Shown piece by piece: positions 1 through 64,000 of a stretch of 64,000 nt of DNA (within the stretch, counting starts at the first letter, position 1; each line of letters opens with the position of its first letter). The notes under the pieces are model-generated. The model did not search any database. It was not told where the DNA came from and saw nothing but the letters and a program-made list of their open reading frames with translations. This stretch comes from Methylotenera mobilis 13 (GTDB lineage: Bacteria; Pseudomonadota; Gammaproteobacteria; Burkholderiales; Methylophilaceae): contig NZ_KB913035.1 of NCBI RefSeq assembly GCF_000384255.1, positions 248,001 to 312,000 of the forward strand, given 5' to 3'. The position numbers and the translations under genes are program-made.

Positions 1-643
1 CGTCTGCAACCACGGTATGCTTGGCTAGGAAAGCAGCTGCAATATCATTGATATATTCGCCGCGGTAGCCATTTTCAGGAAAGCTTTCATGCTCTGTTGA
101 GATGCCTTTGCATCTTGCCAACACTGAGATGGTGAGGTTATCAATTTGCGCACCAGCATCGTTATAATAGAACTCACGGGTCACATTCCAGCCGTTTGCA
201 TCGAGTAAGCGTGCCAAGCAGTCACCTACCGCTGCGCCACGTCCGTGACCTACATGCAATGGGCCCGTTGGGTTGGCAGATACAAACTCTACTTGTACTT
301 TTTGCTGATTGCCGTTGTTGTTGCGGCCATATTGTTCAGCAGCATTGAAGATATCTTTAATGACGACTTGTTTGGATTGCGGGCTTAAAAAGAAGTTAAT
401 AAAACCCGCACCTGCAATTTCAGTTTTAGCGATATATTCACTGACTGGCAACGCCTCAATAATTTGAGTGGCGATTGCACGCGGGTTTTGTTTTAGCGGC
501 TTGGCTAAAACGAGCGCTAGATTTGTGGCAAAATCGCCATGGTCGGCTGATTTTGGGCGCTCTAATATAATTGTTAAATCAGTTATTTCTGGCGCAATAC
601 TTTTTGCGGCAGTCGTCAGTAATTGGGTAAGATGTGTTTTCAC
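1..643 (-). CDS. argS: Arginyl-tRNA synthetase, N-terminal part (cut by window start)
   Basis: Class I aminoacyl-tRNA synthetase that charges tRNA-Arg with arginine in the cytoplasm. The visible ~214 residues include the N-terminal additional domain and the HIGH-type signature (NPTGPLHVGHGRGAAVGD), which forms the ATP site. The C-terminal part with the KMSKS-like region and anticodon-binding domain lies outside the window. The start is read as GTG at 641-643, giving VKTHLTQLLTTAAK; an upstream ATG is followed by a stop in a different frame. It is transcribed away from priA. Identification is firm; the start codon is less so. Confidence 0.95.
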   Translation of the reverse strand, partial: MKTHLTQLLTTAAKSIAPEITDLTIILERPKSADHGDFATNLALVLAKPLKQNPRAIATQIIEALPVSEYIAKTEIAGAGFINFFLSPQSKQVVIKDIFNAAEQYGRNNNGNQQKVQVEFVSANPTGPLHVGHGRGAAVGDCLARLLDANGWNVTREFYYNDAGAQIDNLTISVLARCKGISTEHESFPENGYRGEYINDIAAAFLAKHTVVAD

Positions 644-738
644 AATAATTGCATAAAAGCTAAAAACGGTATTTTAACTCATAATAGTGATTAGCACGTT
701 AGTCATCATGTGCTAGTGAATACTTCAAGCTTAATGAT

Positions 739-944
739 TTAAGGAAACGCGGAATAAGTGCCTACGCGAGCAAATTGCTGCGTTGCGCGGTACTCGCAAC
801 CTCGTTGTATACCGCAACTATCTCGGCTTCTGCGCTCCGTGCGCCTTTGGTGTTAAGCCGAGCTGCTTCAGCAGCCGTCTTAAAGGACACGCCCCTTGCG
901 GGTGCACTTTATCTCGCTCGGAGACTTATTCCGCGTTTCCTTAA
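739..944. repeat. 206-bp MITE-like element with 21-bp perfect terminal inverted repeats (copy A)
   Basis: Perfect 21-bp inverted repeats lie at 739-759 and 924-944 and contain the motif GGAAACGCGGAATAAGT. Read on the minus strand, the interior closely matches the element at 58387-58529: both carry the blocks AAGGCGCACGGA, GCCGAGATAGT and CCGCGCAACG. Copy A has about 55 extra bases in the middle. It encodes no convincing protein. It fills most of the argS-priA intergenic region (644-1100); the rest of that gap is AT-rich and probably holds the two divergent promoters, though no clear -35/-10 pair stands out. Confidence 0.8.
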
Positions 945-1100
945 GATAGTTGCCGTATATACGAAAAAAGCGATTATAAATATTGTGTTAAATATGCCAA
1001 CAGTTGTTAAAAGCAGCATAATAGATGGCATATTACGCTTACTTTTTTAACTTAAAGTACTTTTAAACCTAATAAATTTTCACGCCAATATTCTACTCCA

Positions 1101-3425
1101 TTGTCTAAACCCATCTTAAAAATTGCACTTGATGTACCACTAGCACGCTTATTTGATTATTTAAGCGGGGATCAACACGTAGCAATTGGCCAGCGCGTAC
1201 TGGTACCGTTTGGGCGCCGTAATCAAATAGGCATTGTGATAGCCAACGCGGACACCAGTGAATTTGCGATAGAGAAACTTAAGCCAATTACGCAGGCATT
1301 TGTTGAAGAAACACCGCTTGATGCTGAAATGTTAAGTTTGATTAAGTTTAGCGCGGATTATTATCACTACCCGTTTGGCCAAGCTTTGCTGTCAGCCTTA
1401 CCTGCACGTTTGCGCCAAGTAGCACCAGCGGTTTCGCGCAAACAATATTTATACCAAATCACTGATTTAGGTAGGCAGGTGGATATTGAATCCATGTCAA
1501 AAAGGCAGCGCGTTTTACGACAAGTGCTGGTAGCGTTGCAGGAAAATAATGCACAAACGGAAGCAGAGCTAGATGCGCTGTCATCTAGTGCGCGTAAGGC
1601 GGCAAAAGAACTGGTCGCTTTAGGCTATGCTACAAGTGAGCAGGTGTTGGCGGTCAAGCGCGTGCCTGCCATATTAGAAACACCGCAACCTGCGCTGAAT
1701 GATGAGCAAGCACAGGCGGTGGGAAGTATCACGCAAGACATTAAAGCGTTTAAGGCGTGGTTGTTGCATGGCATCACTGGAAGTGGAAAAACTGAAGTGT
1801 ATATCCGCTTGATGCAACATATCTTGCAAGCGTCGCAAAATAGCCAAAAGGTACAACATAACCCAGAAGCGAAAAATAATTCGGCTGACTCTGCTACAAC
1901 AAAATCTGAACCATCCAGTGCCCAGATTCTGGTACTAGTGCCTGAAATTAACCTTACCCCCCAGCTTGAGGCAAGATTCAGGGCGAGACTTCCTCAATAT
2001 AGCTTAGTAAGCTTGCATAGTAGTTTGAGTGAGGGTGAGCGCTTACATAATTGGCAGCTTGCGCAGGCGGGTGTCGCGCAGATTATTATTGGTACGCGAC
2101 TTTCAATTTTTACACCTCTGCCACATTTAAAGCTGATTATTATTGATGAGGAGCATGACAGCTCCTACAAGCAACAAGATAGTATGCGTTACCATGCGCG
2201 CGATGTAGCCTTGGTGCGCGCAAAACGGCTCAATATTCCTGTTTTGATGGGTTCCGCAACGCCAGCATTAGAAAGCTGGTACAACGCAATGGGCAATAGT
2301 GTGCAAGTTTCAAGCACGCTATCTAATAATAGTCAGTCTAATAAATATGGCTTGCTTACATTAAAACAGCGTGCGGTCACTGCAGCACAACTCCCTAAGA
2401 TTGATTGTATTGATACCACTAAGGTCAACTTGCAGCATGGTTTAACACCGCAGCTGGTGTCAGCCTTGCGTTTACGGCTGGAACGTAAAGAACAGTCGCT
2501 ATTGTTTATTAATCGTCGTGGCTATTCGCCAGTCTTGTTGTGTTCTGCATGCCACTGGATTGCGCCTTGCACGCGCTGTAGTAGCCGTTTGGTGGTGCAT
2601 TTAGGGCAAAGAAAATTGCGTTGCCATCATTGTGGACATGAGCAGCGAATACCGAACCAATGCCCAAGTTGTGGCAATGCGGATTTACACCCGACAGGTC
2701 ATGGTACACAGCGCCTAGAACAGACGTTGTCTACCTTGTTCCCAACCGCGCGTATCGCAAGGGTAGATCGTGACAGCATTAGTCGTAAGCATGCCTTGGT
2801 TGAAATTCTAGATCGTGTACATAATCAGGAAATAGATATTTTAGTGGGCACGCAGATGCTGGCTAAAGGACATGATTTTCCTAACTTAACGTTAGTGGGC
2901 GTGATTGATACTGATAGCGCCCTACACAGCCCTGACTTTAGGGCAAGTGAGCGCTTGTTCGCACAACTGATGCAAGTTGCGGGGCGTGCGGGCCGTGCTG
3001 ATAAAGCAGGCCAAGTAATTATTCAGACAGCATTTCCAGATCATGCCTTGTTTAATGCATTACGCACGCAAGATTATGCAAGTTATGCCAATGACTTGTT
3101 GTTAGAGCGTGAACAAGTACAGTTTCCACCCTATGTGTTTACTGCGTTGCTACGTGCAGAAGCGCATGATTTTGCATTGGTGCAGAAGTTTTTACAGTTT
3201 GCGTTTGAGCAGGCGCGTCAGCTTAGTCAGCATGTTATGACTTATGACCCAGTTCGGCCACAGATGGAACGTTTAAAAGGGATGGAAAGAGCTTATATTT
3301 TAATGCATTCAACCCATCGTCCAGCATTACAAAAACTGCTTACGCAGCTAGTTGACCTGTTAAGGTATCAACCCATGGCAACTAAGGTGAGATGGGCCGT
3401 TGATGTGAACCCTTTAGAGTTCTGA
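1101..3425 (+). CDS. priA: Primosomal replication restart helicase PriA
   Basis: 3'-5' superfamily 2 DNA helicase that reloads DnaB at stalled forks. In order the 774 residues show the 3'BD fold (ALDVPLARLFDYL), Walker A GITGSGKTE near residues 224-232, the DEEH box (IIIDEEHDSSYKQQ), and the zinc-binding cysteine cluster (CSACHWIAPCTRC, CHHCGHEQ, NQCPSCG). The QVAGRAGRADKAGQV helicase motif VI follows. Translation starts at TTG 1101-1103; no in-frame ATG lies close enough to keep the conserved N-terminus. A Ser/Asn/Gln-rich insertion of about 35 residues sits just after motif I. A 24-bp inverted repeat follows the stop. Confidence 0.97.
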   Translation: MSKPILKIALDVPLARLFDYLSGDQHVAIGQRVLVPFGRRNQIGIVIANADTSEFAIEKLKPITQAFVEETPLDAEMLSLIKFSADYYHYPFGQALLSALPARLRQVAPAVSRKQYLYQITDLGRQVDIESMSKRQRVLRQVLVALQENNAQTEAELDALSSSARKAAKELVALGYATSEQVLAVKRVPAILETPQPALNDEQAQAVGSITQDIKAFKAWLLHGITGSGKTEVYIRLMQHILQASQNSQKVQHNPEAKNNSADSATTKSEPSSAQILVLVPEINLTPQLEARFRARLPQYSLVSLHSSLSEGERLHNWQLAQAGVAQIIIGTRLSIFTPLPHLKLIIIDEEHDSSYKQQDSMRYHARDVALVRAKRLNIPVLMGSATPALESWYNAMGNSVQVSSTLSNNSQSNKYGLLTLKQRAVTAAQLPKIDCIDTTKVNLQHGLTPQLVSALRLRLERKEQSLLFINRRGYSPVLLCSACHWIAPCTRCSSRLVVHLGQRKLRCHHCGHEQRIPNQCPSCGNADLHPTGHGTQRLEQTLSTLFPTARIARVDRDSISRKHALVEILDRVHNQEIDILVGTQMLAKGHDFPNLTLVGVIDTDSALHSPDFRASERLFAQLMQVAGRAGRADKAGQVIIQTAFPDHALFNALRTQDYASYANDLLLEREQVQFPPYVFTALLRAEAHDFALVQKFLQFAFEQARQLSQHVMTYDPVRPQMERLKGMERAYILMHSTHRPALQKLLTQLVDLLRYQPMATKVRWAVDVNPLEF

Positions 3426-3451
3426 TGCATTATCAGCATCTGTCATGCATG

Positions 3452-3590
3452 ATAAGAAGGCTGTGGAAGATGCGCCAATGATGATGGATAACCATTGCTT
3501 CATGCCCATGGAGCGAGCGATGTTTAGATCGCAAGCAATACCTTGGCATTAGACTGTATAACATAAGCGCATCTTCCACAGCCTTCTTAT
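3452..3590. repeat. 139-bp element with perfect 24-bp terminal inverted repeats, between convergent genes
   Basis: Positions 3452-3475 are exactly the reverse complement of 3567-3590, separated by 91 bp. The element sits between the convergent ends of priA and the last fap-operon gene, 26 bp after the priA stop. Its architecture (long perfect ends, no ORF) resembles the elements at 739 and 58387, but the terminal sequence differs. It could be a different MITE-like family, or act as a bidirectional transcription barrier because the transcript can fold into a very long stem. Confidence 0.65.
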
Positions 3591-3631
3591 ACTTTATCAC
3601 TAACGTTTTTCAAGACTGACTGTGGCTGAAC

Positions 3632-4507
3632 CTAAAAGCTGTTTTGAGGCAGGCTCTTTAAACTTTGTATTGCGGCAAATGCACTAGTGCTACCGCTGCC
3701 TGTTGCTGCATTTAAGCCAATATGCATCGTAATTGCGTTATGAATCTGGTTAAGGTCACCACCGATACGTGCAGCTTGGAACATGCCTTGATTTCTAATT
3801 TCTTGTAATATTTGTCCTTGCCCTGGGACCACCACATTGACGCCTATATTGTTGTGGGACAACGAGACCGTTGCAATCGTCCCGTCGTTACCTGTGGCTG
3901 ATACCAGCCCGGCCTGACCGCTTACTGCATTGGCGATAGAGCCGCCTTGGTTCGTTGATGTAAGCTCCACTTGCATATCGATACCATTATGAATATTGTT
4001 AGAAGCTCCGGCGACCTGTATGGTTTGTGAAACACCGCTAATGTTTGCTAATCCCGCTCCTCCACTCACATTATTGGCCCCATTTGATTGTTGAGTCGCA
4101 ATAGTGTTTTGAGATTGTTCTATGCTGACAGTTGGTACATAGTGTACAGACGGTGTGTTCGATCTAAAGTCTATATTCAGGTTGGCACCAGCAGTAATAA
4201 CATTGCCTGTTGATGTTTCCCATTGGCTAATCATTTCTACCCCAAAATATAGCACTTGATTATTACTAGCGAACTTACCACGCATATGGCCTAAGTCACT
4301 GTCAGAAACCTCTTGCATACCATTAAATACTTCTAAATCTGGTGGCAAAGCTGCACTGGCTACTGGGCTAAAGGCAATGAGGCCAGCTAACATGAATGCT
4401 ACTTTTTTAGAAGGAGCAGACAGTAAACGAGCATGCTGCACATTTTTCAAATTTAATTGACGTAAATATTGAGCGTGTTGAAGCGAATTGATTGTAGAGA
4501 TGTTCAT
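3632..4507 (-). CDS. Secreted protein in the FapE position of a Fap-type amyloid operon
   Basis: 291 residues, exported. A hydrophobic signal segment around residues 36-52 (VAFMLAGLIAFSPVASA) follows a long, basic N-terminus, so a later start is possible but none is obvious. Residues 67-78 (VSDSDLGHMRGK) match the layout of a double-glycine leader, with GK in place of GG; related motifs occur in three other proteins of this operon. The rest is rich in Asn, Gln, Ser, Gly and Thr with beta-like stretches. It is the last gene of the operon, just after the C39 peptidase, the place of fapE in Pseudomonas. Function assignment rests on position and composition. Confidence 0.7.
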   Translation of the reverse strand: MNISTINSLQHAQYLRQLNLKNVQHARLLSAPSKKVAFMLAGLIAFSPVASAALPPDLEVFNGMQEVSDSDLGHMRGKFASNNQVLYFGVEMISQWETSTGNVITAGANLNIDFRSNTPSVHYVPTVSIEQSQNTIATQQSNGANNVSGGAGLANISGVSQTIQVAGASNNIHNGIDMQVELTSTNQGGSIANAVSGQAGLVSATGNDGTIATVSLSHNNIGVNVVVPGQGQILQEIRNQGMFQAARIGGDLNQIHNAITMHIGLNAATGSGSTSAFAAIQSLKSLPQNSF

Positions 4508-4648
4508 TTTTAAAGCCTCCTAAACTCCTCAGCTACATTTATTCTTAATTGCTTTTAATGTTGTACTTAAATGTATTGCAATTGAGCGATTACGAACGCA
4601 CTACCTTCTTCATTAATTCTTTTTCGTTAGTGCTTATTAACTAAATGT

Positions 4649-5401
4649 TTACAGCCCCAACATATCTGAGCGCACAAATCCAAAGTCAAACAGTTCTGCA
4701 TCAGTTAAAGGGTGAAATGAGTCGGTTAGTGTTCTTGCCGTTAACTGTTCTTTTGGTTTGAGTAAGATTGATTCACGATCAAAGTCCTGCCCAATGACAG
4801 CAAATACAATCCCATTCCAATTGGCATCAAATTCACTTCTTTTCATGATGCGGTTACCCAAAGCAGGGTCAGCAATATAAGCCCTTTCAGATGTGGATTT
4901 TTTAAGTACGACAAAGTGTTTGTAACCTTTGTAATTAAGCAAAACAATGGTCGGAATCGTCACTTTTTCTAAAGTCTCAGGGGTTACACTATAACCACGT
5001 CCACGAAAGCCAATACTTTGCGTGTAGTTTTTAATATCTAATAGAGAAAATCCTTTTTGACGCACTAACTCAGGATCACTTACTTTTAATAAGCCTTCGA
5101 TAACATCTTCTTCAGTTAAATCTCTCTTGTATGCAAAATTTAAAATAGTCGCTAGTGCAGCAGCACCACAGCTAAAATCAGTGTGTTGCGGCACCATGTC
5201 AGTAAACTTTAGCTCTCGCATACTCAGCATATTTTTTTGAATAATGCCCAATCCAGGGACAATCCCACCGAATCTTATATCGGTAGCCATTGCTGGTTGT
5301 ATCAGTGCAGATGAAACGTTGACACTTATATGCGTGATGATAAGCATCGCGAACACACGCAGCGATTTATGAGTAAGTCGATATTGGCAGATATGTAGCA
5401 T
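4649..5401 (-). CDS. fapD: Periplasmic C39-family cysteine peptidase of the Fap system
   Basis: 250 residues. An N-terminal hydrophobic segment (AMLIITHISVNVSSALIQPAMA, within residues 18-39) should send it across the inner membrane. The C39 peptidase core follows: Gln72 and Cys78 in VPQHTDFSCGAAALATIL, His162 in GYKHFVVL, Asp178 in YIADPALGN. All catalytic positions are present. Unlike bacteriocin exporters it has no ABC transporter fused to it. Pseudomonas FapD is a stand-alone C39-like protein needed for amyloid export. It lies between the FapC and FapE-position genes. Likely substrates are operon proteins bearing the leader-like motif; that part is inference. Confidence 0.88.
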   Translation of the reverse strand: MLHICQYRLTHKSLRVFAMLIITHISVNVSSALIQPAMATDIRFGGIVPGLGIIQKNMLSMRELKFTDMVPQHTDFSCGAAALATILNFAYKRDLTEEDVIEGLLKVSDPELVRQKGFSLLDIKNYTQSIGFRGRGYSVTPETLEKVTIPTIVLLNYKGYKHFVVLKKSTSERAYIADPALGNRIMKRSEFDANWNGIVFAVIGQDFDRESILLKPKEQLTARTLTDSFHPLTDAELFDFGFVRSDMLGL

Positions 5402-5448
5402 TACAACTCTCTTTTCCTAACATATCGTGATGCAAGTATTTAGTGGTG

Positions 5449-5480
5449 AAGTATCCACTAGAAAAATCTAGTGGATACTT
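5449..5480 (-). terminator. 13-bp perfect hairpin between fapC and fapD
   Basis: Arms 5449-5461 and 5468-5480 pair perfectly around a 6-nt loop. The hairpin lies about 55 nt downstream of the fapC stop on the operon strand. No U-tract follows on the minus strand, so it is more likely an mRNA 3'-stabilising or partially terminating structure than a full terminator. It could keep fapC transcript above fapD and fapE levels. Confidence 0.6.
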
Positions 5481-5534
5481 ACTAAGACGGCCTTTTGAGC
5501 TGTCAGTGCATGATAGTTGTGCTATCTAAGCACG

Positions 5535-6764
5535 TTATTCACCACCATTACCGCCACCAGCAGCACCAGCTTGTGTAGCAGAGATTGCTAAGCCGTTATA
5601 TTGCTGATTGTTGGTGCCTGATGCGATGTTCACACCAATGTTGCCAGAGGCATTCATCAATGCGTTATCACCTAGTGTTGAAGTGTTAGTTGTTGCTAGG
5701 TTAGTTGCCACTACTACTGGAATGTAGCCTGTCACAGTGCCAGATAGAGATTGAACACCAGCTTCAAAGAAACCTAGATGGCCGCCCTCCGTACCTGAGT
5801 ATGTGCCATCATTGTTGAATGCAAGTGCTCCACCATCATCATTAAGGTCACTACCACCTTGAGTTTGTGTATCTAGGTCAAAGTGACCATCAGCTGACCC
5901 GCCTGGATGAGCAGTGTGTTGCTGACCAGGAGGAACATTTTGAGCATTACCAGTCCAAATGTCAGGATAAACATCGCCAATTTGATCAGATGTGCCAGTG
6001 GTTGTGCCTGACGCAGTTCCAGAATAGCCGCCAAGACCCAATCCAAAGTAACCACCACTTGCGTTAAGTGCTAAGCTAACTGCTACATTTTGCACTTCCT
6101 CTTTATGGATAGGGTCGTTTGAGGTCGTGTTATGACCATTGATTTGGGTCACTTGAACCGTAGCTGTCGCCATGCGTGCTACAGCGACAGATGCAGCAAG
6201 GTCATTTTTTTGCTGATTATTGTTACCAGCAGAAATATTAACGCCGATATTACCGCTTGCATTAGCAAGCGCATTACCGCCAAGTGTCGCTGCATTGGTT
6301 TGACCTAGGTTAGTAACATTGTTGCCAACCACAGCTTGTGTTGCAAACACTTCTGCATCAGATGAGCCAAACACAAAGCTGGCATCAGCGGCAGAAAATG
6401 CTGCTGCATTCGCTTGTTGATTGTTATCACCTGCGGTAACGTTGAGGCCAATGTTGCCGCTAGCATTGTTAAGTGCGTTGCCGTTAACCGTTGCGGTGTT
6501 GGTGGATTCATTGTTGGTGACATTGTTATCGCCGTTAATTTGTTTGTCATTAACGAGCGCTGTAGAGCTAGCGTCAATATAAATACTGCCGTTCACATCA
6601 ACCTTACCCTCTATTTCCACATCTTGTTCCAAGCTAATTTCTTTTTTAATTTCGACATCATCATGGCCTCGACCATAATCGTTATCGTTAGCAAATACTG
6701 CTGGCGAAGTGAGCAAAGCGGCCACTGCCAACGCGATGGATTTTTTTTCAAAAGACGATTTCAT
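5535..6764 (-). CDS. fapC: Major functional amyloid subunit FapC-like
   Basis: 409 residues with a signal peptide (about 1-25, ending PAVFA). Three imperfect amyloid repeats are visible: R1 about 87-123, R2 about 156-193 and R3 about 359-395. Each has NASGNIG(L/V)N followed by (A/S)GxNNQQ and is preceded by TNxxTxxxNAL. R1 and R2 are joined by a short linker (~32 aa), R2 and R3 by a long one (~165 aa) containing GTSDQIGDVYPDIW and a HPGGS...HFDLD segment. This R1-L1-R2-L2-R3 plan and the linker text match Pseudomonas FapC. The protein has no cysteine, so the C-terminal CxxC known from Pseudomonas FapC is absent; it ends in a Gly-rich tail. It should be secreted through FapF and polymerise on the surface. 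Confidence 0.9.
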   Translation of the reverse strand: MKSSFEKKSIALAVAALLTSPAVFANDNDYGRGHDDVEIKKEISLEQDVEIEGKVDVNGSIYIDASSTALVNDKQINGDNNVTNNESTNTATVNGNALNNASGNIGLNVTAGDNNQQANAAAFSAADASFVFGSSDAEVFATQAVVGNNVTNLGQTNAATLGGNALANASGNIGVNISAGNNNQQKNDLAASVAVARMATATVQVTQINGHNTTSNDPIHKEEVQNVAVSLALNASGGYFGLGLGGYSGTASGTTTGTSDQIGDVYPDIWTGNAQNVPPGQQHTAHPGGSADGHFDLDTQTQGGSDLNDDGGALAFNNDGTYSGTEGGHLGFFEAGVQSLSGTVTGYIPVVVATNLATTNTSTLGDNALMNASGNIGVNIASGTNNQQYNGLAISATQAGAAGGGNGGE

Positions 6765-6801
6765 GTTATTCTCCTAATTACGGTTGGTTAAAAACTAGAA
6801 A

Positions 6802-7428
6802 TTACGGCTTTGCGCCCAATTGCACTTGGAGCGCAAAGTTGTTGGCCGTACTATTGCCCGACCCTGCCGATTGGTTCACCTGAACTAACCCGTGTGCACC
6901 ATGAAACGCAGTATCATCTATCGATACTGACTGGTGACGCTTGCTATTTCCTGCGTCAATCGGTACTGCATTTGAAGTTGCGGCAGAGAGTACGCTTTCC
7001 GCTACCACCTCTTCAAATCCCATTGCGAATGCTGCGCCATTCGCTTGTGCGTTCCCTACACCACTTGACTGATTGACCGAAATCAAACCTGAGCTATGCG
7101 CAAAGGCTTGGCCTCCAATCGTCGCAATTGCGATGTCAGGTAAATTAGCCTGTTGTGAACCTGTTACTTGCATGCCATTCACGATGCCAATTGCAGGACC
7201 ATTTTGAGTGCCTAGCGCAATGGCTGCCGTATTGGCTTGGGTGTTCGAGTCACCTGCTGTCATGTTGACAGCAAATCGCCCACGTACATGGCTTAGCGCA
7301 TTGCTATCAATGATGCTCTGTGTCATGTAGCTTGGAATATCAGGCAGGTTATCTTGCGCAATTGCTATCTGGCTATGCAGACCAGATAGCGGAATTAATA
7401 ATACTGTGACTAATGCTTTTGAGTTCAT
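6802..7428 (-). CDS. Minor Fap repeat protein (FapB/FapA-like)
   Basis: 208 residues with a signal peptide (about 1-24). Three degenerate copies of the amyloid repeat are visible: HVRGRFAVNMTAGDSNTQAN, SGLISVNQSSGVGNAQAN and HGLVQVNQSAGSGNSTAN. The first copy includes the leader-like motif IDSNALSHVRGR (residues 40-51). It lies immediately upstream of fapC, the fapB position in Pseudomonas, and is shorter and less regular than FapC, fitting a nucleator or minor subunit. Whether it is orthologous to FapB or FapA cannot be settled by eye. Confidence 0.75.
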   Translation of the reverse strand: MNSKALVTVLLIPLSGLHSQIAIAQDNLPDIPSYMTQSIIDSNALSHVRGRFAVNMTAGDSNTQANTAAIALGTQNGPAIGIVNGMQVTGSQQANLPDIAIATIGGQAFAHSSGLISVNQSSGVGNAQANGAAFAMGFEEVVAESVLSAATSNAVPIDAGNSKRHQSVSIDDTAFHGAHGLVQVNQSAGSGNSTANNFALQVQLGAKP

Positions 7429-7451
7429 GATGGTTTCCTCAAGCTCTTTTT

Positions 7452-8006
7452 CTATTGGCCGCTACTGCGCATAATGGCGCCAGTCATATCATTTAATGCA
7501 TTGCTAGTGCCACTTACCCCAGCGTTAATTTGGCTTGGCAACCCGCCAACTGCACCACCCACTGCACCGCCAATAGTGCTTGATAGCGTTGACGTCGCTG
7601 ATTGTGCCGGATGGCTATTATCGCCAAGGCCGTAGCTATTAAGTACAGCCCCAGATAGTTTGTTTGAGTCAGTCATTACGTTTAATGATGATGGGCTGTT
7701 GGTGGAGATTGAGGAAAACTCATCATCACCTAACTCGATTGGCTTAACGCCTACGCTCTGACCCACAGCCGTTTTAATCTTGTCATCTGGTGAGGTGTCA
7801 ACAGTGACTGCGTGGCCAGGTTGTCCATCACGAATGGCTGGACGAACTGGAACTTCACGTTGCAGCACAACAATTCCATCTGCTGCTAATGCTATCGAGA
7901 GTGTCGGCACAATCAAGCCTAAAACAATAAGACCTGACACAACAGGCTTACACAAAGGTGAGGCAATGGTTATTTGCTGTAATTTTTGTAAGTGCTTGTT
8001 GTGCAT
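7452..8006 (-). CDS. Secreted Fap-operon protein, unknown function (FapA position)
   Basis: 184 residues. A hydrophobic segment around 22-42 (VVSGLIVLGLIVPTLSIALA) probably acts as a signal peptide. The mature part starts ADGIVVLQREVPVRPAIRDG, is Asp/Ser-rich in the middle and ends with Gly-rich GGAVGGAVGGLP. Residues 92-103 (LGDDEFSSISTN) repeat the spacing of the double-glycine-leader consensus in a degenerate form. It is the second gene after the sigma-54 promoter, 23 bp from the next gene. Pseudomonas has the periplasmic chaperone-like FapA at the head of its operon; equivalence is inferred from place only. Confidence 0.6.
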   Translation of the reverse strand: MHNKHLQKLQQITIASPLCKPVVSGLIVLGLIVPTLSIALAADGIVVLQREVPVRPAIRDGQPGHAVTVDTSPDDKIKTAVGQSVGVKPIELGDDEFSSISTNSPSSLNVMTDSNKLSGAVLNSYGLGDNSHPAQSATSTLSSTIGGAVGGAVGGLPSQINAGVSGTSNALNDMTGAIMRSSGQ

Positions 8007-8019
8007 GACATGGATCCCT

Positions 8020-8388
8020 TTACTTTTGAATGACTGTCAACGTAATCACAGGGCTACTACTCATTTCATGGTTTGTGTTGCCTTTGTTACCTTGACTGCC
8101 CTCATCCCAAAGAATAATTGCAAATTTTGAGTCACTCTCTAACCTAGTTGTTTCAGCACCTTTGCCATTAATTGATAATAATGCGTCATCGTCTATCGTT
8201 GTGTTGTCATCATCTAGCCAATTGAGTGTCTCTGAGTAAGATGCAATATCTACAGGCTCGGCAATTGCTAAACTTGAACTGCAGAGCACGGCAATGACAA
8301 ATATCCGACCCAAAAACTCAACCAAACGCTGATTGCTATTTAGTGGGCGATACTCGTCTTTACTTAGATCTTTTGATAGCCAGTACAT
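8020..8388 (-). CDS. Small exported protein, first gene of the fap operon, unknown function
   Basis: 122 residues. A hydrophobic segment about 24-43 (EFLGRIFVIAVLCSSSLAIA) follows a basic, polar N-terminus, suggesting a signal peptide. The exported part is acidic and holds IDDDALLSINGKG (residues 65-77), the clearest leader-like motif in the operon. I do not recognise the family. It starts about 55 nt downstream of the predicted sigma-54 transcription start and ends 13 bp before the next gene, so it is surely co-transcribed. It may be a regulator, chaperone or minor secreted component of fibre assembly. Confidence 0.55.
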   Translation of the reverse strand: MYWLSKDLSKDEYRPLNSNQRLVEFLGRIFVIAVLCSSSLAIAEPVDIASYSETLNWLDDDNTTIDDDALLSINGKGAETTRLESDSKFAIILWDEGSQGNKGNTNHEMSSSPVITLTVIQK

Positions 8389-8452
8389 ATTTGCAAACTC
8401 CTAAACTTGCCGATGTGTTAACAATGCGCATCGAATCGTTGGAATTAGATAT

Positions 8453-8468
8453 AGCAATCGGCATGCCA
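8453..8468 (-). promoter_or_regulatory. Sigma-54 (-24/-12) promoter of the fap operon
   Basis: On the minus strand the site reads TGGCATGCCGATTGCT, against the consensus TGGCACG-N4-TTGCW; the GG and GC doublets have the required spacing. The predicted start is near 8443, about 55 nt before the first operon gene. It lies in the 389-bp gap 8389-8777 just downstream of a sigma-54 activator gene, which supports local regulation. The rest of that gap is AT-rich, has no gene, and should contain the activator sites; no clear palindrome was found. Confidence 0.85.
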
Positions 8469-8777
8469 ACATTGTAACTATATGTTTATATTGAACTTTA
8501 TATGAAATTTAGAAGTCACAGTCGGATTGTGTTTGTATCGAACTTGTGACAGGTCTCGTGTGGTATTTTTTTATCTTATTGAATTTAATGGATAAATTAA
8601 TTTTCAAAAAGTGTATCAAAATTGCAACAGTGCTCTATTAGAAAAGCAGTGTGTTATTCTGAATGCTGAAAGTGGAAGGCTTAATCAAGCACATTGAATA
8701 AAAAGAAGATGAGTAAAAGTGGCAAGTCAATTGCAGATAAATGAAAGATGGTCACCATCAGTACTAGGGACTATCTC

Positions 8778-10142
8778 TCAGATTTTAGGCATCAAGTCGT
8801 ACTTTTCCATTAATCGATATAAAGTCGCACGGGATACACCAAGCATGCGGGATGCAAGTGTAAGGTTGTTATTATTTTTATGTAAGGCATTGCGGATGGC
8901 TTCCATTTCTGCCGTACTTCTGGCAGATTCAAGTGTTGTTATTTGGCGTTCACCATTACGACGGTCAAGGTCTAAATCTTCTGGGGTGATTAGACGCCTT
9001 TCACACATCACCATCGCGCGCCTCACCCTGCTGATAAGCTCTCGTACATTACCTGGCCACGCGTAGTGGTTCATTAGCTGCAATGCAGATGGCGAAAATC
9101 CTTTGACGTTGCGCCTTTTTTCGTTAAAGAACTTATCAAAAAAGTATTTGGCAAGCACTTCGATATCACCTTCCCTATCACGTAGCGCCGGCGTTTTAAT
9201 TTTCAGTACATTGAGTCGATAATAAAGGTCCTCACGGAACTTTCCGTTTTTCACAGCGGCTTCTAAATCAATATGCGTAGCAGCGAGTACCCGCACATCA
9301 ACATGAGTTTTCTCTGTACTGCCTAAGCGCTCAATGGTTTTTTCTTGCAAAAAACGCAAAAGATTTACTTGCAACTCTAGTGGTAAATCACCAATTTCAT
9401 CTAGAAAGATAGTGCCACCTGCCGCCGCCTCAATGCGCCCGATTTTGCGTTGGCTGGCACCAGTAAACGCACCTTTTTCATGGCCAAATAGCTCTGATTG
9501 AATCAATCCGCTAGGTAATGAGCCACAATTAACAGCAACAAAAGGTTTGTGATGCCGGGTGGAGCGCTCATGTAGCGCCAGCGCGGCAAGTTCTTTACCT
9601 GTGCCACTTTCACCAGTAATCAACACGGGCGCGTCTACGCTGGCAACTTTACGTATATTTTTAAATAAATCCAACATCTGTGGGCTGGCACCAACCATTT
9701 CATCTTCACTGGGTTGCAATTGACCAGTGGCTGGGTTGTCGCGCTTCATGGATGCCATGCCTTCAGCATGCCCAAGTGTCACCAGTAGCTTGTCAGCCTC
9801 AGGGGGGAGCGTATGAAAATCATAAAAAGATTCGCTAATAATTTGTTTGATATGGTGATTATTCATTGCCTTTTTGGGGATGAGCGCAACCCACTCTACC
9901 TGATCTACATTTCTGAAAAAATTTTCAATAGGCACTGGCAAGCGCCCATTTGAATCATCAAACTGGGCAATAGCTACGCGCGGGGAATACTTGAGTAGTG
10001 CATTTTGAGCGCTCGGCACGTCTTCTACTAACTGTACATTCCAGCCAGCGCTATTGATTTCACCCACCAGTATTGGCATAGGTGGTGTACATGAGGCATT
10101 AAAATAAAGAAGGTTCCGGTATTCAATATTATGATTATGCAT
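8778..10142 (-). CDS. Sigma-54-dependent transcriptional activator, probable fap operon regulator
   Basis: 454 residues. The N-terminal ~130 residues look like a degenerate receiver: the usual acidic pair at the end of strand 1 is absent (LLYFNAS), though an FDDSN segment occurs near residue 60. The central AAA+ domain has Walker A GESGTGKE, the sigma-54 contact loop GAFTGA, and the [14 protein letters not shown]alker B. The C-terminus is a Fis-type helix-turn-helix ([20 protein letters not shown]). This plan resembles VpsR-type biofilm regulators, some of which bind cyclic di-GMP rather than being phosphorylated; that mode is inference. Its gene directly precedes the sigma-54 promoter of the fap operon. 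Confidence 0.88.
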
Positions 10143-10352
10143 GCTTGGATTCCCGTTTTGCTTCTTAAAGGCAGCGCCACGGTTTAATCAATATCAGACA
10201 TATTTAATGGTGATAATGAAGCATAGGCTACCTCTAGCGAAATTTCACAACAGAACCGAATGATATATGGATTATCTTGCTTTGAAACTAAGGGCAACAC
10301 CTTAGTCTGTTAGGGTTATTCTATAAGCTGTTGTTTTGACTGGCTTTAGTTG

Positions 10353-10390
10353 CTCAGTAACTGCTGACACTAAAGCTAGCAGTTACTGAG
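10353..10390 (-). terminator. 13-bp perfect hairpin downstream of fapF
   Basis: Arms 10353-10365 and 10378-10390 pair perfectly around a 12-nt loop, about 20 nt past the fapF stop on the minus strand. No U-run follows, so it may stabilise the 3' end or attenuate rather than terminate. The remaining 10143-10352 gap leads into the regulator gene and shows no other feature. Confidence 0.55.
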
Positions 10391-10410
10391 TGCCATATCG
10401 TCAGGCTACC

Positions 10411-11706
10411 TTAGAAGTTGTATGGAAACTTCATGCCTACTGTCACATCAGGTGCATCAGGTGTTACGCCCACACCAACATTCGCTACCATTGAAAGGTG
10501 GTCTGTCATTGCGTAAGTCACACCAAAATTAAGCGAACCTGCACTTGAGTCGCTACCAACGACACTAGTCCAACTCTGCCCATCAGCTTTAATTCTAGAT
10601 TTTTGTGTAAAGCGGTGTGCATAAGACATGCTCATACTCATGCGTTCGTTCAGTGCAAAAGCTAAACCGCCACCTAATTGATAGGCGTCTCCTAAGTCAA
10701 TTTCGCCGGAAGTTCTGGTGTTTGGTTGGCCGCTAATATCGTCAAATTTTCGGGTGAAGTTATGAGCATAACTAACATTGGCAAACAGAATGGCAGGATC
10801 TATGGTTTTAACGAAAGTTAGGCCAGAAGATAGTGTCCATACGCCATTGCCGGTAGGAAGATCGTCAGGAACAACCAAGTTGGAGTTGCCGGGGTCTGTT
10901 CTAAGCTTAATGCCGTAAGGGTCTTTGCCAGTTGGCGCTTTTACACGCACGTTCCATACTACATCAGGCGTTGTAGGTGTTTCTGGGAATATACGATAAT
11001 AAGCACCAGCACTTACATCACCTAAGCCAGCATTGCTAATATCTCGCTCACTTAGTGTTGACGCACTGCCACCCGCCGCACCCCCAGACTCATAAGTTGA
11101 GGCGCGATAGAGAAAAGGTAAATTGAGGTCAAATTGAAGGCGATCTGTCACCCCATAGCGACCAGTGAGGTCAAATTGAGTGATGTCTGATTGAATGCGG
11201 TCAAGATTGATGTTGCCAAGAAAAATAGCATCTAGTGCCAAGAAACCTTCTAGTGTCAGTTGACGGCGATCGGTATGACTGTAGCTAACGCCAGCCTCTA
11301 GTGTGAACGTTTTATTGAATAAAGCATTTTGTTCACGATAAACTGCTTCAGCACTACGTGAGGCAGGTGCTTCTTTTATGACTGGTTCATTGGCATCTGA
11401 GGCGGATGCTCGTTCATTACTTGTGCCTGAACTAGTGTCAGTGTCGGCGACCACCATTTTTTTATTAACAGCATGCATCGGTCTTGCTTGGCCTTGTCCA
11501 CTGGATTCAAGTTGCTGTAGCCTTTGTGCCAAAGCTTGTAATGCAGCGCTTTGTGCTTCATAACGATTATTGAGTTCACCTAGCTCTTTGCGTAATTGTT
11601 CTACATCTTTCGTGTCAACAATAGCTTCTCCTGACCAAGCATGTGTTGATAAACAGGCACTTATTGCTAATGTAATAGCGCTTAATTTATATACCCTCAT
11701 GTTCAT
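10411..11706 (-). CDS. fapF: Outer-membrane secretion pore FapF-like
   Basis: About 431 residues. A signal peptide ending near ACLSTHAWS is followed by a coiled coil (about residues 28-65, VEQLRKELGELNNRYEAQSAALQALAQRLQQLE written in two heptad blocks), a Ser/Asp-rich linker, and a beta-barrel with alternating strands ending in an aromatic residue (VGMKFPYNF). Pseudomonas FapF is a trimeric barrel with an N-terminal coiled coil that exports Fap subunits, and the architecture here is the same. I use the ATG at 11704-11706 because a GGAGA ribosome site lies 6-7 nt upstream; a TTG two codons earlier is less likely. It is separated from the other fap genes by the activator gene, unlike in Pseudomonas, where it is last in the operon. 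Confidence 0.85.
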   Translation of the reverse strand: MNMRVYKLSAITLAISACLSTHAWSGEAIVDTKDVEQLRKELGELNNRYEAQSAALQALAQRLQQLESSGQGQARPMHAVNKKMVVADTDTSSGTSNERASASDANEPVIKEAPASRSAEAVYREQNALFNKTFTLEAGVSYSHTDRRQLTLEGFLALDAIFLGNINLDRIQSDITQFDLTGRYGVTDRLQFDLNLPFLYRASTYESGGAAGGSASTLSERDISNAGLGDVSAGAYYRIFPETPTTPDVVWNVRVKAPTGKDPYGIKLRTDPGNSNLVVPDDLPTGNGVWTLSSGLTFVKTIDPAILFANVSYAHNFTRKFDDISGQPNTRTSGEIDLGDAYQLGGGLAFALNERMSMSMSYAHRFTQKSRIKADGQSWTSVVGSDSSAGSLNFGVTYAMTDHLSMVANVGVGVTPDAPDVTVGMKFPYNF

Positions 11707-11799
11707 TATCAATCTCCTGAAAATAAATCATCATCGTTTTTTAGATTGGCGCATCAGAAACAACGATTGCTAAAAAACATAATCAATTGCACTTTTGTT

Positions 11800-11815
11800 A
11801 GCACCATATAAACCA
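11800..11815 (-). promoter_or_regulatory. Possible weak sigma-54 promoter of fapF
   Basis: The minus strand reads TGGTTTATATGGTGCT. The invariant GG and GC doublets have correct spacing, but the -24 box matches poorly. It lies about 95 nt upstream of the fapF start. The whole gap 11713-12073 is otherwise AT-rich and featureless up to the tRNA gene. Confidence 0.35.
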
Positions 11816-12073
11816 CATACACAACAATGTTATATATGCATTATGCGCCAAAATTAAGCTTCATAGTCAATAGTTTATTTTATGGGAACATTAAAATGTT
11901 GCTGTTCGTGTTGAACCTAATATTGTATTCAATAGAAAGAGTTAGCTATTTTAAAAAAATACTTATGCACTAAATTGCCATAACTTGCTTACTAGGTTTA
12001 GTGCATACAGGTTTGGTGGTAAAATAAGCAGGCTGCTAATTACAGCTAGTATCTCATTTAAGTATTTATTTAT

Positions 12074-12147
12074 GCGGGTGTAGTTCAATGGTAGAACGCT
12101 AGCTTCCCAAGCTCGATACGCGGGTTCGATTCCCGTCACCCGCTCCA
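12074..12147 (+). tRNA. tRNA-Gly (anticodon CCC)
   Basis: 74 nt including an encoded CCA end. The acceptor stem GCGGGTG/CACCCGC, D arm GTTC/GAAC, anticodon loop TTCCCAA and T arm CGGG-TTCGATT-CCCG all fold. It closely resembles E. coli tRNA-Gly(CCC). The anticodon stem CTAGC/GCTCG has a T-C mismatch at pair 28-42. It ends 24 bp before thiD. Confidence 0.95.
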
Positions 12148-12171
12148 ACTTTAGCGATTAGCGATAATATT

Positions 12172-13032
12172 ATGGCAAACCAAGCACCCCCGTCAGTTTT
12201 AACATTCGCAGGTACAGACCCAAGTAGTGGTGCTGGGCTACAGGCAGATATACTTACCTTCGCGAGTATCGGCTGTCATCCACTGTCAGTGGTGACTGCA
12301 ATTACTGCGCAAGATACCGTCGGTGTTGATGGTGTCTTAGCCATGGACCCTGATTGGGTTAATGATCAGGCGCGCGCAATTTTAGAGGATGTACAAGTTT
12401 CAGCATTTAAGTTGGGCTTATTAGGTTCGGTCGAAAATATCGCGGTGATTGCGGAAATTATGGCAGATTATCCAGATATTCCTTTGTTAATTGACCCTAT
12501 TTTAACTTCTGGCCGCGGTGATGATTTAAGCAATGATGAAATGATGGAGGCAATGGTCGAGCTGCTGTTTCCACAAGCTACATTAATTACGCCTAATAGT
12601 TTAGAAGCGCGTAGGTTTGCATTTGCTGATGAAACTGAAGAGGTCGGATTAACCTCTTTAGATGAGAGCGCTGCACGATTATTGGCAATGGGTAGTGAGT
12701 ATGTGTTGATTACGGGTACGCATGAACGTACCACTGAAGTGACCAATACACTCTATGGCGAAGACAAGCTGATTAAGGCCTATAAATGGGAGCGTTTGGC
12801 TGGCAGTTACCATGGTTCAGGTTGTACGCTTACCAGTGCAATTGCCGCCTGTATGGCACATGGCCTCAGCATTGAAGATGCGGTGCTAGAAGCACAAGAA
12901 TACACATGGCAAACTCTTAAGAATGGTTTCAGGCCAGGCATGGGTCAGTACATCCCTGACCGTATGTTTTGGGCGCGAGATGAAGAAGACCCAGTCATCA
13001 ATAGTGGCGATGGCAGTGTTAAAACGCACTAG
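12172..13032 (+). CDS. thiD: Hydroxymethylpyrimidine/phosphomethylpyrimidine kinase
   Basis: 286-residue ribokinase-fold enzyme that phosphorylates HMP and HMP-P to HMP-PP in thiamine synthesis. The N-terminal FAGTDPSSGAGLQADI substrate loop and the C-terminal anion-hole motif GSGCTLTSAIAA are visible. The gene follows the tRNA gene and is 12 bp ahead of thiE, so the two probably form an operon with hemL. No TPP riboswitch is visible upstream. It is slightly longer than many ThiD proteins because of a polar C-terminal tail. Confidence 0.95.
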   Translation: MANQAPPSVLTFAGTDPSSGAGLQADILTFASIGCHPLSVVTAITAQDTVGVDGVLAMDPDWVNDQARAILEDVQVSAFKLGLLGSVENIAVIAEIMADYPDIPLLIDPILTSGRGDDLSNDEMMEAMVELLFPQATLITPNSLEARRFAFADETEEVGLTSLDESAARLLAMGSEYVLITGTHERTTEVTNTLYGEDKLIKAYKWERLAGSYHGSGCTLTSAIAACMAHGLSIEDAVLEAQEYTWQTLKNGFRPGMGQYIPDRMFWARDEEDPVINSGDGSVKTH

Positions 13033-13044
13033 ACTCCAATAAGT

Positions 13045-13665
13045 ATGTCGGCAATTAAAGGGCTTTATGCAATTACGCCAGATGAGCAGGATACGGATAT
13101 TCTGCTTGCTAAGGTGGAGGCTGCCTTGCAAGGTGGTATTGGTATTTTGCAGTATCGCAACAAGCTAGCAGACCATAAGCTTAAAACGCAACAAGCCCGT
13201 GCTTTGTTGCCTTTGTGTCGCCACTATCAAGTACCATTTATTATTAATGATTCCATCAAGCTTTGTATGACGTTGGATGCTGATGGTGTGCATTTAGGTG
13301 CTGATGATGGTAATTTGGCCGAAGCTAGGGCTAGATTAGGAAATGGTAAAATTTTAGGTGCATCTTGTTATAACCGTTTTGATTTGGCACTTTCTGCTCA
13401 ACAGTTAGGTGCAGATTATGTGGCGTTTGGTGCGTGCTTTGCTTCGAGTACTAAGCCCAATGCGCCAGTAGCAGGGCTGCATTTATTCACCCATGCGAAA
13501 GCGGAGCTTCATGTTCCTGCCGTGGCCATCGGTGGTATTACCTTAGAAAATGCACCGTTAGCAATAGCTGCAGGTGCAAGTTCAGTGGCAGTCATCAATG
13601 CAATTTTTAATGCGGATGACGTAAAATTAATTTCTCAACAATTTACAAAGCTATTTCAATCATGA
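13045..13665 (+). CDS. thiE: Thiamine-phosphate synthase
   Basis: 206-residue TIM-barrel enzyme that couples HMP-PP with the thiazole phosphate to give thiamine phosphate. Family landmarks include [13 protein letters not shown], the [22 protein letters not shown] loop (split here as PFIINDS and DGVHLGADD), GASCYN, and the phosphate-binding VAIGGIT near the C-terminus. It sits 12 bp after thiD, and its last codons overlap the hemL start by 4 bp, indicating translational coupling. Confidence 0.95.
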
Positions 13666-14951
13666 CATCAGCCAATCAAACCCTTTTTGAAAAATCACAA
13701 CAACTAATTCCTGGGGGTGTCAACTCGCCAGTACGCGCCTTCCGTAGTGTGGGTGGTACGCCAATTTTCTTTAAAAAAGGCTTGGGTTCTAAGTTATGGG
13801 ATGTCGATGGTAAAGAGTACATTGATTACATTAACTCTTGGGGCCCTATGATTGTGGGGCACGCGCATCCTGATGTCATAGGAGCTGTGCAAGCGGTTGC
13901 TGCAAATAGCCTGTCTTTTGGCGCGCCTACGGGCTTAGAGTTAGAGATGGCTGCGTTGATTAATAAGCTGGTGCCGAGCATGGAGCAAGTGCGCTTGGTG
14001 AGCAGTGGTACAGAGGCAACCATGAGTGCGATTCGTGTGGCGCGTGGTTTTACGGGTCGCAATAAGCTTGTGAAGTTTGAGGGTTGTTACCACGGACATT
14101 CAGATGCCTTATTGGTAAAAGCAGGCTCTGGTTTACTCACATTTGGCGAGCCTAGCTCAGCTGGTGTGCCTGCAGAGGTTGCTGCTCACACTTTAACGCT
14201 TGAATATAACAACACACAGCAGTTAAAAGAGTTGTTCGCAAAAGCGGGTGATGAAATCGCTTGTGTCATTATTGAGCCTGTTGTCGGTAATATGAATCTA
14301 GTCGTGCCGCATATGGAGTTCTTGCAAACCTTGCGTGAGCTTTGCACGCAACATGGCGCAGTACTGATTTTTGATGAAGTCATGACTGGTTTCCGTGTGC
14401 ATTTAGGTGGTGCACAGGCCTTATATGGTATCAAGCCAGATATGACGACCTTGGGTAAGGTGATTGGTGGCGGTTTGCCAGTAGGTGCATTTGGTGGACG
14501 TAAAGATATTATGCAATGCTTGGCGCCTTTGGGTGCGGTGTATCAGGCGGGTACATTGTCAGGTAATCCAGTTGCAGTGACGGCTGGCTTAGAAACGCTA
14601 AAGTTGATTCAAGCGCCAGATTTTCATGCAAAACTCACGGCAAAAACTAAAAAGCTGATTGATGGTTTGGTTGCTGCGGCAAAAGAGACGGGTGTTGTAT
14701 TTAGTGCACAAAGTGTTGGCGGCATGTTTGGTTTGTACTTCAGTGAGCAGTGTCCTAGTAGCTTTGCAGAGGTGATGCAGACCAATAAAGAAAATTTCAA
14801 TCAATTCTTCCATAGCATGTTGGATGCCGGTATTTATTTGGGGCCATCCGCCTTTGAAGCGGGCTTCGTGTCAGCAGCGCATACGGATGATGATATTGCC
14901 TTTACATTAGAGGCGGCTAAAAAAGCATTTTTGGCAATTGCTAATCGGTAG
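13662..14951 (+). CDS. hemL: Glutamate-1-semialdehyde 2,1-aminomutase
   Basis: 429-residue PLP enzyme that makes 5-aminolevulinate from glutamate semialdehyde in C5-pathway heme synthesis. Visible landmarks are [11 protein letters not shown] near the N-terminus, [17 protein letters not shown], the [10 protein letters not shown] aspartate motif, and the PLP-lysine segment [15 protein letters not shown]. Length is normal for the family. The start ATG overlaps the thiE stop. An imperfect hairpin at 964-990 nt past 14000 (14964-14990) lies just downstream and may act as a weak terminator. Confidence 0.97.
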
Positions 14952-15059
14952 TAATTGTTATTGATAAGCGCAAAGTTTGCTTTGTGTTATCGGGTTACTT
15001 TCATGGCTTTTTCATAAAAAATATTTATCTTTCGGCTCTATCTTATTGAACTCATAGGT

Positions 15060-15091
15060 ATTTAGCGGTAAACTTGAAGGTTCCGCTAAAT
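15060..15091 (+). promoter_or_regulatory. 9-bp perfect stem-loop in the gltB leader
   Basis: ATTTAGCGG (15060-15068) pairs with CCGCTAAAT (15083-15091) around a 14-nt loop, ending 18 nt before the gltB ATG. No U-run follows, so it is not a terminator of hemL. It could influence ribosome access or bind a protein; this is unproven. Confidence 0.45.
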
Positions 15092-15109
15092 GTTTTGTGA
15101 TTAGATAAT

Positions 15110-18100
15110 ATGGCAACAGATTTAAGTAAGCAAATTGGTTCTGAAAACGCACTGGCTGCACACGATGATGTGGCTTCAGTTAATCCTGATCTGTATTCAG
15201 GACGACCAGCAAAACAAGGTTTATACAGACCTTCTAACGAGCGCGACGCTTGTGGTGTTGGTTTTGTCGCACACATTAAAGGCAAAAAAAGTCACGAGAT
15301 CGTGCAAAAAGGCTTGGAGCTATTAACCAACCTAACGCACCGTGGCGCGACTGGCTATGACCCTAAATTGGGTGATGGTGCGGGTTTGCTCATGCAAATG
15401 CCGGATGCCTTTATGCGCAAAGAGGCTGCGAAGCTCGGTATTGAGTTGCCTGCGGCTGGCCAATATGCGGTAGGTAATGTGTTTTTACCGCAAACTGCAA
15501 AAAATCGCGAAGCCTGTGAAGCGTTGTTTACAACAATCGTTGCTGAAGAAAATCAAACGTTGCTAGGCTGGCGTGATGTGCCAGTAGATAACAGCAATAT
15601 TGCCCAAGCCGCACGTGATGTAGAACCAACCATGCGTCAAGTGTTTATCTCAAGCACAGTTGCAGACCAAAACGTATTTGAGCGTAAATTATTTGTGATT
15701 CGTAAACGCATTGAACATGCGGTGCGTGCACTTGAGTTGCAAGATAATGCAGCGTTCTACATGCCTTCATTGTCATCACGCACTATCGTTTACAAAGGCA
15801 TGTTGCTAGCTAACGAAGTGGGTATTTACTATACAGACCTTAACGATGAAAGCATCGTTTCCGCACTGGCTTTAGTGCATCAACGTTTCTCGACCAATAC
15901 TTTCCCTGCTTGGGATCTAGCGCACCCATTCCGCATGATTGCGCACAACGGTGAAATCAATACCGTACAAGGTAACGTGAACTGGATGGCAGCACGTCAT
16001 GAGGCGATGCGCTCAACCGTGATTGGTGAAGATTTAGAAAAATTATGGCCATTAATCGCTGAAGGTCAATCAGACTCCGCTTGTTTTGATAACTGTCTAG
16101 AATTGTTGGTGGCGGGCGGCTATAGTTTGCCGCATGCCATGATGATGCTGATTCCAGAAGCTTGGTCTGGCAATCCGTTAATGGATGAAGAGCGCCGTGC
16201 ATTCTACGAATATCATGCAGCGTTGATGGAGCCATGGGATGGCCCAGCCGCCGTTGCCTTTACGGATGGCCGTATGGTGGGTGCAACATTAGACCGTAAT
16301 GGTTTACGCCCAGCCCGTTACTTAGTGACTGATGATGACATCGTGATGATGGCATCTGAAATGGGTGTGTTGACATTCCCGCAAGAGAAAATCGTTAAGA
16401 AATGGCGCTTACAACCAGGCAAAATGTTGTTAATCGACATGGAGCAAGGCCGCATCATTGATGATGCTGAGGTGAAGAACCAGCTTGCCACAGCAAAACC
16501 ATATAAACAGTGGATTGAAAAATCACGTTACTTCTTGAGCGACATGCCAAAAGTGGATGGCCATCTAGAGTTAGCTGCTGATCTGCTGGATACGCAGCAA
16601 GCATTTGGTTACACGCAAGAAGATATCAAATTTATCTTGCAGCCAATGATACAAAATGGTGAAGAAGGTTCAGGCTCTATGGGTAACGACGCTGCATTGC
16701 CAGTGTTGTCAGCAAAACCTAAAGTTTTATACAACTACTTCAAACAGTTGTTTGCACAAGTGACTAACCCGCCAATCGACCCAATTCGCGAAGAGTTAGT
16801 GATGTCGCTAATTACATTTATCGGCCCTAAACCTAACTTGTTAGGTGTGGATGAAACAACTCCTCCAATGCGTTTAGAGGCGAGCCAACCTGTATTGATG
16901 TTGGACGAACTGGAGCAATTGAAGGCGATTGCTACATTGACGCAGAACCAATATAAATCATTGGTGCTAGATATTACTTATCCTGCTGTGCAGGGTAAGG
17001 ATGGTATGGCAGCAGCAGTCGCTAGCATTACCAAAGCGGCATCAGATGCCGTTCAAAATGGTTTCAACATTCTGATTTTGTCTGATCGCAATGTAAGCGC
17101 AGATCGCGTAGCAATTCCCGCCCTATTAGCTTGTTCTGCAACGCACGAGCACTTGGTAAAAGCCGGCTTGAGAACCAGCACTGGTTTGGTGGTTGATACT
17201 GGTTCTGCACGTGAAGTACATCACTTTGCGTTATTAGCAGGTTACGGTGCAGAGGCTGTTTGTCCATGGCTTACCTTTGAGACCATTAAAGACATGGCGT
17301 TAGATAGCTACACTGCCAATAAGAACTTTGTAAAAGCAATCAGTAAAGGTTTGTATAAAGTCATGTCTAAAATGGGCATCTCTACTTACCAATCTTACTG
17401 TGGCGCACAGATCTTTGAAGCGATTGGTTTAAATACTGCGTTTGTTGAGCAGTACTTTACTGGCACAGTGACCAATATTGAAGGTATTGGTTTAGATCAA
17501 GTGTCTGAAGAAGCGGTGCGTTTGCATACAGCAGCTTTTGGTACAGATCCAGTGCTAGCAAACAACCTAGACGCTGGTGGTGAGTACGCTTTCCGTGTGC
17601 GTGGTGAAGAGCATACTTGGACGCCTGAATCAGTGTCTAAACTGCAAAATGCAACACGTACTGGCAAATATGATACATACAAAGAGTACGCTAAGTTAAT
17701 TAATGACCAGTCACGTCGTCATATGACGTTGCGCGGTTTGTTTGAGATTAAACCAGCAGGTGCTGCGATTCCTTTAGACACAGTAGAATCTGCTAAAGAA
17801 ATCGTTAAACGGTTTGCTACTGGTGCGATGTCATTGGGTTCTATCTCAACTGAAGCGCATGCAACCTTGGCAATTGCGATGAACCGTATTGGCGGTAAAT
17901 CGAATACTGGTGAAGGTGGTGAAGACGCAAAACGCTTTATTCCTGTGGCCAATGCTTCAACAATGGCAGACGTACTTGGTAGCAAGTTGATTGAGAGTAA
18001 CATCAATCTAAAAGCGGGCGATTCAATGCGCTCTAGCATTAAACAAGTGGCATCTGGCCGCTTTGGTGTGACGGCTGAATACTTGGCGAATGCTGACCAA

Positions 18101-19801
18101 ATCCAAATTAAAATGGCGCAAGGTGCAAAACCTGGTGAAGGCGGTCAGTTACCTGGTCATAAAGTGTCAGAGTACATTGCTAAGTTGCGTTTTTCAGTAC
18201 CAGGCGTGGGCTTAATTTCACCTCCTCCGCACCATGACATTTATTCAATTGAAGACTTGGCGCAGCTGATTCATGATTTGAAAAATGCCAACCCTAAAGC
18301 TTCAATTTCAGTGAAATTGGTTTCTGAAACTGGTGTAGGTACGGTGGCAGCAGGCGTGGCAAAAGCTAAGTCAGACCATATAGTGATTGCTGGTCATGAT
18401 GGTGGTACTGGTGCATCGCCAATTTCATCCATTAAACATGCGGGCGCGCCTTGGGAGCTAGGTCTATCTGAGACACAACAAACCTTGGTATTGAACCAAT
18501 TGCGTGGCCGTGTGGTGGTGCAAGTTGACGGCCAAATGAAGACTGGTCGTGACGTAGTGATTGGTGCCTTATTAGGTGCAGATGAGTTTGGTTTCGCGAC
18601 AGCGCCACTCGTGGTTGAGGGCTGTATCATGATGCGTAAGTGTCATTTGAACACTTGCCCAGTAGGAGTTGCAACGCAAGATCCAGAATTGCGCAAACGC
18701 TTCACAGGTCAGCCAGAGCATGTGGTGAACTACTTCTTCTTTGTGGCTGAAGAAGTGCGTGAATTAATGGCTTCTATGGGTATTGCTAAGTTTGATGACT
18801 TGATCGGCCGCCCAGATTTATTAGACATGCAAGCTGGTATTGATCACTGGAAAATTAGTGGCCTAGATTTCAGCAAAGTATTCCATCAGCCAGATATGCC
18901 AGCTAGCGTTTCACGTAAAAACAATGACGTGCAAGACCACGGCTTGATTAATGCCTTGGATAATCAACTGGTCGCACTTGCAAAACCGGCGCTAGAAAAC
19001 GGTGAAAAAGTAGTGTTGGATATTCCGATCACGAATACTAACCGTACGGTAGGTACTATGCTGTCAAATCAGGTAGCTACGCGTTATGGTAATGCTGGTT
19101 TGCCGCACGACACGATTCGCGTGAACTTCACTGGAACCTCTGGTCAAAGCTTTGCGGCATTCCTTGCCAAAGGGATTACCTTTGACCTGACAGGTGAAGG
19201 TAATGACTATGTAGGTAAAGGTCTGTGCGGCGGTCGAATCGTGATTAAGCCACCTAAAGCATTCCGTGGTATTTCACACGAGAACATTATTGTGGGTAAC
19301 ACGGTGATGTTCGGTGCAACAACGGGTGAAAGTTATTTCAGCGGCGTGGCAGGTGAGCGTTTCTGTGTGCGTAACTCAGGCGCCACTGCAGTGGTTGAAG
19401 GCGTTGGTAACCACGGTTGTGAATACATGACAGGCGGTACCGTAGTGGTGTTAGGTGTGACTGGTCAAAACTTTGCGGCTGGTATGAGTGGCGGCGTAGC
19501 TTATGTGTACGATGAAGATGGCTTATTTGCAAAACGTTGCAACATGGGCATGGTGTCTTTAGAGAAAGTTGAACATGTCGACAACGTAGCAGCCGATGCT
19601 GTGCACCATTTGAATCAGCCTGATGAAGTGACATTGCTTGCTTTAATCAACAAGCACGTTGAATACACTGACAGTGAGCGCGCTAAAGCGCTACTTGCTG
19701 ATTGGGATAATGCGCGCGCCAAGTTTGTTAAAGTAATGCCAAATGAATATAAACGCGCCTTAATCGAGCTTGCTGAAGATAAAGCGTTGGTAGCGGCTTA
19801 G
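15110..19801 (+). CDS. gltB: Glutamate synthase (NADPH) large subunit
   Basis: 1563 residues. The N-terminal glutaminase domain becomes active when a propeptide is removed to expose Cys48 ([14 protein letters not shown]); the propeptide would be 47 residues. The central and FMN-binding synthase domains follow, with the 3Fe-4S cysteines in [19 protein letters not shown], and then the C-terminal GXGXG beta-helix ([19 protein letters not shown]). It transfers glutamine amide nitrogen to 2-oxoglutarate. gltD follows after 56 bp, the usual heterodimer operon. Length is slightly above the E. coli protein. Confidence 0.98.
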
Positions 19802-19857
19802 AGTCGCTTTTAATATGAAACAAGTAAAGAGACTCTTTTGGGAAAAGGCTTTATAGT

Positions 19858-21285
19858 ATGGGTAAAGTAACGGGATTTATGGAATTTGAACGTCTGTCCG
19901 AGGCAAATTTGCCAGTTCAGGATCGCGTTAAGAATTACAAAGAGTTTGTGCTGCATTTAACAGATGACCAAGCCAAGCAGCAAGGTGCTCGTTGTATGGA
20001 TTGTGGTATTCCGTTTTGTACAACGGGCTGTCCAATCAACAACATCATTCCAGATTGGAATGATTTGGTCTATCACCAAGACTGGCGCAGTGCGATTGAT
20101 GTATTGCATTCAACCAATAACTTTCCAGAATTCACTGGTCGTATCTGCCCTGCTCCATGTGAGGCAGCCTGTACGCTTAATATCAATGCGGATGCAGTTG
20201 GTATTAAATCAATCGAGCACGCAATCATTGATAAAGCTTGGGAAAACGACTGGGTTCAACCGCAAGTAAATCCAAATAAAACAGGCAAAAAAGTGGCTGT
20301 AGTTGGTTCTGGCCCTGCTGGTTTAGCCGCTGCACAACAATTGGCGCGTGCTGGTCACAGTGTTGTCGTATTGGAAAAAAACAGCCGTATCGGTGGTTTG
20401 TTACGTTACGGTATTCCTGACTTCAAAATGGAAAAATCGCACATTGACCGTCGTATGGCGCAAATGGAAGTGGAAGGCGTTGAGTTCCGCGTTAATCAGC
20501 ACGTTGGTGAGAACGTAAATGCTGACGATTTGGTGGCTGAGTTTGATGCTGTGGTGTTAGCAGCAGGTGCAGAGCAACCTCGTGATTTACCAGTGACTGG
20601 CCGTGAGTTGGATGGCGTACATTTTGCGATGGACTTTTTGACACCGCAAAACAAAGTAGTGGCTGGTGATAGCGTTCCTGACCAAATTAAAGCTACAGGC
20701 AAGCACGTGATTGTGATTGGTGGTGGTGATACAGGTTCTGACTGTGTGGGTACATCAAACCGTCATGGCGCATTAAGTATTACACAGTTTGAGTTGATGC
20801 CACAACCACCTGAAAAAGAGAATAAAGAACTAGTTTGGCCTAACTGGCCACTAAAACTTCGTACTTCAAGCTCACATGAAGAAGGCGCAAACCGTGATTG
20901 GTCAATTACGACTAAAGAATTGATTGGCGAAAACGGTAAAGTGGTGGCACTGAAAGGTGCACGTGTTGAGTGGGTTGACGGAAAGATGTCTGAAATCGCT
21001 GGTTCTGAATTTACGATTCCAGCTGACTTAGTGTTCTTGGCGATGGGCTTTGTGTCACCAATTCAGAAGTTGCTTGAAGCGTTTGGTGTAGAAAAAGACA
21101 ATCGTGGTAATGCCAAAGCTGCGACTGAAGGCGACGCAAGCTACAAAACTAACAAAGATAAAGTGTTTGCTGCTGGTGATGTGCGTCGCGGTCAGTCTTT
21201 AGTGGTTTGGGCAATTCGTGAAGGTCGTCAGGCTGCACGTGCAGTAGATGAATTTTTAATGGGCTCATCAGTATTGCCACGTTAA
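19858..21285 (+). CDS. gltD: Glutamate synthase (NADPH) small subunit
   Basis: 475-residue FAD- and NADPH-binding partner of GltB that feeds electrons to its FMN. The N-terminal domain holds the 4Fe-4S cysteines ([31 protein letters not shown]). The FAD-binding [18 protein letters not shown] and the NADPH-binding [14 protein letters not shown] follow. The C-terminal [18 protein letters not shown] completes the FAD site. It ends just before an imperfect terminator. Confidence 0.98.
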
Positions 21286-21315
21286 GTTAAATTTAAAGTA
21301 TGACAATGTAAAAAT

Positions 21316-21355
21316 AAAGGATGCAAAGTAAAACAACTTTGTGTCCTTTTTTATT
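21316..21355 (+). terminator. Rho-independent terminator after gltD
   Basis: AAAGGATGCAAAGT and ACTTTGTGTCCTTT pair with two central mismatches around a short loop, followed by a T-rich tract (TTTTTTATTT). It separates gltBD from hemE, whose ATG lies 12 bp downstream. Confidence 0.75.
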
Positions 21356-21366
21356 TAGGTAATCAA

Positions 21367-22431
21367 ATGAATCAATTAAAAAACGACACATTCTTAAAAG
21401 CGCTGATGCGCCAACCAACGGACTACACCCCAGTGTGGATGATGCGCCAGGCTGGCCGCTATTTACCTGAATATCGTGAGAGCCGTAAGACTGCTGGGAG
21501 TTTTTTGCAGCTTTGTAAAAATGCACAATTTGCGACAGATGTGACGCTACAACCTTTGGATCGCTATCCACTGTTAGATGCCGCGATTCTGTTCTCAGAC
21601 ATTCTCACGGTGCCAGATGCCATGGGCTTAGGTTTGTACTTTGAAGAAGGCGAAGGCCCAAAGTTTGAGCGTACCTTACAGCAAGAAGCCGATATTCAGA
21701 AACTAGTCGTGCCAGATATGGCGAAGCTGCAATATGTGTTTGATGCAGTGAGTAGCATCCGCAAAGCATTGGATGGCCGTGTACCTTTGATTGGCTTCTC
21801 AGGCAGCCCTTGGACGCTCGCTACTTATATGGTGGAAGGCAAAGGCGGTACAGACTTTTTAACCACTAAGAAAATGGCGTATGCACGCCCTGATTTATTG
21901 CATCATATTTTAGAGACAACCGCGCAGACTGTGATTCAATATCTGAATGCACAGATTATGGCAGGTGCGCAGGCTGTAATGATATTTGACTCATGGGGCG
22001 GCGCACTTTCGCACAATGCCTATACTGAGTTTTCACTCAATTACATGCAAAAAATTGTGAATGGCTTAATTAAAACCAATGATGGTCGTAAAGTGCCAAG
22101 TATTGTATTCACTAAAGGCGGCGGTTTATGGTTAGAAGCACAGGCTGAGATCGGCGCAGATGCATTAGGCTTGGATTGGACAGTGGATATTGGTAGTGCA
22201 CGTCAACGTGTGGGTGATAAAGTGGCGCTGCAAGGCAATTTAGATCCGGCTATTTTACTATCAACACCAGAAGCGATTGAGAAAGAAGTGATTAGCGTAC
22301 TTGCAAGCTACGGCAAAGGCCATGGCCACGTCTTTAATTTGGGTCATGGCATCACACAATGGACGCCACCAGAAAATGCGGCAGCAATGCTCGCTGCTAT
22401 TAGAGCGCATAGCCAGCAATACCATGTGTAA
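21367..22431 (+). CDS. hemE: Uroporphyrinogen decarboxylase
   Basis: 354-residue enzyme that converts uroporphyrinogen III to coproporphyrinogen III in heme synthesis. Family signatures are [16 protein letters not shown] near residue 22, the catalytic-Asp segment [29 protein letters not shown], and the C-terminal [16 protein letters not shown]. Length is standard. A strong terminator follows at 22470. gltBD and hemE neighbours are common in betaproteobacteria. Confidence 0.98.
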
Positions 22432-22469
22432 TTTGCTATTTTATCCACAATTAGCTGGATAACGACATT

Positions 22470-22502
22470 AAAAAAGCCTGATCACATTGATCAGGCTTTT
22501 TT
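22470..22502 (+). terminator. Bidirectional Rho-independent terminator
   Basis: GCCTGATCA/TGATCAGGC stem with a CAT loop, flanked by an A-run on the left and a T-run on the right. It can end hemE transcription and, on the other strand, the convergent hydrolase gene. Confidence 0.92.
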
Positions 22503-22538
22503 GTACGTATACGCTAATGAATAGCGAATAGGTATGGA

Positions 22539-23279
22539 TTATTGATGTAACGTACGGCTAAACAAATTCAATGCCAGTTGGTAACCAATCATTGCAGTTT
22601 GCGCGTCATAACGTTCACCTTCATCACGCATAAATGCATGCTGGGCATTAAACTCGTGCCATGTGAATGTGATATTGGTATCACCTAGCTTTTTATACAC
22701 ATCAGCACGTCCAGCTGCAGGAATGTGCGGATCTTGCTTGCCCCAGATCATCAATAGCTCGCCTGTAATGTCGCTAAGGCGCTCCATGCTGTGTTGTCCT
22801 GGTTTGTTAGGAATCACTTGTGTGTGCAAGTCTGTTGCGTAGAAGCATGCTGTACCTTTGATTTCAGGTTGTAATGCTGCGCGGAAAGCTAAATGTCCAC
22901 CAATGCAGAAGCCCATTGCACCGATGTTGCCGTTATACCACGCTTGTTGTTTCACAAAAGCGATCATGGCGGCGTTGTCAGTGTCATAGCCTTCAACATC
23001 TTTTGCTGATTTATCGGCATTACCTTTATCGCGGCCGGCATCGTCATAACCTAATACAGTACCAATTGGGTTTAACTCATGGAACACTTCAGGCACGAGT
23101 ACAGCATAGCCGTGGCTGGCAATAATTTTAGCAGCACGTTCAATAGGGCCGGTTTGCTGAAAAATCTCTGAGTAGAATAAAACAGTAGGATATTTTCCAT
23201 CGCCTGTTGGGCGGTGAATATATGTGCGCATAACACCAGTAGGTGTGTTAATGTCAGCAATGTGGCTTTGAATGTTCAT
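22539..23279 (-). CDS. Dienelactone hydrolase family protein
   Basis: About 246 residues, alpha/beta-hydrolase fold. The nucleophile is the Cys of GFCIGGH; the conserved Asp lies in QDPHIPAAGRADVY and the His in NAQHAFMRDEG, giving the Cys-Asp-His triad of the family. Substrate is unknown; family members open lactones or act on carboxymethylene compounds. I start at the ATG 23277-23279 (MNIQSHIADINTPTG), since the 34 residues predicted upstream are not like the family. The gene stands alone between hemE and thiS. Confidence 0.85.
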   Translation of the reverse strand: MNIQSHIADINTPTGVMRTYIHRPTGDGKYPTVLFYSEIFQQTGPIERAAKIIASHGYAVLVPEVFHELNPIGTVLGYDDAGRDKGNADKSAKDVEGYDTDNAAMIAFVKQQAWYNGNIGAMGFCIGGHLAFRAALQPEIKGTACFYATDLHTQVIPNKPGQHSMERLSDITGELLMIWGKQDPHIPAAGRADVYKKLGDTNITFTWHEFNAQHAFMRDEGERYDAQTAMIGYQLALNLFSRTLHQ

Positions 23280-23539
23280 GATAGCTCTCTGAATAGACTT
23301 CCAAATAAAAAACTCGAGATATTGTACAACGACACACATGTTTTTTGTGGGATATGTGTGCTTTCTAAGCATGTAAATCAAGCATTTGGCACTATAAATC
23401 TTATTAGTTAAATATTAGAGATAACTAAATTAAGGTTTGCTAAGAGTAGTACAATTTTCGTAAAATATTGTTTTGAATCTATTTGTGTAAACAATCACAT
23501 ATTGTTTATCCAATATCAGGTGAATTGGTATCTGCTGAG

Positions 23540-23594
23540 TTAGTCAGATGGTCATGATTTCCTGATCTAATCACATGGTATTTAGTCATATGGT
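23540..23594 (+). repeat. Three near-identical 13-bp direct repeats upstream of thiS
   Basis: TTAGTCAGATGGT (23540-23552), CTAATCACATGGT (23567-23579) and TTAGTCATATGGT (23582-23594) all precede the thiS ATG at 23604. They lie in the 324-bp gap 23280-23603, which otherwise holds only AT-rich sequence and the promoters of two divergent genes. They may be operator half-sites. No complete TPP riboswitch could be assembled here. Confidence 0.5.
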
Positions 23595-23603
23595 GCAATT
23601 TCT

Positions 23604-23807
23604 ATGCAACTTATAATAAATGGTAAATCGCGCAGTTTTGAGCTTGCGCAGATGAGTGCTGCGCAGTTAGTCGAGCAGTTAGAACTAGTCGGAAAACGCT
23701 TGGCGATAGAACTTAATGGCGAAATCGTACCGCGTAGCCAATTCGCAGACACTCCATTGTCAAATGGTGACAAATTAGAGATCGTTGGCGCAGTCGGCGG
23801 CGGTTAG
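23604..23807 (+). CDS. thiS: Sulfur carrier protein ThiS
   Basis: 67-residue ubiquitin-fold carrier that donates sulfur, as a C-terminal thiocarboxylate, to ThiG. The fold residues and the essential GlyGly end (IVGAVGGG) are present. It lies 50 bp upstream of thiG. The adenylating enzyme ThiF is not in this window. Confidence 0.95.
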   Translation: MQLIINGKSRSFELAQMSAAQLVEQLELVGKRLAIELNGEIVPRSQFADTPLSNGDKLEIVGAVGGG

Positions 23808-23857
23808 CCCGCACATCGAATATATTCACGATTAATGAATGATGAAGGATAAAAAAG

Positions 23858-24643
23858 TTGTCAGATTTATTGAAAATAGCAAATAAGACCTATCAATCAC
23901 GCTTGTTGGTGGGTACTGGTAAATATAAAGACTTTGCTGAGACACGCGCGGCGATTGATGCCAGTGGTGCAGAAATTATCACCGTGGCAATTCGCAGAAC
24001 TAATATTGGCCAAACCGCAGGCGAACCTTCACTGCTCGACTTTTTACCGCCAGAAGAGTTTACTTATTTGCCAAATACCGCCGGCTGTTATTCTGCGGAT
24101 GAGGCTGTGCGCACATTACGCTTAGCACGCGAATTATTAGATGGTCATCAATTAGTGAAGTTAGAGGTGTTAGGTGACCCTAATACTTTATACCCTAATA
24201 TGACTGAAACACTTGCCGCCGCTAAAACCTTGGTCAAAGATGGTTTTGACGTGATGGTGTATTGCTCTGATGATCCGATTATCGCAAAACAGTTAGAAGA
24301 AATTGGCTGTTGCGCAGTGATGCCACTAGCCTCATTAATTGGTTCTGGGATGGGCATATTAAATCCGTGGAATCTTCAAATCATCATAGAAAATGCAAAA
24401 ATCCCAGTATTGGTAGACGCAGGCGTCGGCACTGCTTCTGATGCTGCGATTGCGATGGAACTTGGGTGCCAAGGCGTATTGATGAACACGGCGATTGCTG
24501 CTGCAAAAAACCCTGTATTAATGGCAGGTGCAATGAAGAAAGCAGTAGAGGCAGGTCGTGAAGCCTATCTGGCTGGACGTATGCCTAAAAAGCTATATTC
24601 TGCGAGCCCTAGCTCACCAACAACGGGCTTGATTTCGAAGTAA
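23858..24643 (+). CDS. thiG: Thiazole synthase
   Basis: 261-residue TIM-barrel enzyme that forms the thiazole phosphate of thiamine from deoxyxylulose phosphate, dehydroglycine and ThiS-thiocarboxylate. Landmarks are [11 protein letters not shown], the Schiff-base Lys in LVKLEVLGD, and [21 protein letters not shown]. Translation appears to begin at TTG 23858-23860 after an AAGGAT site. It forms an operon with thiS and is followed by about 205 bp without a gene. Confidence 0.96.
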
Positions 24644-24848
24644 GCGTTGAAGTAAAACGAAGATTCATCATTCGCCATATTTTGCACGTTGGTGTTATTG
24701 CATGTCATTTAATGCATTTAAAAGCTGATTTGTACCATATGAAGCTACTCAGTCATGTGTTCTGATTTCAACATATACGATAGATGATAAGTCTTAAATT
24801 TTTGAACTTACACTTAAGCATAGAAGCAGTTAGGCATAGAACACGATC

Positions 24849-25232
24849 ATGAGTAGCGTCAAACATTATGAATGTACCGTAAAAGTTGAGGTCACTTTTA
24901 TCGCGGAGCAGTCCGATATCGAGCATAATCAATATGCTTTTGCTTATCATGTGACAATCACTAATACAGGAAATGTGTCGGCCCAATTGATTAGCCGTCA
25001 TTGGGTAGTGACTGAAGCTAACGGCGAGACAAAAGAGATTAGAGGGTTGGGTGTGGTTGGTGCACAACCTTTGCTTAAGCCCACTGAGCGTTATGAGTAT
25101 ACGAGCGGCACATTGATTAATACGCCTATGGGTGAGATGCATGGCACGTATCAAATGGTGGCAGAAGACGGCACACAGTTTGATGCGGTGATTGCTCCTT
25201 TTTCACTCGCAATGCCCAGAATATTGCATTAA
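24849..25232 (+). CDS. apaG: ApaG (Co2+/Mg2+ efflux-associated domain protein)
   Basis: 127-residue protein made of one ApaG/DUF525 immunoglobulin-like domain. The conserved YAFAYHVTITNTG, SRHWVVTEANG and the GxGVVGxQP loop are all visible. In enterobacteria apaG neighbours ksgA and apaH; here it sits before mltA instead. Biochemical role is not settled. Confidence 0.93.
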   Translation: MSSVKHYECTVKVEVTFIAEQSDIEHNQYAFAYHVTITNTGNVSAQLISRHWVVTEANGETKEIRGLGVVGAQPLLKPTERYEYTSGTLINTPMGEMHGTYQMVAEDGTQFDAVIAPFSLAMPRILH

Positions 25233-25296
25233 GTTAAGCGTTTTATCCCTTTATCAACCTGTATTCAAGACCCCATACACAAGACTAGTTGTCACA

Positions 25297-26574
25297 ATGA
25301 GAAAAATTGCACATCATACTTTGCTCGTATTGCTCACACTGTTGATGATGGCATGCGCAAATAAGAGTATTAAGCCGGTAGCCGTTCCTGCGCCACCGCA
25401 GGCAAAATGCGACTGTCCAGCTGTAGGGGCACCAGTGCAAGTGCCAGCCAGTAGCAAGCCAGTTGAGGTAACGGCTGATCAACAAAAGCAGCTGGCCAAA
25501 TTGCCTGATTACGGCTTATTGCAAATGGTAGACTGGAACGACATTGATGGACTGCAAGTTGATAATTTGAGCTTGGCTTGGCCAGCATGGATGCAAAGTT
25601 GTTCGACATTGATTAATAAGCCAGTGTGGAAAAGTGCTTGCACTGCCGCACAAAAATTAAATAATGAGACTGCAAGCAAGCCGCAAACACAGGCGGTACT
25701 TAATTACTTTCAAGAGTACTTCTCAGTGTATAAAACGAGTAATGTTGATGGTTCTGAACAAGGGCTGATTACAGGTTACTACCAACCTTTACTAAAAGGC
25801 AGCCGCACCAAGTCAGCTAAGTATCCTAATCCACTTTATGCTACACCTGATGACTTAATTACCGTGGAGTTGGACAGTTTATTCCCAGAGCTGAAATATA
25901 AGCGTGTGCGTGGTCGCTTAGTGGGTAATAAATTGGTGCCCTATTACAACCGAGCAGAAATTGAAACTGAAGCTTCGCCAGTGAAAGGTCGTGAGTTTGT
26001 ATATATTGATGACATTATTGACGTCTTTTTCTTACAGATTCAAGGCTCAGGCTTGGTGCAGTTAGATACTGGTGAGCAAATGCACGTAGGTTATGCTGAT
26101 CAGAATGGACATACCTATAATTCAATCGGCCGTTTGCTGATAGAGCGTGGCGAATTGACACTGGCACAAGCCTCCATGCAAGGGATTAAGAACTGGGCAC
26201 GTAATAACTTAGATAAGCTACGCGAGTTGCTTAACCAAAATCCAAGCTATGTGTTCTTTAGGGAGCTTCCTGCTGGCTTACCTGGGCCATTAGGCGCATT
26301 AGGCGTGCCAATTTTGGCCGAGCGCAGTGTCGCGGTTGATCCTAAGTTTGTGCCATTAGGCGCCCCTGTGTTTTTATCAACGACAGAGCCAAATACAAGT
26401 AAACCTTTAAAACGTTTAATGATGGCTCAGGATACAGGCGGTGCAATTAAGGGTGGTGTTCGTGCAGACTTCTTTTGGGGGGCTGGCGCCAGTGCAGGAG
26501 CAAAAGCTGGTGCGATGAAGCAAACTGGCAAGATTTGGGTGTTTTTACCAAAAGAGTTTGTGATTAAGCCTTAA
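25297..26574 (+). CDS. mltA: Membrane-bound lytic murein transglycosylase A
   Basis: About 425 residues. It cleaves peptidoglycan glycan strands and leaves 1,6-anhydro ends. A lipoprotein signal with lipobox LMMAC places it on the outer-membrane inner face. The MltA barrel domain (LITGYYQPLLKGS...) and the C-terminal 3D domain with catalytic Asp (MMAQDTGGAIKGGVRADFFWG in two halves) are present. I choose ATG 25297, which gives a proper lipoprotein signal; a start 105 bp earlier overlaps apaG and has no signal sequence. Confidence 0.95.
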   Translation: MRKIAHHTLLVLLTLLMMACANKSIKPVAVPAPPQAKCDCPAVGAPVQVPASSKPVEVTADQQKQLAKLPDYGLLQMVDWNDIDGLQVDNLSLAWPAWMQSCSTLINKPVWKSACTAAQKLNNETASKPQTQAVLNYFQEYFSVYKTSNVDGSEQGLITGYYQPLLKGSRTKSAKYPNPLYATPDDLITVELDSLFPELKYKRVRGRLVGNKLVPYYNRAEIETEASPVKGREFVYIDDIIDVFFLQIQGSGLVQLDTGEQMHVGYADQNGHTYNSIGRLLIERGELTLAQASMQGIKNWARNNLDKLRELLNQNPSYVFFRELPAGLPGPLGALGVPILAERSVAVDPKFVPLGAPVFLSTTEPNTSKPLKRLMMAQDTGGAIKGGVRADFFWGAGASAGAKAGAMKQTGKIWVFLPKEFVIKP

Positions 26575-26616
26575 AAATAAATACTTAATCTAGGATCATC
26601 GCCATTGTTTGATGGC

Positions 26617-26651
26617 AAATAAAAAGGGTGCCTATAGCACCCTTTTTATTT
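26617..26651. terminator. Bidirectional terminator between mltA and pqqA
   Basis: A perfect 15-bp stem (arms 26617-26631 and 26637-26651) with a 5-nt loop, A-rich on one side and T-rich on the other. It ends mltA on the plus strand and pqqA on the minus strand. Confidence 0.93.
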
Positions 26652-26663
26652 ATACGTAAGATA

Positions 26664-26735
26664 TTACTTGTTCATTACGTACATTGTAACTTCAAAACCG
26701 AAACGCATTTCAGTAGCAGCTGGTGTTGTCCACAT
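26664..26735 (-). CDS. pqqA: PQQ precursor peptide PqqA (23 residues)
   Basis: Encodes MWTTPAATEMRFGFEVTMYV plus MNK. The EVTMY core carries the conserved Glu and Tyr that PqqE crosslinks to begin pyrroloquinoline quinone synthesis; the MW(T)TPA start and EMRFGFE segment are typical. An AGGAG ribosome site lies 7-8 nt upstream. It has its own terminator at 26617, and no pqqB, C, D or E lies nearby, so it is a monocistronic copy. PQQ serves methanol dehydrogenases in methylotrophs. It is too short for ordinary gene callers. Confidence 0.95.
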   Translation of the reverse strand: MWTTPAATEMRFGFEVTMYVMNK

Positions 26736-26894
26736 AGTAATTCTCCTTTTATATAAATTCGTACCGCATTTGCTCAATTACATTTGCATTACGTGGATAG
26801 GATATTACGGCGCCTTAGGTTTTGTAGCATGACTTAGTTCATGAATGCAGGCTAATGAAAATCATTAGAACTGTACTTGTTTGATGCCCGCGGT

Positions 26895-29153
26895 TTACTT
26901 TTTAAATTTCTGTATTAACTTTTTAATGCCTTTACGACCAAACTTTCTTTTAAATGCCACTTTAAAGTCATATAAGTAAAATGAAAATTTAATACCTGGA
27001 CTTAGCTTTCTGCCAATGTTGGCTAAGTATAGGCCCATGAAGCGTTCGCGGCCTGCCCAGTGAAGTTTATTACACATTCTAGCTAAGTCTGACACACGTT
27101 GATTCATCGGTGTTGGATGCGTATAAAAACGTGCCCGAGCCGTATCAATCAGAGAGAATGATAATTGATTGTTATCTTGTAATTGCACTAAGACATTGCC
27201 GCCTGATAGGTCTCTGAAAAAAGCGCCAGTCTGATGCATGCGATGTAAGTATTGCGCAAGCTGTTGGTATACGTCAGCGGCGCGGATGGTGCTGTTTTTT
27301 CCAGAAAAATGAAACTCTTTATTCCCTTTTGCAAAGTGCACAAACATTTCGCCTACGGAGCAGTCTGCTTTGACGTAGTCGCAAATATAGAAATTCTGTT
27401 TAAGTGTCTTATCACCTTGTTGCTCGAAAAAAGCAACGGGATGCGCGGTGTTAATACCGCGTCTTAACAGCTCAACTGCTCCATTCCAGCTGCGTTTGGC
27501 TTTGCTAGGCTTGAATCTATCTAACAGTGCCTTATGCGGATACATTTTAACTGGTTGCTTGACGGTGACTTGCGTTTGCACGTTGCGTGGGTCTGGTAGC
27601 GCCCATATTGCATTACGAGCATGGCGCAAGGCGCTGGCTTTTTGTGGGCTAATCAGTTTGCTGGGGTGTAACTGCTCACCAATCAGCAAAGCCTCTTCGG
27701 CATTATGTGCCAATATCATGCCAAACCAATTATCTTGGCAGAATGGGTAATATTGCAGTGCTTGAATATGCGCGTGTATGGCTAAGTCTTTAGCCAGTGT
27801 GGCGGTGTCTTTAATAATCACTGTCTGATTTTTTGGCCAGCGGATATAAATGGGTGACTCGCATACGATATGAATTTTAGCGTTCAATAAATGACCGTCA
27901 CGGTGGATTATTTCGGCGGTATTGATATCTGAGGTGTCGTAAATGTCGTGCAGTAAGGCTACTTTTCCGTTAATCGTCCATAGTGCATGGATGTCATATG
28001 TATTAGTCTGAAAGTGATGAATTTCTAGCCCATTTGCACTTGATATTGCCTTGATATATTCAGCGCCTTGAATCATTGTTGCTACGGTTTTGATGGCATT
28101 AAAGCTGGCATGACGCCAGAAGTTGCTCTGCTTGCCATCTACGCTGGCATAGTGCGTAACACGCTCTAATGCCGGGTATTCTGCATCTGTTAGCCCGTCA
28201 TCGATTAAGCCTTCACGCTGACAGATAAATGCACCCCAAAAGGCTTGATCTAAGGCACCAGAAGCTGCGTTGAGCAGCATGTAGCGCGCCGCATAGTCGG
28301 CTTGTTTTTGTTCGCCATCAGGCAGTAAGCGTTGAATACGATAGATTGCCCAAAATGCCACTGGAGAAATAAAACGTTGGATGCCAAAGTCCTGACCAAC
28401 TTTTCTCAGTAAGCGTGCTTTTTTAATCAGATTAAACTTTAACGCGGTTGCCCAACGGTATTTCAATATGCGGTGATCGAAGCGCTCTGGTTCTGACACG
28501 CGCTCAGAAAATAGATTGTTGCTATGGGTATCTGGTAACTGTTGCTTGGCTTTAAGCAGGCTTAAGATGCCGATGTTATATATCGGCTCAAAGTCCGTTA
28601 CATTCGGGCCAGCCAGTTCGATACCATGTTGTTTGATGGTGGTGTAAGCAATATTCCAAGCGGCGAGAAAGCCATCAACGGTGTAACCTGCCCAACGTTT
28701 TCTATTGATGGTATTACCAATTTCCACACGTGCGACATGGCGTCCAAAACGATTGAGCACGTTATTTAAGAAGCTTTGCCAAGCTTCCTGTTCTGTCTTA
28801 CTTTCCATATTTCTTGCACGGCTAAATGGCTGTATCAGGTGCAAAGTGACATGAAACCCATCATTAATTAAGCGTTGCAGGAAACGTGCGTTAAAGCTTT
28901 CTAAATCGCCGTAGGTAAAGTCCAAGCGTACTTGGTTAATCCCTAACGCGTGTAACTCTGCAATGACATAATCATCCATCACTGGGTCAGCTGCAGATGC
29001 AACACAAACACCGATAAAGTTAGCTGGAACCGTATGACGCTCTGCTGGTAGGTGAGCATTTTTTAGTCTAAATTTACCACTTAGGATGTAGGCAAGCCCT
29101 TTTCTAATGATAGGCCATGTGAGCATGCTACGTTGTTTAATTGGGTTGTTCAT
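26895..29153 (-). CDS. Fusion of glycoside-hydrolase-like TIM barrel and lipopolysaccharide-kinase-like domain
   Basis: 752 residues. The N-terminal half (about 40-350) looks like a GH-A clan barrel (FIGVCVASAADP, INQVRLDFTYGDLESF, VEIGNTINRKRW with Glu144 near the acid/base position). The C-terminal ~200 residues look like a WaaP/Kdo-kinase-type protein kinase fold: hinge NFYICDYV, catalytic loop FFRDLSGGNVLV (Asp648, Asn653) and SLIDTARARF (Asp about 670). No signal peptide is obvious, so the kinase would face the cytoplasm. It follows the LtaS-like gene by 6 bp at the end of the operon. A role in modifying an envelope glycan is inferred; substrates are unknown. Confidence 0.7.
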   Translation of the reverse strand: MNNPIKQRSMLTWPIIRKGLAYILSGKFRLKNAHLPAERHTVPANFIGVCVASAADPVMDDYVIAELHALGINQVRLDFTYGDLESFNARFLQRLINDGFHVTLHLIQPFSRARNMESKTEQEAWQSFLNNVLNRFGRHVARVEIGNTINRKRWAGYTVDGFLAAWNIAYTTIKQHGIELAGPNVTDFEPIYNIGILSLLKAKQQLPDTHSNNLFSERVSEPERFDHRILKYRWATALKFNLIKKARLLRKVGQDFGIQRFISPVAFWAIYRIQRLLPDGEQKQADYAARYMLLNAASGALDQAFWGAFICQREGLIDDGLTDAEYPALERVTHYASVDGKQSNFWRHASFNAIKTVATMIQGAEYIKAISSANGLEIHHFQTNTYDIHALWTINGKVALLHDIYDTSDINTAEIIHRDGHLLNAKIHIVCESPIYIRWPKNQTVIIKDTATLAKDLAIHAHIQALQYYPFCQDNWFGMILAHNAEEALLIGEQLHPSKLISPQKASALRHARNAIWALPDPRNVQTQVTVKQPVKMYPHKALLDRFKPSKAKRSWNGAVELLRRGINTAHPVAFFEQQGDKTLKQNFYICDYVKADCSVGEMFVHFAKGNKEFHFSGKNSTIRAADVYQQLAQYLHRMHQTGAFFRDLSGGNVLVQLQDNNQLSFSLIDTARARFYTHPTPMNQRVSDLARMCNKLHWAGRERFMGLYLANIGRKLSPGIKFSFYLYDFKVAFKRKFGRKGIKKLIQKFKK

Positions 29154-29159
29154 TCAGGT

Positions 29160-31124
29160 TTACGGTAAATGGAAACGCTGTTCGTTGTATAAAAGATCAG
29201 GCAGCAATACGTTTGCTAAGGCGCGCTCTTCAAGCAGTTTTGCATTGGCTGGCGGTGGCACTTCGGCTAGTTTTTTGGTTTTAGCGTCATATAAGCCGTG
29301 TGCTGGCGATTTACCAGAGCGTAATACCACCACTTGCTTGCCTAGTTCACTCTCTTCCATCCAGCCATAATTCTCATTGTATTGCATCATGGCACGGCCT
29401 GGGCTATCAGGGGCAATACTGGATAAATCGCGCCCCGTCATGGGGTGCTGGCCGTGAATGCCCATCAATGAAAGCATTGTTACTGGTAAATCTAGTTGGC
29501 TGGCAAGCCCAGTATAGCGCTGTGGTTTGATATCTGCGCCTAGAATCAGAGCGGGAATATGAAAGCGTTCTATCGGCACTAAATCAGCACCACGTACGCG
29601 AATATCATGGTCGGCAACGATTAGGAAAACAGTATCTTGCCAATAGGCACTTTTTTGTGCTTTTTTGAAAAACTCGCCGATGGCGTAGTCTGCATATTTC
29701 ACTGCATTATTATCCGTGCTTTTGGGTTGCTCGTACAACTCAATGCGGCCATCAGGAAACTCGAACGGTGAATGGTTCGATGACGAGAATGCTAGCGTGA
29801 AAAATGGTTTACCCGCTTGGTGGTGTGCTAATAGTTGCTCATGGGTCTTGTTGAGTAAGTCCTCATCTGACACGCCCCAGCTACTTGTAAATACAGGATT
29901 TTTATAATCTTTTTGGTCAACAATATAATTAAACCCGTTACCCATGAAAAAGCTACGCATATTGTCAAAATGAGACTCTCCGCCATAGATAAACTCAGTG
30001 TGATAGCCTTGTTTTTCTAATAATGCAGCGATGCTGAAAAAGTTCTTTTGTGATTTTGATAGCTTAACCGTACTGTCGGCAGGTGTTGGCTGGAAGCCAG
30101 TGACCACAGCCTCAATACCACGCACAGAACGAGTGCCAGTTGCGTATAACTGCTCAAACCAGATGCCTTGTTCTTTTAGTTTCTCTAAGTTGGGTGTGAC
30201 AGGAACACCGCCTAAAGACTCTACAAAGGTAGCGCCTAAACTTTCTTGCAAAATAATCACCAGATTGAGCGGCTTTTTACCTTGATTGCTTGGATTAAGC
30301 GTGGTGAGTGTGGGAAGGTCTGTTTCTTTGGCACCAGTGATTTTAAAAATGTCTTCACGTGGCATTTTGCCGTAAATGTCGCTAGACTTGGTTTCTTTGA
30401 TAAGATTGTAAGTGGCATATACCACCGAGTAGCCAGAATTGAGCACTAGACTATTCACCATGCTGTCAGCCGTAATGGCAAACAGTGCAGGATTGGCAGG
30501 GCGATGGCCTAAGGTGGATCGGATACCAAACGCAGTTAATATAAAGATGAGTGGCCATACTAACCATAACTTTTTGTTAGACCAGTTGGGTTGCATGCCT
30601 AACCAAGGGCGCATAAACCCATGAACCAGCCAGCCAGCCAATGCCACCGCTGCTAATGCGGAGAAGATTTCAACCTTGAAGCCGCGCCATAACATACTGA
30701 ATACTTCGTTTGGGTATTTGAGGTATTCGACAAAGATTCGATTAGGGCGTACGTCATATTCTCCAATAAAACCTGGTGTTGCTGCTTCTAGAAATACTAA
30801 AAGTATGAGTGCAACAAACACCCAAACATAAGTCAATTTCTGCCAAAACTTAAATAGGCGCTGCGTAGCTAGAATGGGTGCGAGTAACAATGGCACCAAT
30901 GCAATCAGACATAGTTGAATGACGTCTACACGTACGCCTTGCAGCAAAATCTCAGTAAGTTTACCTGTACTAGCAACACGCTCGAATTTCCATAGCACTA
31001 AGCCTAAACGTGTGGCAGAAAGTATGACCAAGCCAAGTATTAACATCGCGATGAAAGGCGCAAACGGACCTAGTTTGGAGGAAAGCTTCCAGATAGAGAG
31101 ATGCAGTTTTCTGATTAAAGACAT
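29160..31124 (-). CDS. LTA synthase-like sulfatase-fold membrane transferase
   Basis: 654 residues. About five transmembrane segments occupy the first ~210 residues, then a periplasmic alkaline-phosphatase-like domain begins (LNLVIILQESLGATFVESLGG). The segment YATGTRSVRGIEAVVTG probably holds the Thr nucleophile, and VADHDIRVRG carries metal ligands. Relatives move phosphoglycerol or phosphoethanolamine from phospholipids onto glycans or lipids in the periplasm (LtaS, OpgB, EptA types). The Gram-negative background argues against lipoteichoic acid. It is co-transcribed with the lipid genes around it, which suggests a phospholipid head group donor. Confidence 0.85.
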   Translation of the reverse strand: MSLIRKLHLSIWKLSSKLGPFAPFIAMLILGLVILSATRLGLVLWKFERVASTGKLTEILLQGVRVDVIQLCLIALVPLLLAPILATQRLFKFWQKLTYVWVFVALILLVFLEAATPGFIGEYDVRPNRIFVEYLKYPNEVFSMLWRGFKVEIFSALAAVALAGWLVHGFMRPWLGMQPNWSNKKLWLVWPLIFILTAFGIRSTLGHRPANPALFAITADSMVNSLVLNSGYSVVYATYNLIKETKSSDIYGKMPREDIFKITGAKETDLPTLTTLNPSNQGKKPLNLVIILQESLGATFVESLGGVPVTPNLEKLKEQGIWFEQLYATGTRSVRGIEAVVTGFQPTPADSTVKLSKSQKNFFSIAALLEKQGYHTEFIYGGESHFDNMRSFFMGNGFNYIVDQKDYKNPVFTSSWGVSDEDLLNKTHEQLLAHHQAGKPFFTLAFSSSNHSPFEFPDGRIELYEQPKSTDNNAVKYADYAIGEFFKKAQKSAYWQDTVFLIVADHDIRVRGADLVPIERFHIPALILGADIKPQRYTGLASQLDLPVTMLSLMGIHGQHPMTGRDLSSIAPDSPGRAMMQYNENYGWMEESELGKQVVVLRSGKSPAHGLYDAKTKKLAEVPPPANAKLLEERALANVLLPDLLYNEQRFHLP

Positions 31125-31199
31125 GTACGTGTTAGTGATGAAAAATAGTTTTGCTATTATAAGGTTAAAGATATTTTTATGCCTGTTGTTTAGGTGTGT

Positions 31200-32549
31200 T
31201 TATGGCTTAGGTTTTAACCAAGCAATAAAGGACCGCAAATAAATAGGCTGCCGAATACATAAATAAATCATGATGATGACATTAAGCAGAGCTGTGACTA
31301 AAAATAGCTGCGGAATGTTCAATCCCATATTGAAAACTTGCACGGAAAATAGTGCTGAAATGACCATAAACAATGCGTTGAGAATATTATTGGCGGCAAT
31401 CACGCGAGATTGATGACTTTTTTCAGAGCGTGTTTGGATAAATGCATACAATGGCACGATATATAAACCGCCAAACACACCAATCAAGGCAATATCGGCA
31501 AGCAAGCGCCAGTAAGTGAAAATTAAATGTCCTTCAGCATCGTAGTGCATACCGATGAATGTAGCGTAATCGAGCAAAGCTTTATTGTTTAAGCTTTCAT
31601 AGATGCTGGTACTAGCAAAATATAAGTCGGCACCGAACAGTGTTAAGCCAGTAGCACCGAAAAGCACTAAGCCAAGCTCTACTTTTCCTTTGGATAGTTT
31701 CTCGCACATGAGCGAGCCGATGCCTATGCCCAATGAGAAAATAGAGAGTAATAAAATGAATAGGCTTTCATCACCATGTAATATGTTTTTTGCAAAGCTA
31801 GGGAATTGTGCGAGCAGTGTGGCGCCATAAAACCAAAACCAGGAGATGGCAATGATCGTTAGCCAAATAGCCTGATGTTGCCAGATAAACTTGATATTTC
31901 TGTAGGTTTCGGTGATTGGGTTCCAGTTAATCTTGAGTTTAGGTGCAACTGCAGGGGAGTTTGGTACGCCACAACTAGTCCAGTAGCCTAGCACTGCAAT
32001 CACTAGCACTGTGCTGCTAGTGAGTAGTGCGTGCTCACTTTGCATCGCAAGCCACGCACCAAGCACTTGTCCGAGTAAAATCGCAACAAAACTTCCCATT
32101 TCCACCATGCCATTGCCGCCGACGATTTCACTCTCTTTCAGGTGTTGTGGCAAATAAGCATATTTAACAGGCCCAAACAGTGTGGAGTGCATGCCCATCA
32201 TGAATAGCGCTGCTGCTAACAGCCAGATGTTGTGTAGAAAAAAACCAGCACTGGCAAACAGCATAATGCCAATTTCAAACACTTTTACTAAGCGGATGAT
32301 TTGGGATTTCTCGTATTTATCTGCCAGCTGCCCTGCAGTGGCCGAGAACAAGAAAAATGGCAGAATAAATAGACCCGGTAGTAGGGTGGCAAGCGTACTG
32401 CCGTCTATTGATGTTAGCCTCGCGGTGTGAAATGCCACCAAGGTGATGAGTGCGGTTTTAAAGACATTATCATTAAATGCGCCTAGGAACTGAGTAAAGA
32501 AAAATGGACGAAAACGCTTTTCTTGCATTAATTGAAACTGGTTGCTCAT
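31200..32549 (-). CDS. LplT-like lysophospholipid transporter (MFS)
   Basis: 449 residues with about 12 membrane segments. The start (FRPFFFTQFLGAFNDNVFKTALITL) is the signature of LplT and the MFS half of Aas-type fusions, which move lysophospholipids across the inner membrane for re-acylation. In many bacteria this protein is adjacent to, or fused with, the acyltransferase and acyl-ACP synthetase; both are present as separate genes here, upstream in the same operon. Substrate is assigned by family similarity and context. Confidence 0.83.
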   Translation of the reverse strand: MSNQFQLMQEKRFRPFFFTQFLGAFNDNVFKTALITLVAFHTARLTSIDGSTLATLLPGLFILPFFLFSATAGQLADKYEKSQIIRLVKVFEIGIMLFASAGFFLHNIWLLAAALFMMGMHSTLFGPVKYAYLPQHLKESEIVGGNGMVEMGSFVAILLGQVLGAWLAMQSEHALLTSSTVLVIAVLGYWTSCGVPNSPAVAPKLKINWNPITETYRNIKFIWQHQAIWLTIIAISWFWFYGATLLAQFPSFAKNILHGDESLFILLLSIFSLGIGIGSLMCEKLSKGKVELGLVLFGATGLTLFGADLYFASTSIYESLNNKALLDYATFIGMHYDAEGHLIFTYWRLLADIALIGVFGGLYIVPLYAFIQTRSEKSHQSRVIAANNILNALFMVISALFSVQVFNMGLNIPQLFLVTALLNVIIMIYLCIRQPIYLRSFIAWLKPKP

Positions 32550-32615
32550 GGGCTTGGCCTTTTGTTATTGGATTTATTTTGAATCTTTATTGGTTATAGA
32601 GAATATGTTGCCTAG

Positions 32616-33845
32616 CTATGCATTTGTCGTGGCATTATCAAAAAATGCTCTGGTTTCAAAAACTTTGCGACCAAAACTAGCGCCATTAAATTGGATGAGT
32701 CGCTTTACTGAAAAATCAAACATCAATGGGTTGTAATCGCGTAAGGTTTGTAAGAATAATAAGTATGACTCTTCCAATAACCCTGAGCGAAATAATTGTT
32801 TGGTGGAAACTAATGGCAGTATGCCTGGTAATGGATAGTCTGAGCCGTTGATTAAGCGGGCATGCCAATCTTGGCGTTGCAGTAGCGGTCTAATCACCCA
32901 AGCATGGTTAATTAAAGTAATGGCTGATATCTCACCGAATGCTAGCTTTGTATAGGCAGGCGTATCCATGATTCTTGTAAACAGCTCAAAACTTTTGATA
33001 GTTTTCCCGTGGTTATCCAAGTCCTCGTCATGGCCATCACTGGCGCAGTGTGCAAGGACCACACGCACCCCAGCATCCAGTGCGCGACGCATGTGCAGTG
33101 GGTTGCCAAAAGATTGGTTACCGCCCTGTACTGCACTTTCACGACCAGTATGGCTGATAATCGGCATGTTAAGTTCTGCTAGCTTTTGGTAAAACTTGTC
33201 ACACTTAGGTGAGCTTGGATCTATACCCATACCAGAAGGCAACCATTTAATTGCACGCGCGCCGTTAGCTTTTGCGCTTTCTAATGCATCAATCGCATCT
33301 GGCCGATAAGGATGGATGGATCCCACCCATTCAAAGTGTTGCGGATATTGTTTGGCAATGCTCGCAGCATAGCTGTCAGGAATGTGAAAGATAGAATGTG
33401 TTTTTTCTGGCTGGCCTTGTGCGTTATGCGTCCAGTCAAATGCAAATAACATGGTTTTGTAGCCAACAGGCATGTCAGCGGACAAATCTACCATGCGGGC
33501 GATGAAGGTTTCATCTTCGCGGCCGCTAGTAATGCAGCCGCCATTCATGTAGAAATCTTTTTGAATTTTCAAGATGGGGTGTGACCAGTTATCCATATCC
33601 GGGTTGTACCACACACCGCCGCCGTTATCTCCTGCGCCGATAATATGGGCATGGGTATCCCATACCTGCGCGGCATCTATATCCCCCCATATTGTCTGCA
33701 TAAGTGGATGCTGCTTTAATTCATCCGGTAAATGGCTGAAACATGGGTTGGTAAAGCCTGACTCCGGCCAATATCTCGCCCCACCAATCGTAAGGCCGCT
33801 GGCACCAATGGCTGATAGCCCAAGTAAAAATAGACGGCGGTCCAT
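32616..33845 (-). CDS. Exported amidohydrolase family protein
   Basis: 409 residues. A twin-arginine-like N-terminus (MDRRLFLLGLSAIGASGL) suggests Tat export of a folded metalloenzyme. The TIM-barrel amidohydrolase-2 pattern is visible: HxH in DTHAHIIGAG, SHTGRE, VLAHCASDG and the late Asp in NGSDYPLPG. Substrate is unknown. Its ATG lies directly beside the stop of the preceding gene, so the two are tightly linked. Confidence 0.8.
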   Translation of the reverse strand: MDRRLFLLGLSAIGASGLTIGGARYWPESGFTNPCFSHLPDELKQHPLMQTIWGDIDAAQVWDTHAHIIGAGDNGGGVWYNPDMDNWSHPILKIQKDFYMNGGCITSGREDETFIARMVDLSADMPVGYKTMLFAFDWTHNAQGQPEKTHSIFHIPDSYAASIAKQYPQHFEWVGSIHPYRPDAIDALESAKANGARAIKWLPSGMGIDPSSPKCDKFYQKLAELNMPIISHTGRESAVQGGNQSFGNPLHMRRALDAGVRVVLAHCASDGHDEDLDNHGKTIKSFELFTRIMDTPAYTKLAFGEISAITLINHAWVIRPLLQRQDWHARLINGSDYPLPGILPLVSTKQLFRSGLLEESYLLFLQTLRDYNPLMFDFSVKRLIQFNGASFGRKVFETRAFFDNATTNA

Positions 33846-33847
33846 GG

Positions 33848-35476
33848 TTAATTCTTATGAAATTTTCGGGAAATTTTTCGCACGCCTAGTAGCGTTAATA
33901 TCAACATGACTAACCATGCCATTAAGCCATAGTAGGCGGGGCGAACTGGCTCAGCGGGTGTGTTTTTGTCTTTTAAAGTGTCCGGAAAATGACGTGCGCC
34001 TACCGGGATAATTTTCCATTGCGACATATCCGCTGGGGTACGTGCAATATACTCATCCAAAGATGCAACGGGCGCTTGCCCCATTGCTCTAGAAGAAGGA
34101 AATTGCGGAATATGCACATAAATAATCGCTTCCAGGTCTTCTGCCAGCTGTTTCTCAAATGCAGTATTCGCCTGATTCTTAGCAATTCGACTCAATAGAT
34201 CATTACCTATCGTTTCAAAGGCTACAAAAGGATATAAGTTGGTTTGCTCTGCGCTCAGGTAATCGTATGCTTTGAGGCCACTTTCCAGGCTCATATCGCT
34301 CAACGATTTATAGGGAAGTGCTACAAAGGCTTTTGGTAAATTGGTTGCACCAAGCTTGGGTATACTCCAATCGAGTGATCGAAGCGTTTCTAAATTGATG
34401 CCTGCACAATTAACCCCAGCGTGACGGTATAAGAAATCTTGCCTGTAAAAATGCTGCATCACGCGATTGATTGCACTTTGGTAGGTGGCTGCACTGCGGT
34501 CATTTTTCAGTACCGCCACTAGCATATAGGATGGACGGTACCAAGACTGACCGCTGTTTAAGTCACCCTGATAGCTATCCATCGGTAAACTAGCGGCAAT
34601 AATGCCTTTTTCGCTCACGGAGCCTAGGTTGTAGAAGTTATTGACCAGCCAATCATGCCACTCACCCTGTGCACCGAAACGGCCGGTTGCCACTGCGAAG
34701 TGACCACCATGGGCTTCATCATCGTCACCCTGGGCCCCATTAAGTACAAAGCTCAATACAGGCTTATTTTGCAAGCTTGTTAGATTAGGATTTTTATACA
34801 AAATACGCGCAGAAAAAGGTGCTGATGCGCCACCATTTTGGTCACGTATTAAACTGGCAATCGTTTCCTGATCAGCAAGTGGTTTGTAGGGGATTTGATT
34901 TAAATCTAGGTTGTAATCTAATGGCCAAATACTGCGTGCAGTAAAATGCGTTTTATCTGCCGTGCCTCGCATGACTAGATTGCGACCAGCGAAATTCTGT
35001 TCACTAGCTTCGTTATAGTAAGACTGATTACTTTCGATTTTTGGTGTAATTGCTAGCTGGGTTTTGCTATTGTCACTTTCTAGCCGTTTTCCATCTTGAC
35101 TGAGTTTTCCCACTGCAACATGTGGTGAGCCTAACCATACCAATGGTGGCATTGCGTTAGTTGCCGATGGTTGGCTTGTAACCCATTGTTTGACGTCCTC
35201 TTGAGCGCTTAAGCTGGGATCAAAACTATGGGCATTGCTAAGTGGTATGGCAATGGTTTCCTGTTCGAAATACCACGATGCTTGCGGCGTGATAGCGCAA
35301 TTCTTACAAGCACCTTGGTTAAGTCGGAATTGATCGGCACGATAGAGACCTAGCAAATTATTTTCGTTTAATGCATGAACAAACTGAGGATCTGCCACAC
35401 TTGTTAAACTATAAATAGACGTGATAATCGATACGCCAATAGCGAATATTTTAGTTCTTGAATTATTATTTTTCAT
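33848..35476 (-). CDS. Exported single-span protein with His...Asn-Cys pattern, unknown function
   Basis: 542 residues: signal peptide (about 8-28, IGVSIITSIYSLTSVA), a large periplasmic domain, and one C-terminal membrane segment (AYYGLMAWLVMLILTLLGV) with a basic tail. I do not recognise a named family. Residues around His256-His259 (AHGGHFAVATGRFG) precede Cys357 (RHAGVNCAGINLETLR). This His-before-NC order is like the circularly permuted NlpC/P60 (LRAT-type) papain fold, some members of which transfer or hydrolyse acyl groups of lipids. It overlaps the Aas-like gene by 11 bp. A lipid- or amide-hydrolase role is hypothesis. Confidence 0.6.
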   Translation of the reverse strand: MKNNNSRTKIFAIGVSIITSIYSLTSVADPQFVHALNENNLLGLYRADQFRLNQGACKNCAITPQASWYFEQETIAIPLSNAHSFDPSLSAQEDVKQWVTSQPSATNAMPPLVWLGSPHVAVGKLSQDGKRLESDNSKTQLAITPKIESNQSYYNEASEQNFAGRNLVMRGTADKTHFTARSIWPLDYNLDLNQIPYKPLADQETIASLIRDQNGGASAPFSARILYKNPNLTSLQNKPVLSFVLNGAQGDDDEAHGGHFAVATGRFGAQGEWHDWLVNNFYNLGSVSEKGIIAASLPMDSYQGDLNSGQSWYRPSYMLVAVLKNDRSAATYQSAINRVMQHFYRQDFLYRHAGVNCAGINLETLRSLDWSIPKLGATNLPKAFVALPYKSLSDMSLESGLKAYDYLSAEQTNLYPFVAFETIGNDLLSRIAKNQANTAFEKQLAEDLEAIIYVHIPQFPSSRAMGQAPVASLDEYIARTPADMSQWKIIPVGARHFPDTLKDKNTPAEPVRPAYYGLMAWLVMLILTLLGVRKISRKFHKN

Positions 35477-37025
35477 TTTCTGCCATCTGTTTCAAAGTCA
35501 CATAGTCAGTTTTACCAGTGCCTAATAATGGCAGTGCATTCACACATATGATTTTGCGCGCAATCGCAAGCTCAGGGCTACCTAGGGTTTTGGCGCTAGC
35601 GCTGAGTTGCTCACGGTTAAGTGTGCTGTCAGTGGTGTAGAGGATGATATTCTCCCCGCGCTGTGCGTCTGGGCTAGTTGTGGCTGCATGTTGATGTTGC
35701 GGTGAGGCGTTGTTGGCGATGGACTCTACTGTTTCCAAAGAAACCATTTCGCCCGCGACTTTGGCAAAACGTTTGACGCGGCCTTTGATAAACACAAAGC
35801 CGTCTTCATCAATTTCAACAATGTCGCCAGTGTTATACCACTGGTCTTGTGGTGCTTGTATCACGCCTGGGTTGTCAAACAGGTAATAGCCACGCATGAC
35901 GTTGGGCCCACGCACTGAAAGCAAGTCACCGTGCTCAATGCCGGGGATGCTTTCTAGTTTAGATTCGAGGCTAGGCATCAGTGCGCCTACTGAGCCCAGT
36001 TTATTGGCCATCGGCGTATTAACGGCAAGCACAGGGGCGCACTCGGTGGCACCATAGCCTTCTAGGATACGGATGCCAAATTTATCTACCCAAGTTTTAC
36101 GAACTTCTTCGTTAAGCTTTTCTGCGCCGGCCACGACATAACGTAGTTTGTAAAAGTCATAAGGGTTGGCGAATTTTGCATAGTTGGCTAAGAAGGTACT
36201 GGTGCCAAATAGCACTGTGCAACCGCGGTCGTATATGACTTCAGGAATCACACGGTAATGTAAAGGTGATGGGTACACAAATAATTTACTCCCAGCGACT
36301 AAAGGCATGATGGCACCACAAGTAAAGCCGAAGGCGTGAAATAGCGGCAGCACCATCATGAATTTGTCCTGCATGGAAAAATCAATCACGGATTTAATCT
36401 GTGCGATATTCGCCAAGATGCTGGTGTGCGTATGCACCACGCCTTTGGGCTTGCCTTCAGAGCCTGAGGTAAACAGCACCACGGCAGGGTCATTCGATTT
36501 GCATTTGTCTACAGCTAACTTTGGTAGCCATAGTGCAAACCCCATCAGCCATAACTTATCCAGCCAGTTAAATTGTTTGGAGAGGTCTTCTAGATAAATG
36601 ATTTTAATGTTTTTTAAACCAGCGATGACTTCTTCCAACTTGGCGGTTTTAATAAACTCACGAGAGCTGATAATGGTTTTCACGGCTGCTGCGGTGCAGG
36701 CATTCTGTATGCCAGCACTACCTGCGGTGTAATTTAGCATGGCGGGCACTCTGGTAAAGGCGCTCAGACCGAATATCAGGCAAATGGTATTGGTGACATT
36801 TGGCATGAGCACGCCGATGTTTTCATGCTTGCTGCTGACTTTGCTGGCAAGTCGGCCTAATGCCAAACTCTTTTTCAATAAGTCGCCATAACTTTCTTCT
36901 ACCTGACGCATGTCTTCCACCAGCATAGTGCCTCGCCCATGGGTGGCAACGGCATCTAACAATGCACTAAACAAGGTGCTGATAGGTGCGGAGCTAAACA
37001 GCATATTCTGCATTTCACGGCGCAT
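35466..37025 (-). CDS. Aas-like acyl-[acyl carrier protein] synthetase (separate ligase domain)
   Basis: 519-residue adenylate-forming enzyme. Motifs are the P-loop-like LFTSGSEGKPKGVVHTH, the GYGATECAPVL core, YNTGDIVEIDEDGFV and the GRVKRFAKVAGEMVSLE hinge, which is close to the C-terminal half of E. coli Aas. It would activate fatty acids (to ACP) for re-acylation of lysophospholipid. In Aas this domain is fused to a PlsC-type acyltransferase; here that partner is the adjacent 178-residue gene. An AGGTG ribosome site precedes the first ATG. Confidence 0.88.
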   Translation of the reverse strand: MRREMQNMLFSSAPISTLFSALLDAVATHGRGTMLVEDMRQVEESYGDLLKKSLALGRLASKVSSKHENIGVLMPNVTNTICLIFGLSAFTRVPAMLNYTAGSAGIQNACTAAAVKTIISSREFIKTAKLEEVIAGLKNIKIIYLEDLSKQFNWLDKLWLMGFALWLPKLAVDKCKSNDPAVVLFTSGSEGKPKGVVHTHTSILANIAQIKSVIDFSMQDKFMMVLPLFHAFGFTCGAIMPLVAGSKLFVYPSPLHYRVIPEVIYDRGCTVLFGTSTFLANYAKFANPYDFYKLRYVVAGAEKLNEEVRKTWVDKFGIRILEGYGATECAPVLAVNTPMANKLGSVGALMPSLESKLESIPGIEHGDLLSVRGPNVMRGYYLFDNPGVIQAPQDQWYNTGDIVEIDEDGFVFIKGRVKRFAKVAGEMVSLETVESIANNASPQHQHAATTSPDAQRGENIILYTTDSTLNREQLSASAKTLGSPELAIARKIICVNALPLLGTGKTDYVTLKQMAENEK

Positions 37026-37052
37026 GGCATCACCTGCTAGGCGGCGGCGTGC

Positions 37053-37589
37053 TTAGGCAGTAGGTGCTTGTGGCATGCCAATGTGGCGTATAGGCAAGAT
37101 ACTGATGGTGACCTTGGGAAATAGTCTTCTTGGGTGGCTGCCGCGCAGGCGGCTAAAGTAAGAGCGGGCGGCACCGTCTATGCGTACCGGTAAAATCATG
37201 GCATCTGTTTTAGCTGCAACAAAACCCGGGCCGTCATATACCTTCATCAGTGAGCCAGTGAGCGTAATGCGCCCTTCGGGGAAAATCACCACAGGTTTGC
37301 CAGCCTCTAGCAGCTTGATCACCTTTTTCATGGCAAGTGGTGAGGTAGGGTCTACCGCCAGATATGGAGTCAGGCGTAATATTTGTCTAAAAAACCAATG
37401 GTTCAGTACGGTGGTATGCACAACAAATGTGGCGCGAATCGGCAAAAATAGGCCTAGCAGCAAACCATCTAAAAAGGATTCGTGGTTAGCAATAATTAAC
37501 AACTTACCTTGCTTGGGTAGGTTGGCTATCCCCATGACATCCACCCTGAAAATTACCCGGCAAATCAATTGTAATAGTGTTCCGATCAT
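37053..37589 (-). CDS. PlsC-type lysophospholipid acyltransferase (separate Aas N-domain)
   Basis: 178 residues. Acyltransferase motif I (NHESFLDGLLLG, H-x4-D) and motif III (FPEGRITLTGSLMKVYDG) are both visible, and the latter is nearly identical to Aas. It would transfer an acyl chain from acyl-ACP to lysophospholipid on the cytoplasmic face. Length equals one catalytic domain. It lies 27 bp upstream of the ligase gene and 18 bp downstream of the ArsR gene. Confidence 0.88.
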   Translation of the reverse strand: MIGTLLQLICRVIFRVDVMGIANLPKQGKLLIIANHESFLDGLLLGLFLPIRATFVVHTTVLNHWFFRQILRLTPYLAVDPTSPLAMKKVIKLLEAGKPVVIFPEGRITLTGSLMKVYDGPGFVAAKTDAMILPVRIDGAARSYFSRLRGSHPRRLFPKVTISILPIRHIGMPQAPTA

Positions 37590-37607
37590 TTTTTCTCCAG
37601 TAGTTAA

Positions 37608-37913
37608 TCAGGTTTCGTTTTGGATGTAATTGAGTACTTGTTGCAAAGCATTAGCAATCAGCGGGCTATTAATCCAGAAAAAGACTTCTTTTCCTATTTT
37701 CTCTGACGACAACACGCCAGCGCGGTGTAATACTTTTAGATGATGCGTCACTGCGGTGCGACTGAGTGTGGTGGTGGAAACAATTTGCAGAATGTTTAAT
37801 TTTTCACCTTTTTCAAAGGCAAGCAGAATCAGCTGCCGATGTTCATCACCTAGTGCGATGAAAATATCTGCAGTATTTTTAAAACTACTTGGAATTTCTG
37901 TGACTCGTTTCAT
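37608..37913 (-). CDS. ArsR-family winged-helix regulator
   Basis: 101 residues. The helix-turn-helix TTTLSRTAVTHHLKVLHRAGVL and wing (SEKIGKEVFFWINSP) are typical ArsR/SmtB. It has no cysteine, so a thiol metal site is excluded; it may sense a lipid or other small ligand. As the first gene of the lipid operon, with an inverted repeat over its start, it is a candidate autoregulator. Confidence 0.88.
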   Translation of the reverse strand: MKRVTEIPSSFKNTADIFIALGDEHRQLILLAFEKGEKLNILQIVSTTTLSRTAVTHHLKVLHRAGVLSSEKIGKEVFFWINSPLIANALQQVLNYIQNET

Positions 37914-37939
37914 AACTATATGATTAGTTATTTAGTTAT
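37912..37939 (-). promoter_or_regulatory. Candidate ArsR operator at the head of the lipid operon
   Basis: ATAACTA (37912-37918) and TAGTTAT (37925-37931) form a palindrome with a 6-bp spacer; TAGTTAT occurs again at 37933-37939. The palindrome overlaps the start codon of the ArsR gene, as expected for repression. Assignment is by position and symmetry only. Confidence 0.5.
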
Positions 37940-38310
37940 GTAAGTCAAGAAAATTTTGTTTGATATTTTATGGAAAGCACAAATGAATAGCAGAGTCTGT
38001 GAAGTACAGACTCACTAATGTATAACAGATTAGGTTGATAAGCAGTTTATATTAAGTATGTGTCACTGTATTCTTTGGCGCATGTCGAGCAGCAGTCTTT
38101 ATAGCGCAACACAGTTTTTGTTTGCCTAACTGTATCTAGTGAGCAGACAGAATATGTATTATTTACAACATATTAGTGAGATGTGATTGAGTCATTGTGA
38201 AAGTAATTTTTTTCATATAGTATGTGTCAAGATGATTAAGTCAAAGTTTGCTTACATCAATTTCATGCAAAATCAGGTAATTTAAATTTCAGCATTATAA
38301 AAACAACCTA
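37940..38310. other. Intergenic region between divergent lipid operon and RND locus
   Basis: About 370 bp, AT-rich, no supported gene or RNA. It must contain promoters for both flanking transcription units. I see no clear sigma-54 site and no strong hairpin. Confidence 0.5.
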
Positions 38311-38643
38311 ATGAACTATAGCTTAAATTCAGTTGCATCTCGAATCAGACTGTTATCGTTAACAGCGCTGATTGCTGTGCTTGGATTTGTCTTTTTTACT
38401 CAATTCTCAGATAGCTCAGTTTATAACGATGACACACCTCGTTTACGTATTGCAGAAATGCAAGAGTTTACGGGCGATACGGAGCCACCTTCGCAAGATG
38501 AGCCGCCACACGACGGTTTACTCACGAGTGTGGCGTTTATTTTTGCCAATACAGTTGTGCTTTGCATTGTTATTTTCAGCAAGGTATTTCCTCGCCTTAC
38601 CTTTCTTTACCACGTACGTCCCCGCTCTCCCCCGTTGCGTTAG
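38311..38643 (+). CDS. Small predicted membrane protein, unknown function
   Basis: 110 residues: hydrophobic segment about 14-31 (LLSLTALIAVLGFVFFTQF), an acidic Pro-rich middle (TGDTEPPSQDEPPHDG), a second hydrophobic segment about 68-88, and a basic Pro-rich end (VRPRSPPLR). Not recognised. It lies 325 bp upstream of the RND adaptor gene on the same strand. An alternative +1 frame ORF overlaps it, so coding status is probable rather than certain. Confidence 0.45.
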   Translation: MNYSLNSVASRIRLLSLTALIAVLGFVFFTQFSDSSVYNDDTPRLRIAEMQEFTGDTEPPSQDEPPHDGLLTSVAFIFANTVVLCIVIFSKVFPRLTFLYHVRPRSPPLR

Positions 38644-38967
38644 TCGGTTTAACATGATGTAGCTTTAGTAGGCTGGCTACGCAATAACGCATATTTATTT
38701 TCTGGATATTATTTTCGATGAGCACTGCGCCATGCAGTAGTGACTCGACCATGTCATCTATAGTATTCAATGAGTTAAGCGCAAAACCTCCAAGCGTCAT
38801 CTGTTTTACTGACCGATTTTTCTAGCAAAATCGCTCGTATCATCCTGCTCGTTGCATCCATTAGCAGATTTAATCTCGATGTTATTTCAGCGATTTAGCC
38901 TGCTACTGAAGCTCTGCATCAGCATAGTCGAGCTTCATATTCTTAAATTTTATAAATTAGAAATTAT
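38644..38967. other. Intergenic region upstream of RND operon
   Basis: 324 bp with no supported gene. A minus-strand ORF of 67 codons exists but has no recognisable features. The sequence is uneven in composition, unlike neighbouring coding DNA, and could include a decayed gene. It should hold the RND operon promoter. Confidence 0.4.
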
Positions 38968-40050
38968 ATGATCAATAAATTATTTGTTGTTTTGGGCCTA
39001 GTCGCGCTTTTGGGTAGCGGCTGCCATCACTCAGAAGAATCGAAAGAAGAAGCGCTAAAACTTGAGGTGACACACCCGTTTCGTAAACATACTTCGATTA
39101 CCAGAGAGCATGTCAGTCAGATTCATGCATTTAGGCATATTGAATTAAGAGCCTTTGAACGTGGGTACTTACAAGACATTTTTGTGGATGAAGGGCAGAT
39201 GGTGACCAAGGGTCAGCGCATGTTCAAAATCATGCCGAATTTGTATCAAGTCGATTTGCAGAAATCTAAAGCTGAAGCAGAGATGGTGCGTATTGAATAC
39301 CAAAACACTAAAGCCTTGAGTGATAAAAATATTGTTTCACCCAATGAGTTGTCACTGGCAAAAGCAAAGCTCGACAAGGCTGAGGCTGAGGTCAAACTTG
39401 CACAAACCCACCTAAATTTTACCGATATCAACGCGCCTTTCAGCGGCATTATGGACCATTTTAATGTGAGAAACGGTAGCTTAGTAGATGAGGGTGATTT
39501 GTTAACAACGCTTTCTGACATCAGCAAGATGTGGGTGTATTTCAATGTGCCTGAGTCTGAATACTTAGACTACAAGACCAGTAAGAATGATCAATCTCCA
39601 GTCAAGGTGAAGTTAAAAATGGCGAATGGGGAAGTATTTGACCAAGCGGGTGTGATTGAAACCATAGAAGCGGATTTTGATAATAAAACTGGCAATATTG
39701 AATTCAGAGCGGTTTTCCCAAACCCGAATCAACTGCTTAGGCATGGTGAGACTGGGAATATTTTAATCGATATCCCTTATAAAAATGCCTTAATCATTCC
39801 GCAGAAAGCTACTTTCGAAATACTCGACAAGACTTATGTGTACGTTGTGAACAAAGACAATAAGTTGGAGCAAAGGCTGATTACGATTGCTGCTGAGTTG
39901 CCACATGTGTTTATTGTGAAGAGCGGCTTAAAAGAAGATGACAAAGTCCTGTTGGAGGGTTTACGCAAAGTACATAACGGTCAAAAAATTGAAATTGATT
40001 TTAAGCAGCCAGAGCAAGTGCTTTCTCAATTAGAACTTCATGCTGAATAG
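38968..40050 (+). CDS. RND efflux periplasmic adaptor (membrane fusion lipoprotein)
   Basis: 360 residues. A lipoprotein signal (LLGSGC at residue 19) anchors it to the inner membrane. Then come the lipoyl half-motif (ERGYLQDIFVDEGQMVTKGQ), a short alpha-hairpin with heptads around 80-140, the second lipoyl half (INAPFSGIMDHFNVRNGSLV), a beta-barrel and a membrane-proximal domain. It links pump and outer-membrane channel. The next two genes encode those parts. Confidence 0.92.
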   Translation: MINKLFVVLGLVALLGSGCHHSEESKEEALKLEVTHPFRKHTSITREHVSQIHAFRHIELRAFERGYLQDIFVDEGQMVTKGQRMFKIMPNLYQVDLQKSKAEAEMVRIEYQNTKALSDKNIVSPNELSLAKAKLDKAEAEVKLAQTHLNFTDINAPFSGIMDHFNVRNGSLVDEGDLLTTLSDISKMWVYFNVPESEYLDYKTSKNDQSPVKVKLKMANGEVFDQAGVIETIEADFDNKTGNIEFRAVFPNPNQLLRHGETGNILIDIPYKNALIIPQKATFEILDKTYVYVVNKDNKLEQRLITIAAELPHVFIVKSGLKEDDKVLLEGLRKVHNGQKIEIDFKQPEQVLSQLELHAE

Positions 40051-40069
40051 TGAAAGAAGAGATTGAAAA

Positions 40070-43000
40070 ATGCTTAATATTTTTATAAAAAGACCAGTGA
40101 TGGCCATCGTGCTGTCGCTGATGATTGTGTTCTTGGGATTTTTATCCATTAGAACACTGCCAACTTCTCAGTTTCCTGATATTGCACCACCGCGGGTGAT
40201 TGTTTCTTTAGCATTTCCTGGTGCTAGTGCGGATGTGCTGGTGCAATCCTCTCTTATCACCATTGAACGTGCGATTAATGGTGTGCCAGGCATGAAATAT
40301 ATTATTTCAGATGCGACCAGTGCGGGTGAAGCCACAATACAAGTGATTTTTGCGCTGGGCACCGACCCGAATCAGGCCATGATTAACGTGAAAACGCGTT
40401 TAGATCAGGTCATGAGTCGGCTACCAGAACTAGTACAGCTTGAGGGCGTTGTGGTTGAGCGCGTACAGCCTAGTATGCTGATGTATATCAACTTGTTCAG
40501 TAAAGATAAAAATGCTGATGAGAAGTTTTTATTTAACTATGCCAACGTCAATGTGATTCCTGAGATTCAGCGCGTTAACGGTATTGCCAGTGCAAAGATT
40601 TTAGGTAGCCGCCAGTATGCGATGCGTATTTGGCTTAACCCAGACAGAATGCGGGCTTACAAGGTTTCGATTGATGAGGTGATGAAGGCGATTGGCGAGC
40701 AAAGTATTATTGGCCGCCCTGGCCGATTGGGGCAGAGCTCTGGCATTGCTGCACAGTCTAAAGAGTATGTGTTGGTATACAAGGGACGCTATAACAAGCC
40801 TGAGGAGTATGGTGACATCATCATCCGCGCTGATTCTGAAGGTGAAATACTGAAGTTGAAAGACTTAGCAAAAATAGAGCTAGGCAGTGAGTTTTTTGAT
40901 ATTTATTCCAACAAAGATGGTTACCCGTCTTCTGCGATTATTTTGAAACAGAACTATGGCAGCAATGCGAGTGAGGTGATTGACCAAGTTAAGGAGAAGA
41001 TGAAAGAGTTGGAGGGTTCGTTTCCAGCAGGCATGGAATATGAAATTGACTACGATGTTTCTAAATTCTTAGATGCCTCGATTGAAAAGGTGTTGCATAC
41101 CTTGGTTGAAGCATTTTTGTTGGTGGCATTAGTGGTGTTTATCTTTCTTGGTGATTGGCGCTCTACGCTGATTCCCATATTGGCTGTGCCAGTATCGTTA
41201 ATTGGTACTTTCTTTTGTATGCAGATGTTTGGCATTACGATTAATCTCATTACCCTATTTGCATTGGTCTTGGCGATTGGCATCGTGGTCGACAATGCGA
41301 TTGTGGTAGTAGAGGCGGTGCACGCCAAAATGGAGGAAGACGCAGATATTACGCCTTACAAAGCGACTCAAAAAGTACTAGGGGAAATAGGTGGTGCGAT
41401 TGTGGCCATTACGTTGGTGATGACGGCAGTGTTTGTACCAGTTGCCTTTATGACAGGCCCTGTCGGTGTTTTCTATAGGCAGTTTTCTATTACCATGGCG
41501 TCCTCGATTGTGATTTCTGGCGTAGTGGCGCTTTCTTTGACACCAGTACTTTGTGCCATGTTATTGAAAAACCATCATGGACATCCTAAAAGAAAAACAC
41601 CGATAGGTTACTTCATCGATATGTTTAATCGTTGGTTTGAGCGGCTAACAGGGCGCTACACCAACTTATTAAACAAAGTGGTTACGTTGCGAGCAGTGAC
41701 TATTCTGGTATTGGCTGGGTTTGCGTTTGGTACTTTTTACATTAACAAAACCTTACCAGCAGGCTTTATCCCTGGTGAAGACCAAGGCCAGATTTACGCC
41801 ATTATTCAAACGCCACCAGGCAGTACGCTAGAGGCTACCAATAAAGTAGCACGTGAACTGCAAAAAGAGGCCGAGAAAATTGAGGGGATTGCCTCGGTTT
41901 CTTCATTAGCTGGCTACGAGATTTTGACTGAAGGCCGTGGCTCCAATGCAGGTACATGTCTGATTAACCTTAAAGACTGGTCTGACCGCGATAAATCTGT
42001 GCATGAAATCATTGAAGAGCTGGAAGAAAAGACCAAGAACTTCGGCGCTGTAGTTGAGTTCTTTGAGCCACCTGCTGTGCCTGGGTATGGTGCGGCTTCT
42101 GGTCTGGCTTTACGTTTATTGGATAAAACTGATAGCACTGGTTACTATGAGTTTGACAAAATTAATCAGGAGTTCATGGCTGCTTTAGGTAAGCGAAAAG
42201 AGTTAACAGGTTTGTTTACTTTTTATGCTGCCAATTACCCACAATATGAGCTAGAAATCGATAATAAGGCTGCCATGCAAAAAGGGGTATCGATTGGTAA
42301 TGCGATGGAAAATCTCAATATTTTGATTGGTAGTACTTATGAGCAGGGTTTCATCCGCTTCAATAACTTCTTTAAAGTGTATACACAGGCCAGCCCTGAG
42401 TTCCGTCGATATCCAAGTGATATTTTGAATTACTACGTTAAAAACGATGATGGTGAAATGGTGCCGTATTCGTCTTTTATGAAGCTTAAGAAGCAGCAGG
42501 GTCCGAATGAGATTACTCGGTACAACTTATATAACTCAGCAACGATTCGTGCCACCCCTGCTAAAGGCTATACCACTGACGATGCAATAAAAGCTGTGCA
42601 GGAAGTAGCAACAGCAACGCTGCCGCATGGATATGACATTGGCTGGGAGGGTTTGTCTTTTGATGAAGCCAAACGAGGCAATGAAGCCGTGATTATTTTT
42701 GCCGTGGTGCTGGTGTTTGTTTACATGGTGTTAGCGGCACAGTACGAAAGCTTCCTGTTGCCACTTGCCGTGATTCTGTCATTGCCTGCTGGTATTTTTG
42801 GCACATTTCTATTACTCAAAACCTTAGGTCTAGCCAATGATATTTATGCGCAACTTGGGCTGGTCATGCTGGTTGGTTTGTTAGGCAAGAATGCAGTATT
42901 AATTGTGGAATTTGCCGTACAAAAACACGAGCAAGGGATGTCGGTAGCTGCGGCGGCGATAGAAGGTGCGAAAGCACGTTTCCGCCCTATTTTAATGACA

Positions 43001-43249
43001 TCGTTTGCATTTATTGCTGGGTTGATTCCGCTGGTGGTTGCAACTGGTGCAGGTGCAGTTGGCAACCGCACCATCGGTACCTCTGCGTTAGGAGGGATGC
43101 TATTTGGCACGGTATTTGGTGTGATTCTAATCCCTGGACTTTACTACATATTTGCAAAAATGGAAGAGGGTAAGTCATTGATTAAAAATGAAGACTTTGA
43201 GCCTTTAACCGAGTTGTATCACTACAATAGAGATGATAATGATGAATAA
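40070..43249 (+). CDS. RND multidrug efflux pump, HAE1 type
   Basis: 1059 residues. The FIKRPVMAIVLSLMIVFLG start, two six-helix membrane blocks and two periplasmic loops are typical of AcrB-like pumps. The proton-relay Asp pair appears in LAIGIVVDNAIVVVEA; LVMLVGLLGKNAVLIVEFA is the second relay helix. The pump segments IIGRPGRLGQ, VYKGRYNKPEEYG and ELGSEFFDIYSNKDG are like Bacteroidetes pumps in my memory, which may point to transfer. Substrate is unknown. It overlaps the outer-membrane factor gene by 17 bp. Confidence 0.93.
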   Translation: MLNIFIKRPVMAIVLSLMIVFLGFLSIRTLPTSQFPDIAPPRVIVSLAFPGASADVLVQSSLITIERAINGVPGMKYIISDATSAGEATIQVIFALGTDPNQAMINVKTRLDQVMSRLPELVQLEGVVVERVQPSMLMYINLFSKDKNADEKFLFNYANVNVIPEIQRVNGIASAKILGSRQYAMRIWLNPDRMRAYKVSIDEVMKAIGEQSIIGRPGRLGQSSGIAAQSKEYVLVYKGRYNKPEEYGDIIIRADSEGEILKLKDLAKIELGSEFFDIYSNKDGYPSSAIILKQNYGSNASEVIDQVKEKMKELEGSFPAGMEYEIDYDVSKFLDASIEKVLHTLVEAFLLVALVVFIFLGDWRSTLIPILAVPVSLIGTFFCMQMFGITINLITLFALVLAIGIVVDNAIVVVEAVHAKMEEDADITPYKATQKVLGEIGGAIVAITLVMTAVFVPVAFMTGPVGVFYRQFSITMASSIVISGVVALSLTPVLCAMLLKNHHGHPKRKTPIGYFIDMFNRWFERLTGRYTNLLNKVVTLRAVTILVLAGFAFGTFYINKTLPAGFIPGEDQGQIYAIIQTPPGSTLEATNKVARELQKEAEKIEGIASVSSLAGYEILTEGRGSNAGTCLINLKDWSDRDKSVHEIIEELEEKTKNFGAVVEFFEPPAVPGYGAASGLALRLLDKTDSTGYYEFDKINQEFMAALGKRKELTGLFTFYAANYPQYELEIDNKAAMQKGVSIGNAMENLNILIGSTYEQGFIRFNNFFKVYTQASPEFRRYPSDILNYYVKNDDGEMVPYSSFMKLKKQQGPNEITRYNLYNSATIRATPAKGYTTDDAIKAVQEVATATLPHGYDIGWEGLSFDEAKRGNEAVIIFAVVLVFVYMVLAAQYESFLLPLAVILSLPAGIFGTFLLLKTLGLANDIYAQLGLVMLVGLLGKNAVLIVEFAVQKHEQGMSVAAAAIEGAKARFRPILMTSFAFIAGLIPLVVATGAGAVGNRTIGTSALGGMLFGTVFGVILIPGLYYIFAKMEEGKSLIKNEDFEPLTELYHYNRDDNDE

Positions 43250-44678
43250 ACACAGCTACATTCGCTTGGCAGTCATCGGTGCGTTAGCACTGATGATGCA
43301 GGCTTGCTCTATCCCGTTGTTAACCACGAAAAAGGCAGACACTCAACTGCCTGATCACTTCAATAATCGTGCTCAGGAGGCAGAGAATACTGCCGACGTT
43401 AACTGGAAGGAGTTCTTTGAAGATCCGTATCTACCAGCCTTGATTGATACGGCGATTGGTAACAATAAAGAAGTGAATATTTTAATTCAACGTATCAGTA
43501 TCGCATCCAATGAGATTCAGGCGCGTAAGGGTGAGTACCAGCCTTTTGTTAATTTCGGCGCAGGTGCTGAGGTTGAAAAAGTCGGGCGCTATACCCGCAA
43601 TGGTGCCGTAGAGGAAAATCTGGAAATTAAAGAAGGTAAGTCATTTCCAGAGTATTTAGGCAACTATCAGTTTGGGCTTTACTCATCGTGGGAGTTGGAT
43701 GTTTGGAAGAAGTTAAGAAATGCAACCAAAGTCGCCACCATGGAGTACATGGCTTCTATCGAAGGCAAAAACTTCTTAGTCACGAACCTAGTGGCAGAAA
43801 TTGCCAATGCTTACTATGAACTCATTGCCTTAGATAACCAGCTAGAGAATTTGGAACAAAATATTCAAATTCAGCAAAACGCGTTGGAAGTCACCAAGCA
43901 GCTTAAGGAGTACGCGAGAGCCACCTCTTTGGCTGTGAAGCGTTTTGAGGCAGAAGTTAAGAAAAACCAGAGCAAGCAATATGTGATTAAGCAGCAAATG
44001 GTTGAGTTAGAAAACCGCATTAACTTTTTGCTAGGCAGAACGCCGCAATCTATCCAAAGGGCCTCATCAGGCTTTATGGCTAAAAAGCCTAAGATTATTC
44101 AGGCTGGCGTGCCCTCTCAGTTGCTGCAACATCGGCCAGATATCAGAAAAGCAGAGTTAGAGCTCGCTGCGGCAGATTTAAATATTGCGGTGGCGAAAGC
44201 AAATTTCTACCCTTCATTTGCAATACGGGCTGGGTTAGGGTTTCAGGCATTTAACCCAAAATATTTGCTCAACACGCCTGAATCTTTAATGTTCTCAATT
44301 GCTGGTGATGCAATGGCGCCGCTGATTAATCGTAATGCGATTACTGCCGTGTATAAAAATGCAAATGCAATGCAAATTCAAGCGGCTTACGATTATGAGC
44401 AAACCATTATCAACGCTTATGGTGAGGTGTCTAATCAGCTTTCAAGTATTGATAACTTAGAAAAGAACTATCAACTTAAAAGTACGCAGGTTGAGGCTTT
44501 AGCTGAATCTGTTGATGTAGCTAACCAGTTGTTTAAATCCGCAAGAGCAGACTATTTGGAAGTGCTGCTAACGCAACGAGAAGCTTTAGAAGCAAAAAGT
44601 GAACTAATAGAGACTAAGCAGAAGCAGATAGTCGCAATGGTCGGTCTATATAGAGCACTTGGTGGTGGGTGGAAGTAA
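43233..44678 (+). CDS. RND efflux outer-membrane lipoprotein (TolC/OprM family)
   Basis: 481 residues. Lipobox MMQAC near residue 24 gives an outer-membrane lipoprotein. Two OEP repeats are visible, each with a long coiled-coil pair; LLQHRPDIRKAELELAAADLNIAVAKANFYPSF is the standard OEP signature (given here in overlapping parts: HRPDIRKAEL, AVAKANFYPS). It would form the exit channel of the tripartite pump. Start ATG lies inside the pump gene end, pointing to translational coupling. Confidence 0.93.
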   Translation: MIMMNKHSYIRLAVIGALALMMQACSIPLLTTKKADTQLPDHFNNRAQEAENTADVNWKEFFEDPYLPALIDTAIGNNKEVNILIQRISIASNEIQARKGEYQPFVNFGAGAEVEKVGRYTRNGAVEENLEIKEGKSFPEYLGNYQFGLYSSWELDVWKKLRNATKVATMEYMASIEGKNFLVTNLVAEIANAYYELIALDNQLENLEQNIQIQQNALEVTKQLKEYARATSLAVKRFEAEVKKNQSKQYVIKQQMVELENRINFLLGRTPQSIQRASSGFMAKKPKIIQAGVPSQLLQHRPDIRKAELELAAADLNIAVAKANFYPSFAIRAGLGFQAFNPKYLLNTPESLMFSIAGDAMAPLINRNAITAVYKNANAMQIQAAYDYEQTIINAYGEVSNQLSSIDNLEKNYQLKSTQVEALAESVDVANQLFKSARADYLEVLLTQREALEAKSELIETKQKQIVAMVGLYRALGGGWK

Positions 44679-44696
44679 GCTGGGCTAGTGCTTTAT

Positions 44697-44730
44697 GTGA
44701 TTCGTTAGTAATAATGTCCTAACGAATCAC
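44697..44730 (+). terminator. 12-bp perfect hairpin after RND operon
   Basis: GTGATTCGTTAG (44697-44708) pairs with CTAACGAATCAC (44719-44730) around a 10-nt loop, 19 nt past the stop. No U-run follows; a second small hairpin (GCCTAGA/TCTAGGC, 44792-44807) lies further downstream. Termination is likely but not certain. Confidence 0.6.
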
Positions 44731-44840
44731 AAAATCGCCATTCACCCAAGTGTTACATTCCTTATCGCAATTGCTAAAGCTTTAAAGAGACGCCTAGATT
44801 TCTAGGCCATGATTATTTTTATAAAATATTTGGAGTACTA

Positions 44841-45086
44841 ATGAAATTGTTCAAATTATTTATTTTTAGCATTTTCATCACGGCTAACGTAAATGCGAAT
44901 GAAAGCAACGTTGAATACGATGCAGCTGCTACTCAGAAATTACAACCTCAACCATCAGCAGTGAAAGCTATTGATGAATGTAAGGTAGCTACAAAGCGTG
45001 TTTTGGAAGGGAAATTACATCAGCATGATGTGTTAAAAACCCAATTTTTGGGTAAAAGGCCGTACATGGATACAAACAATAAATAG
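44841..45086 (+). CDS. Small secreted protein, unknown function
   Basis: 81 residues with a clear signal peptide (MKLFKLFIFSIFITANVNA). The mature part is about 60 residues, with one Cys (AIDECKVATKRVLEGK) and no recognised domain. A GGAG ribosome site lies 8 nt before the ATG. It follows the RND operon after two hairpins, so it is probably a separate unit. Confidence 0.6.
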   Translation: MKLFKLFIFSIFITANVNANESNVEYDAAATQKLQPQPSAVKAIDECKVATKRVLEGKLHQHDVLKTQFLGKRPYMDTNNK

Positions 45087-45194
45087 TCACTCACTAGCAT
45101 AGATTATGTAGAAGCCAGTTTTTATTACTTTCGCAAAATCTATATGATATTGAATGGATATAGAAAATTTAATAATCAGTATCAATCAATAGAC

Positions 45195-45225
45195 ATGAAA
45201 AAAGGGGCGCTAGAAGCGCCCCTTT
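45195..45225 (-). terminator. Rho-independent terminator of the torF-glnK-amtB operon
   Basis: AAAGGGGCGCT/AGCGCCCCTTT perfect stem (45201-45211, 45215-45225) with a 3-nt loop. On the minus strand it is followed by a run of six T. It lies 20 bp after the amtB stop. Confidence 0.92.
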
Positions 45226-45244
45226 GATTTACTAGTGTTTAGAA

Positions 45245-46759
45245 CTAGTTGTGATATGCACGTTCACCGTGTTGGCTTGTATCTAAACCTTCACGTTCAG
45301 ATTCTTCGCTTACACGTAAACCGATTAACACATCTACAATCTTGAAGGCAATGAATGAAACCACTGCTGATAACAAGATTGCAGTACCTACTGCATAAAG
45401 TTGAGCAGTCATTTGTGCACCAAAGTCGTAAGCTGCTACGCCGTTTGCTACATAATCAACTACACCTGCGCCACCTAGTGCTGGGTTAACAAACACGCCA
45501 GTCGCTAATGCACCGAAGATACCGCCAATTGCGTGGATACCGAAAACATCTAATGCATCATCGTAACCTAGTAAGTATTTCACTTTCGCCACCATGAAGT
45601 AACAGATTGGTGATACTAACAAGCCGATCACGATTGCACCCATTGGACCTACGAAGCCACAAGCTGGAGTAATTGCTACTAAACCTGCTACAGCACCAGA
45701 CACTGCACCTAACATTGATGGTTTGCTTTTTAGTAACCACTCAGAGAATGTCCAAGACAATGTTGCTGCACCAGTTGCAATGATTGTGTTTACTAAAGCA
45801 AGCGCTGCGTAACCGTTAGCTTCAAGGTTAGAACCAGCGTTGAAACCAAACCAGCCCACCCATAGTAATGCTGCACCAACCATGGTTAAAGTTAAGCTAT
45901 GAGGAGTCATTGCTTCTTTACCGTAACCGATACGTTTACCAACCATGATTGCACCAACTAAACCAGCAACACCAGCATTGATATGTACAACGGTACCGCC
46001 TGCAAAGTCTAGTGCACCTTTAGCCCATAACCAACCTGCGTTCGCTACGACAGTTTCAAGAGAAGCTGCATCAGTAATTGCATCTGGACCATCCCAGTAC
46101 CAAACCATGTGTGCTAGTGGCAAGTAAGCAAATGTGAACCACAACACCATAAATGCTAAGATTGCAGAGAACTTCATACGCTCAGCAAATGCACCAATGA
46201 TGAGTGCCGGTGTGATGGCTGCAAACGTTAATTGGAACGCAACAAAGACTAGTTCAGGAATATAAACACCTTTGCTGAAGGTTGCACCTAATGATTCAGG
46301 AGTAACGCCAGCAAGGAAAGCTTTACCTAAACCGCCAAAGAATGGGCTGCCGCCTGTAAAAGCAATGCTGTAACCATAAATCGCCCACAATACTGCCATG
46401 AGTGAGAAAATCATGAATACTTGCATCAATACGGACAACATATTCTTTTGACGAACTAAGCCACCATAGAACAATGCCAAGCCAGGGATGACCATTAGAG
46501 TGACCAGCACGGTTGCGATTAACATCCACGCTGTGTCACCCTTGTTTGGTACTGGCGTTGGCGCGGCCTCTGCAGGAGCTGCCTCTGTTGCAGCCGGTGC
46601 AACTTCTGCTACAGGAGCGACAGCCTCAGCAACTGGAGCCACTTCAGTTGTTGTTACAGTTTCAGCTGCTGGCGCAGCATCTTCTGCTAATGTGTTACCT
46701 GTAAAGCCAAAACCTAGCATGGTAACTAAAGCAAACATCGAGAGTAATTTCTTCATCAT
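45245..46759 (-). CDS. amtB: Ammonium transporter
   Basis: 504 residues: signal peptide (to about residue 25), an unusual Ala/Val/Pro/Glu-rich periplasmic extension of about 45 residues (VAPVAEAVAPVAEVAPAATE), then the 11-helix Amt core starting DTAWMLIATVLVTLMVIPGLALFYGG. The pore His region GIHAIGGIFGALATGVF and the VVHINAGVAGL segment are present. It imports ammonium/ammonia and is blocked by PII. glnK lies 7 bp upstream. Regulation should be through the sigma-54 promoter ahead of torF. Confidence 0.97.
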   Translation of the reverse strand: MMKKLLSMFALVTMLGFGFTGNTLAEDAAPAAETVTTTEVAPVAEAVAPVAEVAPAATEAAPAEAAPTPVPNKGDTAWMLIATVLVTLMVIPGLALFYGGLVRQKNMLSVLMQVFMIFSLMAVLWAIYGYSIAFTGGSPFFGGLGKAFLAGVTPESLGATFSKGVYIPELVFVAFQLTFAAITPALIIGAFAERMKFSAILAFMVLWFTFAYLPLAHMVWYWDGPDAITDAASLETVVANAGWLWAKGALDFAGGTVVHINAGVAGLVGAIMVGKRIGYGKEAMTPHSLTLTMVGAALLWVGWFGFNAGSNLEANGYAALALVNTIIATGAATLSWTFSEWLLKSKPSMLGAVSGAVAGLVAITPACGFVGPMGAIVIGLLVSPICYFMVAKVKYLLGYDDALDVFGIHAIGGIFGALATGVFVNPALGGAGVVDYVANGVAAYDFGAQMTAQLYAVGTAILLSAVVSFIAFKIVDVLIGLRVSEESEREGLDTSQHGERAYHN

Positions 46760-46766
46760 GATCCCC

Positions 46767-47114
<348 letters not shown>

Positions 47115-47130
47115 CTAGATTGATATTAAC

Positions 47131-47154
47131 AATGACGGGTTTTGGTCCGTCATT
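47131..47154 (-). promoter_or_regulatory. Hairpin between torF and glnK
   Basis: AATGACGG (47131-47138) pairs with CCGTCATT (47147-47154) around an 8-nt loop in the 62-bp gap. With no U-run it could be a processing or attenuation point that uncouples torF from glnK-amtB levels. Confidence 0.45.
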
Positions 47155-47167
47155 TCTTTAGATTTAA

Positions 47168-48091
47168 TTAGAATGAGCGACCTAAGGTTACAACTAGGCG
47201 ATCTTTTGTTAAATCTCTAGTTTCGAAGTTGCCGTTGAAACTTGCACCACCAAAGCCATTTTTACCCCAGTAGCCTTTGTTTCCCCCGTTTGTAGCACCT
47301 ACGTAATATACGCCAGCATTCCAGCCTTCAGATTTAAGTACACTGAATGATTTGCTTAAGCCTACCTTGTAGTCTGTGTAGTCAGGATTGTCTTCATTAG
47401 CAGTGTTTGCGCTGCTAGAAACAGTTAAATCAAGTTTGCCAGCAACGTTTAAATGGCCAACGTGACCCACTAAAGTTAGGTCCCACCATGGTAATGGATA
47501 TGCTGCGTTCATCTCAAGATATGTTGTACCGCTGGTGCTACCATCCCAACCAGTGCTTTTCTCTGCGCCGAACCAGTCGCCTAATGTTACAGATGCTTTA
47601 GCACTTAACCATTTGTATGATAAGCCAAAGTTAGCTTCATAAGTGTTCCAACGACCACCTTTTGGTGTTTGGTTAGGAACATTTTGGTAACTATATTTTT
47701 TCCAAGTACCATTTGGGTAAAAATAACCAATCGCACCAACAGTGTAACCTAAGCCTTCAATTGCTGAAATTGAACCATTATAACCAGCGTATGCATCAAT
47801 CTCTAGTGATGCATCCGGGAAAGTGTTAGGAGAGATGCTTGAACCCCAAATGCCAGTATAAAAACCGCTTGAGTGAGTTAGGTCAACACCGCCTTGTAAT
47901 GCTGGTTTGTGCCATGATTGTGAAACACCACGAACGTAGTAGTCAGATACTAAGCCAATGTTAGATGATAATGTCCAAGTAGGCTCTGCCTCTTTAGTTA
48001 CTGCAGCTTCTGCAGCTTCTTCTGCAGCTGAAGCGAAAGATGGTGCTACGAGAGCACTCAGAACTGCCAGTGATAGTAATGATTTACGCAT
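47168..48091 (-). CDS. TorF-family putative outer-membrane porin
   Basis: About 307 residues. A signal peptide (MRKSLLSLAVLSALVAPSFASA) is followed by a beta-barrel with repeated aromatic-flanked strands (WTLSSNIGLVSDYYVRGVSQS..., ending RLVVTLGRSF with terminal Phe). The family often sits with glnK-amtB in betaproteobacteria. I use ATG 48089-48091, which has a GGAG site and begins the signal peptide; a start 14 codons earlier would lie in the leader right after the promoter. Likely helps nitrogen compounds cross the outer membrane; that is inference. Confidence 0.85.
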   Translation of the reverse strand: MRKSLLSLAVLSALVAPSFASAAEEAAEAAVTKEAEPTWTLSSNIGLVSDYYVRGVSQSWHKPALQGGVDLTHSSGFYTGIWGSSISPNTFPDASLEIDAYAGYNGSISAIEGLGYTVGAIGYFYPNGTWKKYSYQNVPNQTPKGGRWNTYEANFGLSYKWLSAKASVTLGDWFGAEKSTGWDGSTSGTTYLEMNAAYPLPWWDLTLVGHVGHLNVAGKLDLTVSSSANTANEDNPDYTDYKVGLSKSFSVLKSEGWNAGVYYVGATNGGNKGYWGKNGFGGASFNGNFETRDLTKDRLVVTLGRSF

Positions 48092-48144
48092 GCTATTAAC
48101 TCCAAATAAAAAAGTGTTATCTAAAAAATACACGATTTTGTTAA

Positions 48145-48160
48145 AGCAAGTGGCGTGCCA
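48145..48160 (-). promoter_or_regulatory. Consensus sigma-54 promoter for torF-glnK-amtB
   Basis: The minus strand reads TGGCACGCCACTTGCT, a full match to TGGCACG-N4-TTGCW. The predicted start is near 48134, about 43 nt ahead of the torF ATG. This is the expected NtrC/sigma-54 control of nitrogen uptake. No clear NtrC palindrome was seen between here and ubiK. Confidence 0.93.
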
Positions 48161-48269
48161 ACAATAAAAACGTTTAAAATCAACAAGATATTAAATTGTC
48201 TGATTATTGTGTTTATGTAACGCTGGTAAATAATCTGATAAACTAGGCTTAATTAACTAGGAGTTTATC

Positions 48270-48500
48270 ATGCTAGATACCCATAAAATTAATGAAATAT
48301 CCAATAAAATCAAAGAGGTAGTAGCATCATCTCCTTTGGCGGATGTAGAGAAAAACGTAAATGCACTATTAAAGAGCGCATTCACCAAAATGGAGCTTGT
48401 GACGCGAGAGGAGTTTGAGGTGCAAGCGGAGGTGCTACGTCACACGCGTGAAAAACTTGATTTATTAGAAGCTCGCTTGGCTGAATTGGAAGGACAGTAA
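48270..48500 (+). CDS. ubiK: Ubiquinone biosynthesis accessory factor UbiK (YqiC/BMFP family)
   Basis: 76 residues. It is a short helical, trimer-forming coiled-coil protein; the C-terminal LRHTREKLDLLEARLAELE is the hallmark. It works with UbiJ in the soluble Ubi complex under aerobic conditions. An AGGAG site precedes the ATG. It lies 5 bp upstream of comM, the usual betaproteobacterial order. Confidence 0.9.
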   Translation: MLDTHKINEISNKIKEVVASSPLADVEKNVNALLKSAFTKMELVTREEFEVQAEVLRHTREKLDLLEARLAELEGQ

Positions 48501-48505
48501 GCCTT

Positions 48506-49996
48506 ATGAGTTTGGCTGTATTGTATAGTCGTGCGCTGACAGGCATGGATGCACCGCAGGTTGTAGTGGAAGTGCATCTTGCAAACGGCTTACCTAGCTT
48601 TACCATAGTCGGTTTGCCTGAAGCTGAAGTTAAAGAGAGTAAAGACCGTGTGCGCGCAGCTTTGCAAACCGCTCAGTTTGAATTTCCCGCACGACGTATT
48701 ACTGTCAATTTAGCACCAGCAGATTTACCTAAGGAGAGTGGGCGCTATGATTTACCCATCGCATTGGGTATTCTTGCCGCCAGTGGTCAGATTCCTGTTT
48801 CATCTTTATCTCAATATGAGTTTGCTGGTGAGTTGGCCCTGACAGGCGAGTTGCGCCCAGTTCGTGGTGCATTGGCAATGACTTATAAGTCTTATCAAAG
48901 TGGGCGCGCTTTTATTTTGCCTACCGAAAGTGCGGTCGAAGCTGCATTAGTGAATGATGCCATCATTTATCCAGCAAAAAGTTTGCTAGAAGTGTGCGCA
49001 CATTTAACCGGGCGCACTTTATTAGTGCAGCTAGATGCCCAGCGACAAGCACAGCCTATTATTTATCCTGATTTTAGCGAAGTTAAGGGACAGTCTGGGC
49101 CAAAGCGTGCTTTGGAAATTGCAGCTGCTGGTGGCCATAGTGTGATTATGAGCGGCCCGCCAGGTACAGGTAAAAGTATGTTGGCAAGCCGCTTTGTTGG
49201 TATATTGCCTAGCATGGCAGAGGATGAAGCTTTGGAGTCGGCCGCACTACAGTCGTTAAATGGCCATTATAAAATTGAGCATTGGAAGCGTCGTCCATTT
49301 CGGTCACCACATCATACTGCTTCTGGAGTAGCTTTGGTCGGTGGAGGAGGCATTCCGCGCCCAGGTGAAATTTCACTAGCGCATCGCGGCGTTTTATTTT
49401 TAGATGAGCTGCCAGAGTTTGACCGCAAAGTGTTGGAGGTGTTACGTGAGCCTTTGGAGAGCGGTCATATCACCATTTCGCGTGCAGCACGTCAGGCTGA
49501 TTTTCCTGCACAGTTTCAGTTAATTGCTGCGATGAATCCTTGCCCTTGTGGGTATTTAGGGCATTTCAACAATAAGTGTCGTTGTACGCCAGATCAGGTT
49601 TCGCGTTATAAAGGCAAAATCTCAGGCCCGTTGTTAGACCGCATCGATTTACATATAGAAGTAGCAGCATTAAAAGAAGACGAGCTTACTAAAGCTGCCG
49701 ATGCGGAAGCGAGTGAGGTTATTCGTAGCAGGGTGGAAAAAGCACGTGATGTACAGCTGCAGCGGCAGGGTAAAGCGAATTTTGCGCTAGGTAGCGCAGA
49801 AATAGATCAACACTGTCAGCCTGATGAGGCCGGATTATCCTTGCTCAAAACAGCGATATCGCGTCTAAATCTATCAGCGCGTGCCTATCATCGCATCTTA
49901 AAAGTGGCGCGTAGTATTGCCGATTTGGCAGGTGATGCGGATATTAAACCCGTACACATTGCAGAGGCTGTGCAATATAGACGTGGTGACGTGTAG
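48506..49996 (+). CDS. comM: ComM/YifB-family AAA+ helicase
   Basis: 496 residues. The N-terminal Lon-like domain (FTIVGLPEAEVKESKDRVRAAL), the Mg-chelatase-type AAA+ domain (Walker A GPPGTGKS, LAHRGVLFLDELPEF), the CPCGYLGH cysteine segment and the C-terminal helical lid are all visible. ComM promotes branch migration during natural transformation. Type IV pilus genes at 62.8 kb fit with possible competence. Confidence 0.95.
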   Translation: MSLAVLYSRALTGMDAPQVVVEVHLANGLPSFTIVGLPEAEVKESKDRVRAALQTAQFEFPARRITVNLAPADLPKESGRYDLPIALGILAASGQIPVSSLSQYEFAGELALTGELRPVRGALAMTYKSYQSGRAFILPTESAVEAALVNDAIIYPAKSLLEVCAHLTGRTLLVQLDAQRQAQPIIYPDFSEVKGQSGPKRALEIAAAGGHSVIMSGPPGTGKSMLASRFVGILPSMAEDEALESAALQSLNGHYKIEHWKRRPFRSPHHTASGVALVGGGGIPRPGEISLAHRGVLFLDELPEFDRKVLEVLREPLESGHITISRAARQADFPAQFQLIAAMNPCPCGYLGHFNNKCRCTPDQVSRYKGKISGPLLDRIDLHIEVAALKEDELTKAADAEASEVIRSRVEKARDVQLQRQGKANFALGSAEIDQHCQPDEAGLSLLKTAISRLNLSARAYHRILKVARSIADLAGDADIKPVHIAEAVQYRRGDV

Positions 49997-50059
49997 AACT
50001 AGATACGGCAAGTAGATACTTGCATGATAAAATTGAGAAAATTTTAACGACTGATTTTC

Positions 50060-53000
50060 ATGGCTCATTTAACGATATCTCCGATAGAAACCAAATTACG
50101 CACTTTGTTAGCGCAGCGCATCCTCATTCTAGATGGTGCGATGGGGACGATGATCCAGCAATATAAGCTGACCGAAGCAGACTATCGTGGCGAGCGATTT
50201 ACTGACTTTAAAGCGCCAGTAGGTGAACGGGAGTTGTTTGTCAAAGGTAATAACGAATTATTGACTTTAACTCAACCTGCGATTATTCAAGAGATTCACG
50301 AAAAATACCTAGCAGCTGGTGCAGATATCATTGAAACCAACACGTTTGGAGCCACGGCTGTTGCGCAAGATGACTACCATATGGCGCATCTGGTGTATGA
50401 AATGAACGTAGAGGCAGCAAAGTTAGCGAAGGCTGCTTGCGCTAAATACAGTACACCAGAGAAACCGCGTTTTGTAGCAGGTGCATTGGGCCCTACACCA
50501 AAAACTGCCTCTATCTCGCCTGATGTAAATGACCCAGCTGCACGTAATGTGAATTTTGATCAGTTGGTGAATGCTTACTTAGAGCAAACGCGAGCATTGG
50601 TTGAAGGCGGTGCAGATATCTTAATGGTAGAAACTATCTTTGATACGCTTAACTGTAAAGCCGCATTATTCGCAATTGATGCATTTTTTGAAGAGGTGGG
50701 CTATACCCTGCCCCTCATGATTTCAGGCACGGTAACCGATGCCTCTGGACGTATTTTATCTGGCCAAACAGTCACGGCATTTTGGCATTCTGTGCGCCAT
50801 GCTAAACCGCTCACCATTGGTTTGAATTGTGCACTAGGCGCTACTTTAATGCGTCCTTATGTAGAAGAGTTGTCATCGATTGCAGATACTTTTGTGTGTA
50901 TCTACCCCAATGCTGGCTTGCCCAACCCGATGTCAGACACTGGCTTTGATGAAACGCCAGAAGTGACCTCAAGTTTAGTAAAAGAGTTTGCGTTGAGTAA
51001 TTTCTTGAACATTGCAGGCGGCTGTTGCGGAACCACGCCAGCGCATATCAATGCGATTTACAACGAAGTCAAAGACTTACCGCCACGTCAGCTTCCAGTA
51101 CTGCCGCGCACCTTGAAATTGTCTGGCTTAGAGCCATTTGTGATTGATGATGACTCGCTATTTGTGAATGTGGGCGAGCGTACCAATGTGACGGGTTCTA
51201 AGGCCTTTGCTCGTCTGATTATCAACGAGCAATATGATGAAGCGCTAACTGTAGCGCGTCAGCAGGTTGAGAACGGTGCGCAGGTGATTGATATCAACAT
51301 GGATGAAGGCATGTTGGACGCAATCAAGGCAATGACTCACTTTTTGAACTTGGTGGCATCAGAGCCAGATATCGCGCGCGTGCCGATTATGATCGATTCC
51401 AGTAAATGGTCAGTGATTGAGGCTGGGCTGAAATGTGTCCAAGGTAAAGCAATCGTCAACTCTATTTCCATGAAAGAAGGCGAAGAAGAGTTCATTCGTC
51501 AGGCGAAATTATGCAAGCGCTACGGCGCCGCCGCTATTGTGATGGCGTTCGACGAAAAAGGTCAGGCCGATACCTTTGAGCGTAAGATTGAGATTTGCAA
51601 GCGCGCTTATGATTTATTGGTAAAAGCGCTAGATTTCCCGCCGGAAGATATTATATTCGACCCGAATATTTTCGCGATTGCGACTGGTATTGAAGAGCAT
51701 AACAACTACGCCGTTGATTTTATCAACGCGACACATTGGATCAAACAACATCTGCCTTACGCCAAGATTTCTGGTGGTGTATCTAATGTAAGCTTTAGCT
51801 TTAGGGGTAACGACCCTGCGCGTGAAGCGATTCACACCGTGTTTTTATACCATGCCATCAAGGCTGGCATGACCATGGGTATCGTCAACGCCGGTATGAT
51901 GGGTGTGTATGACGATTTACCTGCGGAACTTAAAGAGCGTGTGGAAGACGTGGTGCTTAACCGTGTGGTTGACCCCAATAATCCACTAGCCGCTACTGAG
52001 CGCATGATTGAGATTGCCAGCACGCTTGTGGCTGGGGGTAAAAAAGAAGCGGCGACGCTAGAGTGGCGCGGCACGCCAGAAAACCCTGTGCCAGTTGAGA
52101 AGCGCCTGAGTCACGCCATGGTGCATGGCATTACCGAATTTATTGTAGAAGATACCGAAGAAGCACGGCAAAAAGTCGCAGCGGCTGGTGGCAGACCGAT
52201 TCATGTGATTGAAGGCCCACTCATGGATGGCATGAACGTGGTCGGTGATTTGTTCGGCCAAGGCAAGATGTTCTTGCCGCAAGTGGTGAAATCCGCACGC
52301 GTGATGAAATCTGCTGTTGCGCACCTGATTCCGTTTATTGAAGCGGAAAAAGCGGCAGACGAAGCACGCACGGGGATTGTAGCTAAACCTAAAGGCAAAA
52401 TGGTAATTGCAACAGTAAAAGGCGATGTGCACGACATCGGCAAAAACATCGTTTCTGTGGTGCTGCAATGTAATAACTTTGAAGTAGTGAATATGGGCGT
52501 CATGGTGCCTGCATCAGAGATATTAGCCATGGCTAAAGCCGAAAAGGCCGACATTATTGGTTTGTCTGGTTTGATTACCCCGTCATTAGAAGAAATGGCA
52601 CACGTTGCGCGTGAGATGCAGCGCGACCCCTATTTCCAAAGTCAGCAAATGCCACTATTAATTGGTGGTGCTACTACTTCACGTGCCCATACTGCGGTAA
52701 AAATAGCACCGCATTACGATGGTCCGATTGTTTATGTGGCCGATGCTTCACGTTCGGTGACGGTAATGCAAAACTTACTCACGCCTGAAACACGGGGTGC
52801 TTATTTGGCTGAGATTCAGGCAGATTACGAAAAAGCGCGTACGCAGCATGCTAATAAAAAAGGCACGCCGATGTTAACTATCGCTGAGGCGCGTGCCAAT
52901 AAAGCAGATCTTTCATTTGCAGGCGAAGATGCACCAGTGAAACCTAAATTCATCGGTCGTCGCGAAATTAAAAATGCAGACTTGAGCATCATTGCGCAAT

Positions 53001-53851
53001 ACATCGATTGGACACCATTCTTCCAAACTTGGGATTTGGCAGGTTTTTATCCAGCCATCTTAAAAGATGAGGTGGTTGGCGATGCCGCGACCAAGGTATT
53101 CAGCGAGGCGCAAGCTATGCTCAAAAAGATCATCGATGGTCGCTGGTTGACAGCTAACGGTGTCGTTGCTTTGCATCCTGCCAACAGGGTACACGATGAT
53201 GATATTGAGATTTACACCGATGAAACCCGTGAGCAGGTTGCGTTTACCTATTACGGTATGCGCCAGCAAACCGTAAAACCTGTCATTGATGGCATTGCCC
53301 GCCCTAACCAATGTTTAGCGGATTTTATTGCACCTAAAGGTACCCCAGACTATATCGGCTTGTTCGCAGTGACGGCTGGCTTAGGCATTGAAAAGCATGA
53401 GAAGAATTTTGAAGATGCACATGACGACTACAGCAGTATCATGCTTAAAGCCTTGGCAGACAGGTTAGCTGAAGCGTTTGCCGAGTATATGCATGAGCGC
53501 GTCCGTGTTGACTTCTGGGGCTATGCCCCGAATGAAAGCCTAAGTAAAGAAGCGCTCATTAAAGAGCAATACCAAGGTATTCGACCTGCCCCAGGCTACC
53601 CTGCCTGCCCCGACCATACGGTTAAACCAGATATGTTTAAGTTGCTACAAGCGGAGACTATTGGCATGGCATTGACCGAGTCATTTGCCATGTCGCCAGG
53701 CGCTGCGGTGTCAGGTTTCTATTTTGCACATCCAGAAAGTAAGTATTTCAGTGTGGATAAAATTGGCACAGATCAACTACAGGATATGGCAGAGCGTAGA
53801 GGGTTAACTAAAGACTATTTAGAGCGCTGGTTAGCACCGAATCTATCTTAA
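50060..53851 (+). CDS. metH: Cobalamin-dependent methionine synthase
   Basis: 1263 residues, full length. The modules in order are homocysteine-binding ([10 protein letters not shown]..., zinc site GGCCGTTP near 320), methyl-THF/pterin binding ([16 protein letters not shown]), cobalamin cap and Rossmann domain with [10 protein letters not shown] (axial His), and the C-terminal AdoMet activation domain ([12 protein letters not shown]). It makes methionine and regenerates THF, important for C1 flow in a methylotroph. No cobalamin riboswitch fits in the 63-bp upstream gap. Confidence 0.98.
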
Positions 53852-53891
53852 ATTTCCAAAATTTTGTGGTTTAGAAACAAATAAAAATCTT

Positions 53892-55268
53892 ATGCATATT
53901 CATATATTAGGTATTTGCGGTACATTCATGGGCGGTATCGCAGTGCTGGCTAAGGCTGCTGGCCATAAAGTCACAGGCTGTGATGCCAATGTTTATCCGC
54001 CAATGAGCACGCAGCTAGAGGCGCAAGGGGTGGAGTTGATTGAGGGCTTCGACCCATCGCAAACAGCGCTTAACCCAGATATTTATGTGATTGGTAATGT
54101 GGTGTCACGCGGCAATCCTTTAATGGAAGCGATTTTAAATCAAGGCTTGCCGTATATTTCAGGCCCGCAATGGCTGGCAGAGAATGTGTTGCAGGGTAAG
54201 TGGGTGCTAGCAGTAGCTGGTACGCATGGCAAAACTACAACAAGTTCTATGTTGGCGTGGATATTGGACTATGCAGGCTTAGCACCTGGATTCCTGATTG
54301 GCGGAGTGCCTGAGAATTTTTCAGCATCCGCACGTCTGCCACAAACACCAGTACAAGATAAAAACAGCGTATCGCCTTTTTTTGTGATTGAAGCGGATGA
54401 GTATGACACCGCTTTTTTTGATAAGCGTTCCAAGTTTGTGCATTATCGTCCACGTACTGCGGTACTAAATAATCTTGAGTTTGACCATGCGGATATTTTT
54501 GAAGATTTAAATGCGATTGAAAAGCAGTTTCACCACTTGGTCAGAACAGTACCTCAACAAGGCTTAGTCGTTGTCAACGGTAAAGAAGCCAGTTTGCAAC
54601 GAGTGCTCGATAAAGGTTGCTGGACACCTGTAGAGAAGTTTGGCACGGATGACGACTGGCATGCAGTTAATGCACAAGGCAACGGTAGTTTTGATGTTGT
54701 TTACAAAGGACAAATGCAAGGACATGTGGCTTGGGGGCTGTTAGGCGAGCACAATCGCATGAATGCACTGGCAAGCATTGCTGCTGCACGTCACGCTGGC
54801 GTTGCTGTTGAGGTCAGTATTGCTGCCTTAACCGCATTTAAGAACGTGAAGCGCCGCATGGAAGTGCGTGGTGAAAGTCGAGGTGTGGTGGTGTATGATG
54901 ATTTTGCTCATCACCCAACCGCGATTGAAACTACTATTGCAGGTTTACGCGCGAAAGTAGGTGCGGCACGAATCTTGGCAGTATTAGAGCCTCGTTCTAA
55001 CACCATGAAGCTAGGCGTAATGAAAAATGCCTTACCTGCTAGCTTGGCACAAGCTGACTTGGTATTTTGTTATCAGGCGAATTTAGGTTGGGATGCCGGT
55101 GCGGCACTTGCGTCAATCGCCAATAAAACGCAAGTACATGACGATCTGACGCAGTTAATTCTTGCCATTAAGCAAGTAGCAACCGCTGGTGACCATGTAT
55201 TGGTGATGAGTAATGGTGGTTTTGGTGGTATTCATCAGAAATTACTCGATGCTTTAAAAGAAGTGTAG
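53892..55268 (+). CDS. mpl: UDP-N-acetylmuramate:L-alanyl-gamma-D-glutamyl-meso-diaminopimelate ligase
   Basis: 458-residue Mur-ligase-fold enzyme for peptidoglycan recycling; it joins salvaged tripeptide to UDP-MurNAc. N-terminal ILGICGTFMGGIAVLAK, ATP loop AGTHGKTTTSSML, EADEYDTAFFD and the C-terminal YDDFAHHPTAIE are as in Mpl rather than MurC. The MltA transglycosylase at 25 kb could supply the same pathway. The TonB-like gene begins 4 bp after its stop. Confidence 0.95.
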   Translation: MHIHILGICGTFMGGIAVLAKAAGHKVTGCDANVYPPMSTQLEAQGVELIEGFDPSQTALNPDIYVIGNVVSRGNPLMEAILNQGLPYISGPQWLAENVLQGKWVLAVAGTHGKTTTSSMLAWILDYAGLAPGFLIGGVPENFSASARLPQTPVQDKNSVSPFFVIEADEYDTAFFDKRSKFVHYRPRTAVLNNLEFDHADIFEDLNAIEKQFHHLVRTVPQQGLVVVNGKEASLQRVLDKGCWTPVEKFGTDDDWHAVNAQGNGSFDVVYKGQMQGHVAWGLLGEHNRMNALASIAAARHAGVAVEVSIAALTAFKNVKRRMEVRGESRGVVVYDDFAHHPTAIETTIAGLRAKVGAARILAVLEPRSNTMKLGVMKNALPASLAQADLVFCYQANLGWDAGAALASIANKTQVHDDLTQLILAIKQVATAGDHVLVMSNGGFGGIHQKLLDALKEV

Positions 55269-55272
55269 ACAT

Positions 55273-56262
55273 TTGGCAAAGCAACCTACAAAAGTAGCGT
55301 TACATTCATCGACCTCACTCATTGTAAAAATCAAATCAATGAGTGTGATGACGATTGCGCTCAGTATTTCTTTACTCGTGCATTTAGTGATTCTTAGTAT
55401 CCATTTCGAACCAGAGCTTAAAAAATTTCGCGATAAGTTACCAGTATTAGAAGTGGTGCTGGTTAATACAAAAACAAAAGCAAAACCTGACAATACAGAA
55501 GTCTATGCACAAGCAAATCTGGATCGCGGTGGCAATACAGATTTAGATCGGCAAATGAAAACGGCTTTACCTGCATTAAAACAGCAGCAAGCAGATGTGA
55601 CACTAAAGCCAGTGGTGAATGTTAAGCAAAGTGCTAAGGCTAGTGAACAGCCATCAGATGAGACACAGGCACAAAAAAATGTAGCTGCGCTAGAAAAACA
55701 AGCACAAGCATTAATGACCCAGCTTGAGGCGAAGCACACGGTTGAATCTCAACCAGTACAAAAAGCCAAAGCAACAGAAGTAGATACTCTCCCACAGGAA
55801 AGCCAAAGCAAGAGAATTAATCTACAGGACATCACTGCGGCTGCGCTAGAAATGGACCGTCTAGAAGCGTTAATTGCCAAGCAGCAGGATGAGTATCAAA
55901 AACGACCTAAGCGCAAGTTTGTCGGTGGCCGCGCGCAGGAATATCGCTATGCGCTATATGTAGAAGCCTGGCGCCAAAAAGTAGAGAAGATTGGTAATCT
56001 TAATTATCCGGAAGCTGCAAAGAACTTAAAGCTGTATGGACAGCTACAACTAACTGTTTCAATTAAGGCCGATGGTAGTATTGAGTCTATAGAAGTTAAT
56101 CGTAGCTCTGGGCATAAGGTGCTGGATGCGGCTGCTCAACATATTGTTGAGTTAGGTGCCCCCTATGCTAGGTTTCCTGACGATGTGCGAAAAGAAATCG
56201 ACGTATTGAGCATCACCAGAACATGGACCTTTACTAAAGAAGATAGTCTAGCAACGGAATAA
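55273..56262 (+). CDS. TonB-like energy transducer
   Basis: 329 residues as read from TTG 55273, or 307 from ATG 55339, which places the membrane helix (MSVMTIALSISLLVHLVILSI) at the start. Neither start has a strong ribosome site. A Lys/Gln/Glu-rich spacer with heptads leads to a C-terminal TonB domain (NYPEAAKNLKLYGQLQLTVSI, SSGHKVLDAAAQ). No exbB or exbD nearby. It is linked closely to mpl. Confidence 0.85.
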   Translation: MAKQPTKVALHSSTSLIVKIKSMSVMTIALSISLLVHLVILSIHFEPELKKFRDKLPVLEVVLVNTKTKAKPDNTEVYAQANLDRGGNTDLDRQMKTALPALKQQQADVTLKPVVNVKQSAKASEQPSDETQAQKNVAALEKQAQALMTQLEAKHTVESQPVQKAKATEVDTLPQESQSKRINLQDITAAALEMDRLEALIAKQQDEYQKRPKRKFVGGRAQEYRYALYVEAWRQKVEKIGNLNYPEAAKNLKLYGQLQLTVSIKADGSIESIEVNRSSGHKVLDAAAQHIVELGAPYARFPDDVRKEIDVLSITRTWTFTKEDSLATE

Positions 56263-56417
56263 CTTTGCGCGTGTTTTTTATATTGCTTTTGCGATAGACT
56301 CGTTATTTAAGCTGCTGTGCTTAGGTATATTAGTAATGTGCATCCTCTTAATAATTTCTTGAGCATTCATAACGTTTGCACTATTTCAGAACTTTCTAAT
56401 TAACGGTTAACTTTTTA

Positions 56418-56729
56418 ATGACTAGTCACTTCCAATATCACGTATTTTTCTGCTTAAATCAGCGCGAAGGCGGTGCAGCTTGCTGTATGGACAATGGCGC
56501 GGAACAGGCTTTTGATCACATGAAGTCACGTGTGAAAAAGCTCAACTTGAACGGTGTGGGTAAAGTGCGCATTAACCGTGCTGGTTGTTTAGATCGCTGT
56601 AACGAAGGCCCTGTCATGGTAGTTTATCCTCAAGCCGTTTGGTACACCTTTGTGGATAACGATGATATTGATGAAATTATAGAAAGCCACTTAGTCAATG
56701 GTAAAGTGGTTGAGCGACTCTTGGTTTAA
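56418..56729 (+). CDS. Thioredoxin-like 2Fe-2S ferredoxin
   Basis: 103 residues. The cluster cysteines lie in HVFFCLNQREGGAACC and AGCLDRCNEGP, the pattern of the thioredoxin-fold [2Fe-2S] ferredoxins (NuoE-like/shethna type). It is a small soluble electron carrier of unknown partner. Separate from neighbours by about 155 bp upstream, where no feature is seen. Confidence 0.88.
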   Translation: MTSHFQYHVFFCLNQREGGAACCMDNGAEQAFDHMKSRVKKLNLNGVGKVRINRAGCLDRCNEGPVMVVYPQAVWYTFVDNDDIDEIIESHLVNGKVVERLLV

Positions 56730-56767
56730 TCTGCAGATAGATAATAACTTATTAGATTAAAGTTAAT

Positions 56768-57196
56768 TTAACTTGGATTAAGCGCACACTCAATCAGTGT
56801 GTTCATATTCTCTGCCAACACCTGCTTCATTTTCGCATCAAGCGGTGATGTGTTGCTTTCACGCATAGCCTCACCCCAATGCGAGTTTGGAAAATGTTTG
56901 TCATGCTCAAAGCGCGGAATCACATGCCAATGGATATGCGGGGTTTTATTACCTAAGCTGGCTAAATTTATTTTGTCAGGGTTGAGTGCTTCCCTTAATG
57001 CAGTTTCCACCGCAAACACCACTTTCATCATGCGCGCGCGGTCTTGCGGTGCTAAATCAGTCATTTCTTTAATATGGTCTAGTAACTCTACACGACAATA
57101 AGCTGGGTAATCTTCATCGTTAAGCAACACCACACGGCAGAAATCATCTAGCCATAATATTTCATGGGGCGTGGGTTCGCATAATGGGCAACTCAT
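56768..57196 (-). CDS. HIT-family nucleotide hydrolase
   Basis: 142 residues. The histidine triad is HIHWHVIPR near residue 90, and CPLCEP at the N-terminus is common in this subgroup. Likely hydrolyses dinucleoside polyphosphates or AMP conjugates. It ends convergent to the ferredoxin gene and lies just downstream of nadA. Confidence 0.9.
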   Translation of the reverse strand: MSCPLCEPTPHEILWLDDFCRVVLLNDEDYPAYCRVELLDHIKEMTDLAPQDRARMMKVVFAVETALREALNPDKINLASLGNKTPHIHWHVIPRFEHDKHFPNSHWGEAMRESNTSPLDAKMKQVLAENMNTLIECALNPS

Positions 57197-57229
57197 TTAA
57201 TCCCTTTTAAAACTAATAAAAATAGACGA

Positions 57230-58342
57230 TTAAGAAGCAGTTAGCATTCGGTCTAACGTGAGTTTTGCTAGTTTTGCTTCATGCGCTGGTACCTTAATCT
57301 GGTTCACTACCTTACCTTCCACCAAATTCTCCAGTACCCATGCTAGGTGTTGCGGGTCAATACGCGCCATCGTAGAGCATTCACACACTACATGGCTCAT
57401 AAACTGTACAAGTTTACCTTCTGGTTTCATTTGTTCTGCTAGACGGTTCACTAAGTTTAACTCAGTACCCACCAGCCATTTTGTATTGGCAGGCGCATCA
57501 CTAATCGTTTTCAAAATATATTCAGTAGAGCCCACATAGTCAGAGTGTTGGCAAACTTCAAACGGTGCTTCTGGGTGCGAAATCACAAATCCATCAGGAT
57601 GTTCTTCTCGGAATTTAGTGATATTTTGGAGGCGGAACATCTGGTGCACAGCACAATGACCTTTCCACAACAAAATCTTCGCATTCTTGATTTGCTCTAC
57701 AGTTAAGCCACCTAGCGGTTGGTCAGGGTCCCACACCGGCATTTGTTCTAGTGGAATGCCCATTTTGTAACCGCTCCAGCGACCTAAGTTTTGGTCAGGG
57801 AAGAACAACACTTTTTCACGTTGTGCAAATCCCCATTCTAGAATTTTTGGTGCGTTGGTGCTCGTACATACAATGCCACCATGCTCACCGCAAAACGCTT
57901 TAAGGTCAGCAGCCGAGTTAATGTAAGTAATCGGCGTGATTTGCTCATCAAAATTAAGTACTTTATTCAGTTCGCGGTAACTACGTTCAACTTTAGCAAG
58001 GTTTGCCATGTCCGCCATTGAGCAACCTGCGGCAAGGTCAGGCAAAATCGCGATTTGCTCTGGGCGGCTTAAGATGTCGGCAACCTCGGCCATAAAGTGC
58101 ACCCCTAGAAATACAATGTACTCAGCATCTAGGTTTTCAGTGTAGCGAGAGAGTTTAAGTGAGTCACCAGTGAAATCAGCATGGCGATACACGCTTTCGT
58201 GTTGGTAGTGGTGCCCTAAAATAACAAGGCGTTTCCCTAATTTCTCTTTGGCGGCAATAATCCGGCGCTGACAGTCCGCATCGTCTGCGGCTTGAAATTT
58301 TTCAAATTTAATTGGGGCGGCTGGTATGGTTGCAATAGACAT
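57230..58342 (-). CDS. nadA: Quinolinate synthase
   Basis: 370 residues. This 4Fe-4S enzyme condenses iminoaspartate and DHAP into quinolinate for NAD. VILGHHYQHESVYRHADFTGDS-type start, GVHFMAEVA, VCTSTNAPK, HPEAPFEVC and the ECSTM cysteine are visible. I use ATG 58340-58342 (MSIATIPAAPIKF). A longer reading frame adds 54 residues, but most of those are translated from the inverted-repeat element at 58387-58529. Confidence 0.96.
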   Translation of the reverse strand: MSIATIPAAPIKFEKFQAADDADCQRRIIAAKEKLGKRLVILGHHYQHESVYRHADFTGDSLKLSRYTENLDAEYIVFLGVHFMAEVADILSRPEQIAILPDLAAGCSMADMANLAKVERSYRELNKVLNFDEQITPITYINSAADLKAFCGEHGGIVCTSTNAPKILEWGFAQREKVLFFPDQNLGRWSGYKMGIPLEQMPVWDPDQPLGGLTVEQIKNAKILLWKGHCAVHQMFRLQNITKFREEHPDGFVISHPEAPFEVCQHSDYVGSTEYILKTISDAPANTKWLVGTELNLVNRLAEQMKPEGKLVQFMSHVVCECSTMARIDPQHLAWVLENLVEGKVVNQIKVPAHEAKLAKLTLDRMLTAS

Positions 58343-58386
58343 AGTATTTTCTAAAAGTGCGCACGCTAAAGCGTATATTTTATAAC

Positions 58387-58529
58387 GGAAACATAGAATA
58401 AGTCGACGAGCGGGATGAAGCACAAGGCGCACGGAACGCAGCAGCCGAGATAGTACGATTTGTACATCGAGGTCGCGAGTCCCGCGCAACGACGTGATTC
58501 GCACACGTAGTCATTTATTCTATGTTTCC
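58387..58529. repeat. 143-bp MITE-like element with 15-bp inverted repeats (copy B)
   Basis: Perfect arms at 58387-58401 and 58515-58529, part of the motif GGAAACATAGAATAAGT. The core matches the minus strand of 739-944. The three bases that differ in the terminal motif (GCG in copy A, ATA here) are changed on both arms, so pairing is kept. The right arm overlaps the 3' end of nudB and supplies its stop codon. Confidence 0.8.
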
Positions 58530-58979
58530 TAAAGTTAATTGATGTCGTTCACCTAATCGTCTTAATGCATCTACATTTGTCCACGAAAACACCCGTTTTG
58601 CAGCCTCACGCCAATCGACCCATTCATATTGCAAATGTTCGTCAGGCGCCAGTGTAACGGGCAAGGGACTAGGTAGCACTAAGCCGAATAAGTGTTCGCG
58701 GTTCTCTGTGACGCCAGGCGCATAGCGATGGCGCCAATGAGGGTAAATTTCATACACATTTGAAACTTGCCAATCTTCCAAAGCGAATTGCTTAGCATCT
58801 ATGCCTGTTTCCTCAGACACTTCACGAACGGCTGCCTGATAGGGTGTTTCATCACCCTCAATGCTACCCGTGACTGATTGCCAAAATCCTGCCTTATCTG
58901 CACGTTCCATAATTAACACTTTTAAATCAGGTGTGTGGATCAGTACAAGCGCAGAAACTGGGGTTTTATACGTTTTCAA
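58515..58979 (-). CDS. nudB: Dihydroneopterin triphosphate diphosphatase (Nudix)
   Basis: 154 residues. The Nudix box is visible (GSIEGDETPYQAAVREVSEETG). VSALVLIHTP and the VEWVD-like YEWVDWREA agree with NudB, which removes pyrophosphate from dihydroneopterin triphosphate in folate synthesis. The last codons (GNIE, stop TAA) come from the inverted-repeat element, so its C-terminus may have been altered by insertion. Confidence 0.88.
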   Translation of the reverse strand: MKTYKTPVSALVLIHTPDLKVLIMERADKAGFWQSVTGSIEGDETPYQAAVREVSEETGIDAKQFALEDWQVSNVYEIYPHWRHRYAPGVTENREHLFGLVLPSPLPVTLAPDEHLQYEWVDWREAAKRVFSWTNVDALRRLGERHQLTLGNIE

Positions 58980-59005
58980 TGTGGATTGTTGGCCGTGTTA
59001 ATGGT

Positions 59006-60061
59006 TTATGACTGAACCGTATTGGTTTTAGCAGCGCTAGTGAGGTTTTTTGGCAGTTGAAATACAACGCTTTCAACCACACCTTGCAACTCCTGAACAT
59101 TACCCGCGCCAAAGTTCTGTAATTGCGCAATCACTTCTTTCACTAATACCTCTGGGGCAGAAGCACCGGCAGATACCCCTACTTTTTTCTTGTTAGCTAA
59201 CCATTCTGGTTTTAAGTAACTGGCGTTATCCACCATGTAGGCATCAATGCCTTGGTTTTTTGCAACTTCACGCAAGCGGTTAGAGTTTGAGCTATTAGGT
59301 GAACCTACGATAATCACCAAGTCACAATCTTGCGCCATGATTTTCACTGCATCCTGTCGATTTTGCGTGGCATAACAAATGTCATCGCTTTTCGGCGCGT
59401 TAATATGTGGAAATTTCTCTTTTAGTGCGTTGATGACTAAAGCTGCATCATCCATGGAGAGTGTGGTTTGTGTTACGTAAGCGAGCTTAGCAGGGTCTTT
59501 CACAGTTAATACAGCAACATCTTCAGGCGTTTCTACTAAGTACATTCCGGTGCTGTTTGTCGTATCGCTTGCTTGATGATCGTCGGTGCTAGTTTGCTCA
59601 ACTTGCCCCATTGTCCCCTCAACTTCAGGGTGGCCTTTGTGACCAATCATCACGATCTCCATCCCTGCCTTGCGCATTTTCTCAACTTCTATATGCACCT
59701 TCGTTACTAACGGACAGGTCGCGTCGTAGGCAGTCAGCCCGCGTGATTCAGCTTCTGCCCTTACCGCTTTTGACACGCCATGTGCGCTAAAAATGACGAT
59801 ACTGCCACTAGGAATTTCATCTAACTCTTCAACGAATACTGCACCTTTGGCACGTAGCTCATCGACGACAAATTTGTTATGCACTACTTCATGGCGCACG
59901 TAAATCGGCGCACCGAATTTATCTAAGGCTTGTTCCACGATAATAATAGCGCGGTCAACGCCCGCACAAAACCCGCGAGGGTTAGCAAGTACGATAGCGG
60001 CTTCGATTGAAGGCGCTTCGCCTGTAGGCTGGTGTTTCAGAGTGGTTTGTTCAGGGTTCAT
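59006..60061 (-). CDS. ispH: 4-hydroxy-3-methylbut-2-enyl diphosphate reductase
   Basis: 351 residues. Last step of the MEP isoprenoid pathway, 4Fe-4S enzyme. [14 protein letters not shown], the EVVHNKFVV segment, TCPLVTKVH and the [11 protein letters not shown] cysteine are present. A polar insertion of about 12 residues ([14 protein letters not shown]) follows [11 protein letters not shown] compared with the usual family length. Confidence 0.97.
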
Positions 60062-60213
60062 ATTTCATCAACATTCAAATTGCATCAAGCGCTGAGCGCA
60101 TCAGGTATAATTGCTTCTTTTAAAATAATTAAATTAAAAATATTTTCAGTGAGTCGGCATCACCCAATATTGGGTTAGCTGGCATTAAGTTAGCTGGACT
60201 ATACATTTTTACT

Positions 60214-61068
60214 ATGAAAAATACTGCAACCCTACTGATTACTTGCCCAGATACTAAAGGCATTGTCGCAGCAATCGCTGATTTCTTACTTCAGCACAAT
60301 GCTAATATTTTACACGCAGACCAACATCAGGATGCGGAAAATAATCTATTTTTAATGCGCGTTGAATGGGATCTTACAGGATTCAATTTAAATGAAGCGA
60401 GCTTTAATCAGGCATTCTCTGAAGTTGCTAACAAATTTAGCATGCAGTGGCAGCTTAAATTATCTCAGCATAAAACGCGCGTCGCCATTATGGTATCCCA
60501 ATATGACCATTGTTTAGCTGATTTGTTGCATCGTCATAAAAGTGGGGAATTGGCCTGTGAAATACCTTTAGTGATTAGTAACCATCGTGATACTGAAGCG
60601 CTAGTTAAATTTTATGGCATTGATTTTCATCATATTGAAGTCAATAAAGACAATAAGTCTCAAGCTGAAGCTGCTCAATTTAAGCTCTTTGCGGATTACA
60701 ACATTGATTTAATCGTGTTGGCGCGCTATATGCAGATTTTATCGCCAGACTTTGTATCACGCTACCCGCAACGTATTATCAATATTCATCATTCTTTCTT
60801 GCCAGCCTTTATTGGTGCGCGACCTTATCACCGCGCATTTGAGCGTGGTGTTAAATTGATTGGTGCAACCAGCCACTATGTGACAGAAGTGTTAGATGAA
60901 GGTCCCATTATCGAGCAAGGCATAGACCGCATTTCGCATCGAGATCAAGTAGAAGACCTTATTCAAAAAGGGCGTGATCTGGAGCGCGTTGTCTTATCAA
61001 AAGCGGTACGCTGGCATATTGAAAACCGTATTCTGCTATACGCGAACAAGACGGTTATTTTTGATTAA
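60214..61068 (+). CDS. purU: Formyltetrahydrofolate deformylase
   Basis: 284 residues: N-terminal ACT domain (TLLITCPDTKGIVAAIADFL) and a C-terminal formyltransferase fold (LARYMQILSPDFVSRYP, NIHHSFLPAFIGARPYHRA, DEGPIIEQG). It releases formate from 10-formyl-THF, balancing one-carbon pools, which matters in a methylotroph. A bidirectional terminator follows. Confidence 0.95.
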   Translation: MKNTATLLITCPDTKGIVAAIADFLLQHNANILHADQHQDAENNLFLMRVEWDLTGFNLNEASFNQAFSEVANKFSMQWQLKLSQHKTRVAIMVSQYDHCLADLLHRHKSGELACEIPLVISNHRDTEALVKFYGIDFHHIEVNKDNKSQAEAAQFKLFADYNIDLIVLARYMQILSPDFVSRYPQRIINIHHSFLPAFIGARPYHRAFERGVKLIGATSHYVTEVLDEGPIIEQGIDRISHRDQVEDLIQKGRDLERVVLSKAVRWHIENRILLYANKTVIFD

Positions 61069-61113
61069 GAACATTCAATTAGTTAAGCCGGTAATTAATT
61101 AAGCTAGTCCAGT

Positions 61114-61144
61114 AAAAAAGCGCAGATTAATCTGCGCTTTTTTT
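61114..61144. terminator. Bidirectional terminator between purU and lysA
   Basis: GCGCAGATT/AATCTGCGC stem with A-run on the left and T-run on the right, between convergent purU and lysA. Confidence 0.93.
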
Positions 61145-61181
61145 ATCAATTGTTTGTTAGCAACAATGTTGATTTACCAAC

Positions 61182-62432
61182 CTAGTTGTTTGGCAATATA
61201 TTTTCACCAGCAAATAAATCAGCAATCTCTTCACGCTTTCTGACTAAGTGGCACTGATCGTTATCCACCATCACTTCTGCGGCGCGTGGTCTAGTGTTGT
61301 AGTTACTAGACATGCTCATGCCATAAGCACCTGCAGACATAATTGCCAACAAATCACCTTCTTGTAATGCAAGGGCTCTGTCATGACCCAAAAAGTCGCC
61401 ACTCTCGCATACTGGCCCTACTATTTCGTAAATTACTGAAGCTTCTGTTCGAGGCTTAACTGCTTTAATGTCGTGGTAAGCATCATAGAGTGCTGGGCGC
61501 ATTAAATCATTCATCGCAGCATCGACAATCGCGAAGTTCTTTGTTTCTGTTTGTTTTAAATACTCAACTTTAGTGAGTAAAACACCAGCATTGCCGACTA
61601 AAGCACGGCCAGGCTCAAATACCAGTTTCACATCGCGATCACCTAGTTTCTCGCGCATTGCTTTTGCATAAGCCGTAAACTCTGGTGGTGTTTCGTCGTT
61701 ATAGCAAATGCCAATACCTCCACCAAGGTCGATATGTTGGATATGAATATTGTTTTCTGCCAAAGCATCTACCAGTGCTAGAACGCGATCAAAGGCGTCT
61801 AAAAACGGGGATAACTCAGTAATTTGGGATCCGATATGACAATCCACACCATGAATCGCGATATTTGACATTCCTGCGGCTTGTAAATAAATGTCCAACG
61901 CATCTTCATAAGCTACGCCAAATTTATTATTTTTTAAGCCTGTAGAAATATAAGGGTGGGTTTTAGCATCTACGTTTGGGTTTACCCGTAATGATACAGG
62001 TGCAATTTTCCCCATGTAGGCCGCAACATCGTTCAAGCGTACTAACTCACTGGCAGACTCTACGTTAAAGCAAAAAATACCAGCTTCTAAGGCTGCGCGC
62101 ATTTCTTCCGCGGTTTTACCTACACCAGAGAATACGACCTTTTTAGGGTCCCCACCCGCAGCAATCACTCTGGCCAGTTCACCACCAGATACGATGTCAA
62201 AACCAGCGCCAAGTTTTGCAAATAAATTCAAAATCGCAAGGCTAGGGTTAGACTTTACAGCAAAGCATACTAAGTGGTTGGCGTCTTTAAAGCCAGTGCT
62301 AAAGCGTTCAAAGGCTTGGCTAAGTGCAGATTTAGAATATACGTAACAAGGTGAGCCAAAATTCTCTGCAACTTGTGTAAGTGCAACATTTTCGGCATGT
62401 AACACGTCATTTTTAAGCGTAAAAGTATTCAA
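61182..62432 (-). CDS. lysA: Diaminopimelate decarboxylase
   Basis: 416 residues, PLP enzyme making lysine from meso-DAP. PLP Lys in CFAVKSNPSLAIL, HIGSQITEL, DLGGGIGICY, the FEPGRALVGNAG motif and CESGDFLGHDR are present. lptM lies 39 bp upstream, the common proteobacterial pair. Confidence 0.97.
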   Translation of the reverse strand: MNTFTLKNDVLHAENVALTQVAENFGSPCYVYSKSALSQAFERFSTGFKDANHLVCFAVKSNPSLAILNLFAKLGAGFDIVSGGELARVIAAGGDPKKVVFSGVGKTAEEMRAALEAGIFCFNVESASELVRLNDVAAYMGKIAPVSLRVNPNVDAKTHPYISTGLKNNKFGVAYEDALDIYLQAAGMSNIAIHGVDCHIGSQITELSPFLDAFDRVLALVDALAENNIHIQHIDLGGGIGICYNDETPPEFTAYAKAMREKLGDRDVKLVFEPGRALVGNAGVLLTKVEYLKQTETKNFAIVDAAMNDLMRPALYDAYHDIKAVKPRTEASVIYEIVGPVCESGDFLGHDRALALQEGDLLAIMSAGAYGMSMSSNYNTRPRAAEVMVDNDQCHLVRKREEIADLFAGENILPNN

Positions 62433-62471
62433 AGTAATGTCTTAACAATAATAGGTTGAAAAGCAGCCGAT

Positions 62472-62600
62472 TTATTGACTGGATGAAGTCGGCTGTGGGT
62501 ATGCTTGTTCAGGAATGTATAGCGGACCTTTGGTGCCGCAGCCTGTTAGAATTAGCTGAGTAATCAAAAGTAACATAATTTTTTTTGTAAATGGCTTCAT
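62472..62600 (-). CDS. lptM: Small lipoprotein LptM (YifL)
   Basis: 42 residues, too short for routine calling. A lipoprotein signal ends in the lipobox LTGC, followed by the family signature GCGTKGPLYIP. LptM helps the LptD-LptE LPS export complex mature. The start is ATG 62598-62600. Its place directly upstream of lysA is typical. Confidence 0.92.
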   Translation of the reverse strand: MKPFTKKIMLLLITQLILTGCGTKGPLYIPEQAYPQPTSSSQ

Positions 62601-62816
62601 AAATATTTAGTGTGATTATTTTAGATAAAGTTGATTATCCACAGCATTTAATAATGCGACTTATTCTATCATTTTTTAGCTGTCTTAATGTTAAGCTAAT
62701 GTTGTAGAACGCTATTTAGTAACCGTTTATTCGGTGAAATTTACCGACTGTCGGTTGCTAATGGACATCGATTGATGTCAGTAGCATGATGCATTTTAAG
62801 TAAAAGGGGGATTGGA

Positions 62817-63242
62817 ATGGTGAACTCAAAAGTAATCCGGCTTAGTCGTATGGCAATATCAAAAGGCTTTACTTTGATAGAGTTGATGATAGTTGTAGCA
62901 ATTATTGGCATTCTTGCAAGTGTGGCTTTACCTGCTTATAACGATTATGTGGAAAAAGCAAAAGCAGCAGAGGGGCCTACTGCATTGGCAGATGCTAGAG
63001 TGAAAATGGAACAGTTTTTTCAGGATAATCGAACTTACGATGGCGGGCCATGTCCTGCAAATATCAAAAACTTTACTTTCACCTGCGACTCAGATGCTAC
63101 TACATATACGTTAACCGCAGATGGTGTTGGTGATATGAGCAACTTTCAATTTACTATTGATCAAGACAATAATAGGTCTTCTGTCTACGATGGTACTAGT
63201 GGTGCCGGCTGTTGGTTAACAGGTAAGAATGGCACATGTTAA
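62817..63242 (+). CDS. Type IV pilin, PilE-like
   Basis: 141 residues. The prepilin leader ends KG before [24 protein letters not shown], with Glu5 present. Two Cys pairs are possible ([22 protein letters not shown] at the end). AGGGGG ribosome site ahead of ATG. Overlaps the next gene by 7 bp; likely a minor pilin or PilE-type subunit of a type IV pilus. Confidence 0.9.
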
Positions 63243-63823
63243 TTTTGTGCAAAAATCGGCAACAAATACGGCGGACTAGTTTTAGTCATGCTGGTTTTAG
63301 TTTAGTCGAATTAATGGTGGCTGTGGCTGTGATTGGTATTCTTGCTGTATTTGCGTTACCAAGTTATACAATTTGGATTGAGAATACTAGAATTCGAAAT
63401 GCGGCAGATTCAATTAACTCTGGCTTACAAAAGGCACGGGTTGAAGCATTAAAACGTAATGCAGATGTTAAGTTCGAGATAGGTGTAGGGTCTGATTGGA
63501 CAATCGGCTGCGTCAATGTGACTGCTGATTGCCCAGACACGATTGAAGAGAGGCGCGTTAAAGAAGGTTCTTCAGCCAGTATCTCTGTGACAGCAACGCC
63601 AGTTGGATCTACTATTTTGGTTTTTACCAGTTTAGGGCGTGTTCGGTCTGCATTAGAAGGGGCGCCAGAGGAGCCATTTACTCAGCTTGATATTGATAAC
63701 TCATCGATGAGTGGCTCGGAAAGTCGAGATCTGCGAATTTTGATTGATGCTGGTGGTGCTGGCAAAATGTGTGATCCTTATACAGGATTGTCTGACACTG
63801 ATCCTCGAAAATGTCCTGCCTGA
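63236..63823 (+). CDS. Type IV pilus minor pseudopilin, FimT/GspH family
   Basis: 195 residues. Prepilin leader HAG before [24 protein letters not shown], and the GspH pattern ([17 protein letters not shown]). FimT in some bacteria binds DNA in transformation, which would fit the comM gene upstream, but function here is not shown. It is translationally coupled to the pilin gene. Confidence 0.85.
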
Positions 63824-63832
63824 GGTGTTTAA

Positions 63833-64000
63833 ATGATTAAACAAAATCAAATAATGAGAATTGGGCGTCCAATATTAAAAGCCTCAAATCTTAAAGCTAA
63901 AGCGCAGCAAGGGATGGCGTTACTTGAGTCTATGATTGCAATTGTCATTTTCTCAATGGGAATTTTGGCTTTAGCTGGCCTGCAAAGTGTGTTGGTTAAA
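63833..64000 (+). CDS. pilV: Type IV pilus minor pilin PilV, partial (cut by window end)
   Basis: First 56 residues only. A long leader ends QQG before MALLESMIAIVIFSMGILAL, with Glu in place, as in PilV. It follows the FimT gene by 9 bp and continues past 64000, probably into pilW/pilX genes. Confidence 0.8.
   Translation, partial: MIKQNQIMRIGRPILKASNLKAKAQQGMALLESMIAIVIFSMGILALAGLQSVLVK

Follow-up and report, generated by a model that had tools for sequence, protein, structure and literature searches.

A probable lysophospholipid operon with an undescribed protein family beside LplT in Methylotenera mobilis 13

Lysophospholipid that LplT carries inward is reacylated by the two parts of Aas, PlsC and ligase; this is the established biochemistry of these families. 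In Methylotenera mobilis 13, genes for an LplT-type MFS protein and for Aas stand in one gene run with several others, two of which (g5 and g4) lie between the Aas genes (g6/g7) and the transporter gene (g3). One of these neighbours, g5, falls in a family that has not been described. Does this run serve a single purpose, and what would g5 contribute to it? A sequence-only reading of the locus had proposed one pathway, in which lysolipid is generated in the periplasm, phospholipid head groups decorate a glycan and the lipid is recycled, and had stated that it knew of no described system with this gene set. The present analysis follows up that proposal.

Gene content and control of the run

The window is the whole 64,000-nucleotide stretch of DNA that was analysed; it comes from a genome of 2.80 Mb assembled as a single contig. 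The ORF listing of the window bears out the eight-gene run on one strand: eight ORFs occupy positions 26895-37913 of the minus strand (Table 1), with gaps of at most 75 nt between adjacent ORFs and one overlapping pair. The identities proposed earlier hold at the family level in Pfam and NCBIfam, where the products are recognised as an LplT-like MFS protein, PlsC, an Aas-like ligase, Amidohydro_2, a sulfatase-fold LtaS/OpgB-like protein, a Kdo/WaaP-type kinase and an ArsR helix-turn-helix (HTH) protein.

Table 1. Features of the gene run, with positions in the window
Feature	Position	Strand	Assignment
g8	37608..37913	-	ArsR-family regulator, cysteine-free; PF01022, 30.9 bits (cut-off 22)
g7	37053..37589	-	PlsC half of Aas; PF01553; PRK08043 residues 1-178
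g6	35466..37025	-	Acyl-ACP ligase half of Aas; PF00501; PRK08043, 717 bits, residues 193-714
g5	33848..35476	-	Undescribed family; candidate permuted NlpC/P60-like thiol enzyme (H259, C357, Y350, N280)
g4	32616..33845	-	Amidohydrolase, Amidohydro_2 (PF04909); Tat-like signal
g3	31200..32549	-	LplT-type lysophospholipid transporter; 438 bits to residues 2-431 of PRK06814
g2	29160..31124	-	LtaS/OpgB-like membrane phosphotransferase (predicted); PF00884
g1	26895..29153	-	GH39-like glycosidase-type barrel + WaaP-like kinase fusion
Promoter/operator	37911..37948	-	TTGACT -35 + inverted repeat (predicted)

The operon shares its transporter, PlsC and acyl-ACP ligase families with the LplT/Aas repair system of E. 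coli. It differs from that system in being longer, with g5, g4 and ArsR, and in its Aas, which is one polypeptide in E. coli, whereas PlsC and ligase are parted here by a stop. An in-frame TAA at 37053-37055 ends g7 within the interdomain linker of the PlsC-ligase protein, and the ligase frame begins again nine codons past this stop, at an ATG; the corresponding linker stretch of one relative (L019) is open, with no stop. Aas ligase was found in 21 of the 37 genus genomes searched, the window genome included, where g6 is the only match at E<=1e-60. The ligase frame measures 528 aa in the window genome versus 710-735 aa in all 20 other congeners with a match. A single linker stop here, together with the fusion in 20 of 20 congeners, indicates that the three-gene layout reflects a local nonsense change and not an old arrangement. 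The description of Aas as split genes is therefore not upheld, and its evolution as separate genes was rejected, as one linker stop suffices as an explanation. Residues H36, D41, E105 and R107 of PlsC are invariant across the 35 rows of the g7 alignment, as are the AMP-ligase motif columns across the 38 rows of the g6 alignment; we take these motifs to carry the meaning that they have in their families.

The g3 product is an LplT of the kind that is fused to PlsC/Aas elsewhere, matching the MFS part of PRK06814, and scores 99 bits against PRK11195, below the cut-off of 297. Some congeners use an E. coli-type LplT: in G017 such a protein (496.6 bits, cut-off 297) stands in for the g3 type, which suggests that the function has been kept and not the gene. 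The g4 product had been called an exported amidohydrolase, and both the family match to PF04909 and a Tat-like signal agree with this. Its candidate metal ligands (H65, H67, H178, H232 and D336) are invariant in 24 of 24 sequences; the Tat-like motif is found by pattern in 17 of the 24 and by eye in one more (L029), and six are without it. LplT and Aas are reported to form a complex (PMC11416262, available part).

The placing of the gene set under an ArsR-type regulator is confirmed by a PF01022 score above the cut-off. Like the ArsR/SmtB metalloregulators g8 has the ArsR-type HTH, but it contains no cysteine, which rules out a cysteine metal site here; 28 of 31 homologues are also cysteine-free. 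Upstream, the -35 element TTGACT lies at 37948-37943, and positions 37912-37931 form an inverted repeat, ATAACTA-N6-TAGTTAT, which overlaps both the arsR start and the -10 region. With the -10 region so near the start, the transcript would be nearly leaderless. TTGAC occurs 35-40 nt before the arsR start in 31 of 31 arsR loci, a selection containing many close relatives, versus 4 of 472 other ORF starts at the same loci (taken as the first ATG of ORFs of at least 150 aa). At 24 of the 31 loci the inverted repeat does better than mononucleotide shuffles (p<0.05). In Dechloromonas, Azonexus and two others (L031, L032, L033 and L044), both arms differ from those of Methylophilaceae and still largely pair. 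The window genome holds one exact copy of the operator repeat, and copies with one mismatch are no commoner genome-wide than those of a reversed control. A conserved, operon-specific promoter/operator is thus predicted to precede arsR. At the level of sequence, the promoter-like TTGAC in all 31 loci and the single-copy operator lend support to the co-regulation that had been proposed.

A modular operon beside mltA

Of 25 congeneric genomes that were tabulated, 23 have the gene run next to mltA; in the other two (G031 and G034) the available stretch stops before the mltA position. The operon core consists of ArsR, the PlsC-ligase protein (Aas) and LplT, and all eight genus genomes with g5 also carry the Aas ligase. 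Around this core the contents vary. The window, G014 and G017 have g5, g4, LplT, g2 and g1, and four genomes (G003, G013, G019 and G028) have C92, g4, DUF2339, DUF3999, LplT and g5. Various sets of M28 peptidase, C92, DUF2145 or alpha/beta hydrolase genes are present in G001, G010, G035 and G036, with a fatty-acid hydroxylase and a DarB-like synthase in addition in G010, and G011, G012 and G018 have only Aas, LplT, g2 and g1. The operon is therefore modular: Arc3A/Arc3B and/or C92 (YiiX-like) genes are added in relatives, and the g2/g1 pair is optional. A search for the same gene set finds it in other genomes, variably composed, and this recurrence removes the objection that the sequence-only reading had raised against itself, namely that the genes might not occur together elsewhere.

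The optional pair bears directly on the single-pathway proposal. The closest solved relative of g2 is VP1736 (3lxq, E 1.5e-144), and g2 shares its fold family and catalytic residues with this protein and with the LtaS/OpgB phosphotransferases. T331, E294, D505 and H506 are invariant in 24 of 24 sequences; we take them to be the Thr nucleophile and metal ligands of the sulfatase fold. It differs from LtaS/OpgB in its pairing with g1 and in falling under the listed NCBIfam equivalog cut-offs (best score 81.4 of 572 bits). Model comparison bears out the glycosidase/kinase fusion described for g1, on a model of middling confidence in which parts of the barrel have pLDDT <50. The C-terminal part belongs to the Kdo family (PF06293, 33.3 bits, cut-off 21.3) and reaches 25.8 bits against the WaaP/RfaP equivalog, short of the cut-off of 170; fusion to a glycosidase-type barrel sets it apart from the WaaP/RfaP heptose kinase. 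As in GH39-like proteins of clan GH-A, the barrel is of the beta/alpha type, with a strand-4 motif (EIGNTIN) whose T148 is invariant in 22 rows and, judged by eye, presumably takes the place of the GH-A acid/base Glu.

If all these genes formed one pathway, g5 or the amidohydrolase would make periplasmic lysolipid, g2 would decorate a glycan with head groups, g1 would process or phosphorylate this glycan, and LplT and Aas would recycle the lipid. The placing of all genes behind one promoter in the window, G014 and G017 fits such a scheme, as do the retained sulfatase-fold catalytic residues of g2 and the WaaP-like kinase of g1. Against it, when an LtaS/OpgB-type enzyme transfers a head group, the lipid left behind is diacylglycerol and not lysophospholipid, and the g1 barrel seems by eye to be without its acid/base Glu. 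Gene distribution also speaks against it. The g2-g1 pair occurs at the mltA site without Aas or LplT in G016, G024 and G030, lies away from the site in G025, and is missing from four of the eight g5-bearing congeners, which have Aas, LplT and g5. In G026 the pair is at the site with LplT at a contig end, and Aas was not found in the assembly. Head-group transfer to a glycan within the same pathway is thus not borne out, and we consider the single pathway unlikely. Since g2 and g1 travel without the rest, we treat them as a separate module, which probably modifies an envelope glycan independently.

Distribution and predicted chemistry of the g5 family

The link between g5 and LplT was assessed from gene positions. 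One scan of a genome collection with alignment A1 gave 51 g5 loci, 47 of them betaproteobacterial by our own reading of the record titles; the nearest named relatives of the window protein are from Methylotenera. At 36 of the 51 loci, LplT is on the g5 strand and no more than 6.5 kb away, and at 32 of these 36 no more than 200 nt away by a hand count of rows. Within 6.5 kb, the Aas ligase is found at 21 of the 51 loci, g4 at 15, DUF2339 at 14 and g1 at 12. Proximity of g5 and LplT extends beyond Methylophilaceae to Dechloromonas, Azonexus, Methyloversatilis and others, and 12 of 14 genomes in which g5 is unlinked carry such an LplT elsewhere. Of 300 genomes drawn evenly from the order, 12 contain g5 (one copy fragmented, another carrying a stop) and 126 contain LplT, with both in only 7 of the 12; as evidence, this genome-level co-occurrence was set aside as uninformative. 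Besides the window genome, two of these seven (G584 and G678) have g5 and LplT adjoining by coordinates. For the tie between g5 and LplT, proximity counts as evidence and presence alone does not.

Two separate g5 lineages appear to sit in Methylophilaceae operons, as judged from a quick tree of 47 proteins in which some rows were flagged for odd letter make-up. The window type belongs to a group of 20 (SH-aLRT 98) that includes betaproteobacterial proteins of Dechloromonas, Methyloversatilis and other origin, and the remaining Methylotenera/Methylophilus proteins fall elsewhere; a single Methylophilaceae clade, a group defined post hoc, was rejected (AU p 2.6e-12). The g5 protein of the window shares 44% identity with the G013 type and 52-54% with L031, L032, L033 and L044. 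The neighbouring genes show 70% identity to congeners versus 46% to L031 for g4, and 66-92% versus 60% for the Aas ligase. The position of g5 also differs among operons, being either before g4 or after LplT. The tree and the identities suggest that g5 entered, or was exchanged in, an otherwise inherited operon, and its entry or exchange at different positions argues for a functional tie to the operon.

These patterns help to weigh the possibility that the mltA site is a genomic hotspot, where unrelated envelope genes gather and come under one promoter for convenience only, serving no joint pathway. Such a site would account for the very different contents at one position in 25 genomes, for the fatty-acid hydroxylase, DarB-like synthase, M28 peptidase and alpha/beta hydrolase genes found there, and for a restriction-modification-like pair seen by eye in L053. 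It would not account for the recurrence of g5-LplT proximity outside Methylophilaceae, for the involvement of two g5 lineages, or for the one published theme that Arc3A/Arc3B, Aas and LplT share in the available parts of the literature, and we judge it improbable.

The description of g5 as an unrecognised His/Cys protein stands. It has no match in Pfam or NCBIfam at E<=0.001, and no Pfam match was found for any of 43 family members. A signal-peptide-like N-terminus is followed by a large domain and by a C-terminal helix (513-541) that reads by eye as a membrane anchor. H259 and C357, His before Cys, are invariant in 47 of 47 usable rows, and Y350, seven residues before C357, is present in 46 of the 47; two distant Francisella-type rows of alignment A1 keep the His and have no Cys. 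The confident predicted model places H259 at the opening of a strand and C357 at the opening of a helix. Its best VIA match is TseH, by a weak structural match; TseH belongs to a permuted NlpC/P60 group that has been described as lipid-targeting. The permuted order, His before Cys, has been reported with a hydrophobic, lipid-specific pocket, and the title of one reference gives Tyr154 and Cys161 for LRAT, the same seven-residue spacing, so that Y350 may be the equivalent of LRAT Tyr154. With the permuted NlpC/P60 proteins (LRAT, HRASLS, YiiX, DUF4105, TseH, Tox-Act1 and LnsA), g5 thus has in common His before Cys, Tyr before Cys and a lipid-gene context; it differs in its long N-terminal region, its C-terminal anchor, a weak structural match and the finding of no sequence match to them.

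Taken together, the g5 model is consistent with permuted NlpC/P60 enzymes, with weak support from the fold search, and a periplasmic, lipid-active Cys enzyme is plausible. That g5 is a thiol enzyme of this LRAT/TseH type acting on acyl chains of (lyso)phospholipids is a tentative assignment. A cell-wall or peptide amidase of the canonical NlpC/P60 type, merely co-regulated with the operon, is very unlikely: canonical members hydrolyse peptidoglycan and TseH has been proposed as an endopeptidase, but the permuted order is reported to go with a lipid-specific pocket and the neighbours of g5 are lipid genes.

Other candidates for g5 and its locus were also considered. The idea that g5 is recognisably copied from the C92 protein found in related operons was rejected (hhalign profile comparison, probability 0.1%). 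A substitute lipoprotein N-acyltransferase is unnecessary, if not excluded, as a normal Lnt is encoded in the genome (327.8 bits, cut-off 132.9); Lnb_N/DUF4105 has no match in the window genome. An anti-phage defence role was dropped, PADLOC matching only the HTH of ArsR, as was viral carriage, since six exact peptide patterns led to no confirmed relative of g5 in viral_contigs.

Relation to arc3 and a lysophospholipid repair reading

The operons of relatives contain Arc3A/Arc3B-type genes (DUF2339/DUF3999), and DUF2339 is found in 14 of 36 other congeners, in two of them only partially; it has no match in the window genome. According to the available part of PMC8926400, arc3A is the gene of Pseudomonas aeruginosa most critical against a phospholipase toxin, Arc3/Arc3A prevents lysophospholipid build-up, Aas is needed for regeneration of PE from LPE, and aas genes adjoin arc3 genes in many bacteria; the working mechanism of Arc3 was stated there, in 2022, as unknown. 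A 2025 screen confirmed arc3A and aas against lipase effectors (PMC12663445, available part). Both genes of this P. aeruginosa defence occur in relatives of the window operon. The window operon itself differs from it in having no arc3 genes and in its control, by ArsR here and by Gac/Rsm in P. aeruginosa. The available part of PMC8926400 makes no mention of g5-like genes, and the word amidohydrolase is absent from its main text. The statement that no described system has this set thus calls for qualification: aas beside arc3 is in print and Arc3A/Arc3B-type genes stand in relatives' operons, and g5 is undescribed. What is new is g5, along with an ArsR dedicated to the operon and the operator of that regulator; the operon otherwise belongs with LplT/Aas and arc3.

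The lysolipid theme is supported by core families with intact motifs and by a gene set that recurs with LplT, Aas and arc3. We conclude that the locus is probably a lysophospholipid repair or remodelling operon, and we favour, with some confidence, the fuller description of an ArsR-controlled envelope lysophospholipid operon with g5 beside LplT. Inward movement of lysophospholipid would fall to LplT, and its reacylation to the two halves of Aas, PlsC and ligase, judged from their sequences. Facing the periplasm and anchored in the inner membrane, g5 would work next to LplT and may take fatty-acyl chains off phospholipids or lysophospholipids, or transfer them; it would then either provide deacylation within a remodelling cycle or act as a transacylase that detoxifies in the periplasm. 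The g4 product would be an exported metal hydrolase. A bolder version, which we regard as rather doubtful, has g5 founding a new family of LRAT-like thiol transacylases, anchored in the inner membrane and located in the periplasm. Using neither ATP nor acyl-ACP, these would shuttle acyl chains between lysophospholipids and phospholipids and would feed or relieve LplT. Alongside Aas and Arc3A they would complete a Lands-type envelope cycle, which a cysteine-free ArsR repressor would switch on in response to a signal derived from lipid.

The disposal of lysophospholipid on the periplasmic side in bacteria and the mechanism of Arc3A are open questions. To these the operon brings, in cultivable methylotrophs, an undescribed gene family that recurs with the LplT/Aas/arc3 machinery, and a dedicated ArsR with a defined, predicted operator that could report on its inducing signal. 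If the bolder version is true, an LRAT-like g5 with Aas and Arc3A would make up a complete Lands-type cycle of the bacterial envelope.

Possible interruption of Aas and possibly decaying copies of g5

In Methylophilus rhizosphaerae the match to the Aas ligase is split over two frames, and Aas is therefore either interrupted there as it is in the window, where an in-frame TAA separates its PlsC and ligase halves, or affected by a sequence error. One copy of g5, the candidate thiol-enzyme gene of the operon, contains an internal TGA (locus L126, genome G610), and another was found in two pieces (L129 and L130, genome G446); both are possibly decaying.

Distant relatives of g5

In the Francisella-type relatives of g5 encoded in L026 and L027, the NCAG motif is without its Cys. 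At these two loci and at L078, a gene judged by eye to be SPFH/stomatin-like lies nearby.

Inserted and flanking genes

Members of cluster c32, which includes the decarboxylase-like ORF of Methyloversatilis, are also found upstream of g5 in loci L037, L039, L041, L045 and L073. In a Methylotenera metagenome-assembled genome (WB-IL-03), two ORFs that by eye resemble HsdM and HsdS of a type I restriction-modification system lie inside the operon, with the amidohydrolase gene g4 on one side and LplT on the other. The RND-type pair of the window starts approximately 1 kb upstream of the operon. As judged by eye, similar ORFs flank the operon in the congener G014, and GlnK-like genes occupy this flank in several other congeners.

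Features of the window and of related loci
Feature	Position	Genome	Placement
Ornithine/DAP-decarboxylase-like gene	L036:8577-9908	Methyloversatilis	Between ArsR and g5
Distant g5 relatives	L026:8626-10050; L027:9118-10530; L078	Francisella-type	
Aas ligase match	L063:6474-8593	M. rhizosphaerae	
HsdM/HsdS-like pair	L053:2848-6173	WB-IL-03	
Fatty-acid hydroxylase, DarB-like ketosynthase with haem-oxygenase-like domain, DUF6999	L023:5720-9217	G010 (congener)	Between LplT and g5
RND-type efflux pair (membrane-fusion and inner-membrane proteins; by eye)	38968-43249	Window	Divergent from operon
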